A DNA stretch of 36,771 nt from a virus. Positions 1 through 36,771 of this stretch are shown here, piece after piece. Below the pieces are notes generated by a model. The model was not told the DNA's origin. It was given only the letters and a program-made list of their open reading frames with translations, and searched no databases. Position numbers and translations under genes: made by a program. Every line of letters begins with the position of its first letter. Positions within the stretch are counted from its first letter, which is position 1. The DNA lies in the IMG/VR virus record IMGVR_UViG_3300046522_000116, positions 1-36,771 of that record. One strand, 5' to 3'.

Positions 1-210
1 GAGCCTTTGGACTGCATCCCAAAGGACCATGGCGTCGTCCTTCAAGGGTAACCCGCCGAAGAAGTTCGGATATACGTTGAGCTTGTCCCAAAACGCCTTC
101 GGGCCGTGGATGAACTCCCACTTGTAGATGTTGTCGGTGCCGAGGATATTGCCAGCGCCAGCATCGAAGTCGGCAAGAACGCCGTCGAGGTCTAGGTATA
201 GGGTTGCCAA
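1..210 (-). CDS. HAD-family phosphatase/nucleotidase, partial (C-terminus outside window)
   Basis: The 70 visible codons encode a protein starting MATLYLDLDGVLADFDAG. The DxDGVLADFD pattern at residues 6-15 is HAD motif I: the first Asp is the nucleophile and the second the general acid/base. Similar phage proteins are annotated as 5'(3')-deoxyribonucleotidases, which dephosphorylate nucleotides in the cytoplasm; the exact substrate cannot be read here. The start is TTG at 208-210, preceded by AAGGAG eight bases upstream; no ATG is available. It overlaps the end of the exonuclease gene by 19 nt, so translation is probably coupled. The gene runs off the left edge. Confidence 0.72.
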   Translation of the reverse strand, partial: MATLYLDLDGVLADFDAGAGNILGTDNIYKWEFIHGPKAFWDKLNVYPNFFGGLPLKDDAMVLWDAVQRL

Positions 211-1019
211 AGAATGGGCTCCTTCGTTTTGTAGTTGTAGTCTTCGGTGCGGAGGATGCGGGCGACCCGCGCTGCGGAGAGGGCGTCGTCTTCTGTCAAT
301 CCCGCTTTCACGTAATGGGAGACGATGCACTCCCACAGGTCGTCATGACCGGCCTGCGCCAGCCATTGGACCCGCGTCTTGCCGGCGTTCTTGCCCCGCT
401 TGATTTCCTCCTCGGTGCGGACCAGCAGCCGACGTTCGTCCACGATTTCTCGCGACCGGACGTAGCCGATGTTGGGACAGCCGCCGTAGCCGTCCACCAT
501 GTCCCCCGAGAGGGTCTGTGCGTAGAACTCCCGGTCTGCCTGCTCGACGCTGACGAGGACCGGATCGGTGTCCTTCTTGGGGTTCCAATGGAGCCCCGGA
601 ACAGAGCGAAGGTCCTTGTCCTCGGTGACGACGATCTTCTCGCCGGTCACCACCTTTGGGTTCGTGAGGAGGATGCCGAGAACGTCGTCGGCCTCCAGCG
701 TGGGCCGGGTGAAGGTCTCGTAGTTCTCCTCAATGTGCGCCTTCAGGGGGCCGAGGATCATCGGGCGGCGGATGCCGTCGCGATTGCTCTTGTAGGTCGG
801 GAGGACCTTCTTGCGGAAGTTCTCGGTGTCCGACAGGCAGACGATGATGCGGTCGGCATCGAGCGTCTCCTTGAAGTGGTCGAACATCGCGTCGAGGTTG
901 GCCTTGCCTTCGTCGGCGTCAGCCGAGAGGATGAATGTCCCGTCAAATTCGAGGGGCTTCTCCACTCCACATGCCATCTGGTAGGCGAACAGGTCGCCAT
1001 CCACGAGTAGGGTGGTCAA
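192..1019 (-). CDS. T7 gp6-like 5'-3' exonuclease
   Basis: 275 aa, close to the roughly 300 aa of T7 gp6. It is a FEN/PIN-like nuclease: LLVDGDLFAY at about residues 4-13 gives the first metal-binding Asp, LEADDVLGI at about 108-116 the acidic cluster, and VVTEDKDLRS at about 129-138 the TxDxD motif, followed by an H3TH-like region. In T7-like phages this enzyme removes RNA primers and degrades host DNA to feed replication, and it sits directly after the DNA polymerase block as here. The start is TTG at 1017-1019, overlapping the stop of the preceding 56-aa gene (TTGA), which suggests translational coupling. Confidence 0.88.
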   Translation of the reverse strand: MTTLLVDGDLFAYQMACGVEKPLEFDGTFILSADADEGKANLDAMFDHFKETLDADRIIVCLSDTENFRKKVLPTYKSNRDGIRRPMILGPLKAHIEENYETFTRPTLEADDVLGILLTNPKVVTGEKIVVTEDKDLRSVPGLHWNPKKDTDPVLVSVEQADREFYAQTLSGDMVDGYGGCPNIGYVRSREIVDERRLLVRTEEEIKRGKNAGKTRVQWLAQAGHDDLWECIVSHYVKAGLTEDDALSAARVARILRTEDYNYKTKEPILWQPYT

Positions 1020-1186
1020 TCGTTGATCCCACTGTCGAGGATTTCCCCCAAGAGCTGGTCAATGAAGACCTCGCGAATGTCGTCGTGCTCAACGAAAGCG
1101 CCGAAGTCGTTCAGGGCCACAGTAGCCAAGGCGGTGTTTCCGTCCGGCTTCTGTACCGTCAGGGTGATAAGTGTAAGGCCGTTCAT
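1016..1186 (-). CDS. Small hypothetical protein, 56 aa
   Basis: Starts MNGLTLITLTVQKPDG and ends LGEILDSGIND. The ATG is preceded by TAGGAG five bases upstream, whose TAG is also the stop of the gene before it. The gene ends in a TTGA overlap with the exonuclease start. The sequence is acidic and looks like a small beta-rich domain. No family recognised; its position between a GIY-YIG gene and the exonuclease suggests a middle-region accessory. Confidence 0.72.
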   Translation of the reverse strand: MNGLTLITLTVQKPDGNTALATVALNDFGAFVEHDDIREVFIDQLLGEILDSGIND

Positions 1187-1194
1187 GCTGTCTC

Positions 1195-1542
1195 CTAGTT
1201 GTCGTCGTCAAAGTCTTGGGCGAGGGCGATCCCGTAGGTTGCCTTGAGGTTCTCGCTCCAGTCCTCCACGTCGAAGGCGCTTGTGGGTTTTGTCAATGAG
1301 GCTGGCGGCGTCGTCGGGGTGGATGCGATACCACTCTCCTTTTGCGCCGCCGGAAGCAGCACTGAAGGTCCGCCGTAACGTGCGCTCGGCAAGGCAAGCA
1401 TCGGCGAACCAACGATGATAATGGAGCCTGAAGTCTCGCAGCGGCGAGGCCGTTTGGTAGGTCCGAAGTCTTTCGGCGAGGCCAGTCGTGCGGCCAACTT
1501 TGCAATAGCCAGGCCAAGCCGGGTTAGTGATGACATAGACAT
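1195..1542 (-). CDS. GIY-YIG (T5orf172/MUG113-like) nuclease gene with a split reading frame
   Basis: The recognisable domain (YVYVITNPAWPGYCKVGRTT, then AERLRTYQTASP, then an AERTLRR helix) is a T5orf172-type GIY-YIG nuclease fold, but it lies in a frame that ends at 1208 and has no ATG, GTG or TTG near its beginning. The only good start, ATG at 1540-1542 after AAAGGAG, is in the other frame, which also carries a convincing GC3-rich acidic C-terminus (DVEDWSENLKATYG to DFDDDN) ending at 1195. A one-base change near 1535 and another at the AAAACCC run near 1288 would give one protein of about 115 aa. Either two compensating sequence errors, a decaying gene, or recoding. GIY-YIG nucleases of this type in phages are often small homing-like or host-DNA nucleases. 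Confidence 0.6.
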   Translation of the reverse strand: MSMSSLTRLGLAIAKLAARLASPKDFGPTKRPRRCETSGSIIIVGSPMLALPSARYGGPSVLLPAAQKESGIASTPTTPPASLTKPTSAFDVEDWSENLKATYGIALAQDFDDDN

Positions 1543-1568
1543 ATCCTGCTCCTTTGTTTCGTCGTGTT

Positions 1569-3602
1569 TCAGTGCGTTTCTTTCCAGTTGCTCCCTGCGT
1601 CGGCGTTGCCCGCGAGGGGGCACTTGAACTCAAGGTCGTCTCCTGCCTTTCTGATGCTGTCTTCGGCCAGACGCTTGACCAGCTCGACGTGCTGCGGGCG
1701 CGTGTCGATCTGCCATTCGTCGTGGACGTTGGCGCAGAACTCGTAGTCCACACCGGGCACCAAACCAGCGGCTTGGAGGTCCGCGTCGAGGATGACGAGA
1801 GCCACTTTCATGATGATTGCGCCGGCAGACTGAAGCAGCGTGTTGAGCGCCGCGTGGGCCTTGCGGACCTTCAGCTTGCCGCCGTCGAGGGCGAACAAGA
1901 ACTTGCGCTTGGAGGCGCGTTTCTTGACTTGCTCGACCAGCTTGCCGAGCGCCGGGAGGTTGCGCATGAAGGCGGCTTTCGATGCCGTTCCTGCGTCCCT
2001 GATCTTCTTCTCGGAACCGAGGACCCCGAGGATCGTGCCCAGCTTGTAGTCGCCTGCGCCGTAGATGAAGGCGTAGAACCAGACCTTCGCTATTTCGCGA
2101 CCCGAGACCGTCTTGCCTTCAACGGTGTAGGCTTTCATCGGGTCCAGCCCGAGCGCCCTTGCGTTGACGGTGTGCATGTCCGTCCCTTCGGACTTCTTGC
2201 CCTTCAGGATGGTGTCGATGTACGCGCCGCCGTCGTAGCGGGCCATGTAGCCGGCCAGACAACGAAGCTCCAAAGCATCCGCGTCACAGCCGACCAGCAC
2301 GAAGCCGGCGGTGGACGTGAACAGCTCTCGGCAGTCAGCGCCGTAGCCGCCGACGTAGCCCCACAAGACGTTGCCGTCGTCGTCGGACTTGACCTTCGGG
2401 ACCTGTGCGATGTTCGGGTTCGAGTGGGTCATCCGGCGCGTGACCGCACCGAGGGTGATGACGCCGCCGAAGATGCGCCCGTTCACCTCTTTCTTGAGCC
2501 ACGCCTGCTTGCCTTCGGCGATCTGACCGATGCGCTTGGCAACCGTCAGGTACTCCGTAAGCAGCCTCGCCTCAGGCCATGGGAGCTGCGAGAGGACCGT
2601 TTCGTCCACCTTGGGCTCACCACTGTCGGTGAACTCCATGGGCCGCCAGCCGTAGAGGACCTTGAGCCGCTCGGCGATATGGGCTCGACTGCCGGGATTG
2701 AACTCGACGGTCTTGATCTTGGTGTACGGAGCGCCGGCCTCGTAGTGCGCCTTGGGGTAGATCGGGACTTGGGTCCCATCCCTCTTGGTCTTGTAGCCAA
2801 TCGGGGGAAGGTCCTTCATCTGGACCGACCGATCCTTGGCCGGCGTGACTTGCCCGTTGGAGGCCAGCCATGACCCGAAGGTCTCCTTCAGGCTCCGTTC
2901 GAGCTTGTCACGTTCAGCGACCAGCTTGACGTAGAGCTTCTCGGCCTTCTTGGTGTCGAAGGCGAAGCCCCACCGCTCCTGACGGGCGACGATGCGGGCC
3001 ACGTTCATTTCCAGCAGGACGGACCTGTCGGAGAACGGGGCGCGGAGGCTTTCCTCGGTCTTGAGGTCCTTCCATGCAGTCCAGAGCTTGGTGTAGAGGT
3101 CGGCGTTGACCACCACGTCCTGCTCGCAATACTCCTGCATTTCCGGGTTCCAAGAGGCCCACGGATCGAGCCCCTTCTCCTCCATCATCTTGGAGTAGTC
3201 GCCCTTCCAGTTGCCGAGGCGGTAACCGAAGGCTTCGAGGCTGTAGCGCCCACGGAGCCCCGGAGGGAGCTTGCCGCGCTTGATGAGCTTGGGGTCGGTT
3301 TCCTTCAGCTCCGGCCAGATCATCCGGGACAGGACGAGGGTGTCGATGACGACGCCCACCGGCTTGAACCACGGGTAGACCTTCTGGAGCGCGGGAATGT
3401 CGAACTTGATGATGTTGTGACCGATCAGTTCGTCGGCCTTCATGAGCATCTGCACGCCGTCAGCGACGTTCTGGCAGGCTCCGGTGTCTTCCTGTTTGAG
3501 GCTCCAAACTTGGCCGGTGTCGGCGTCCTTGAGAACCAGTGAGTGGACGGTAGTTAGCTTGTCCAGAAAGCCGTCTGTCTCGATGTCGAAGATCAGGCGG
3601 AT
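1569..3602 (-). CDS. T7 gp5-like family A DNA polymerase
   Basis: About 677 aa (T7 gp5 is 704). The N-terminal 3'-5' exonuclease is intact: LIFDIETDGF (ExoI), GHNIIKFDIPAL (ExoII) and DVVVNADLY (ExoIII-like). The polymerase domain has VGCDADALELRCLAGYMAR (motif A), FYAFIYGAGDYKLG (motif B) and NVHDEWQID (motif C). It replicates the phage genome; T7 gp5 uses host thioredoxin for processivity. There is no ATG/GTG/TTG upstream of the exonuclease motif: the first canonical start is GTG at 3453-3455, which would delete ExoI. The expected start position holds ATC at 3600-3602, six bases after an AGGGGG Shine-Dalgarno; CTG at 3594-3596 is a second option. The frame stays open upstream through the preceding small gene, so a -1 frameshift fusion is also possible. 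Confidence 0.93.
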   Translation of the reverse strand: MRLIFDIETDGFLDKLTTVHSLVLKDADTGQVWSLKQEDTGACQNVADGVQMLMKADELIGHNIIKFDIPALQKVYPWFKPVGVVIDTLVLSRMIWPELKETDPKLIKRGKLPPGLRGRYSLEAFGYRLGNWKGDYSKMMEEKGLDPWASWNPEMQEYCEQDVVVNADLYTKLWTAWKDLKTEESLRAPFSDRSVLLEMNVARIVARQERWGFAFDTKKAEKLYVKLVAERDKLERSLKETFGSWLASNGQVTPAKDRSVQMKDLPPIGYKTKRDGTQVPIYPKAHYEAGAPYTKIKTVEFNPGSRAHIAERLKVLYGWRPMEFTDSGEPKVDETVLSQLPWPEARLLTEYLTVAKRIGQIAEGKQAWLKKEVNGRIFGGVITLGAVTRRMTHSNPNIAQVPKVKSDDDGNVLWGYVGGYGADCRELFTSTAGFVLVGCDADALELRCLAGYMARYDGGAYIDTILKGKKSEGTDMHTVNARALGLDPMKAYTVEGKTVSGREIAKVWFYAFIYGAGDYKLGTILGVLGSEKKIRDAGTASKAAFMRNLPALGKLVEQVKKRASKRKFLFALDGGKLKVRKAHAALNTLLQSAGAIIMKVALVILDADLQAAGLVPGVDYEFCANVHDEWQIDTRPQHVELVKRLAEDSIRKAGDDLEFKCPLAGNADAGSNWKETH

Positions 3603-3814
3603 GGTTTGCCCCCTTCGATCAGTCGGAAAGTGGATCTGATCAGGACGGCCCGCCGGTCGCGGTTCTGGCGCATGTTTGCGAGCGCCTGCTGCGCAGACAC
3701 CACGCCCCTTCGGGCGCGGCGCTGGAACACCACAAGGTCACCGATGGTGAGGCGCTGGGCCTCCATCAGTTCAGAAGGGGAGGTCGCTTTCTCCCGAGAA
3801 GTCTTCGGTGTCAT
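3593..3814 (-). CDS. Small basic protein between primase and DNA polymerase, 73 aa
   Basis: Start chosen at ATG 3812-3814 because GAGGAAG lies just upstream; a shorter start at 3764-3766 (57 aa) has no good ribosome binding site. The longer form overlaps the end of the primase-helicase gene by 44 nt. Core: LTIGDLVVFQRRARRG, then AQQALANMRQNRDRRAVLIRS, rich in Arg. No family recognised. Its TGA stop at 3593-3595 lies within the presumed start of the DNA polymerase, which is in the -1 frame relative to it, so the two could be translationally coupled or even fused by frameshifting. Confidence 0.62.
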   Translation of the reverse strand: MTPKTSREKATSPSELMEAQRLTIGDLVVFQRRARRGVVSAQQALANMRQNRDRRAVLIRSTFRLIEGGKPSA

Positions 3815-5426
3815 TTTCTTCCTCGAATGGGTTGTGATCGAGTTCGAGGAGGCGGCCACTCACACCGTCGTAACGGTAGAAGATGGTCTCCCCCGTCGCG
3901 GCCCCTACGGGTCGGTGCTTGAGAACTCGGACGGTTGTGACGCAGCGAAGCGCCTTGTCGTCGTGCTGCTGGTTGCGTTCGAGGCCGAGCATCGTGACGC
4001 ACCAAAAGCCGATTGAGCGTGAGCCTTTGAAATGCCGGATCATGACGCGGCCTCCTTCCTCGTGAGGCGTCCCGTCCGGGGTTGCCAGATGCGAGACCAT
4101 GTGGATGGTGATGTTGAGTTCCTGAACGAGGGAGCCCATCTCGGCCATGATGCCTTCGAGGGCGACCCGTTCCTCCTCATCCGCAGCGGCGGCCAGCGCC
4201 GTGAGGTGGTCGAGGTAGAACAGCCGGACCCCTTCGGAGTGGGCCAGGAACCGGATCGTGGACTTGATTACTTCCCAGTCGGTGGCCCCGAAGCTGTCGT
4301 ACATGAACAGCTTGCGGTCCTCGATTTCACCGATGGCCTCTCGCAGCTCCTCGGCTGTCCAGCGCGGCTCCTCGCCTTCCCGGTTGGGGACGTGGAACTG
4401 TTTGCCGGCGTGGGTGCTGGCTATGCGCTTGACGGTATCGTGGGGCTGCTGCTCAAGCAGGAAGACGCCAACCGGCTCGTTGAGCGCGGTCAGGTCGTAG
4501 TAAATCTGCTTGGCGAGGAACTCAGTCTTGCCGACGCCCGTGCCGGCTCCAATGGCGATAATCTCGCCGAGGCGGCGACCGTAGAGCTGGTAGTTCAGTT
4601 CCTTCCCAAACCACGGCAGGCCCATCTCGGTGGGGATGAGGGCCTTGTCCTTCACGTCGGCGATGGAGACCACACCGTCAGGGCGGAAGGCGCGGGCACC
4701 AAAGATGGCATCCACGATCTTCGAGCCGTCGCCGGCCTGTAGCGCCTCGTTGGCGTCCTTGTGACCGTCGATCCGTGCGATCTTACAGCGACCCGGTGGG
4801 AAGATCATGGCGCACTCTCGCGCCGCGTCCTGCCCCGGTTCGTCGTCATCGAACATCAGGACCACTTCATCGAAACCGAGGAGGTACTGGATGCTCTTTT
4901 GCAGGGACTTCTTGGCCCCCTGCGCCCCGTTGGGGACGGAGACGACCGGCCACTTGTTGCCTTGGACTTGGGAGACCGACAGGGCGTCAACCTCTCCCTC
5001 GGTCACGACGATGCGCTTGCCACCATCACGCCAAAGGTGCTGGCCGTAGAGGCCGGCGGATTTTGTGTCTCCGAGGAACTTGAAGTCTTTGTTTTTGAAG
5101 CGGACCTTTTGGGCCAGTGCGGTCCCTGAAGTGTCCCGGTAGGTGGCGATCTGGACCGTTTGGCCCTTGAACTCGCCTGTTGTGTAGCCCCACTTCCGGC
5201 ATGTTTCCTCGCTGATGCCGCGCTTGACGAGCGCCTGCGGGGTGCCGGAGGGGATCAATCCCTCCACTCGGGTGCGTTCCTTTCGTTCTTGGGGTTGCCC
5301 GTCACCGGGCTCGTAGTGTCCGCACGAGAAGCAATGCCCGTGCCCGTCTGTGTATCGTCCTAGAGCATCAGATGAGCCGCACTCGGGGCACGGCTCGTGA
5401 TGCAGGAACTCGCTGTCTTCAGACAA
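3771..5426 (-). CDS. T7 gp4-like primase-helicase
   Basis: 551 aa. The N-terminal zinc-binding domain has Cys13, Cys16, Cys32 and Cys35 (CPEC, CFSC). The TOPRIM primase core has VVTEGEVDALSVSQ and LMFDDDEPGQDAA. The RecA-like helicase has Walker A GAGTGVGKTEF, YLDHLTAL (Walker B region) and a C-terminal arginine-finger region after MIRHFKGSRSIGFW. It unwinds DNA as a hexamer and makes primers for the DNA polymerase encoded two genes downstream. The only start in frame is TTG at 5424-5426, with no clear Shine-Dalgarno; it follows the TAG of the previous gene by one codon in the same frame. Confidence 0.93.
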   Translation of the reverse strand: MSEDSEFLHHEPCPECGSSDALGRYTDGHGHCFSCGHYEPGDGQPQERKERTRVEGLIPSGTPQALVKRGISEETCRKWGYTTGEFKGQTVQIATYRDTSGTALAQKVRFKNKDFKFLGDTKSAGLYGQHLWRDGGKRIVVTEGEVDALSVSQVQGNKWPVVSVPNGAQGAKKSLQKSIQYLLGFDEVVLMFDDDEPGQDAARECAMIFPPGRCKIARIDGHKDANEALQAGDGSKIVDAIFGARAFRPDGVVSIADVKDKALIPTEMGLPWFGKELNYQLYGRRLGEIIAIGAGTGVGKTEFLAKQIYYDLTALNEPVGVFLLEQQPHDTVKRIASTHAGKQFHVPNREGEEPRWTAEELREAIGEIEDRKLFMYDSFGATDWEVIKSTIRFLAHSEGVRLFYLDHLTALAAAADEEERVALEGIMAEMGSLVQELNITIHMVSHLATPDGTPHEEGGRVMIRHFKGSRSIGFWCVTMLGLERNQQHDDKALRCVTTVRVLKHRPVGAATGETIFYRYDGVSGRLLELDHNPFEEENDTEDFSGESDLPF

Positions 5427-5429
5427 AGA

Positions 5430-5597
5430 CTAGTAGTGGGTGACCGTGATGGAGCCGTCTACACGGACGACGTAGTAGGTCCCGGCCTTGCTGCGAGATG
5501 CCGCCCAGCCCATCGCTTCTTCCTTGGTGCTGAAGCGTTGCGGGTGGAGGTAGGCGACATCGGAGGTGGTGTACTGCGTGACGACGGCGTACTTCAT
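5430..5597 (-). CDS. Small hypothetical protein, 55 aa, directly ahead of the primase
   Basis: Starts MKYAVVTQYTTSDVAY and ends VRVDGSITVTHY. Aromatic and beta-rich with a KEEAMGWAASRSKAG helix in the middle, like a small one-domain modifier. The ATG overlaps the TAA of the 85-aa gene before it (TAATG). Its TAG stop (5430-5432) is in frame with the primase TTG one codon later, so read-through would append it to the primase zinc domain. No family recognised. Confidence 0.75.
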   Translation of the reverse strand: MKYAVVTQYTTSDVAYLHPQRFSTKEEAMGWAASRSKAGTYYVVRVDGSITVTHY

Positions 5598-5854
5598 TAC
5601 GACACCAAAGCGTTAACGCGGGCGACGATGGTCGAGGCGCGGTCGCGGCGGGTGAAGGCGTCGAGACGAGCCTTGGCGGTGGCCGTGATGTTGCTCTCCA
5701 GCTTGGCGATCTTGGCCGCATGGGCGTCGATCAGGGCCGCCTCATGGGCGACGACAGCCTCCAGCTTGGCGGTTGCCTTGGTGAAGCCGGCGAGGGCCTT
5801 CTCGGTGGACGGAACGAGGCCGAGGAAGGTGCGGATGGTGGTGATGATGTTCAT
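5597..5854 (-). CDS. Small coiled-coil protein, 85 aa
   Basis: Starts MNIITTIRTFLGLVPSTEKA, then Ala/Lys/Glu-rich heptads through about residue 70 (KLEAVVAHEAALIDAHAAKI, SNITATAKARLDAF). The first 14 residues are hydrophobic and could sit at the membrane. No family recognised. It overlaps the next gene by TAATG, part of a tight run between endonuclease and primase. Confidence 0.75.
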   Translation of the reverse strand: MNIITTIRTFLGLVPSTEKALAGFTKATAKLEAVVAHEAALIDAHAAKIAKLESNITATAKARLDAFTRRDRASTIVARVNALVS

Positions 5855-5868
5855 GTCTGCTGTCTCCG

Positions 5869-6366
5869 TTAGCGGTAGTTGTCGGCGGCGTAGAGTTTCG
5901 AGAACTCGTACTGAAGCTTGGGGATGAGGGTCCGGGTGATTTCCTTCTCGAACTGACGCATGGTCGCCTCGAACAGGTGTGGGTGGTCCTCTTTGCTGAT
6001 CGGCTGGTAAGCCAGTCGGAGCTGGGCTCGGTACGTGTCGGGCCGCCACGTCACTTGGTAGGTCTTCGCCATGTCCGGCATCGTGATGTCCACGAAGGCG
6101 TCGGCCTTGAAGGCCCCGAGGTTGACCGGGATACGAGTGTGCTCGTAGTACTCCTCCTCCATCGCGTTCATGCGCTCGGCCATCTGCTGGTTGCGCTCGC
6201 GGTACATGTGGATGGTGGAGAGAAGGTCCCAAACGCGCTCCTCGTGGAGCCGCTGCATCTCCCATACTTCCTCGCGGGTGTGGCGGGGAACGTAGCGGTC
6301 GATCAGCTCCGTGAGGTTGGCGCGGGTCTTCTCCAAAAGCCCTTCCGGGGTCTTGGTCAGGCTCAT
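5869..6366 (-). CDS. Hypothetical protein, 165 aa
   Basis: The start MSLTKTPEGLLEKTRANL at 6364-6366 overlaps the stop of the preceding gene (ATGA). Charged helical N-terminal half with a likely coiled coil at about residues 30-75 (EEVWEMQRLHEERVWDLL, RERNQQMAERMNAMEEEYY), then a compact half ending EFSKLYAADNYR. No catalytic motif or family recognised. T7 carries the lysozyme gp3.5 between endonuclease and primase; this protein lacks amidase zinc ligands, so it is not that enzyme. Confidence 0.75.
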   Translation of the reverse strand: MSLTKTPEGLLEKTRANLTELIDRYVPRHTREEVWEMQRLHEERVWDLLSTIHMYRERNQQMAERMNAMEEEYYEHTRIPVNLGAFKADAFVDITMPDMAKTYQVTWRPDTYRAQLRLAYQPISKEDHPHLFEATMRQFEKEITRTLIPKLQYEFSKLYAADNYR

Positions 6367-6629
6367 GCGAACGCCTTGTTCTGGAACTGCTGGGCCTGCC
6401 GAACGGCATCGGCGTCGTAGGTGTAGCGGGCGTACCGCTGGCCCATGTCGTCGTGCTTGTACTCGACCTTGATGGGGTGGCCGGCCTTCTTCAGCTCGGA
6501 GATACGCTTCGGCAGATCGCGGCAGGCCCACATGGCCGAGGCTTCGATTGGCGACAGGTTGCCGTGCTTGCGGAGGTGGTTGAGGACCAGCGTCTTCATC
6601 GGCTGGCCGTTGCGTGGCTTGAAACTCAT
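6363..6629 (-). CDS. Winged-helix protein (HTH_57-like), 88 aa
   Basis: Basic, with a helix-turn-helix at about residues 11-50: MKTLVLNHLRKHGNLSPIEA, then RDLPKRISELKKAGHPIKVE, the layout of HTH_57-type phage winged helices. A short wing and an A/Q-rich helix follow. It probably binds DNA; targets are unknown. The start at 6627-6629 lies about 50 nt after the endonuclease stop, and the end overlaps the 165-aa gene. It could regulate middle genes or help at replication forks. Confidence 0.75.
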   Translation of the reverse strand: MSFKPRNGQPMKTLVLNHLRKHGNLSPIEASAMWACRDLPKRISELKKAGHPIKVEYKHDDMGQRYARYTYDADAVRQAQQFQNKAFA

Positions 6630-6680
6630 GATTGTCCTTTCGAGGATGCGTATGGGAGGCAGGGGCCGAAGCCCCCACCG

Positions 6681-7157
6681 TCACGCCTTGGGTTTCTTGG
6701 ATGCTCGTTCGAGGGCCGACAGCCGGCGAGGACACGGGGGCTCGTTGAGCCATGCGTCCGGGATCGACTTGTCGGCGTAGAGGAAGCCGTACTGGTCACA
6801 CCAGTTGGCGTAGGTCGTCTTCGACCCCTTCGAGAGCTTTGCTTTGGAGTTCGAGAACACGAACCGAATGTCGAGGTCGGGGTGTTCTGCCTTGATGGCT
6901 TTGTGCTTCTGCCGGTCCTCTGTGACAAACCGGCCCTTGGTCTCGACTAAGATGCCGTTCGAGAGCGGGAAGTCGTTCGTGTAGGAGCGGGTCTTGATGG
7001 GCGGCGTGTAGAAGACTTTGGTGCCTTCAAACACGACATGGATGCCCTTCTCGGCCAACTCCTTCGCGATACGTTCTTCCAGTCCCGAGCGGTAACCGTG
7101 CAGGACAGCCCTGCGCCGGGTATCAGAAGTCGGTGTCGTCGTCGTCCGACGAGCCAT
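6681..7157 (-). CDS. T7 gp3-like endonuclease I (Holliday junction resolvase)
   Basis: About 158 aa (T7 gp3 149 aa). Catalytic elements are visible: YRSGLEERI (Glu of T7 Glu20), YTNDFPLSNGILVETKG (Asp, Glu, Lys of T7 Asp55, Glu65, Lys67). The C-terminal half (RFVFSNSKAKLSKGSKTTYA, then CDQYGFLYADKSIPDAWL) matches T7 gp3 closely. It resolves branched DNA during replication and helps break down host DNA. Start taken as ATG 7155-7157, inside the SSB tail (35-nt overlap); the first 12 residues are a low-complexity Thr/Arg run, so the true start may be slightly different. Confidence 0.9.
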   Translation of the reverse strand: MARRTTTTPTSDTRRRAVLHGYRSGLEERIAKELAEKGIHVVFEGTKVFYTPPIKTRSYTNDFPLSNGILVETKGRFVTEDRQKHKAIKAEHPDLDIRFVFSNSKAKLSKGSKTTYANWCDQYGFLYADKSIPDAWLNEPPCPRRLSALERASKKPKA

Positions 7158-7857
7158 CCGAACCGCTGTCGTCGTTGTCTTCGTCTTCCTCGGTCTCGAC
7201 ATCGTTCGCGTCGAAGCCGTCTTCCTCGGCCTCGAAGCCGTAGGACGAAGCTGCCCGCTGACCGCCGGAGACCAGCTCGATGACCTGGACTGCGTTCAGG
7301 CGCCGGGAGACACCGTAGGAACCCGAGCCGTCCACGAAGTAGGGCTCAAGGTCGAAGTTGATGATGGCGACCGAGCCACCCCAAATCTGGAGGCCCTTCT
7401 TCATGGGCTTGCCCTTACCGTCGAAAATGTCCGGCTTGGCGGTCCACGTCTCACCCTTCCTCGGGTGGCGCGGGCCGTAGACGCCCTTGGCCTTCATCTT
7501 GACCTTCATGTCGATCTTGCCGGTGTCCTCCTCGGTGTCGTCGTCGTAGACGGTCGAGTAGGGCTCATCAGCGACGATGCCGCCGGTCTTGGCTTCGATC
7601 TTCTTGCGGGCCTTGATGTCCATCTTGGCGAACTTCTCCTCGGCGATAGCCTTGGAGCGTTCCATCACGGCGTCGATCTTGGCGAGCATGGCCGAGACCT
7701 TCGGGTCAGCGCGGTCGGCGATGAAGCGGGTGTTGTAGCTGCCGTCCTTGTCCGGGTACTTCTCCGAACCGTAGTCGACGCGATCCAACTTCGGGTACTT
7801 CAGGGTGACGCGCGGGGTCGATACGCGGACCTTATCGGGGTTCTTTTCTTTTGCCAT
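7123..7857 (-). CDS. T7 gp2.5-like single-stranded DNA-binding protein
   Basis: 244 aa. An OB-fold-like core (VSTPRVTLKYPKLDRVDYGS, then PYFVDGSGSYGVSRRL) is followed by a long acidic tail ending DDDDTDF; T7 gp2.5 also ends in an acidic tail with a terminal Phe, which contacts polymerase and helicase. The tail here is Asp/Glu/Ser-rich over about 45 residues, longer than in T7. It coats ssDNA and coordinates replication and recombination. It lies just upstream of endonuclease I as in T7, with the tail codons overlapping the endonuclease start. Confidence 0.9.
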   Translation of the reverse strand: MAKEKNPDKVRVSTPRVTLKYPKLDRVDYGSEKYPDKDGSYNTRFIADRADPKVSAMLAKIDAVMERSKAIAEEKFAKMDIKARKKIEAKTGGIVADEPYSTVYDDDTEEDTGKIDMKVKMKAKGVYGPRHPRKGETWTAKPDIFDGKGKPMKKGLQIWGGSVAIINFDLEPYFVDGSGSYGVSRRLNAVQVIELVSGGQRAASSYGFEAEEDGFDANDVETEEDEDNDDSGSDGSSDDDDTDF

Positions 7858-7879
7858 TCGTGGCTCCTAATGAGGGGTG

Positions 7880-8008
7880 TTAGCGGGAGTAGCGGGCTTC
7901 AAGGGCGGGCACGTCGTAGCCGAGGTCCGCGAGCTTGAAGGCGAGGTCGACCGGAAGCGTCATGCCGCGCTTCCAGTGCATGATGGCGTTCTGGAGAAAG
8001 AGGTTCAT
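7880..8008 (-). CDS. Small hypothetical protein, 42 aa
   Basis: Starts MNLFLQNAIMHWKRGMTLPV and ends LEARYSR. The ATG overlaps the TGA of the 52-aa gene before it (ATGA), and the TAA lies 22 nt before the SSB start. One amphipathic helix plus a short helical tail; no family recognised. High GC3 and perfect gene spacing support it as a real gene. Confidence 0.7.
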   Translation of the reverse strand: MNLFLQNAIMHWKRGMTLPVDLAFKLADLGYDVPALEARYSR

Positions 8009-8163
8009 GCCTTGAACCCTTCCTGCCGAGCGAGCGCCATGAGCTTGCGCCGGGTGGCCCGGTTGCCGAACTTCTTGGAGATGATCGGGGTGCGGGAGCG
8101 GCTGCGAGCGTTGGGGTTCGGCGCGATGGTCTGGCCGTAAATCTGAAAGAGAGTGACTGTCAT
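8005..8163 (-). CDS. Small basic protein, 52 aa
   Basis: Start ATG at 8161-8163 after GAGGAAAAC. Starts MTVTLFQIYGQTIAPNPNAR and continues with Arg/Lys-rich segments (SRSRTPIISKKFGNRATRRK), so it may bind nucleic acid. A copy of the dispersed palindrome ends 11 bp upstream of the start, directly before the Shine-Dalgarno. No family recognised. Confidence 0.72.
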   Translation of the reverse strand: MTVTLFQIYGQTIAPNPNARSRSRTPIISKKFGNRATRRKLMALARQEGFKA

Positions 8164-8174
8164 GTTTTCCTCGA

Positions 8175-8194
8175 TTGGCCCGTTTACGGGACGA
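8175..8194 (-). promoter_or_regulatory. Dispersed palindrome, site 1
   Basis: Minus strand TCGTCCCGTAAACGGGCCAA: arms CCCGT/ACGGG around TA/AA. It fills the gap between the TAA of the ClpP-like gene (8196) and the Shine-Dalgarno of the 52-aa gene. It is the most downstream copy seen. Interpreted as a repressor or stoperator site. Confidence 0.7.
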
Positions 8195-8195
8195 A

Positions 8196-8684
8196 TTAGT
8201 CGCAGATGCGGACGAGCTTCTTGAGCTGGGAGCCCTTCAGCGTCAGCCACTCATGGGTGAGACCTCCCCGGTCAGCGAGCCACTCTTGGATCGCCTTCGG
8301 GTACTGCCGGGTGAACCACGCGGTGTACTCGTCGTTGTACGCCTGTGTGTGGTCGTCCAGATTGATGAAGGGCGCGTGGAAGTTCAGCGATGCGTCCTCC
8401 TTCACGCACATGGTCGGCAGCGCGGTGTAGAGGGTGCAGGCCGACGAGCATTCGCCGGCAATGACCACCTTGGTGTGGTCCCGCTCCCACAGGTTCCGCG
8501 AGGCGATGAAGTCGTCCACGAGGCCGCCGCCGTTGTTCTCGACCCACACGAGGTTGAAGTCGCCGAATTTGGGCGGCAGTTCCGAGGCATGACAGGGCTT
8601 GCAGATCGTGAAGGCCGCGAGGAGCGCAAGGGCTCCAAGGGCGACCATCTCGAAGATCGGGGGCTTCGGTGCGGTGTGGCTCAC
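8196..8684 (-). CDS. Exported ClpP/crotonase-like protein (COG3904 type)
   Basis: 162 aa. Residues 12-28 form a hydrophobic export signal, followed by a CHASELP stretch with a likely signal peptidase I site, so the mature protein would be periplasmic. The core VVIAGECSSACTLYTALPTM followed by ASLNFHAPF matches the ECASAC...LxVH pattern of COG3904 proteins, which have the ClpP/crotonase fold; the Ser before Ala-Cys sits at the nucleophile position. Whether it is an active protease is unknown. The start is GTG at 8682-8684 overlapping the previous stop (GTGA) with GGAG eight bases upstream. Unusual in a T7-like replication region; possible roles are envelope modification, exclusion or lysis timing. 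Confidence 0.68.
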   Translation of the reverse strand: MSHTAPKPPIFEMVALGALALLAAFTICKPCHASELPPKFGDFNLVWVENNGGGLVDDFIASRNLWERDHTKVVIAGECSSACTLYTALPTMCVKEDASLNFHAPFINLDDHTQAYNDEYTAWFTRQYPKAIQEWLADRGGLTHEWLTLKGSQLKKLVRICD

Positions 8685-8938
8685 AGTTCATTCTCCACGT
8701 ACATGTCGAGGGCGACGAAGGCGGGGTTCTCCCGGAACTTCGAGGCGAGGACGTTCGAGGCGGCCCTGAAGACCTCCGAGGGATCGACGCGGTGCCGGCG
8801 ACAGAAGACGGAGAAGGCAGCGGCCAGAGCCACCACTTGCATTTCCTTCTTGTCGTCCTGAACGCGGTCGATGATCTGAAGCGTCGTGGCCGCGACCGTG
8901 GCGGCGTCAACGTTGTTGATGCGGTCCATGTCGATCAT
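8681..8938 (-). CDS. Small helical protein, 85 aa
   Basis: Start ATG 8936-8938 overlaps the TAA of the previous gene (TAATG). Starts MIDMDRINNVDAATVAATTL, all-helical, with VVALAAAFSVFCRRHRVDPS in the middle. It resembles small phage proteins of unknown function with two helical hairpins. The last codons overlap the GTG of the ClpP-like gene. No family recognised. Confidence 0.75.
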   Translation of the reverse strand: MIDMDRINNVDAATVAATTLQIIDRVQDDKKEMQVVALAAAFSVFCRRHRVDPSEVFRAASNVLASKFRENPAFVALDMYVENEL

Positions 8939-9105
8939 TATTTGGACCTCCGCACGAAGCCGCACTTGACGAGGCCGTCGATGACGACGTTGCGCAGGAA
9001 GTGCTTTTCCTTGCCGGTCAGTTGGTGCCGGACGAAGGTGTGACCATCGACCGTGATGTCGTCGTGAGAAGCGCCGTAGCGCATGGTGATGTTGGGTTTC
9101 TGCAT
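8938..9105 (-). CDS. Small hypothetical protein, 55 aa
   Basis: Start ATG 9103-9105 chosen because GGAG lies six bases upstream; ATG at 9115-9117 is an alternative without such a site. Starts MQKPNITMRYGASHDDITVD, with HTFVRHQLTGKEKHFLRNVV after it. First gene after RNA polymerase, separated from it by a copy of the dispersed palindrome. No family recognised. Confidence 0.72.
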   Translation of the reverse strand: MQKPNITMRYGASHDDITVDGHTFVRHQLTGKEKHFLRNVVIDGLVKCGFVRRSK

Positions 9106-9151
9106 GAATAACTCCATGTGACGGAAAACATGATCCTGAAGGGAGGGGGAA

Positions 9152-9171
9152 TTGGCCCGGTTACGGGACAA
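9152..9171 (-). promoter_or_regulatory. Dispersed palindrome, site 2
   Basis: Minus strand TTGTCCCGTAACCGGGCCAA. It begins one base after the TAG stop of the RNA polymerase gene (9173-9175) and precedes the 55-aa gene. Same family as the other sites; likely protein-binding site rather than terminator, since no T-run follows. Confidence 0.72.
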
Positions 9172-9172
9172 T

Positions 9173-11641
9173 CTAGGCGAAGAAGTACTTGCTGTTGAGG
9201 GTTTCGGACAAATCGAGACCGCCAACCATAGGCACGGCAGGGACGCTATCGGTCAGGTGCGCCGGCACGACCTCGCGGGCGAAGGTCTCAAGGACGTTCT
9301 CGCCGGAGTACATGTTGACGAAGCTTTCCCGGAGGGCCTTGGCAAGCGCGGGTGTCCGAGCCGCCGTGGTCCCATAGCTGTCGTGGATCATCGCGAACTT
9401 GGTCAAGCCTCGCTGGGCCGCCAGCACGACCGTGAGGGTCAGAGCGGAGGCGTCGAGGGCGTGAACGAAGTTCGGGGCAATCCCGTTGGCCTGCCGGCGG
9501 CGGTCAATCGTGTCGGGAACCTCCTCATTGTACTTCGGCTGGAACCGAGAGCCCAACAGGGTGGTGTCGATGCGGTTGGTCCGCAGCTCGGGGTAAGCCT
9601 GAACGACGACGAAGCCGCTCGGGGTGGTCCACTGGATCGGACCTTCAGCGGAGATTTTCCGCGTCACGTCCTGTAGCCAGCCCATGGCGAGCCTTGCGGC
9701 CACCACGACTTGCCCGATAGAGGACCAGACGACCGACCCTAGCCAGTTGCAGGAGGAGAACAGGGTGTCTCCGAAGGGGTCCCGAACGCCAGCCGCCAGC
9801 TTCTTAGTGGTCGCCTCCAAGACGTACTTCTGGCAGGACGACAGGGTGCCACCGTAGGGCAGGACCATGACGGGCCGCTTGGTGATGCTCCGGTCGATCC
9901 CGAAGGCTCCCCAAGTGTTGGCGAGGTCCCATTCCTTGCGGTCCTCCTCGGTGATGGCGACCATGCTCCATTGCGGGTGATGCTCCTGCATCGCCGTGTA
10001 GTAGAGCGTGTCGTTCACCACCTTCGCCACCTCGGCGTAAATGTCCTGCGGCTTGTCGCTGGGCACCAGATTGACCGCCTTGCCCCCGACAGGATCGCGG
10101 AGCATGGCCGAGTAGTGCTGGAGCCCGTTGCAGGAACCGTCCATGGCGATGGGGACGCGGGACTTGAAGTTCACCGGGTCCGCATAGAACTGGGCGAACT
10201 CGAAGCACCACGTCAGGAACACGAAGGGACTGTCCGCCTCGGCCCACCAGAGGTAGTCGAGCGGGTCCTTGGCGGCCTGAAGAATGTGCGACAGGTTGTC
10301 CTGCACCCACGCCTTGCGCTCATCGAAGTCCACCTTGTCGACCCCGAAGGAGTTGGCACCGTGGACGAGGAACCAGTCCCGCGCCTCGTTGGTGTGGATC
10401 GGGTCCCCCTCGGCGAACACCAGCAGCCCCTTCGCCACGTCCGATCCTTGCGGATTGAGGACCTGGGGTACGGAGTAGACGCGACCCCGGAAGTCGAGCT
10501 GATGGGGGAAGTAGAGGGCAGGGTACTGGGTGTACTCCTCCGCGATCTTCAGCGTCTTGAGAGCCAGCATCCGCCGCGAGAACAGCGACCGGTTCCGGTT
10601 GTGGACTTGAACCGCTTCCCGTTTCCACAGGTTGCGGGCCGTCTCGTTGGTGTCGATGTCGACCGGCTTGGTCGGCACCGGGTCATCCATCATGGGCGGC
10701 AGGCCCGCCACCTCGTTGCCGGTCGCCAGCAGCGCCTTGAGAACCTCTAGGGTCCTCGTCTCGATGGCCCACGGCGTCCTCTGGATTGAGTTGACCGACG
10801 ACATCACGAGGGAGAGGTCGGCGCTCTGGAGGGCCTTCTTGTGGGACTTGGCTCGCGTCTTGACGAGCTGGAGCGGGTAGGGGAAGGCGGTCGTGTGGTA
10901 GCCGCCGCCCGACAGGCCCGTCCAGTCCTTCGGAGGGACCACACAGGGGAGGTACTCGGGCGACATAATCTCGAACTGCATGTCGAGGGTCGCCACCCAG
11001 TCCCGGAAGCGTTGGGTGGGCTCCAGAACGGTGATGGTCTTCTTCCCCTGCCGGCGGGTGTCGGTGACGAACAGCCCCGTGGAGGCCGACATCAGCTCTA
11101 CCAGCTTGAGGCCGGTCAGCAGTTGGTCCCGCTTCGACCAGCTCTCCCAGTCGTCGCCCTTCTCGCGCAGGAGGTGCATGTAGACGCGCCGCTTGTGCTC
11201 GAAGTGGTCCGTCCGTCCAGCCAGATCGGCCTGCACGGATTTCATGTAGCCCTTGTTCTCCTCGGCGAACTTGGCGATGCGCTGCTCCAGCTCGACCGTG
11301 GAGCCGATGCGGATGGCGAGGTTGGTCAGGTTGGTCTCTTGGGCGTAGCCGTCGAGGACCAGCTTGGCGGCGATGAAGGCGAGGACATCGGCGTCGATCC
11401 CGGTGAAGAAGCGGACGGCGCTATGCCGGCGGCCGGCGCGGCCTGACCCGGCCTCTTGCCGGAACTTCAGGATCGCAGAGGCGGTGGGGTCGATCACCAC
11501 GTCGAGGACTTGCTGCATGGAGCGGGAGCGCGTGGCCTGCCCTTCCTCCCGAGCTTCCAGCGCATTGCGCCTGAAACGCTCGATGCCGAGGGACGCCATA
11601 CGGCCTTCCAGATCGGCTTGAATTTCCATCATTGCTTGCAC
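9173..11641 (-). CDS. T7-like single-subunit RNA polymerase
   Basis: 822 aa from GTG at 11639-11641, chosen because AAGGAG lies five bases upstream (the reading frame is open to 11674). Family signatures: YFPHQLDFRGRVYSVPQ (T7 DWRGRVY motif), AMDGSCNGLQHYSAM (T7 DGSCSGIQHFSAM, catalytic Asp), RSITKRPVMVLPYGGT (catalytic Lys and Tyr) and AMIHDSYGTTAAR (second catalytic Asp), ending FFA like T7 RNAP (FAFA). It transcribes middle and late genes from phage promoters. Its leader holds two palindromic sites and a terminator hairpin, so its expression appears to be the controlled switch of this phage. Confidence 0.97.
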   Translation of the reverse strand: MQAMMEIQADLEGRMASLGIERFRRNALEAREEGQATRSRSMQQVLDVVIDPTASAILKFRQEAGSGRAGRRHSAVRFFTGIDADVLAFIAAKLVLDGYAQETNLTNLAIRIGSTVELEQRIAKFAEENKGYMKSVQADLAGRTDHFEHKRRVYMHLLREKGDDWESWSKRDQLLTGLKLVELMSASTGLFVTDTRRQGKKTITVLEPTQRFRDWVATLDMQFEIMSPEYLPCVVPPKDWTGLSGGGYHTTAFPYPLQLVKTRAKSHKKALQSADLSLVMSSVNSIQRTPWAIETRTLEVLKALLATGNEVAGLPPMMDDPVPTKPVDIDTNETARNLWKREAVQVHNRNRSLFSRRMLALKTLKIAEEYTQYPALYFPHQLDFRGRVYSVPQVLNPQGSDVAKGLLVFAEGDPIHTNEARDWFLVHGANSFGVDKVDFDERKAWVQDNLSHILQAAKDPLDYLWWAEADSPFVFLTWCFEFAQFYADPVNFKSRVPIAMDGSCNGLQHYSAMLRDPVGGKAVNLVPSDKPQDIYAEVAKVVNDTLYYTAMQEHHPQWSMVAITEEDRKEWDLANTWGAFGIDRSITKRPVMVLPYGGTLSSCQKYVLEATTKKLAAGVRDPFGDTLFSSCNWLGSVVWSSIGQVVVAARLAMGWLQDVTRKISAEGPIQWTTPSGFVVVQAYPELRTNRIDTTLLGSRFQPKYNEEVPDTIDRRRQANGIAPNFVHALDASALTLTVVLAAQRGLTKFAMIHDSYGTTAARTPALAKALRESFVNMYSGENVLETFAREVVPAHLTDSVPAVPMVGGLDLSETLNSKYFFA

Positions 11642-11654
11642 GGTTTCTCCTTGG

Positions 11655-11675
11655 TTGGGCACAAGTTCGGGCACA
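11655..11675. repeat. GGGCACA repeat pair at the RNA polymerase leader
   Basis: Plus strand TTGGGCACAAGTTCGGGCAC and the following A. It repeats the TTCGGGCACA unit found four times at 11897-11937 by the tRNA. It overlaps the RNA polymerase ribosome-binding region. It could be an integrase arm-type site or a regulatory element. Confidence 0.5.
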
Positions 11676-11718
11676 GATGGCCTGTTTCGGTGCCTCGGGT
11701 GGTTTGAGGCACCAAAAT

Positions 11719-11738
11719 CCGGTGCGTTTACGGGACAA
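11719..11738 (-). promoter_or_regulatory. Dispersed palindrome, site 3 (one arm degenerate)
   Basis: Minus strand TTGTCCCGTAAACGCACCGG: the first half matches site 4 exactly, the second half is mutated. It lies just downstream of the terminator hairpin in the RNA polymerase leader, about 78 bp before the GTG start. Confidence 0.6.
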
Positions 11739-11763
11739 TAAAAAGCCCGCCGGTTGGCGAGCC
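11739..11763 (-). terminator. Intrinsic terminator upstream of the RNA polymerase gene
   Basis: On the minus strand an 8-bp GC-rich stem (GGCTCGCC / GGCGGGCT, with G-T pairs) closes an AACC loop and runs into TTTTATTG. It sits between two palindromic sites and before the RNA polymerase gene, so it would cut most early host transcripts before they reach that gene. Confidence 0.75.
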
Positions 11764-11794
11764 TTATCGTCTTGAGATTATTGGGTGTTTCGCT

Positions 11795-11814
11795 TTGGCC
11801 CGTTTACGGGACAA
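11795..11814 (-). promoter_or_regulatory. Dispersed palindrome, site 4
   Basis: Minus strand TTGTCCCGTAAACGGGCCAA, a near-consensus copy lying upstream of the terminator in the RNA polymerase leader. Confidence 0.75.
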
Positions 11815-11896
11815 TATCCCCACAGAACCTAAATCCCATGGCGGGATTGGTCCTCCGTTGATTTTGTTGGGCAATTTCCCCACGGCGACCACAAGT

Positions 11897-11937
11897 GCGG
11901 GCACACTTCGGGCACAGCGGGCACACTTTCGGGCACA
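11897..11937. repeat. Tandem 20-bp repeat beside the tRNA (arm-site candidate)
   Basis: Two copies of GCGGGCACACTTCGGGCACA (the second with one extra T), i.e. four CGGGCACA cores about 10 bp apart, 43 bp before the tRNA gene. Helically phased short repeats next to an attachment core are typical of integrase arm-type or excisionase sites. A fifth/sixth core pair lies at 11655-11675. Confidence 0.55.
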
Positions 11938-11979
11938 GTCTTGCCACCGTGTTCCGGCCCCTGTAGAGGAGGCACCGAA

Positions 11980-12064
11980 GCGCGTGTGGTGGAACTGGTA
12001 GACACAGCAGGTTTAGGTCCTGCCGCCGCAAGGTTTGGGGGTTCGAGTCCCTTCACGCGCACCA
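11980..12064 (+). tRNA. tRNA-Leu(UAG), candidate attP core
   Basis: A complete 85-nt tRNA with encoded CCA: acceptor arms GCGCGTG / CACGCGC, D-arm GGAACTGGTAGAC, anticodon arm GCAGG-TTTAGGT-CCTGC with anticodon TAG at 12014-12016, a type II variable arm (CGCCGCAAGGTTT) and TTCGAGT T-loop. The T-stem has two G-T pairs. It closely follows the bacterial tRNA-Leu(UAG) layout. It lies on the plus strand, opposite to every phage gene, 2 kb from the integrase. tRNA-Leu genes are known attachment sites for integrase-bearing T7-like phages of cyanobacteria and Pelagibacter. It could be the attachment core, a working tRNA, or both. Confidence 0.92.
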
Positions 12065-12067
12065 CCT

Positions 12068-12514
12068 TCATGAGAAGTACACGTCGTCTGCGATGATGGT
12101 GTCAGAGCGTCGGCCACCATACGGGACGGTGAGCGCCTCCCTGTAGGCTTCGGTGAGCTGCGGGTAGACCCGGCCACGGAAGTCAACCATCTGGAACCAG
12201 TCGCGTTGCCGGCGGGAGACCTCCTCTGCCGTGACGCGCTCGATCTGCTGTGCTGGTCCGGGGAATGTCACTCGCCCTGAAACAGACCCGGCAGCTTGCG
12301 CACGAACCATGTCAGTGAGGATCGTGCTCTCGTAGCTGATGAGCTGCTGGAGGAAGTCGCGGCTCCACGACTTGCCCATCTGCCGGCCACTATACAGCGC
12401 GGCGTACAGGTCCTCCTTCGGGGGCCTGAAGCTCATCTCCAGTTGCCCCTCGGCCTTCTCATAGTTGCCCTTGCGAGCCAAGACGTGGGCTCCGGGGCCT
12501 CTCTTAGTTGCCAT
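12068..12514 (-). CDS. Hypothetical protein, 148 aa, with an RNA-polymerase-like DFRGRVY segment
   Basis: Start ATG 12512-12514, GAGGAG upstream, overlapping the previous stop. Basic N-terminus (MATKRGPGAHVLARKGNYEK), helical middle, then MVDFRGRVYPQ at about residues 108-118 and TVPYGGRRSD. The heptapeptide DFRGRVY is identical to the conserved motif of the phage's own RNA polymerase, but encoded with different synonymous codons. No family recognised. Its stop lies four bases from the 3' end of the tRNA, so it would border one prophage end. Possible RNA polymerase mimic or att-linked gene; both are inference. Confidence 0.72.
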   Translation of the reverse strand: MATKRGPGAHVLARKGNYEKAEGQLEMSFRPPKEDLYAALYSGRQMGKSWSRDFLQQLISYESTILTDMVRAQAAGSVSGRVTFPGPAQQIERVTAEEVSRRQRDWFQMVDFRGRVYPQLTEAYREALTVPYGGRRSDTIIADDVYFS

Positions 12515-12665
12515 TCAATCGCTCCTCGATTGCGTGTTTGAGGTCGAGCAGGAAGGCCCGCTCGGTGTCAGGATCGGTGCCCGGTCGGAAGACCACCCGC
12601 ACCTTGCGGACGGTTCGCTTCCAGAGCAGGGCTTCCAGTGGGGTGCCGGCGACGTAGACCTTCAC
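12504..12665 (-). CDS. Small hypothetical protein, 53 aa
   Basis: Starts at GTG 12663-12665 overlapping the previous stop (GTGA). Sequence begins MKVYVAGTPLEALLWKRTVR and ends EERLNGN; beta strands followed by a long helix. It overlaps the start of the 148-aa gene by 11 nt. No family recognised. Confidence 0.65.
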   Translation of the reverse strand: MKVYVAGTPLEALLWKRTVRKVRVVFRPGTDPDTERAFLLDLKHAIEERLNGN

Positions 12666-12907
12666 AGCCACCCTCGCAGGGTGTTGAAGGCGACCATGCC
12701 GACGACGATGCCGATGGCCGGCATGAGTTCCGGCGGGGCGACGTGAGACGAGACCACGCTCGCCAAGAAGACGAGGACCGCGCCGATGACCACGGCGATC
12801 TTGCCGAGGGCGATCAGGGCGATCAGCACCGGGACCCACCACGGGTCAGTGACAGGGGGCAGGACGCGGACCACGAACTCGGGCCGCAGGATTGCGTGGC
12901 CAACCAT
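12662..12907 (-). CDS. Small membrane protein, 81 aa, two TM segments
   Basis: Starts MVGHAILRPEFVVRVLPPVT; two hydrophobic helices at about 25-48 (VPVLIALIALGKIAVVIGAV, VFLASVV) and 58-76 (MPAIGIVVGMVAFNTLRG). The start overlaps the stop of the 60-aa gene upstream (ATGA). No family recognised; one of several small membrane proteins in the early/lysogeny region. Confidence 0.75.
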   Translation of the reverse strand: MVGHAILRPEFVVRVLPPVTDPWWVPVLIALIALGKIAVVIGAVLVFLASVVSSHVAPPELMPAIGIVVGMVAFNTLRGWL

Positions 12908-13089
12908 CACGGCTCTACCTCCACGCCCTCGACGCGGTAGTTGAGTTGGCCGTCCATGTACTCCCACTCCTCATCGTAGGTGTCCTTGAGGAGGGCATCG
13001 ATCTTGGCCTGCGGTGGATCATAGGGCCACACATGGGGGCCGATGGGGTCGCCGCTTTCGGTGCGGCCAGTGAGGACCCAAACCTTCAT
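12907..13089 (-). CDS. Small acidic protein, 60 aa
   Basis: Starts MKVWVLTGRTESGDPIGPHV, ends LNYRVEGVEVEP. The pattern of an N-terminal strand (KVWVLTGRTESGD), proline/aspartate linker and acidic tail is common in small phage proteins of unknown function. The start overlaps the stop of the 68-aa gene by ATGT spacing; the stop overlaps the next start. Confidence 0.75.
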   Translation of the reverse strand: MKVWVLTGRTESGDPIGPHVWPYDPPQAKIDALLKDTYDEEWEYMDGQLNYRVEGVEVEP

Positions 13090-13292
13090 GTTGGCACCTC
13101 CACGAGGGTGACAGGGACGACCGCATAACGGTACGGGCGGCTGGCGTACTTCCAGCGAGTGAGGTGCGCCTCGGCGTCGGCCTTGCGGTGGAACAGCTTG
13201 GCCTTGTCGATGCCTTCCTTGCGGCGGCGGGGACCGGGAGCCTCGCCCCCGATGAAATGGCCGGTGTCCACGTCCTTGATCGCGAACCTCAT
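13086..13292 (-). CDS. Small hypothetical protein, 68 aa
   Basis: Start ATG 13290-13292 overlaps the TGA of the 154-aa membrane protein (ATGA). Begins MRFAIKDVDTGHFIGGEAPG, then KADAEAHLTRWKYASRPYRY and VVPVTLVEVPT. It has the look of a small strand-helix-strand domain. No family recognised. Confidence 0.75.
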   Translation of the reverse strand: MRFAIKDVDTGHFIGGEAPGPRRRKEGIDKAKLFHRKADAEAHLTRWKYASRPYRYAVVPVTLVEVPT

Positions 13293-13753
13293 GCCTTCAC
13301 TCCCACGACGGAGGACCAGAAGCCCACCTTCAGGAACGGGCTCTGCCGCGTGAAGGTCCCGTCCGGCAGCACATGCCACCAGCGGTAGCCGAGCGCCTTG
13401 TACCAGAGCTTGACGATCTGCCCGCCGTTCGGCCCGAGGACATCGGTGGCGGCCCAAAACAGCGCCGTTCTCTGGCACCACGAGCGTTTGTGGTAGGTGC
13501 CGAGCTGGTAGAAGACGGTGCCCAGCGCGGAGCTGCCCTCGAACTCGGCGATCTTGGCGCGGGCGGCGCGGTACTCGTGGAAGCGGGCACCCACGTCGGA
13601 CATGAAGACAGCCCCGGCGAGGCCGGTGGCGATGTTGTCCCAAATGCCCATGTCGATGAGACCCGGCGACGTGCTGGTGGCGAGGCCGAACGATATGCCG
13701 GCGAGGGCGAGCGGTGGCCAGACTGCGAGGAGGCCGTGGAGGATGCGTTTCAT
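13289..13753 (-). CDS. Membrane-associated hypothetical protein, 154 aa
   Basis: Start MKRILHGLLAVWPPLALAGI; a hydrophobic N-terminus (about 5-25) acts as signal or anchor, a second apolar stretch (IGIWDNIATGLAGAVF region, about 35-52) follows, then a soluble domain ending FLKVGFWSSVVGVKA. GAAAGGAACC upstream gives the ribosome binding site. A strong terminator lies only 24 bp upstream of the start, so this gene begins a new unit or depends on read-through. No family recognised. Confidence 0.75.
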   Translation of the reverse strand: MKRILHGLLAVWPPLALAGISFGLATSTSPGLIDMGIWDNIATGLAGAVFMSDVGARFHEYRAARAKIAEFEGSSALGTVFYQLGTYHKRSWCQRTALFWAATDVLGPNGGQIVKLWYKALGYRWWHVLPDGTFTRQSPFLKVGFWSSVVGVKA

Positions 13754-13776
13754 GCGACTGGTTCCTTTCTCGGGAC

Positions 13777-13806
13777 AAAAAAAAAAGCCCCGGCGTCAGC
13801 CAGGGC
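13777..13806 (-). terminator. Strong intrinsic terminator
   Basis: Minus strand: 8-bp stem GCCCTGGC / GCCGGGGC with TGAC loop, followed by ten T residues. It lies after the 49-aa membrane gene, so transcripts from the MarR-like/integrase unit should end here. Confidence 0.88.
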
Positions 13807-13835
13807 AAAGTTGGACAGAAGGTTGGAAGGTGGAG

Positions 13836-13985
13836 TTATGTGGCCCGTTTGGATCGGGAGGCCACACCGAGACCGAGGCCGATGCCGAAGATGGCACCCC
13901 AAAGGTCAGCCCCCGGCACCCGGAGGATCGTGAGTAAGAGGATGGCGATGATGCCTGCGGCGATGCCGAGGGCGACGGCTTTCAT
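13836..13985 (-). CDS. Small membrane protein, 49 aa
   Basis: Starts MKAVALGIAAGIIAILLLTI, a TM helix, then a second apolar segment (LWGAIFGIGLGLGVA) and a basic end SRSKRAT. GGGAG lies upstream of the ATG. It sits between integrase and the strong terminator, so it is likely the last gene of the lysogeny unit. No family recognised. Confidence 0.72.
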   Translation of the reverse strand: MKAVALGIAAGIIAILLLTILRVPGADLWGAIFGIGLGLGVASRSKRAT

Positions 13986-14022
13986 GGGTCACTCCCTGAT
14001 GTGAGGAAGCGACCCGATTACC

Positions 14023-15036
14023 TCAAGCCGCTTTCTCCAGCAAGGCCACGATGTCGTCCAGACCATTCGGCCTGATCTGCATGTAGCGCAGCGTCGTCGT
14101 CAGCTCCGTGTGCCCCATCCACGTCATGACGCGCTTGATGTCGACACCGGCATTGATCAGCCGAGTGCAGCACGTATGGCGCAGCGTGTGGGGCGTCACG
14201 TCATGGAGCCCTGTGGTGGCCCTCATGGTGTCCCATCGGCCCCGCATGGTGTCCTTGTTGCCGCCCGTGAAGGGTCCCTCTCGGTTGTGGAGGGTCTTCT
14301 GCCTTCGGGTGAGCGTCTCGCGGACCCGCTTGGTGAGCGGAATGGTGCGCGGCCTGTTGGTCTTGGTGTGCCAGAAGGTGACCGACATGAACCCCTTCGC
14401 GAAGGCGTCCCATCGGGCGGCCATAGCCTCCGAGTAGCACCGCGCTCCGGTGTCGATCAGGAACTCCGTCAGGTCGCGGAGGTCTTGGTCTCCAGAGGCG
14501 GTCCAGAAGGCGAGCATTGCCCGCTCCTCCAGCTCGTCCACGAAGCGGAACTTGGTCTGCTCCTCCTTCGAGAACCGGATGCGGGGCATCTTGGCGATGA
14601 CCCCCGCGTCGATGGCGACGTGGAGCATCTTCGACAGAGCCGCGCACTTGCGGTTGATGGTAGAGTGTGACAGCCCCTTGTCGGCAAGGTCTGCCCTCAT
14701 TTCCGCGATGTCGGCAGAACCGATGTCGGCGACTGGCTTCTTCTCTCCGAAGTGATCGACCACGGTCTTGGCGTTCACCACGGCGGTCGCCTCGGACTTC
14801 ATACCGGCCCAGTGGGTGCGCTTGACGTGCTCAAACAGGGAGCCGAGGAGGGCGAGGTCGCGGTTGCCGACCTTGCCGGTAGCGATGGGAGGGAGGGCTC
14901 GTCCTTCCTGCACGGCGAGGTTCGCCGCGCCTTCCCATGCTACAGCCTGCGCCTCGGTGTCGAAGGCAGGGCGGTGACGTTTACCGTTCGCGTCAGTGAC
15001 GCTTGCCTGCCATTTATTGCCGCGCTTCCTTGCCAT
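14023..15036 (-). CDS. int: Tyrosine-recombinase integrase
   Basis: 337 aa. N-terminal arm-binding region (ARKRGNKWQASVTDANGKRH), SAM-like core-binding domain at about 65-165, and catalytic domain with Arg in DTGARCYSEA, a Lys in the beta-hairpin (HTKTNRPR), HTLRHTCCTRL (His-x-x-Arg), the second His in WMGHTE and the nucleophile Tyr in TLRYMQI. It should integrate and excise the genome at an attachment site, probably the tRNA-Leu 2 kb downstream. It overlaps the MarR-like gene by 23 nt, which ties its expression to that regulator. Confidence 0.95.
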   Translation of the reverse strand: MARKRGNKWQASVTDANGKRHRPAFDTEAQAVAWEGAANLAVQEGRALPPIATGKVGNRDLALLGSLFEHVKRTHWAGMKSEATAVVNAKTVVDHFGEKKPVADIGSADIAEMRADLADKGLSHSTINRKCAALSKMLHVAIDAGVIAKMPRIRFSKEEQTKFRFVDELEERAMLAFWTASGDQDLRDLTEFLIDTGARCYSEAMAARWDAFAKGFMSVTFWHTKTNRPRTIPLTKRVRETLTRRQKTLHNREGPFTGGNKDTMRGRWDTMRATTGLHDVTPHTLRHTCCTRLINAGVDIKRVMTWMGHTELTTTLRYMQIRPNGLDDIVALLEKAA

Positions 15037-15415
15037 TGTCGTTGGTCTCCGTGTGGAAGTAGCTGGAAATCTTCTCGGCCAGCGTGACGCCGCGCCGGGT
15101 AGGTGCCGCGAGCTGGGCTCGACCGTCGAACGGGTCAGTCACCGTCGTGATCAGGTCGAGACCGGGCTTCGGGTTGGCGCGGTGGTCTGCGCGGTACTCG
15201 CCCTTCGAGAGGGCCAGTATGTTCCTTGAAAGGGCGGACCGGGAAAGTCCCGTGGCCGGGAGTAAATCAGCCACCTTCTTTCCCGGTGACGCCGTAATCA
15301 TCAGATAAATCAGAAGTTGCGAGAGTTCCATCTGCGCGTCGAAAGCGCGGAATTCTTCAACTATCTTGATTAAACACCTGATGTCGCGCTTGTAGTTGTC
15401 ACCTTCAGCGTACAT
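15014..15415 (-). CDS. MarR-like winged-helix regulator, candidate lysogeny repressor
   Basis: 133 aa. MarR layout: dimerisation helix (IRCLIKIVEEFRAFDAQMEL), helix-turn-helix (GKKVADLLPATGLSRSALSR), wing containing DPFDGRAQLAAPTRRGVTLA, which matches the typical DPxDGR...LT..G pattern, and a C-terminal helix. MarR proteins are dimers that bind 16-20-bp palindromes. It is the only complete classical regulator in the early region, it overlaps integrase, and a palindrome-like sequence even lies inside its gene (15245-15264). Best candidate to bind the dispersed 20-bp sites; this is inference. No RecA-cleavable domain is present, so induction would have to work otherwise. Confidence 0.82.
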   Translation of the reverse strand: MYAEGDNYKRDIRCLIKIVEEFRAFDAQMELSQLLIYLMITASPGKKVADLLPATGLSRSALSRNILALSKGEYRADHRANPKPGLDLITTVTDPFDGRAQLAAPTRRGVTLAEKISSYFHTETNDNGKEARQ

Positions 15416-15488
15416 TACCCGTCCCCATCTTACTGCGTATTGATTATCCCCCTCTAAGATGTCTCAAAGAACGCAGCGAGGGGGAGGT

Positions 15489-15701
15489 TCAAGCTGCCTT
15501 CTTGTATACTATCGTGGCCAGATCATTCACCTTGCCGTGGGCAAAAAGGAATGGCTGCTGGACCATGTGGCTGGCGACCGGGTGGCCGTCTACCATCGCT
15601 CTCAAAGCCGTTGTTAGAAACTCGATTGCCAGTGTCGCCTCCCGGATACACTCCTTATCCATGGTTGCGATCTGTGCCACAAACGCCGCTTCGCGTATCA
15701 T
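15489..15701 (-). CDS. Small helical protein, 70 aa
   Basis: Start ATG 15699-15701 with AGGAAG upstream; an earlier TTG (15726-15728) would leave no ribosome-binding site. Starts MIREAAFVAQIATMDKECIR, ends DLATIVYKKAA; helical throughout. It precedes the MarR-like gene by 73 bp and follows palindrome site 5 by 36 bp. Possible partner or antagonist of the regulator; no family recognised. Confidence 0.7.
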   Translation of the reverse strand: MIREAAFVAQIATMDKECIREATLAIEFLTTALRAMVDGHPVASHMVQQPFLFAHGKVNDLATIVYKKAA

Positions 15702-15736
15702 GTACCTGTACTTCCTCGTGTTTTGCAAGAGAGGGA

Positions 15737-15756
15737 TTGTCCCGGTGCCGGGAATG
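15737..15756 (-). promoter_or_regulatory. Dispersed palindrome, site 5
   Basis: Minus strand CATTCCCGGCACCGGGACAA with perfect CCCGG/CCGGG arms. It lies upstream of the 70-aa gene and the MarR-like/integrase unit, where an autoregulatory operator would be expected. Confidence 0.65.
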
Positions 15757-15848
15757 GCCGCTCTCTTAATCCCAAGTTTCCCTTATGTCCATCACTAAAA
15801 GTTAATGTGTGAGACATGAGGCCCAATTTGCCGCACCCCCACGGTGCG
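15757..15848. other. Intergenic gap
   Basis: About 90 bp, lower in GC than its surroundings, with a GCACC/GGTGC inverted repeat near 15833-15848 (no T-run). No gene with a credible start seen. It may hold the promoter of the MarR-like/integrase unit but no clear -35/-10 pair was found. Confidence 0.4.
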
Positions 15849-15971
15849 TTACCGCTTTCGCCGCACGAAAAGCCATCGGAAGTACCAGTTCCACAGCAGG
15901 GTGCCGATGCCGACCGCGCCTGTGGCACTCATGAAGCCGTAGCCGAGAAGGAGGACCGTGGATTTATCCAT
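15849..15971 (-). CDS. Small membrane protein, 40 aa
   Basis: Starts MDKSTVLLLGYGFMSATGAV, then GIGTLLWNWYFRWLFVRRKR: one TM helix with a positively charged, aromatic end. GGGAGG lies nine bases before the ATG. It is the first gene after a sigma70-type promoter at 16009-16038. No family recognised; its tail suggests an inside C-terminus. Confidence 0.72.
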   Translation of the reverse strand: MDKSTVLLLGYGFMSATGAVGIGTLLWNWYFRWLFVRRKR

Positions 15972-16008
15972 CTGTGTCGCCCTCCCGGCGGGCTGCTGGT
16001 GTGATAGG

Positions 16009-16038
16009 AATATACTCCTCTCCCCTGATTTGGGTCAA
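16009..16038 (-). promoter_or_regulatory. Candidate host sigma70 promoter
   Basis: Minus strand TTGACC, 18 bp, TATATT, reading toward the 40-aa gene and the lysogeny unit. The -35 box overlaps the AAGTAAG/CTTACTT inverted repeat at 16037-16055. Confidence 0.6.
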
Positions 16039-16055
16039 GTAAGTTCTCCTTACTT
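16037..16055. promoter_or_regulatory. AT-rich inverted repeat over the -35 box
   Basis: Perfect 7-bp arms AAGTAAG and CTTACTT with a 5-bp centre. No T-run, so not a terminator; its position overlapping -35 fits an operator distinct from the dispersed CCCG palindromes. Confidence 0.45.
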
Positions 16056-16063
16056 TTTGAGTT

Positions 16064-16351
16064 TCACTTGCATTTCTGCTGCCACTCCCTGACAAGGAAG
16101 GCCGGCACGAAGTCCGGCGGCTCGTTGGCGATCTGGTTGCGCTCGATGACCGGCGCGACCGCGGGATCGACCATCAAAGGCGCGACCGGCGGTTCCTGCC
16201 CGCAGAGCCCGTTCAGGAGCCCCGCGAGGTCGTCACGGTCATCGATCCGTAGCGTGAAAAGTGCCGCCGGTGGGAGCTTGAGGTTCCTGCGGTGTATGTC
16301 CGCGTCGGACTTCATGGTGAACCAGCGGCGCTGGACGTTGTAGACGATCAC
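16064..16351 (-). CDS. Hypothetical protein, 95 aa
   Basis: GTG start 16349-16351; AGGAGGGGCTC upstream (overlapping the TAG of the previous gene) is a strong ribosome binding site. Starts MIVYNVQRRWFTMKSDADIH; proline- and valine-rich second half (EPPVAPLMVDPAVAPVIERN). No family recognised. A later ATG (residue 13) is possible but has no better site. Confidence 0.72.
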   Translation of the reverse strand: MIVYNVQRRWFTMKSDADIHRRNLKLPPAALFTLRIDDRDDLAGLLNGLCGQEPPVAPLMVDPAVAPVIERNQIANEPPDFVPAFLVREWQQKCK

Positions 16352-16360
16352 GAGCCCCTC

Positions 16361-16525
16361 CTAGAAGCCACAGGCGGTCAGAAACCGCTGCTTGTCGAAG
16401 GCAGGGTTGGCGTCTTTGAAGACCCCGGCGAGTTCGTCCACAAGGGGCGTTATGTCTCTGTCGGGGTGGAGTTCCCTGAAGCCCCGGATGATGTTCGAGA
16501 TGCGGATGAAGTGCTTCTTGCTCAT
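16361..16525 (-). CDS. Small hypothetical protein, 54 aa
   Basis: Starts MSKKHFIRISNIIRGFREL, ends NPAFDKQRFLTACGF. The C-terminal pattern NPxFDxxRFLxACG recurs in small proteins of phages and plasmids, especially of alphaproteobacteria, from memory. Its ATG overlaps the TGA of the gene before it, and its TAGGAGG end supplies the ribosome site of the next gene. Function unknown. Confidence 0.78.
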   Translation of the reverse strand: MSKKHFIRISNIIRGFRELHPDRDITPLVDELAGVFKDANPAFDKQRFLTACGF

Positions 16526-16734
16526 GCGCCCCTCCTCATGGCGGCGTAGGTGCGCGGGATGAAGTACGGGAACGGACGTTCGTCGGGAGCGCAGCGCGAG
16601 CTGGCGTCGGCGAGGCTGTCGAAGACCCGCGCTTGGTAGCTGTTGGTGTGGTAGCCCTTGATGCCCGACCGCCGGTCAGAGACCGAGGCGAACATTCCAT
16701 TGCCCGTGTTTCGGATGATCCAGCGATTGCTCAT
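16522..16734 (-). CDS. Small basic protein, 70 aa
   Basis: Start ATG 16732-16734 overlaps the stop of the peptidase gene (ATGA). Starts MSNRWIIRNTGNGMFASVSD; strand-rich, with a SYQARVFDSLADASSR segment, like a small phage domain of unknown role. It ends in an ATGA overlap with the 54-aa gene. Confidence 0.72.
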   Translation of the reverse strand: MSNRWIIRNTGNGMFASVSDRRSGIKGYHTNSYQARVFDSLADASSRCAPDERPFPYFIPRTYAAMRRGA

Positions 16735-17750
16735 GCTGCGCGTCCCCATGGTGCTTGCGTGTTGGTTTCGGTGTCGTCGTCGTCGTGTTCATCGAACAGG
16801 CCGCCGTAGTAGGAGCTGATTTCAGCCTTCAGGTGCCCCACGTCCCAGCCTTGGCCCTCCAGAATGTCGGCCACGATGTCCGGGTACTGCTTGATCAGTC
16901 CTTCCATGGTGTGGCCGCTGGAGAGGGCCGTTGAGGAGCGGTAGCGGCTCGACCCGCTGAAGCTGTGGTAGCCGCCCCTGTAGTCCTCATACGGGTCGCT
17001 TTGAGGGTCCCGAGCGATGACCAGCGTGGAGAAGTCGGCGGTGATCAGCGTGTCCCGGAGGCCGAGCAGGAAGTGAACGTCCTGCCGCTCGCTGCGTGTG
17101 TGCTGGCTGAAGTAGCCGACCGAAATGTTGGTGCATTCCGGGATGAGCCCAGCGTACTCGTTGGTGTCGGTGTAGGTGCCACTGTCGTCTGGCCTGTACT
17201 GGCCCCCAAGGATCGCGGCGAGGGACGTAGCGAAGGCGTTCGAGGCTGTCCGGCCCGACGATTGGTGAGTGATCACGTCGTCGTAGCCGCGCCGGTCGAA
17301 GGCAATGGCGGCCTTGATGCCGTCCACGAACTTGGCGTCGTGCTGGACCAGATTGGAGGAGCCGATACAGCCGCGCTCCTCGGCGTGGTGGATGATGTAG
17401 AGCCCCTCGACCCCGGCCTTGATCATTTCGGTCATGAGCCAGACCCCGGCGGTGTCGTCCGCGCCGAGGCACGAGGAGGCACCCTTCTTGGCCCGTTTGG
17501 ACAGCGTTAGGATGCCGTTCCGGTAATCGAGCGTCTGCATCCCGGAGACGTAGTGAACCGTGTCCATGTGGGAGGACCACAGGATCGACGGCTTGTCGCC
17601 GACCTTCAGCACGAGGTTGTTGAAGTCGTCCCGCTTGAAGCCGAGAGGCGTCAGGAACTTGTCGACAAAGGCGTCCTCCGCAGCGGACCCCGAAGGGCGC
17701 ATGTAGGAGAACATTTCAAGGATAGTGTTTTCGTCGGCTGATAAGGCCAT
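16731..17750 (-). CDS. M20/M28-like zinc metallopeptidase
   Basis: 339 aa. All zinc-ligand and catalytic segments of the M20/M28 co-catalytic fold are visible in order: SSHMDTVH (His ligand and Asp), LGADDTAGVWL (bridging Asp), HHAEERGCIGSS (catalytic Glu and Glu ligand), AFDRRGYDD (Asp ligand) and VGYFSQHT (final His). No signal peptide, so cytoplasmic. It probably removes residues from peptides or other amide substrates, but the substrate is unknown. The C-terminus is acidic (EHDDDDTET). An intact enzyme of this kind in the early region of a T7-like phage is unusual; it could serve host takeover or anti-defence. ATG 17748-17750, with AGGAGACC upstream. Confidence 0.85.
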   Translation of the reverse strand: MALSADENTILEMFSYMRPSGSAAEDAFVDKFLTPLGFKRDDFNNLVLKVGDKPSILWSSHMDTVHYVSGMQTLDYRNGILTLSKRAKKGASSCLGADDTAGVWLMTEMIKAGVEGLYIIHHAEERGCIGSSNLVQHDAKFVDGIKAAIAFDRRGYDDVITHQSSGRTASNAFATSLAAILGGQYRPDDSGTYTDTNEYAGLIPECTNISVGYFSQHTRSERQDVHFLLGLRDTLITADFSTLVIARDPQSDPYEDYRGGYHSFSGSSRYRSSTALSSGHTMEGLIKQYPDIVADILEGQGWDVGHLKAEISSYYGGLFDEHDDDDTETNTQAPWGRAA

Positions 17751-17780
17751 CGTTCGGTCTCCTAAAGGTGCGTTGAAGAG

Positions 17781-19334
17781 TTAGGCTGCGAGGGCCAGGT
17801 CGAGTTCGAGCTGCTGCGGGTGGTCGATGCGGCCAATCTCGACCGCGCCGTCCTTCCAGTCCCAAAACTGCTCGGTCAGGTAGCGCGTGGCTTCCCAAGC
17901 GAAGACCCGACCATCGTCAAGCTCGCAGCGTTCGTGGTTGTCGAACCACTCCTCCGAGAACTCGCAGAGGAAGGCGTTCTCGTCGGCGTAGCTCTGGACG
18001 TAGGTGTCGCCGTCAGCCAGCGTCACATAGTCGAAGTAGTTGGTCGGATACCAAGTGGACGTGCCGTCGCAGTAGAACACGCTGTCGGTGTAGCGGCGGG
18101 TTGCGTGCTGGCTGATGCTGTAGCCGTCCGGCGAGGCGACCATGCTGTCGATGTGATACACGTTGTCGGTGATGCTACAGGTGAAGTAGCTGTCCGAGTA
18201 GCAGCTCTCGCAGATTTGGTTGCCGGCATGGGTGCTGAAGCTGAAATCCTCATCCATCCGCTCGCCGCAGTCCTCGCAGCGGCACCCTTCCGGGTTCTCT
18301 ACGTTGGTCCCGTTGGTGTGCTGCATGTAGACATCGCCGCCGCGACCCCAAATGAGGTACTCGCCGTCGTCGTGGGCGTAGTTGAACACGTCGCTGTAAG
18401 GCACCGTGTAGAAGTGGCCGTTGTAGATGCGCCGCAGGCGGGCACCCCTGAAGTCGTCGGCGTCACCTTCCTTGTAGCCGGCAGCTTCCAGCGCCGATCC
18501 CATGCGGTGATAGTCGCCGTAGACACGAGCGAAGATTTTCTTCTCCGGCCAGACCACGCACCGGGCCGCAGCGTCGTCAATGCTGCCGATGTAGGCAATG
18601 CCAAGGTCAGGACCAGCGTAGACGCGGGCAGGGTGGCAGTCGCCAGCGAACTGGGCGGCGCTCTTGGACATGCAGGAGTTAGGGCCGTTCTCGTAGACCT
18701 CCTGCACCTCGTCGGCGTCCTGCGTCACCTTCAGCTCGGCAGGCTTGAAATGTGTCTGCCACGCTAGGCCCTGCTCTTGAATGAACTCCTCGGTCAGCAC
18801 GTCGCCGAAGTACTTCTTCAGGTACTTTCCCGGCTTGATAGGCGTCAGCACCCCAGCCTTCCGCTTCTGCGGCGTCTGGTAGTAGGCGACCAGCCCCGGA
18901 AACTTGGTAGAGAAGCGCGGCATGTGCTCGGCCCAGCGGGCAATGTGAGCACGGAACCATTCCTGCTTATGCCACGGCGAGTGCTCCGGGGTCAGGTGCG
19001 GCACGAGTTCGCCGTAAGGGTCGCTGCCGGCAGGGTAGGCGATGAGGTGCAACTGGCTGTTGTCGCCGTACCGCCGCAGATAGTCCGTGAAGTCTTCCAC
19101 GCCGTCGACAAGAGTGGCGCTTATGGCGTCGACAGCGCCCCGATAGTGGCCAGCGGTGCAGACCAAGAGATAGCGACGGAACCGACCGCCCGACCATCCG
19201 TCCCAGTCCTCCGGCACGATGCCAGCTTCAGGGTCCGTCTTGGTGACCCTAGCGTTGACCCGGACGACACCCTTCGGCAGCTCCGGTTCTCTCTCGTGGG
19301 CTTCAGGAGCCCCGTCAGCACATTTCTTGCACAT
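17781..19334 (-). CDS. Large early protein with Zn-ribbon-like cysteines, 517 aa
   Basis: N-terminal CKKC; middle GPNSCMSKSAAQFAG segment typical, from memory, of a family of phage hypotheticals; cysteine pairs CRCEDCGERM and ICESCYSDSYFTC at about 350-390, then many aromatic-acidic strands (DGDTYVQSYADENAFLCEFS) that read like repeated beta units. No enzyme motif seen. ATG 19332-19334 with GGAGAG upstream; palindrome site 6 lies 15 bp upstream, so it is a likely target of early repression. It neighbours the peptidase gene. Function unknown. Confidence 0.85.
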   Translation of the reverse strand: MCKKCADGAPEAHEREPELPKGVVRVNARVTKTDPEAGIVPEDWDGWSGGRFRRYLLVCTAGHYRGAVDAISATLVDGVEDFTDYLRRYGDNSQLHLIAYPAGSDPYGELVPHLTPEHSPWHKQEWFRAHIARWAEHMPRFSTKFPGLVAYYQTPQKRKAGVLTPIKPGKYLKKYFGDVLTEEFIQEQGLAWQTHFKPAELKVTQDADEVQEVYENGPNSCMSKSAAQFAGDCHPARVYAGPDLGIAYIGSIDDAAARCVVWPEKKIFARVYGDYHRMGSALEAAGYKEGDADDFRGARLRRIYNGHFYTVPYSDVFNYAHDDGEYLIWGRGGDVYMQHTNGTNVENPEGCRCEDCGERMDEDFSFSTHAGNQICESCYSDSYFTCSITDNVYHIDSMVASPDGYSISQHATRRYTDSVFYCDGTSTWYPTNYFDYVTLADGDTYVQSYADENAFLCEFSEEWFDNHERCELDDGRVFAWEATRYLTEQFWDWKDGAVEIGRIDHPQQLELDLALAA

Positions 19335-19348
19335 GTCAGTCTCTCCGA

Positions 19349-19368
19349 TTGTCCCGTTAACGGGTTGA
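19349..19368 (-). promoter_or_regulatory. Dispersed palindrome, site 6
   Basis: Minus strand TCAACCCGTTAACGGGACAA with a perfect 12-bp core CCCGTTAACGGG. It ends 15 bp before the ATG of the 517-aa gene, immediately before its Shine-Dalgarno. Confidence 0.78.
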
Positions 19369-19373
19369 TATGG

Positions 19374-19568
19374 TCAAAGTGATCCGACCGGGTGGCCGGC
19401 GGTGTTGATCAGCACGACACGAAAGCCGCGATTGGTTTGCCCCGTGTCGTCATCGCGGAGCGTTGCAGGGACGATGAAGGCCGACGTGTTGGCGTGTTTA
19501 GCGTGGTGGTCGGCGGCGGCGCGTTCGGCTCCGGCGCGGCTGATGAAAAGCGTGATGCGATCCGACAT
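19374..19568 (-). CDS. Small hypothetical protein, 64 aa
   Basis: Starts MSDRITLFISRAGAERAAAD, ends LINTAGHPVGSL. Alternating strand and helix pattern like a small alpha/beta domain. GGAG lies nine bases before the ATG and palindrome site 7 just before that. No family recognised. Confidence 0.75.
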   Translation of the reverse strand: MSDRITLFISRAGAERAAADHHAKHANTSAFIVPATLRDDDTGQTNRGFRVVLINTAGHPVGSL

Positions 19569-19581
19569 GGTTGCGGCTCCG

Positions 19582-19601
19582 TTGTCCCGTTGCCGGGACT
19601 A
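19582..19601 (-). promoter_or_regulatory. Dispersed palindrome, site 7
   Basis: Minus strand TAGTCCCGGCAACGGGACAA; arms GTCCCG/CGGGAC. Its first three bases are the TAG stop of the 78-aa gene, and it ends 13 bp before the ATG of the 64-aa gene. Confidence 0.78.
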
Positions 19602-19835
19602 TCTAGTCAAAAGGGAAATGACAGTGAGGACGACGAATGCGACCCCGGCGATTGGCATGAGCATGAGCAAGGCCCTATCGGCCCGTGCCTGTGCCCTAGC
19701 GGCCCGCTCTGCCCGTTGCTTGCGCTCAATCTCTACAGCCACAAGGCGTTGCACCCCGGCGAGATATTGCGGCAAAGGCAGGCGGTCCGCTTCCCATTCT
19801 CTGCGAAGCTTGTTCAAGGCGATTGTGTCGTTCAT
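19599..19835 (-). CDS. Small tail-anchored membrane protein, 78 aa
   Basis: Charged helical N-terminal 53 residues (MNDTIALNKLRREWEADRLP, then a KQRAERAARAQARADR coil) and one C-terminal TM helix (LLMLMPIAGVAFVVLTVISL). The start overlaps the stop of the gene upstream (ATGA), with GGAAGGG just before. No family recognised. Confidence 0.78.
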   Translation of the reverse strand: MNDTIALNKLRREWEADRLPLPQYLAGVQRLVAVEIERKQRAERAARAQARADRALLMLMPIAGVAFVVLTVISLLTR

Positions 19836-19972
19836 ATCCGACCCTTCCTGATGTCGCGGTGTACTGAAATAACCGTTAGCGTTAGCCAGTACGTGAGAGG
19901 CAGTAACAAGATTAGCATGATGCTTTTCCCATTGGTTGAGACACCGGCGATTGCTTGCCAGTGACTAAACAA
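19832..19972 (-). CDS. Small membrane protein, 46 aa (or 28 aa)
   Basis: Frame reads MFSHWQAIAGVSTNGKSIML, then a TM segment (ILLLPLTYWLTLTVISV) and a basic end HRDIRKGRI. Start options: TTG 19970-19972 with no clear ribosome site, or ATG 19916-19918. It overlaps the next ATG by ATGA, which supports it. First gene recognised after the early promoter region. Confidence 0.55.
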   Translation of the reverse strand: MFSHWQAIAGVSTNGKSIMLILLLPLTYWLTLTVISVHRDIRKGRI

Positions 19973-20457
19973 ATGGTGGACCGGGAAGGCTTTATTGCCC
20001 ACCCGGCCCGTTATTGTTTGCCTAGTTTGCTTTTGATTTGCCGCTTGTCCCTTGTGGGAGATGCAAGTCTAGGGTGTTTCTCTGGTATGCTTGTGAGGCA
20101 CTTGACCTTGATCCCTAGCCCCGTTGCGCTGAACGCATTGGAGCGGCTTGTAGGTATCTCTGCCGTCCTCTGCTACCCTTCGCCTGTATCCGTTCCCGGA
20201 AACACCACCCTAAAGCGGCAATGGCTATCTCTCGCAGAGGTCCCGTGGACAGGACCCCGACCGGTGTTTGGTACGGTTGCGGCTCATCGTCTCGCCGCTC
20301 TCGGGCACCGCATGGGTCTCTGACACCCATGGCTCCGGTTACTATAGCCCGGTGATCGTTCAGGGGATCACATTGCCCTTGGCCGCTTAATGGCGGGTGC
20401 CGCGCCGTGCCGTTCGTCTCGTTTGTGTCTCCTTCCGTGTTCGTCTCTTGTGGCTTC
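19973..20457. other. Early leader region with at most one weak gene
   Basis: About 485 bp between the early operators and the first firm gene. It has mixed base composition, a perfect inverted repeat CATGGGT/ACCCATG at about 20311-20331, a CCGGG/CCCGG hairpin near 19980-20010, and an isolated CCCTAAAG at about 20208. A 71-aa frame (20115-20330) is the only candidate gene. Confidence 0.5.
20115..20330 (-). CDS. Doubtful ORF, 71 aa
   Basis: Starts MGVRDPCGARERRDDEPQPY, Arg-rich and without strong GC3 bias or a well-spaced ribosome binding site. Could be an early host-takeover gene or chance. The inverted repeat at its start would hide the ATG in the mRNA. Confidence 0.25.
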   Translation of the reverse strand: MGVRDPCGARERRDDEPQPYQTPVGVLSTGPLREIAIAALGWCFRERIQAKGSRGRQRYLQAAPMRSAQRG

Positions 20458-20486
20458 AATATGTGCCCGTTGACGGGACAAAACAA
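20458..20486 (-). promoter_or_regulatory. Candidate early promoter with operator in the spacer
   Basis: Minus strand TTGTTT, 17 bp, CATATT. The 17-bp spacer is almost exactly palindrome site 8, so a bound repressor would block host RNA polymerase. The hexamers are weak matches. Confidence 0.45.
20462..20481 (-). promoter_or_regulatory. Dispersed palindrome, site 8
   Basis: Minus strand TTGTCCCGTCAACGGGCACA; arms CCCGT/ACGGG on the plus strand. Lies between possible -35 and -10 boxes. Confidence 0.72.
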
Positions 20487-20572
20487 GCGAAAAATAACAA
20501 AATGATAAGTGCTTGATTTCATTGGGATAAAAGATTGGCGATGCCTGGGCTTTTGGTGTCATTTGCGCTGAT

Positions 20573-20592
20573 TTGGCCCGTTGCCGTGACAA
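20573..20592 (-). promoter_or_regulatory. Dispersed palindrome, site 9
   Basis: Minus strand TTGTCACGGCAACGGGCCAA, one arm base changed. It would cover about +3 to +22 of the promoter at 20602-20630. Confidence 0.65.
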
Positions 20593-20601
20593 AATATAGA
20601 T

Positions 20602-20630
20602 AGATAAATCAATGGGTTATCATAGGTCAA
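20602..20630 (-). promoter_or_regulatory. Candidate early host sigma70 promoter
   Basis: Minus strand TTGACC, 17 bp, TTATCT in an AT-rich patch (20485-20635) unlike the rest of the GC-rich window. Reads toward the early genes, with palindrome site 9 at the start of transcription. Confidence 0.5.
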
Positions 20631-20670
20631 ACGTGATTTGCGCCGTGATTTGCCCCTGCTATGGCCATAT

Positions 20671-20737
20671 GTGCCCCGTTAGGTGTCGATTTGTCCCGTT
20701 AGCGGGCGATTAATGTGCCCCGTTTGGCTTGCCGGGA
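20671..20737 (-). promoter_or_regulatory. Operator cluster: site 10 plus two half-sites
   Basis: Full copy at 20691-20710 (minus strand ATCGCCCGCTAACGGGACAA). On either side lie half-sites with TAACGGGGCACA (20671-20682) and AAACGGGGCACA (about 20713-20724). With sites 8 and 9 this makes the densest group of these motifs, at the head of the early region. Confidence 0.65.
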
Positions 20738-20811
20738 TCACCTCGCCGACCGTGCGCCGTTCGGTTCCCTATCGTGGTGCTTGCGTGGCGCTGGAGGGAG
20801 CTGGCGTACAG

Positions 20812-20853
20812 TGTACGGTGTGCGGTACGGTGTACGGTGTGCGGTACGGTGTA
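20812..20853. repeat. 19-bp tandem repeat, two copies plus a partial third
   Basis: Plus strand unit TGTACGGTGTGCGGTACGG at 20812-20830 and 20831-20849, then TGTA. A related TGTACGCTGTACG follows near 20862. No coding frame fits. Confidence 0.8.
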
Positions 20854-21283
20854 TCGATATGTGTACGCTGTACGATACAGATAGCCTCTGACAGACATGT
20901 AATAACATAACGCTTGAACGACATAGATAGCGCCATGCGCACCACGTTAGCGCCACGTTTGGCCGCCCATTGGTTACCATATCCGGTGTGAAGCCTTGCG
21001 CCATAAGGGTTTGCGGGCGATGTGTGCCCGAATGTGTGCCCCATGGTGCTTTGGGGAGAACTGGCACGGGCGCTCGCGCGTGAGAGACGAGGGGGCACGG
21101 GGGGTCGCGCGGTTCATCAACTGTCGAGTTCGACCCAACGGATTTTTGTGTCAGTTTGAAACGCCCCCTTCAGAGCCACTACAGGGCCACTTCAGGGTCT
21201 ACATGATTGGAGGGAGGAGGGAGGGAGAGCTATGCTCGATCCCATAAGGGGCACTATCGTGTACCCAAGGGTGGCCTATCGGA
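20854..21283. other. Non-coding stretch, probable genome-terminus zone
   Basis: No open frame with a credible start on the coding strand. Contains purine-rich GGAGGGAGGAGGGAGGGAG near 21208-21229 and further CCTTCAG/GGGCCAC fragments. T7-like phages carry their terminal repeats between the terminase and early promoters, so a physical end could lie here. Confidence 0.5.
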
Positions 21284-21355
21284 CCACATTGAACGCCCCC
21301 TAAAGGGCCACATCAAACGCCCCGTTAAGGGCCACATTTAACGCCCCTAAAGGAG
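21284..21355. repeat. Three 24-bp tandem repeats with CCTAAAG-type cores
   Basis: Copies begin at 21284, 21308 and 21332, each CCACATNNAACGCCCC followed by TAAAGG or GTTAAGG. The CCCTAAAG core recalls the CCTAAAG arrays (SRL/SRR) beside the T7 terminal repeats. A degenerate copy (GAAACGCCCCCTTCAG) lies near 21158. Confidence 0.8.
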
Positions 21356-21400
21356 GCCCCATAGGGACCCCCTCTAGTGACTGGAGGAGACATGCAGGGG

Positions 21401-21428
21401 CTGACCCCTATAACACTATAGTGCAACC
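21401..21428 (-). promoter_or_regulatory. Possible phage RNA polymerase promoter
   Basis: Minus strand GGTTGCACTATAGTGTTATA followed by GGGG, just after the TerL stop. The CACTATAG stretch and a G-run start resemble T7-type promoters, and T7 has phi-OR at this spot. Only one clear copy was found, so the call is tentative. Confidence 0.3.
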
Positions 21429-21457
21429 GGAGGGGCCTTTCCTGAAGGGAGGGGTAA

Positions 21458-23272
21458 TCATCCGTTCGCTGGAGCCATCCCGTAGAACATGGCCTTGGCC
21501 TCGGCTCTCTCCCTCTCTTGAGCAGAGGGTCCCTTACGGGCAGGGCCGGCCTTGGAGTAGCCCTTGGGGCTCCCACCGACCAGATGGGCCATGAAGACCT
21601 TCAGCTCTCTGTCGAGGGCTTCCTGCTTCGCCTGCTCCGCTGCCTTCTCCACGTCACGGGACATGACGGAGGTCCAGTAGTGGACAGCCAGGGCGAGGGC
21701 GTCGAGCCTGTCGTCCTTCACGATGGCACCGCGATCACGGGTGATGCGGGTCATCTGGTAGAACAGCCTGTAGCGGTTGCGGTGCTCGGGCTGGTAGCTC
21801 TCGGTGGACTGGAAGTCCCGCTCGATGAGCTGGCGGTCGACCACGAGGCGGTGGCCGTTCAGGACCGGCTCCAGCGTGTCCACGATCCGCTGTTCCTTCT
21901 GACCCTTGGACCGTTCGGTCTCACTGATCTTGCAGGGGTGGATGCGGGCCATGACAGGCGCCAAGATTTTGTTGAACATGCCGTCGCCGAAGTTGGGCTC
22001 GATGACGACCTCGTTGACGCCGTACTCCTTCGCCTTCATCGCCAGAGCTTCGAGGGTTGGGTCCTCATAGCCGCCAGTGAAGCCACCAGCGTCCAGTAGG
22101 AACAGCCGGCCCATGAGGGTGGCCACGATGGCGTAGCCCGTCTCGTCGCCGCCACGACCGCTAGGATCGATGGCCATGACGATGCCCGTGTAGGGCTTCC
22201 AGTCGTCCTTGGAGATCATGAAGGGCCGGTAGAAGCGATCCCCGTCGAACCCTACGGTAGGCACGTCGTTGACCACGTTGGCGTTGTCTAGGCCCCATGC
22301 GAGTTGGATAGGGGCACTGGAGGGGTCGAGGTCCATGACCATCAGGTCCCGGAGCTTCAGCGGGTAGCGATCCGCGTCGGCCAGTGAGGTGTCCAGCATG
22401 AACTGGAGAGCGAAGCCGGCAGCGCCGTACTCCGCGAGGTTCTCCATCAGCTTCTCCTCGTTGAAGCGGGAGCACACAGGCTTGCCTACGAGGTCCTTGG
22501 AGCCCTTCAGGTCCCGGAGGAGGTAGGAGGCCAGACGTGTGCCGTAACGCGCCTGCTGGGCCGCTGTGGGGTAACGGGAGGGGATGATGCGTATCTCGTA
22601 GCCGCGCTCGGGCAGGGCGTTGTAAATCGACTGCTCTGTCTGCGGGGTGCCGAGGTAGATGATCTTGGGATCGTGCTTCATGAAGGCCGCGTCGAACGGC
22701 TTCAGGATAGCGGCGAACTCCTTCGTCAGTTCCTTGAGCTTGTCGCGCATGGCCTGCGTTGCGGAGTTGTTGGTGACCTCGATGTCGTCGGCGATGATCA
22801 CGTCAGCGCGGGAGCCGGTGAGCTGGCCGGTGATGCCGACCGACTTGACCGAGGGGCTGTCGTCAGCCGAGGCCGGACCCACGTCGAAGGCGATCTTCGA
22901 GTTGCGCTGGTCGCCGGTAGGCTTCAGGTGCTTGAGGAATGGCACCTCGTTGATGAGGCGCAGGGTGAAGGTGGAGAAGTTGTCGGCGCGGGTCTTGGAG
23001 GCCGACACCACCATGATCTTCAGTTGGGGATCGCGGTAGAGTAGCCAGCAGACGTAGGCCGCCGTGACCCAGCTCTTGCCGATCCCACGGAAGGCCATGA
23101 TGACCAACTTCGAGGGGCCGTTCTGGAGCCACTCGGCCATCGCGTACTGCGACCGGGTGGGCTCGGGGAGCTTCAGGTGTTTCCAGAGGAGATAGAGGAA
23201 GGTCTTGAAGTCGTCCTCAAGGCGCACTTGCGTCGAGAGGTGGGTCGAGGAGTTCAGGGCTTGTTTGGTCAC
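21458..23272 (-). CDS. Terminase large subunit (T7 gp19-like)
   Basis: 604 aa (T7 gp19 586). ATPase domain with Walker A AFRGIGKSWV at residues 60-69, ADVIIADDIE (Walker B) and IIYLGTPQTEQS (coupling motif); RNase H-like nuclease domain with MAIDPSGRGGDETGYA and DDRLDALALAVHYW. It packages DNA into the prohead and cuts the concatemer. GTG start 23270-23272 with GAAGGGA upstream. Last late gene, followed by the repeat-rich terminus region. Confidence 0.96.
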   Translation of the reverse strand: MTKQALNSSTHLSTQVRLEDDFKTFLYLLWKHLKLPEPTRSQYAMAEWLQNGPSKLVIMAFRGIGKSWVTAAYVCWLLYRDPQLKIMVVSASKTRADNFSTFTLRLINEVPFLKHLKPTGDQRNSKIAFDVGPASADDSPSVKSVGITGQLTGSRADVIIADDIEVTNNSATQAMRDKLKELTKEFAAILKPFDAAFMKHDPKIIYLGTPQTEQSIYNALPERGYEIRIIPSRYPTAAQQARYGTRLASYLLRDLKGSKDLVGKPVCSRFNEEKLMENLAEYGAAGFALQFMLDTSLADADRYPLKLRDLMVMDLDPSSAPIQLAWGLDNANVVNDVPTVGFDGDRFYRPFMISKDDWKPYTGIVMAIDPSGRGGDETGYAIVATLMGRLFLLDAGGFTGGYEDPTLEALAMKAKEYGVNEVVIEPNFGDGMFNKILAPVMARIHPCKISETERSKGQKEQRIVDTLEPVLNGHRLVVDRQLIERDFQSTESYQPEHRNRYRLFYQMTRITRDRGAIVKDDRLDALALAVHYWTSVMSRDVEKAAEQAKQEALDRELKVFMAHLVGGSPKGYSKAGPARKGPSAQERERAEAKAMFYGMAPANG

Positions 23273-23361
23273 TGTTCCCTTCAGGGGAGGGCCAGAGCGA
23301 GCGCCGAGAGGCCGGGAGGTGTGAACCTACCCAGCCGCCCGGACGCTGCCTGACGGGGCTC

Positions 23362-23601
23362 CTATTGGAGGTCTGATGCGGTCTGCGAGATGCGACGCTG
23401 GGCCGCCTGCACGAGCTGGTTGAAGCTGTTCTCGGCGTCCGCGTTCGCCTCGATGTCGGCGTCGATGTTGTTGTCCTTCAGGAACTTGACGATGACCGCC
23501 CAGTCCTTGGCTTCACATTCGCCGGCTTCGAGCCGCTTCTTCATGTCCTCGGCGATCAGGCCGTGGATAGCTTCGAGGAGCGAGGAGTTGGCCTTGCTCA
23601 T
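23362..23601 (-). CDS. Terminase small subunit (T7 gp18-like)
   Basis: 79 aa (T7 gp18 89). Begins MSKANSSLLEAIHGLIAEDM, then EAKDWAVIVKFLKDNNIDAD, the helical layout of T7-type small terminases that recruit TerL to DNA. The start overlaps the holin stop (ATGA). The 89 bp between it and TerL hold no gene; in T7 a spanin gene (18.5) lies there. Confidence 0.85.
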   Translation of the reverse strand: MSKANSSLLEAIHGLIAEDMKKRLEAGECEAKDWAVIVKFLKDNNIDADIEANADAENSFNQLVQAAQRRISQTASDLQ

Positions 23602-23813
23602 TTGTCTTTGTCCTTTCGGAGAAGTTCCCGGACCTTGGCGACGATCTGAACGATCAGCCACAGGGTGCCGAGGAGGGGTGCGATCAGGGCAGCACCGTCA
23701 GAGGCCATGTGGAGCCACGGGAGCCACACTGTGCTTGTTACTGCGGAGACCGCGACCGCCGAGGTGGTGTTATCCACGGTCGTAGTTCCTGCGATTAGAG
23801 TGAAGGGGGTCAT
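23598..23813 (-). CDS. Holin (class II-like)
   Basis: 71 aa with an apolar N-terminal half (MTPFTLIAGTTTVDNTTSAV) and a clear TM helix (AALIAPLLGTLWLIVQIVAK), ending in a charged RELLRKDKDK tail. Size, topology and position between the fibre-linked gene and TerS match T7 gp17.5, which permeabilises the inner membrane for lysis. Overlaps both neighbours by ATGA. Confidence 0.8.
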   Translation of the reverse strand: MTPFTLIAGTTTVDNTTSAVAVSAVTSTVWLPWLHMASDGAALIAPLLGTLWLIVQIVAKVRELLRKDKDK

Positions 23814-24133
23814 TTGATGGTCAATGCGAACGACCAGAGGTCGTCTATCTGTTCAGGGGTCAGGCCGAGGCGCGGACCCATTTCCACGATGAGGGGGTGA
23901 AGGCGGCGGAACACGGAGGCGGTCTGCCACTCGGTCATGCCGGCCCAGTCGTCCGCGAGAGCGGCGTCGACTGCGGCTACTGCCGTTTCCCCGATGGTGA
24001 GCCGAAGTTGCCTTTGGGTGATCGGGGGCATCTCGGCTCGGAGTTCGTCTATGGTAGGAGGGGCCGGCGGCACGAAATCATCGTGCGCCGTGGTCTCCCC
24101 TGTCTCGATATTAAATTCGTATCGAAGGGCCAT
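23810..24133 (-). CDS. Small fibre-linked protein, possible tail-fibre chaperone
   Basis: 107 aa: MALRYEFNIETGETTAHDDF, a proline linker, then a helical domain (TWQTASVFRRLHP region) ending DDLWSFALTIK. It starts eight bases after the fibre stop. Short proteins at this place often assist fibre assembly, but no family was recognised firmly. Confidence 0.7.
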   Translation of the reverse strand: MALRYEFNIETGETTAHDDFVPPAPPTIDELRAEMPPITQRQLRLTIGETAVAAVDAALADDWAGMTEWQTASVFRRLHPLIVEMGPRLGLTPEQIDDLWSFALTIK

Positions 24134-24141
24134 TGAGGTTC

Positions 24142-25977
24142 CTATGAGTACTGAATGGACATGGTGCCGCCGTCAGCGGTCGGGGTGCCCGGAATGGTGG
24201 TCAGGCGCACTCGGTCGAGGGCTCCCGAAAGAGTGACGCCGCCCGCGCTCCACGCACTGAAGGCGGTGCCGTTGAGGGCCATGTGACAGGTGAAGGTCCA
24301 TGTGTTGGTCGCCGGGTTTTGCAGCCGGAAGGTCACCACGACTGTGGAGAGGTCTGTCGCTGCGGTGTTCATGGTCCGAACGCCGGTGCTGTGAGAAGCG
24401 GAGGTGCCGCCGAGAGCCCACACGAGGCCGTGATACCCGGACGCCTGAACGCCCCCTGCCGTGCCAAGCTGGATCAACAGCTCGCCCGTGGCGTTGTAGG
24501 ATGCGCCAGTGAGGTTGACGGTGACTTCCGTGGCCCACGAGGGGATGCCGGTGATGTCCGTCGCTGCGCCGCTCAACGTAACTGCGGCAGTCTGTGTCCG
24601 GCTGTTGGACTTCGACAGCGAGACCAGCTCGCCAGCGTTCTCGTAGACACGGAACCACGTGCCCCATGCGGAGCCGTTGAACCACCTACGGTAGACCTGG
24701 CCGTCCGCGTTGGAGGAGACTGTGAACGCTCGGACAGTCTGCTGCACCCACGAACCAGACGAGATTACCTCGCCGAAGTACCAGCCGGTCGACGGTGCGT
24801 TGGCGGCACTGAGGGCCATCCACTTGCCGTTGCCGGTCGCGTTGTTCCAGTCGGTGAGGGTCGCACAGGCCGCGCTAAGGACTTGAGGGACCGTCGTCGT
24901 CAGGTTGCCCATGTGCAGGACTTCGTAGGAGTTCAGGCCGGCTGACCAGCCCCCGACCTTCCACTTGTTGTCGGTGTCGAGACCGAACATGGAGGCGTAT
25001 ACGCCGGGGCGATGGAACTCGATGACGGCAGGGCCGACAGACGGTACGGTGTTGGCGATGGTCATCGGCGCACCGATGGAGCCGACGTAGGTGTTAAGGG
25101 CGTTGACGCCGCTCACCTTGAACTGCTGCTGCGCGGTCCAGACCGTGGCTGTCGCCACCAGATAGCTCCGCACGTTCGCCTTTAGATCGGCCCATGTGAG
25201 CCTTTTGAGCCCGAAGGATGCCGCGCTGTCCACGAGACCTACCTCGTCCGCGTCCACCGGGGTGGCCTTGGCGGTCGCACTGTGAATGGTCGTCGCGATG
25301 TTGCCGAGGATCACCGAAGCCGCAGCAGCAGCCGATGCAGCCGCCTTCTGTGCCCAGTGGAACGCCGAGAACTTGTTTGGGCCGGTGGTGACCGGAGTGT
25401 CCTCGACCTCTGTGGCCCATTTGGAAGCCAGCGTGGCCGATCCAGCAGCGTTGGTCGCCTGCGTCCCGGCATTGGTCACCGAAGTGGCCGCAGCGTCCTT
25501 GTAGCCGGAGGTGGTCGCCTTGTCGGCAGCGACGGTTGCCTTGTCAGCCGCGACGGTGCCCTTATCCGCCGCCACAGTAGCCTTGTCAGCCGCGACGGTG
25601 GCCTTGTCGGCTGCTACAGCCGCCCGATCCAAACCCGTCTGTACGCGGTCCCCTGCCGTGCCCTTGGCCGTCAGGTAGGCTTGCTCCTCGGCGAAGTAGA
25701 GGGCCTGCTTCACGAGGTCGTTGTAGGAGGCCGCCGGGATCGGCTTGTTGTCCTGTAGGGTAGCGAGAGGCACCGAGGGGGTGTCCCGATAGACCTCGAC
25801 GCTGATGCCAGCGCCGGGAGCGGGGGAGACCCGGACGAAGCCGGCGTTTACCCAAGTCTTTGCGACCACGCCCCCGTTGACCTTGATGCCCACATGGGCC
25901 TGCCGAAGGTAGGGGAAGGTCACCTGAAAGTCGGTCACCGAGCCGTTGCCGGTGGTGAGGTTAGGTGTGTATGCCAT
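24142..25977 (-). CDS. T7 gp17-like tail fibre with pyocin-knob domain
   Basis: 611 aa. Start ATG 25975-25977 (the frame is open further upstream but not conserved). Residues 1-130 match the T7 fibre virion-attachment domain (TGNGSVTDFQVTFPYLRQAH). Next a coiled-coil of about five ATVAADK heptads, then a domain with ALSAANAPSTGWYFGEVISS that fits the pyocin-knob type, and a beta-rich receptor-binding tip ending TADGGTMSIQYS. It trimerises and decides host range. Confidence 0.88.
   Translation of the reverse strand: MAYTPNLTTGNGSVTDFQVTFPYLRQAHVGIKVNGGVVAKTWVNAGFVRVSPAPGAGISVEVYRDTPSVPLATLQDNKPIPAASYNDLVKQALYFAEEQAYLTAKGTAGDRVQTGLDRAAVAADKATVAADKATVAADKGTVAADKATVAADKATTSGYKDAAATSVTNAGTQATNAAGSATLASKWATEVEDTPVTTGPNKFSAFHWAQKAAASAAAAASVILGNIATTIHSATAKATPVDADEVGLVDSAASFGLKRLTWADLKANVRSYLVATATVWTAQQQFKVSGVNALNTYVGSIGAPMTIANTVPSVGPAVIEFHRPGVYASMFGLDTDNKWKVGGWSAGLNSYEVLHMGNLTTTVPQVLSAACATLTDWNNATGNGKWMALSAANAPSTGWYFGEVISSGSWVQQTVRAFTVSSNADGQVYRRWFNGSAWGTWFRVYENAGELVSLSKSNSRTQTAAVTLSGAATDITGIPSWATEVTVNLTGASYNATGELLIQLGTAGGVQASGYHGLVWALGGTSASHSTGVRTMNTAATDLSTVVVTFRLQNPATNTWTFTCHMALNGTAFSAWSAGGVTLSGALDRVRLTTIPGTPTADGGTMSIQYS
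25519..25623 (-). repeat. 21-bp repeat, five copies, inside the fibre gene
   Basis: Five near-identical 21-bp units encode ATVAADK heptads (one reads GTVAADK, the last ATAADRA-like). Such repeats form the trimeric coiled-coil shaft and can expand or shrink by recombination. Confidence 0.85.
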
Positions 25978-25986
25978 TGCGTCCTT

Positions 25987-26023
25987 CAAAAGGAGGAAGG
26001 CCCCCGGAGGTGATCCGAGGGCC
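25987..26023 (-). terminator. Intrinsic terminator before the fibre gene
   Basis: Minus strand 10-bp stem GGCCCTCGGA / TCCGGGGGCC with loop TCACC, then TTCCTCCTTTTG. The T-tract is broken, so termination is likely partial, lowering fibre expression. Confidence 0.65.
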
Positions 26024-26032
26024 GTTGAGTTG

Positions 26033-29000
26033 TCAGTTGCGAGGTGGCGTCGCGCGACGATCCTCAATGAGGTGGGAGAACAGTGCCGAGAAGGGGATGA
26101 AGTTGCCCAACGGCACGAAGGCGTTCCAGCCGGCACGAAGCTCGGACTGGGCCATGTCGCGGCCTTCCATGTTGCTGCGGATGACGCCCTTGGTGAACCG
26201 GCCCGCGTCTTGGATTTGGTTGCCTGCCGGAGCGCCAAAGAGAGCGTCCTGCGGGGCACCAGAGGCGCGAGCAGAGCCGAACTGCGGCCCCACCGGGGTA
26301 AACATCAGGGCGCTGTCCATCAGCATCGGGAGGATCGAGGAGGTCGCCGTGCGGGCGAACCCGTTCTTGGCGAGGTTCACCGGGTCAAGGGTCTCCTCGA
26401 AGTACTTGTCGTAGCCTTCATCAGTCGCCAATTGGGGAGCCTGACGGACTGCGAAAGTGGCCGTACCGAGTGCCATCTCGCCGACCAGCGCGACCGCCAT
26501 GCGGGGGTCCATATGGTTGATCGCGTAGAGGGTGGACTTCGACCAAGCCCCCAGCACGAAGCTGCGGAACTGGGTGAACAGGGAGGCCACCGGGTTGCTC
26601 ATCCACTTCGCCAAGCCGCCCACGTCGTTGGCCTGAACGAGCCTGTCGGTGTAGCGGTTGAGGAGGTAGGAGAACTCGGTCACGGCCTTCGGGTCCCACT
26701 TGTTCGACCCGAGGGAGACGAGCTTCTTGCCGTCCCTCTCCGCGTGCTTCAGGAGGTTGCCGAAGATCAGCGGAGCCTGCTCGTCACCGATGCCGACCGC
26801 TGCCAGACGCTCCTTGCCCTTGCCGGCCAGCTTGGTCAGGTCGAACCCGCCTCCGTCGACAGCGGTCTTGCGAGCGATGTCAAAGAGGTGCTGGGCCACG
26901 GCCTTCGCCGCCCACTTCTGCTGGTAGTCCTGAATGCCCCTCATCAGGGACACTTCAGCGGTCATTCGCTGGCCCCAGTCGAGCGCCATATCGAGGCCGT
27001 TAGCCAACCGTGAGGAGGCTCCAGCGCCGATGCGGTCATCTGCGAAGCGGAAGTCGAACTTACCCACCAGACCGTCCAGACCGACACCGGACATGTGCTC
27101 CAGCTCGGCGAGGAGGGCGTCCCTCTTGGGGACCGAGCGGCCCGTCTCGTCCACCATACGGCGGATCGCGGGGAGCTGCTGCATCGACGCACGGAAGCCC
27201 GTCATCGACGCCACCTTCCAGCTTTCCTGCACCTGATTGAGGCCCATGTTGGACATCAGGCGGATGAACTGGAGGGTCTTGAAGCGGCGAACCCACTGGG
27301 CGTAAGCCTTCTCCTGTCCGTAGACCGGGATGCCGTTGATGCGCTTCCATCCGAAGTCGATGTTCTCGATGGCGTTGTCCATTTTGGACTGCACCTCGGC
27401 GACAGGCTTGCCAAGCTGGCGGAAGCCTTCCCGGACCCAGTTCTTGAGCTTGGTCAGGTCAGCCTCGGAGCGGATGCCGTCGAAGATCAGCTCGTCCGTC
27501 ACCGGATCACGAACCTTCATGTCGGCGAATGCCACACGTCCCGACATGGTGCGGGCGTAGCGGCGGTCGAGGAACTCGGCGTCCTGAATGAACAGGTCGT
27601 CCATCTTCAGGGGGATACTCTCGCCGGTCTTGGTGCGGACGTTGGCCGAGTAGTCGTACTTCATCACCGTGCGGCGCTTCAGATACCCGACACCCTTGGA
27701 ACCGTCCGAGGTCTTCTTGGTCTCGTCCACGACACCGGAGAACAGGTCGTACACCTTGTCCAGGTCTTCGTCGCGGAGCCCTTCGCTCTCCTGTAGGGAT
27801 TGCTTGAAGGCGTCCTTGAATGCCTGCTTGTCACCAAGCCCGAGAGCCCCGGCGATGCTGTCCTCAACGCCGTAGCCGGCCTTGCGGATATTGGCCCAGT
27901 AGCCCTTCGCCATCTTCTGGAGGAGGTCGTCCTCGATCTCGCCATGGGCACGGCGGATACTCTCGGCGATGAACTTGTGCATGGTCTCCTCGTCAACGGC
28001 GCGGTCGAGTTCAGAGATTCGGTTGTGATCCGCTACCTTGGGCGAGTAGAAGCCCTGCTGCTTGACCGAGAGGCCGGGGAAGGAACGCTCCAGCTCACCA
28101 GCCCAAGCGTCATAGAACTCCTTGCGGGCCGATGCCGCCTTGACGATATGTGGGCTCACGTCGGGCGAGGGGTGCTCGTCCGTCATGAAGGCGTTGACCG
28201 CCCGGTGGAACTCGTCGGCCTTGCGGGCACGGGCGAGGGGGTTGAGCAGCGAGGAACCTTCAGCCACGTAGTCGCGAAGGGCGACCTGATAGACCGAGTT
28301 GCGGTTGCCCAGCAGCTTGCGCTCCAGCGCCGTGGCGCGGACGGACGTAGGGGCGTCCAGAACGGCGTGGTCCTTGGTGCCGGCAGTCTCCTCGAACATG
28401 GCGAAGCCAGCGAGGCGGGCGCGGGGGTTCTCACTCGTGGTGAGCTGTCCGGCCACGTCAAAGCGGAGCTTACCGCCGAAGCCGCGATCCACCGCGTCGT
28501 CGTCAATGCCCCAGTCGGTGGGGTTGAACGGCACGAGCCTGTCCGTGTTGCGGGCAGCGCCGGCAGAGCCGACCTCGCTCACCACGGAGGGCATGTTGGA
28601 CTGGAGGGCGCGGGTCTTGGCCTGCTCGATTGCGTCGAGGCCGGTCTTGGTCATCATGTCCCGCTCCACGACAGTGGCCGGGTTGCGAGCCAGAGGACCC
28701 GTCAGGCCCCCGAGAAGCGCCCCTACGCCGAACGCTGCGAGCGCGTCAGTGTGGGGATCATCGAGACCGTAGTGTGCGCCCAGTTCGAGCGCGGCGTTGG
28801 TCGAGCCACCCAAGAGGGCACCGCCGACCACTTTGGCAGCGAAAGTGCGCCCAGTGTTCCACGCAGCGGCGGCCTCGCCGGCCCCGAAGACCATGGCAGG
28901 GAGAAGCACAGGGTCCGCGACACCGGAGATAACGCCAGCCGTCAGGGAGCTTACGGTGCCCGCCTTCTCGGCCCTAGCGTCCCGCTGCACCATGTCCGTG

Positions 29001-29800
29001 GCGTACTTCAGCCGGAGGTTCCGGTTGTACTCCGAGGTGCCGGTCAGCACGTAGTCGTGATACTGCTCCGGGAGGGTCTCGGTAATGTGCTTCCACTGGT
29101 CCTCGGTCCAGCCGTTATCGTGTGGATCGACGGCACCTTGAGTGGCCCAGCGGTAGAGCTTGGCGGTGTACCAATTCTGTGCGCCGCTGTCGTAGAGCTG
29201 GTCGCCGAAAGAGGTGTAAGGCTGCGGGCCGTTGGCCTCCTCGTCGCGCTTCTGCTGCGTGACATCGACCAGCGTTGGGGCCGGCGGTGTGCGGCTCTGG
29301 TCGTAGGTGTTGTAGTTGGTGGCGGGGGCGTCATTGCCCTCGTAGGGGTTGGCGACCTGTGGGACGTAGTTACCACCGAGGAGGGCCGCAGCCTTCGCCT
29401 TGTGGCCTTCCATCTGCTGCTCCACCTTGTCACGGACGGAGCCGGGAGCGCCGCCGTTGTTGGCGTCGGAGGCGTTGTAGCGACCGGGGCCGCCGGCATT
29501 GATGGTGGAGTACATGTCGAGCAGGCCCATTCCGGGCTTGTAGCCGTTGTCGACCAGATAGTTGGCCGAGGCGTGAACGGCGTCCTCGACGGACATGCCT
29601 TTGTAGTAGCCGTACTTCTGGCGCTGGGGTTCGCCCATCTGAATGAGGCCCCGGTGCTGACCCCATTGGGTCGTCGGGCCGGCTTTCCAAACGTCGAAGG
29701 TTCCGCCCGTCTCGTAGGACATGACGGTGGCGAGGTCCTGCGGGTCCGCACCAATGCGTAGAGCTTCGTTCTTAATGGCGTCGGCGAGGCTGGCGCTCAT
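26033..29800 (-). CDS. gp16-like internal virion protein with lytic transglycosylase domain
   Basis: 1255 aa (T7 gp16 1318). N-terminal 150 residues form a transglycosylase-like domain: VMSYETGGTFDVWKAG places the catalytic Glu at residue 30, followed by HRGLIQMGEPQ and INAGGPGRYNASDA. The long remainder is helical with several apolar stretches, as in T7 gp16, which is ejected to degrade peptidoglycan and form the DNA-entry channel. It follows the gp15 homologue. The C-terminus ends FSHLIEDRRATPPRN. Confidence 0.92.
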   Translation of the reverse strand: MSASLADAIKNEALRIGADPQDLATVMSYETGGTFDVWKAGPTTQWGQHRGLIQMGEPQRQKYGYYKGMSVEDAVHASANYLVDNGYKPGMGLLDMYSTINAGGPGRYNASDANNGGAPGSVRDKVEQQMEGHKAKAAALLGGNYVPQVANPYEGNDAPATNYNTYDQSRTPPAPTLVDVTQQKRDEEANGPQPYTSFGDQLYDSGAQNWYTAKLYRWATQGAVDPHDNGWTEDQWKHITETLPEQYHDYVLTGTSEYNRNLRLKYATDMVQRDARAEKAGTVSSLTAGVISGVADPVLLPAMVFGAGEAAAAWNTGRTFAAKVVGGALLGGSTNAALELGAHYGLDDPHTDALAAFGVGALLGGLTGPLARNPATVVERDMMTKTGLDAIEQAKTRALQSNMPSVVSEVGSAGAARNTDRLVPFNPTDWGIDDDAVDRGFGGKLRFDVAGQLTTSENPRARLAGFAMFEETAGTKDHAVLDAPTSVRATALERKLLGNRNSVYQVALRDYVAEGSSLLNPLARARKADEFHRAVNAFMTDEHPSPDVSPHIVKAASARKEFYDAWAGELERSFPGLSVKQQGFYSPKVADHNRISELDRAVDEETMHKFIAESIRRAHGEIEDDLLQKMAKGYWANIRKAGYGVEDSIAGALGLGDKQAFKDAFKQSLQESEGLRDEDLDKVYDLFSGVVDETKKTSDGSKGVGYLKRRTVMKYDYSANVRTKTGESIPLKMDDLFIQDAEFLDRRYARTMSGRVAFADMKVRDPVTDELIFDGIRSEADLTKLKNWVREGFRQLGKPVAEVQSKMDNAIENIDFGWKRINGIPVYGQEKAYAQWVRRFKTLQFIRLMSNMGLNQVQESWKVASMTGFRASMQQLPAIRRMVDETGRSVPKRDALLAELEHMSGVGLDGLVGKFDFRFADDRIGAGASSRLANGLDMALDWGQRMTAEVSLMRGIQDYQQKWAAKAVAQHLFDIARKTAVDGGGFDLTKLAGKGKERLAAVGIGDEQAPLIFGNLLKHAERDGKKLVSLGSNKWDPKAVTEFSYLLNRYTDRLVQANDVGGLAKWMSNPVASLFTQFRSFVLGAWSKSTLYAINHMDPRMAVALVGEMALGTATFAVRQAPQLATDEGYDKYFEETLDPVNLAKNGFARTATSSILPMLMDSALMFTPVGPQFGSARASGAPQDALFGAPAGNQIQDAGRFTKGVIRSNMEGRDMAQSELRAGWNAFVPLGNFIPFSALFSHLIEDRRATPPRN

Positions 29801-29816
29801 TCATTCTCCTGAAAAG

Positions 29817-29842
29817 AAAAGACCCCGGTGGTTAGCCGGGGC
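29817..29842 (-). terminator. Possible weak terminator between gp15 and gp16 genes
   Basis: Minus strand stem CCCCGG/CCGGGG with a seven-base loop, followed by TCTTTTCTTTTC. Short stem and broken T-tract; may tune gp16 level. Confidence 0.45.
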
Positions 29843-29851
29843 CTTATGGGG

Positions 29852-32230
29852 TTAGTGTCTGCCGATGCCTCTCGGCCCTTTCACGGGCGGCTTGGGCGGG
29901 GGTAGCGGCTTGAACGGGTTGTTGAAGTCGGACAGCTCCTTCTCGTAGTTCGAGCGAAGGCGCTTGGCGACGTAGCCGGTCACGATGCCGTTGGTCTTGT
30001 GGTACTTCTGTTCCCAGTACTCGGCGGTGCGGCGGCGGTCTTCCATAGCCGACCAGAGCTGCGCACGGGCCTCCTTGCGGGCGGCCACGTCAGCGGACCT
30101 TGCGGCCTCGTGCTGGGCGGTGATTTCACGCTGCATTTCCGACCGCTTCTTGGCCAGATCGTCCAGACCGATGCGCGAACCGAAGTTCAACGGGCCGGCC
30201 TTTGTCTTGCTCATGACGATCCACTGACCCGAGGCGTACTTGTCGATGTAGAGGTCACTCTCGTCAGGGATGCCCTCGGCCTTGCCGAACACCGTGAAGG
30301 CGTCCTTCAGTGCCCTTTGGAACAACTCGGGGGCATCTTTCGGGAGGCCGTCCTCGTCAATCACGATCTTGCCGTTCAGCTCGAACGAATGGTTCTGGAG
30401 CTTGTCCATCACCTTCTTGGTCGCGGTGTCCTTGTCGAGGCCGCGAGCGGTGTAGTTGTTGAGCTGATCCTGCACCCACGCCTCGTTGTCTCGGCTGGGG
30501 CCGGCGTCGTAGTCGAGGCTCCGCAAGACTTGCTTGGTCTGCTGGGCCAGGTCGTCCGGTGACAGCTTCCCGAGAGCCCTTTGGGTGGGCGTCCGGTTGG
30601 ACTGCTGCGCGGCATAGATCAGGGCGTCTTCGGGTCCCATAAGGTCGTTGCGGGCGACCGAGTAGTTCTGGAGGAACTCTGCCGACTTGCTGTCCGTGAC
30701 CATCTTGTCGGCGTAGGCCGGGTTGATGTCTTCGAGCTGCCGGTAGTCCTCCGCGATGCCGCCAAGGTACTTCGAGACCTCGCCCTTCTCCAGTGTCCGG
30801 GAGATGGACGATTGGACCTGAAGGGAGTTGAACTTCTTCTGGAGGTCCTCGTCCACGATCCCGTTGCCGTCGAACCAAGCGATGCGCTTCTGGAGCACCT
30901 CTGCCTTGGCCTGCTTCGGGTCCATGTTGCCGGCGACGAGCTTGTCTTCCAGCTCTTGGAACTGCGACAGCTTGCGCTTGACCACTTCGTCCTGCTGGTC
31001 CTTGGCCGTCAGGGTCTTCATGTTGCCGTCAGGCCCCATGTACTCCACGTCCTGCAACTCTTGGGCACCCCCGAGGGTCTCCAGCTTGGCATAGGCGTTG
31101 GCTACAGCCTGTGTGCGCTGGCCGGTGGACTGGAAGGCCGTGCGGCGCTTCTCCTCCTCCCGTGCCTGTCCTGCGAGCAGGGTGGCCTTGGCCCGCTTGG
31201 AGCTTTCGAGGTACTGGGCGGCCATGCTGTCAGTGAGCCACTCGTTGCCGGGTTGCTCCTTGGCCGTCTTGATCTGGTCCTCGGTGAGGCGGCCATACAT
31301 GGCGTCCTCGTCCAGCTTGGAGCGGGTCTCGAAGCTCTTGGCGTTCGATGACTGCTGCTGCTCCGTCTCGGCCCTCTGGATGAGCTGGAGGCCCTTGTCA
31401 GTGTAGCCGGACACCTCCATGAGGGGACCAATACCGCCGCGCTTGTCGTTGAGCAGTGCCTTGACCAGCTCGGGGCGGCCCTTCAGCGCATACTCCTCGG
31501 CGAGGCGGAACAGGGTGTCGTTTTGCGACTTGCCGTCAAGACCGCGGAATGTCCGGTTCTCCGACGACTGCTTGATGATCGCAGCGGCGATTTCCTCCGG
31601 CGGCTTGTTGGCCGCGATGCCGTCATCGGCGATCATGCGGAACTCATCCACGACGGCGGTGTCCCGCTCGGTCATGGTGTTTTCCATCTTCCGCTTGAGG
31701 TCCTGCTCGCCGAACTGCTGGGTCCAGTTGTCGGTGCCTCGGTAGAAGGCCGCCTGCATCGCAGGGTCCGGCAAGCCGCCGGCAAACTTCTTGCGCTCGC
31801 CCTCGACCCACGAGTTGAAATCGCCCTTGGCTTGATCGAAGCCGCCGTTGTTGTACTGCTCCGTGATATGCTGGCGGAACTCGTAGGCGGCCTTGGAGCC
31901 GACCAGCGACAGAACCCCGTCCTTCTGAATGCGGTTCTTCGCGTCAGGGAACTTCTTTATCGCCTCCTCCAGTGGCATACCGGCGATGCTGTCAGAAAAG
32001 GCTCTGTTGGCCTCACTGTCGGGGTCCTTGTCGGCGCGGGCCGATACCGCCCCGAATTGCTGGAGCGCGTTGTTGAGGCCGCCGAGGCTGTCCGCGAGGG
32101 CCTGAAGGTTGCCCCCTACTTGCTTCTGCTGGGGGCGCACATAGGTGCTGCCGGGGATGCCGGCGGGAGTGATGGCGACTGGCCGAATGCTCGGGGCCGC
32201 CACATTGGTTCCGAAAAGTCCTTCAGCCAT
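29852..32230 (-). CDS. gp15-like internal virion protein
   Basis: 792 aa (T7 gp15 747). Helical and charged throughout; the N-terminus (RPVAITPAGIPGSTYVRPQQ, then NLQALADSLGGLNNALQQFG) resembles T7 gp15-type starts, and the end KPLPPPKPPVKGPRGIGRH is a proline-rich basic tail. In T7, gp15 with gp16 forms the ejected periplasmic tunnel and motor. Placement between the gp14 and gp16 homologues supports the call. Confidence 0.88.
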   Translation of the reverse strand: MAEGLFGTNVAAPSIRPVAITPAGIPGSTYVRPQQKQVGGNLQALADSLGGLNNALQQFGAVSARADKDPDSEANRAFSDSIAGMPLEEAIKKFPDAKNRIQKDGVLSLVGSKAAYEFRQHITEQYNNGGFDQAKGDFNSWVEGERKKFAGGLPDPAMQAAFYRGTDNWTQQFGEQDLKRKMENTMTERDTAVVDEFRMIADDGIAANKPPEEIAAAIIKQSSENRTFRGLDGKSQNDTLFRLAEEYALKGRPELVKALLNDKRGGIGPLMEVSGYTDKGLQLIQRAETEQQQSSNAKSFETRSKLDEDAMYGRLTEDQIKTAKEQPGNEWLTDSMAAQYLESSKRAKATLLAGQAREEEKRRTAFQSTGQRTQAVANAYAKLETLGGAQELQDVEYMGPDGNMKTLTAKDQQDEVVKRKLSQFQELEDKLVAGNMDPKQAKAEVLQKRIAWFDGNGIVDEDLQKKFNSLQVQSSISRTLEKGEVSKYLGGIAEDYRQLEDINPAYADKMVTDSKSAEFLQNYSVARNDLMGPEDALIYAAQQSNRTPTQRALGKLSPDDLAQQTKQVLRSLDYDAGPSRDNEAWVQDQLNNYTARGLDKDTATKKVMDKLQNHSFELNGKIVIDEDGLPKDAPELFQRALKDAFTVFGKAEGIPDESDLYIDKYASGQWIVMSKTKAGPLNFGSRIGLDDLAKKRSEMQREITAQHEAARSADVAARKEARAQLWSAMEDRRRTAEYWEQKYHKTNGIVTGYVAKRLRSNYEKELSDFNNPFKPLPPPKPPVKGPRGIGRH

Positions 32231-32231
32231 A

Positions 32232-32753
32232 TTAAGCCTTCGCCTTGTAGTTGCTGTAGGCGCTCAAGCCGGAGCTGAACGCATTGAGGAGATACGGGGC
32301 GAAGCTGGGCTTCTCCGGCATCGGCATCGAGTTGATCTGGTTCTGACCACCGGCTTCGGCTGCGGTCTTCTCGCCGGCCAAGAACCCACGGTTCATCTGT
32401 TGGTTGGTGTCGAGAGCTGCCTCGCTGCGGCCCTTTTGGGCGTACATGTCCTGTAGGACCGAGGAGACCGAGAGACCCCCAACATTACCTTCAGCCGCCG
32501 CTGCCTCCACCGAGGCCGCCGCTTGGGCCGCTTCGATATTGGTTTCGGTCTTCTGCTGGTTCATCGCCGCGTCCTCTTGCTGGGCGCGGATATTGAGATT
32601 GGCGTATTGGGTTTCAGTCGCCTTGGAGGCGTTGATAGCGTTCTGCTTCATTTCCTCCATGCGCTGGTCGTACTGGGCGCTGGAGGCGGCGTAACCCATA
32701 CCGGCTTGGGCGATGCCAAGGCCGATGGAGGCGATTGTGATGAAGTCGCACAT
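32232..32753 (-). CDS. gp14-like internal virion protein
   Basis: 173 aa (T7 gp14 196). A short apolar N-terminus (FITIASIGLGIAQAGMGYAA) followed by long Ala/Gln-rich helices (NIRAQQEDAAMNQQKTETNI). T7 gp14 inserts in the outer membrane as the pore of the ejection channel. Start overlaps the upstream stop (TAATG). Confidence 0.88.
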   Translation of the reverse strand: MCDFITIASIGLGIAQAGMGYAASSAQYDQRMEEMKQNAINASKATETQYANLNIRAQQEDAAMNQQKTETNIEAAQAAASVEAAAAEGNVGGLSVSSVLQDMYAQKGRSEAALDTNQQMNRGFLAGEKTAAEAGGQNQINSMPMPEKPSFAPYLLNAFSSGLSAYSNYKAKA

Positions 32754-33220
32754 TAGGCGATCCTTGCAAATTCATAGACGGGGACCGCGTTAGGTCCGCA
32801 CTCGTACTTGTGGAGGAGGGAGAAGCCCAACCAGCGGAGCCACTTGACGTGGACTTCGTTGCGGGCGTCGCAGATGTTGTAGAGCGTGTCGAAGCGTCGG
32901 TGGAACTCAGCCAGGACATCGCGAGAGCCTCGCAGGAAAGCCATCTTCCGGCTCTCCACGAGGGTTGTCCCGCTCATCCAGACCACGCCATTGCCGCGTA
33001 GGTCAGGGACCACGCCAGCGATGCCCACCAGAGACCCGTCATGGTCCCGAAGGGTGAGCGAGGGTTCCGACATCAGGACCCCGAGGAGGAAGTGCTGGAG
33101 GGCCGGACGACCGCCCAGCTCCTCCACTTCGCGACGATCCTCTGGCCTGAGTAGTCGGTCGAGTTCCCGCGCGTCGGCGGCAGTCGAGGCCGTCACTAGG
33201 CCATGAGGTGTTATCGTCAT
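32753..33220 (-). CDS. gp13-like internal virion/assembly protein (GNAT-like fold)
   Basis: 155 aa from ATG 33218-33220, which overlaps the TGA of the tail-tube B gene and has AAAGGA upstream. The segment LVGIAGVVPDLRGNGVVWMS followed by LYNICDARNEVHVKWLRWLG has the acetyltransferase-like layout known for the gp13 family (DUF2833). In T7 gp13 is needed for assembly of the internal core but is not itself a working acetyltransferase. Confidence 0.8.
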   Translation of the reverse strand: MTITPHGLVTASTAADARELDRLLRPEDRREVEELGGRPALQHFLLGVLMSEPSLTLRDHDGSLVGIAGVVPDLRGNGVVWMSGTTLVESRKMAFLRGSRDVLAEFHRRFDTLYNICDARNEVHVKWLRWLGFSLLHKYECGPNAVPVYEFARIA

Positions 33221-35637
33221 CAGTATCCTTTTGGGTAAGCCCCGCCGGTCCACTTGTAGGAGAGGATCGAGTAGGGGTAGGGGCCGGAGTTCTCGAAGCG
33301 GATCGACACGTCGTCAGACGCCGCCATGATCGACAGAGCCTTCGCCAGCTTGCCCACGATCAGGGAGCCGAGAGTGCTTGTCTTGGTGCCCACGATGGCC
33401 GCCGAGAGGCGGTGAACGAAGGCTGGGCGGTAGGCCCGCGTCAGGGTCACGTTCAGGCCCACGGAAGGCCCCGTATCGAAGCGCATGGAGGCGATGTTGA
33501 GTGTCACTCCCGGCACCGCGTTGCCTTCAGTCCCGTCACGGCTTTTCTGCCGAACGACGAAGGGAGACATGACCCCGTAGGCTTGGTAGGGGAACCCGAC
33601 GTAGGCCGATTGTCCCCCGTAGTTGCCCTGCACGATCAGTGAGGTGCCTGCGGAGGAGACCACGGTGGGCTGGGTGCCGAAGGCCGTGCCGGTGTTCAGG
33701 ATCGCGATGGACCCCGCTGCCGGGTATGGCGTCGTGTAGGTGGTCTGGTCGGTGCTGGCGTTGTAGGCCCCTGTCAGGGTCACGCGCCGGTCGAGCAGGA
33801 GGATGGCTGGGCTGTTGTCGGTCCACGCCTCGTGGCAGTTGATGCCGAGGTGTTCGACGTAGGTGCCGTCCGAGGCGATGACGATCAGCTCCTCGCCCAC
33901 GAACTTCATGGCCTTGACGTTGGCCGGGAGGATCCACTTCTGCCACGCGGACTGGGCTTTGTTCTGCCCGATCCAGAGCCACTTGTAGGTGTAGATCGCG
34001 GTCGGGTCCGAACTGGAGACCATGGCCAGAAGCTTCAGGTCGTCGTCCCCGTCCATCATGAACACGCCGGTCGGCACGTAGCCGTGGCAATGCTCGTTGA
34101 TCGCAGGGGCCTCCTGAATGGTCTCGTCCTGAATGTTCTTGAACTCGTGGACAAAGGCACCGCTGTCGGTGTCGTTGATGAAGAACATGGTGTTCCCACA
34201 GGCGACCGGGCGGGCCTTGGTGCTTGACCGGTTAGACAGCGTTGGCGCGAAGCTCGCCGTCTTCTGCGAGAAAATGTCTCCACCCTTCATGCGGAAGGGG
34301 ATCGACGCCGTGAAGATGATCAGCTCGCCGGCCAGAGAGACCGCGTGGTAGGCCGTCGACACGTCCTCGTAGGAGATGGCTTGGTCAATCGGGTCCGTGT
34401 CCAGAATGGTCAGTATCGTCTCGCGGAAGAAGTTGAAGAACGATCCGACGCGGGAGAACACGACGTTCTCACCTGACATGAGGCCCAGCCGGTTGTGCGC
34501 GAACGCGAGACCGTTGATGCCGAAGCCCACGAAGGAGGGCCAGACGTTGGTGACACTATCGCCCACCGCTCGGTCATCCCAAACACCCTGCTTGAAGGTG
34601 AAGGTGCCGTCAGCCTCGCGCACGAGGACGTGGGGCATGGTGGCCTTGTCCATCCCGAGCTTCTCGCCGGGACCGAGGCATTCCTTCCATCGACCTTGAC
34701 CGTCGTTGGTGCCCTGCTGGAACTGGACCCAGTAGTCGTCGTAGTCGGTGTCGGAGCTACCGGCCACCTTGATCGTGAACCCCACGGGAGCCACTCGGGG
34801 CAGCGAGGAGAAGTCCTTCACGAGGCCCTTATGGCACCTGAAGGCATCCTCACGGCCATCGGCGGTAACCGAGACGGTGAAGTCGTTGCCGAGCTTGTTC
34901 TTGAGATAGATCACGTTGTCGATGCGCGTGACTTGCCAGACGGCAGGGTCGAGGTTCGCTAGGCTCCCTGTAGGGATGCCGTCACCCCAGCCAGCGTTCG
35001 GCGGGGATTGCCTGAAGGGGATGGTCGGGACGCCGGTCGCGAGGACCGAGGCGATACAGGCGACGGTAGTCTGCGTCTCCGCGAAACGAGCCGCGTCTTG
35101 GTCGGCGAGGGGGCCGCCGTTCGTCAGGTAGGACGCGACCTGGCTCCCGTTGATGAAGATTTTGTAGTTGGTGTGGTACTCCCCGCTGACGACATGCAGG
35201 AGGGCCGACTTCTCCAGAACCGGAGAGGTGGCCGTGCCCTGCGCGACGATCTTCTTCTTGTTCACGACGAACGTGTAGTCGGCGACCGTCAGGGCGTCGT
35301 AGTCCGAAGGGTCCGTGACACCGGACAGATAGCCGATGCCGTTAGGGGCGTTGACCGTTTTGGCGTTGCCGGCGAAGTCATGGACCACGACCCCGGAGGG
35401 GCTCATGCGGACCACGTACCGCTCGGTCGCGTCTCGGTCGATGACATGAAATTTCGTGTTTGCCGCAGGGGCACCAGAGATGCGCCCCTTCAGGATCGCA
35501 GGGTTACGAGGAACGAGGTTCCGGGTCACCGTGGGAAACTGGTTGACGCTCTCTTGGAGCTGCGAGGGGAGACGAACTTCTGGAGCTTGGCGACTTACGC
35601 CGTTGATGAGGTTGGGTGAGCCGCCTTCAGCTCTCAT
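33220..35637 (-). CDS. Tail tubular protein B (T7 gp12-like)
   Basis: 805 aa (T7 gp12 794). Characteristic N-terminus PNLINGVSRQAPEVRLPSQL, similar to the T7 gp12 LLGGVSQQ start, and VRNLVPRNPA; internal FNFFRETILTILDTDPIDQA and IPFRMKGGDIFSQKTASFAP match gp12 conserved stretches. It forms the nozzle of the short tail. Its start overlaps the tail-tube A stop (TAATG). Confidence 0.94.
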   Translation of the reverse strand: MRAEGGSPNLINGVSRQAPEVRLPSQLQESVNQFPTVTRNLVPRNPAILKGRISGAPAANTKFHVIDRDATERYVVRMSPSGVVVHDFAGNAKTVNAPNGIGYLSGVTDPSDYDALTVADYTFVVNKKKIVAQGTATSPVLEKSALLHVVSGEYHTNYKIFINGSQVASYLTNGGPLADQDAARFAETQTTVACIASVLATGVPTIPFRQSPPNAGWGDGIPTGSLANLDPAVWQVTRIDNVIYLKNKLGNDFTVSVTADGREDAFRCHKGLVKDFSSLPRVAPVGFTIKVAGSSDTDYDDYWVQFQQGTNDGQGRWKECLGPGEKLGMDKATMPHVLVREADGTFTFKQGVWDDRAVGDSVTNVWPSFVGFGINGLAFAHNRLGLMSGENVVFSRVGSFFNFFRETILTILDTDPIDQAISYEDVSTAYHAVSLAGELIIFTASIPFRMKGGDIFSQKTASFAPTLSNRSSTKARPVACGNTMFFINDTDSGAFVHEFKNIQDETIQEAPAINEHCHGYVPTGVFMMDGDDDLKLLAMVSSSDPTAIYTYKWLWIGQNKAQSAWQKWILPANVKAMKFVGEELIVIASDGTYVEHLGINCHEAWTDNSPAILLLDRRVTLTGAYNASTDQTTYTTPYPAAGSIAILNTGTAFGTQPTVVSSAGTSLIVQGNYGGQSAYVGFPYQAYGVMSPFVVRQKSRDGTEGNAVPGVTLNIASMRFDTGPSVGLNVTLTRAYRPAFVHRLSAAIVGTKTSTLGSLIVGKLAKALSIMAASDDVSIRFENSGPYPYSILSYKWTGGAYPKGY

Positions 35638-36203
35638 TAGCTTCTCCTAGCGATGGTCTGGATTGAGGCGTTGTTGAGGAGGTTGAAATCGCCGGCCCTG
35701 ATTTCGGCACGGACAAAGGCGCTGTTCGCTCGGGCGAGGTTGCGTTGACGCGAGGGCGTCGTGGCCTCGGCTCCGGGGAAGCCTTCAATGAACCGTTCGA
35801 TGGCGAGGGCGGTGATGAACCGGCGGGCCACGCTGGGGAGTTCGTCCCACGGGCGGTGCCACAGGACTTCGCAGCTCACGGGAGCCGAGAAGACGTAGGT
35901 CTTGCTGTCCCGATTGTAGAGCCGGTCGCCGACCTGAATGATGTCGCCGTCAGTGCTGTCGATGTCGAGCACGTTGTCGGGGACATGGACGAAACCATCC
36001 ACGTCTTGAGTGAGCATCACGTCGGTCTCAAGGTTGAACCAACGGGGCTCCTCTTGGACCTGTCGGGACTGGTTTCGGAGAATGGATAGTGCGGTGTTGC
36101 CGGACGGCGGAAGGTCCTCCAGATCGGACACGGGGTCCTCACCGATGGATGCCAGCAGCTCGTTCACGGCGTCGAGTTCGGATGCGGGTCCGAGAGTTTC
36201 CAT
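35637..36203 (-). CDS. Tail tubular protein A (T7 gp11-like)
   Basis: 188 aa (T7 gp11 196). Begins METLGPASELDAVNELLASI, with GEDPVSDLED and RWFNLETDVMLTQDVDGFVH typical of the gp11 family, and a conserved C-terminal helix (RFIEGFPGAEATTPSRQRNL). It forms the gatekeeper ring between portal and nozzle. It lies just after the capsid terminator. Confidence 0.93.
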   Translation of the reverse strand: METLGPASELDAVNELLASIGEDPVSDLEDLPPSGNTALSILRNQSRQVQEEPRWFNLETDVMLTQDVDGFVHVPDNVLDIDSTDGDIIQVGDRLYNRDSKTYVFSAPVSCEVLWHRPWDELPSVARRFITALAIERFIEGFPGAEATTPSRQRNLARANSAFVRAEIRAGDFNLLNNASIQTIARRS

Positions 36204-36213
36204 AGTACCTCAC

Positions 36214-36248
36214 AAAAAAATAGCCGAGGCCCCCATAGGGACCCCGGC
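36214..36248 (-). terminator. Strong terminator after the capsid gene (T7 T-phi equivalent)
   Basis: Minus strand 11-bp stem GCCGGGGTCCC / GGGGCCTCGGC with a TATG loop, followed by TATTTTTTTG. T7 has its single phage RNA polymerase terminator, T-phi, at the same place behind gene 10. Confidence 0.92.
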
Positions 36249-36265
36249 GATTGAGTTGGTTAGGC

Positions 36266-36771
36266 TTACGCCGTGACGACTTCGATGGCCATCTCGGGAC
36301 GCAGAATGCCGTGGCCGACCGCGAAGCGGGCAACCAGAGCGGTAGCCTGCCAGAGGGTCAGGTACTCGGACTGCATCGACAGCGACATCAGGCGGCAAGT
36401 GCCGACTGCGCTGCGGTGGAAGATCGACATCGCCGTGTTGGCGAAGTTGCCCTGATACTTGGTCGGGCCGGTCGTAACGTTCGAGTTCGGAACGTTGTTC
36501 GACTTGATGATGTTGATGCCGGCGAGGCTTTCGATCTTGCCGTCAGCAATACCACCGCGACCACCCCAGTCCTTGTTGACCAGATCAGTCGTGGCCGCAG
36601 CCGCGTAGAAGGTGACCGGCTTCACGAAGGCGTTGCGGTCGGTGTCCACGATGTTGTTCTCATCGAACTTCTGCGCAGCAGCGAACATAGCCGCCTTGAT
36701 GAGTGCGCCGTCCGTGCGGACGTTAGCGCCACCGACGATCACCGAGCCGCCCGGTTCACCAGTGATGGTGG
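36266..36771 (-). CDS. Major capsid protein (T7 gp10-like), N-terminus outside window
   Basis: 168 codons of the C-terminal half, open to the right edge. NIVDTDRNAFVKPVTFYAAA, then DWGGRGGIADGKIESLAGIN and the end LTLWQATALVARFAVGHGIL resemble the C-terminal part of T7-type capsid proteins (HK97 fold). The place before the tail-tube A gene and the strong terminator fits. No frameshift site like T7 10A/10B is visible before the TAA. Confidence 0.9.
   Translation of the reverse strand, partial: TITGEPGGSVIVGGANVRTDGALIKAAMFAAAQKFDENNIVDTDRNAFVKPVTFYAAAATTDLVNKDWGGRGGIADGKIESLAGINIIKSNNVPNSNVTTGPTKYQGNFANTAMSIFHRSAVGTCRLMSLSMQSEYLTLWQATALVARFAVGHGILRPEMAIEVVTA

Follow-up and report, generated by a model that had tools for sequence, protein, structure and literature searches.

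A MarR-type regulator beside the integrase of a temperate T7-like phage and its predicted set of dispersed operators

T7-like phages were long considered strictly lytic, and how the temperate ones silence their very active phage polymerase is the open question addressed here. MarR-based lysogeny control has already been proposed for phage Pasto (Boeckman et al., Virology 2022, as cited in PMC10134795). In the 2023 paper on LUZ100, a MarR-like protein was proposed as a lysogeny repressor that acts on the polymerase promoter, and Boeckman et al. 2022 is cited there for binding sites flanking the polymerase promoter (PMC10134795). The LUZ100 authors had no explanation for the initial activation of its polymerase, and stable lysogens were not obtained (PMC10134795); the idea of a MarR lysogeny repressor is repeated in PMC11321410. 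For the MarR protein next to the integrase in our sequence, the repressor hypothesis is sound, although the idea has precedents. The apparent additions of the present analysis are the predicted operator set of this phage, the distinction between these sites and the phage promoters, and the finding that several lineages carry re-coded operators at shared positions; part of this, at least for Pasto, may already be contained in Boeckman et al. 2022.

The stretch of DNA analyzed (the window; 36,771 nt, IMG/VR record IMGVR_UViG_3300046522_000116) comes from a temperate T7-like phage, and almost all of its genes are carried on the minus strand. Its main genes are as follows.

15014..15415, minus strand: MarR-type winged-helix regulator of 133 aa with ATG start, PHROG 9665, the proposed lysogeny repressor
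14023..15036, minus strand: tyrosine integrase of 337 aa (Phage_integrase, E 1.8e-20; phrog_1, 1.2e-53)
15489..15728, minus strand: conserved small ORF of 79 aa, upstream of marR
11980..12064, plus strand: tRNA-Leu between int and the RNA polymerase gene, candidate attachment site
9173..11674, minus strand: T7-like phage RNA polymerase of 833 aa (phrog_414, 5e-264), the proposed main target of repression
to ~20.5 kb: early genes
21458-23272: terminase
elsewhere in the window: tail genes

The marR gene is located directly upstream of the tyrosine integrase gene, with the T7-like RNA polymerase gene downstream; the marR-int-polymerase order is common to the window, Pasto, LUZ100, Lo5R7ANS, HTVC120P, CRP-118 and RHEph01. 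Pasto and the Limnohabitans phage also have a tRNA-Leu within the int-to-polymerase interval. Near the end of contig L004 (11661-11715), 55 bp correspond, in inverted orientation, to the tRNA-Leu region of the window; this match is either an assembly artefact or an att remnant. About 7.5 kb of relative G001 (L008 about 11.1-18.6 kb) is absent from the window record, at the place that is taken by the portal to capsid genes in Pasto. The window ends (1 and 36771) flank this gap, so the record is an incomplete, permuted copy. In G001 the missing segment includes a tRNA-Asn gene (L008 17913-17988). Short tandem-like repeats (GTACGGTGTGCG; GCACCGCACGGGCACC) are present at 20794-20874 of the window and 34144-34455 of G001, between terminase and the early genes and near the expected genome end.

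The marR and integrase genes overlap by 23 nt (15014-15036); this value, given in an earlier note on this DNA, is exact by the coordinates 15014-15415 and 14023-15036. In Pasto the overlap is 35 nt, and in LUZ100 and RHEph01 there is none, so the overlap is not essential. Homologous reading frames, 88-91% identical, are found in three other records including one Mesorhizobium contig, and together with the PHROG 9665 membership they indicate that the ORF is real. PHROG 9665, annotated as 'transcriptional regulator', matches the 133-aa protein at 8.3e-21 and is matched by 11 of the 11 aligned relatives of the regulator; it is the regulator family of temperate T7-like phages. The Pfam family MarR_2 (PF12802) matches the protein weakly (E 0.024; 15.2 bits, below the cut-off of 27), and the MarR assignment is based on the predicted structure and the family profile. 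The profile of the regulator family found solved MarR structures (3bpv, E 1.7e-5). The single-chain AlphaFold model (pLDDT 83.6, pTM 0.76) contains predicted helices at residues 7-25, 31-42, 48-55 and 59-69, one wing at 89-105 and one further helix at 107-120. The leading PDB matches to it are all of the MarR family (prob 1.00), including DNA-bound MepR. By this model the protein has the MarR winged-helix fold, in agreement with the earlier reading.

The same note had described the protein as the only complete classical regulator near the integrase, and this holds for the neighbouring small ORFs that were tested, in none of which a regulator domain was recognisable. Among these neighbours, the 79-aa protein encoded upstream of marR contains a TALRAMVDGHP motif and matches no known family; similar small genes occupy the same place in Pasto (gp6) and in the prophage remnant L043, and the protein is possibly a partner or an anti-repressor.

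To score sites in the window, we built a matrix only from sites in G001, L004 and G002. It yielded nine window sites with scores of 18-28, compared with 0-1 sites at a threshold of 12 in Markov-shuffled windows, and on this count the dispersed 20-bp palindromes that had been noticed before are real. The core of the site is GTCCCG-N4-CGGGAC, in a 20-bp palindrome. The predicted operators (no strand assigned) comprise the nine sites and one weaker site.

8175..8194: predicted operator ahead of the SSB region, score 25.5
9152..9171: predicted operator immediately past the RNA polymerase stop codon and adjoining the first middle phage promoter, score 26.1
11719..11738: weaker, half-like predicted operator, situated between 11795 and the start of the polymerase gene, score 9.2
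11795..11814: predicted operator upstream of the phage RNA polymerase gene, the best site, score 28.0
15737..15756: predicted operator ahead of the operon of small gene, marR and int, score 18.2
19349..19368: predicted operator before gene 17781-19334, score 25.4
19582..19601: predicted operator before the early ORF 19374-19568, score 26.8
20462..20481: predicted operator, early region, score 24.6
20573..20592: predicted operator, early region, kept in G001 and G002, score 23.8
20691..20710: predicted operator, early region, score 18.8

No strong site was found by the matrix scan in the late genes of the window, and in G001 (42.5 kb) the interval from 3.5 to 34.5 kb is free of sites this strong. 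Counterparts of site 15737 are in place in L004 (7482), G001 (L009 19884) and G002 (7901), and that of L043 reads GTCCCCTCATGGGGCC. Relative L084 contains three sites in the polymerase leader, and the DNA around 20462..20481 resembles the surroundings of Pasto site 552 (half-site GTCACT). Two of the nine window sites are formally inside listed ORFs, which we read as one out-of-frame ORF over the polymerase end and one upstream extension of an early ORF. One site-like sequence inside marR (15245, score 10.5) was regarded as a probable chance match. Searched alone against 2.9 million viral contigs, the operator pattern returned three contigs, two of them relatives of this phage (polymerase 76-82% identical). 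Both of these have sites after the polymerase gene and before SSB, and the longer one also has three sites before the polymerase gene.

The central bases of the site, NNAA on the gene strand, are asymmetric, and binding by a simple symmetric dimer does not account for this. Because the asymmetric center is in one orientation at most sites, and because the Pasto site GTCACTCAAGGGTGA resembles T7 CTCACTATAGGGAGA, we considered that the palindromes might be promoters of the phage's own T7-like RNA polymerase, with the MarR-like protein regulating only its own operon; the same palindrome scan also picks up the phage promoter in the lytic phage T7-Ah. However, separate T7-like promoter motifs were found in Pasto, G001 and the window, and the idea was dropped. 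The window copies are as follows.

9134..9148, minus strand: T7-like phage-polymerase promoter core CCCCTCCCTTCAGGA
21440..21454, minus strand: another copy of the phage promoter core, past the terminase gene

The first core matches in place Pasto 11881 and G001 2491, the second Pasto 42179 and G001 33650. In Pasto, phage promoters of the ACCCCGCACACTAGGA type are located at 11881, 21997, 32516 and 42179; they recur past the polymerase gene, ahead of the head genes, in the late genes and beyond terminase. Those of G001 are at 2491, 11991 and 33650. It is this motif, not the palindrome, that recurs in the late region. The TSS-mapped phage promoters of LUZ100 likewise differ in motif from its dispersed sites (PMC10134795), and the site upstream of marR is reversed in L004 and G001. 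We therefore regard promoter function of the palindromes as very unlikely. Operator 9152-9171 directly abuts promoter core 9134-9148, and G001 is arranged likewise; in Pasto, the operator and promoter are a few bases apart. With the start taken at GG, as in T7, the -17 position of the promoter would overlap operator 9152-9171 by about 2 bp.

For each relative, all 4096 half-sites with spacings of 2-8 were ranked between genes, and meaningless spacings served as control. Clustering of exact-copy palindromes had missed sites in other phages, which this degenerate half-site enumeration recovered. The top motif is GTCCCG-N4 in the window (z 9.3), GTCACC/GTCACT-N4 in Pasto (z 10.7; regulator 35% identical), GTCTCG-N4 in the Limnohabitans phage YIMV22061 (z 7.2; 26% identical) and ATTCAC-N2 (ATTCAC/ATCCAC) in RHEph01 (z 10.5; 24% identical). 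In one LUZ100 relative it is TATGCA-N4, equal to the TATCCAC motif (z 10.1), from a scan of the whole locus with only marR masked, which is less strict than the between-gene scans. In LUZ100 itself, whose regulator is 26-28% identical to the window protein, the repeated motif TATCCACYRG has 7 matches against 0.2 expected, and ACTATCCACYRGCGCA repeats are located at 375, 576, 3938, 3994, 6688 and 6964 of L013. In CRP-118 and CRP-403, GTTACG-N4 occurs a short way upstream of the polymerase gene and again right behind it (two sites in CRP-118). Control T7-like phages, which lack an annotated regulator of the PHROG 9665 family or have a CI repressor, gave z 5.0-5.7; one control reached z 7.8, and its signal is that phage's own promoter. 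RHEph21 gave a weak signal (z 6.7). The de novo motif search found no clear operator set in Lo5R7ANS, the pelagiphages or most of the distant Hyphomicrobiales prophage relatives, and viral-contig scans with the Pasto protein, the L043 protein and the family alignment returned no loci.

The sites recur at the early genes, ahead of marR in Pasto and RHEph01, in front of the polymerase gene and immediately behind it, and before SSB. In RHEph01, they lie in the early region, directly before marR, in the int-polymerase interval, 5 nt past the polymerase stop and before SSB, a placement in agreement with that in the window and Pasto. In LUZ100, the motif lies inside the -35/-10 spacers of P1 and P2, which are sigma70 promoters with starts mapped in PMC10134795; its other sites are between int and the polymerase gene, 2 nt past the polymerase stop, and at the end of the gene that precedes SSB. 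These positions suggest host promoters as additional targets of the LUZ100 regulator, beyond the published phi1. No operator was found directly before marR in LUZ100 and CRP-118, so autoregulation is not universal. A C four bases from the dyad is common to all five operator types, and Ser63-Arg64 (S63-R64) in the recognition helix is invariant among the compared regulators; we infer that S63-R64 contacts this C. The link between regulator and palindromes drawn in the earlier note gains support from the similar geometry, the corresponding genomic places, and half-sites that differ where the regulator differs.

The sites might also be bound by another protein, of the host or from one unannotated phage gene, with the role of the MarR-like protein limited to integrase expression or excision. 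Several small early genes without a recognisable domain, including the 79-aa gene by marR, could supply such a protein. However, the half-sites vary with the divergent regulators while place and similar geometry are kept, and T7-like phages without an annotated gene of the PHROG 9665 family show no comparable set. Sites of a host factor are not expected to vary so between phages of related hosts, and rhizobia or their relatives are the source of the window, Pasto and RHEph01 alike. We consider binding by another protein unlikely. As RNA, the palindromes could form hairpins with a 6-bp stem and a 4-base loop that serve to terminate, process or protect early transcripts; with 6-4-6 geometry and the NNAA center on the gene strand, they would fold as short GC-rich tetraloop hairpins. 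Sites of the RHEph01 and LUZ100 class, however, leave only 2 bases between the arms, those of LUZ100 in promoter spacers lie upstream of the mapped starts, and the sites before marR in L004 and G001 are reversed in orientation, all of which makes a hairpin role extremely improbable.

It is very likely, in our judgment, that the MarR-type protein is the prophage repressor of this temperate T7-like phage, with the approximately nine 20-bp palindromes as its predicted operators. As a dimer, the regulator would bind about nine palindromes over the early and first middle region. It would thereby occupy the early promoters of host RNA polymerase, the phage polymerase leader and the first phage-polymerase promoter, and the T7-type transcription cascade would be blocked at its source, at three levels; late genes would then need no operators. 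Operator-like sites are located at the early region, the polymerase leader and the first middle phage promoter; the host promoters there were not located by consensus scan, as the sigma70 search gave no convincing promoter at the window's early operators. Through site 15737, upstream of its own operon, autoregulation is plausible. Dimer binding, repression and immunity by the 133-aa protein are what we infer from the sequences and the model.

As for release, the earlier note had pointed out that the regulator has no CI-type self-cleavage domain, and the 133-aa protein, which consists of the winged helix only, has no Pfam match to the S24 peptidase domain. The redox signal proposed there as a possible inducer finds no support: C14, the only cysteine, is S, T, K or A in relatives, which makes OhrR-type redox sensing unlikely. 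Both a conserved cysteine switch and self-cleavage are thus unlikely ways to release repression, and relief by an anti-repressor is one possibility. RHEph01 encodes an annotated anti-repressor, Ant (BRO-N; L075 7853-8344), directly after the polymerase gene and its operator, and Ant is a candidate inducer of the MarR-controlled switch. LUZ100 encodes a KilA-N protein; among the window ORFs tested, no anti-repressor was recognisable.

More broadly, temperate T7-like phages probably share one immunity design, in which a minimal MarR-type repressor uses a private operator at conserved points to block the early host promoters, the polymerase gene and the first phage promoters. The lineages would have re-coded this operator as GTCCCG, GTCACT, GTCTCG or GTTACG with 4 bases between the arms, or as ATCCAC with 2. 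If true, these phages offer a naturally occurring set of repressor-operator pairs that are probably orthogonal, and immunity groups can be predicted from them. With predicted operators in five lineages, repression, immunity grouping and induction become testable; these operators may help to flag temperate phages before therapy, and the regulators are a possible source of orthogonal repressors for T7-type expression systems.

Like the window, Pasto has the arrangement small gene, marR, overlapping int, tRNA-Leu and RNA polymerase, a regulator of the same PHROG, and dispersed palindromes at corresponding places; different from the window, its half-site is GTCACT instead of GTCCCG and its regulator is only 35% identical. 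LUZ100 resembles the window in its T7-like genome, with marR and int in one operon and a proposed polymerase repressor (PMC10134795), and differs in its 26-28% identical regulator and the TATCCACYRG motif; whereas the published model places the repressor at phi1 (PMC10134795), the repeated motif described here is also inside P1 and P2. ProddE is a temperate T7-like phage with its repressor gene between int and the RNA polymerase gene, but that repressor is annotated as similar to phi80 CI and is of another type. The ProddE locus (L077 4867-5637) has, in addition to the CI-type repressor, an excisionase and an antirepressor gene. With cellular MarR, MexR, MepR and PcaV, the window protein shares the winged-helix fold and the palindromic operators, at 11-22% identity among the structural matches listed; different from the cellular family, it has no conserved sensing cysteine. 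Cellular MarR proteins act at one or two operators of a resistance or catabolic operon, whereas here many predicted ones are dispersed over a phage genome.
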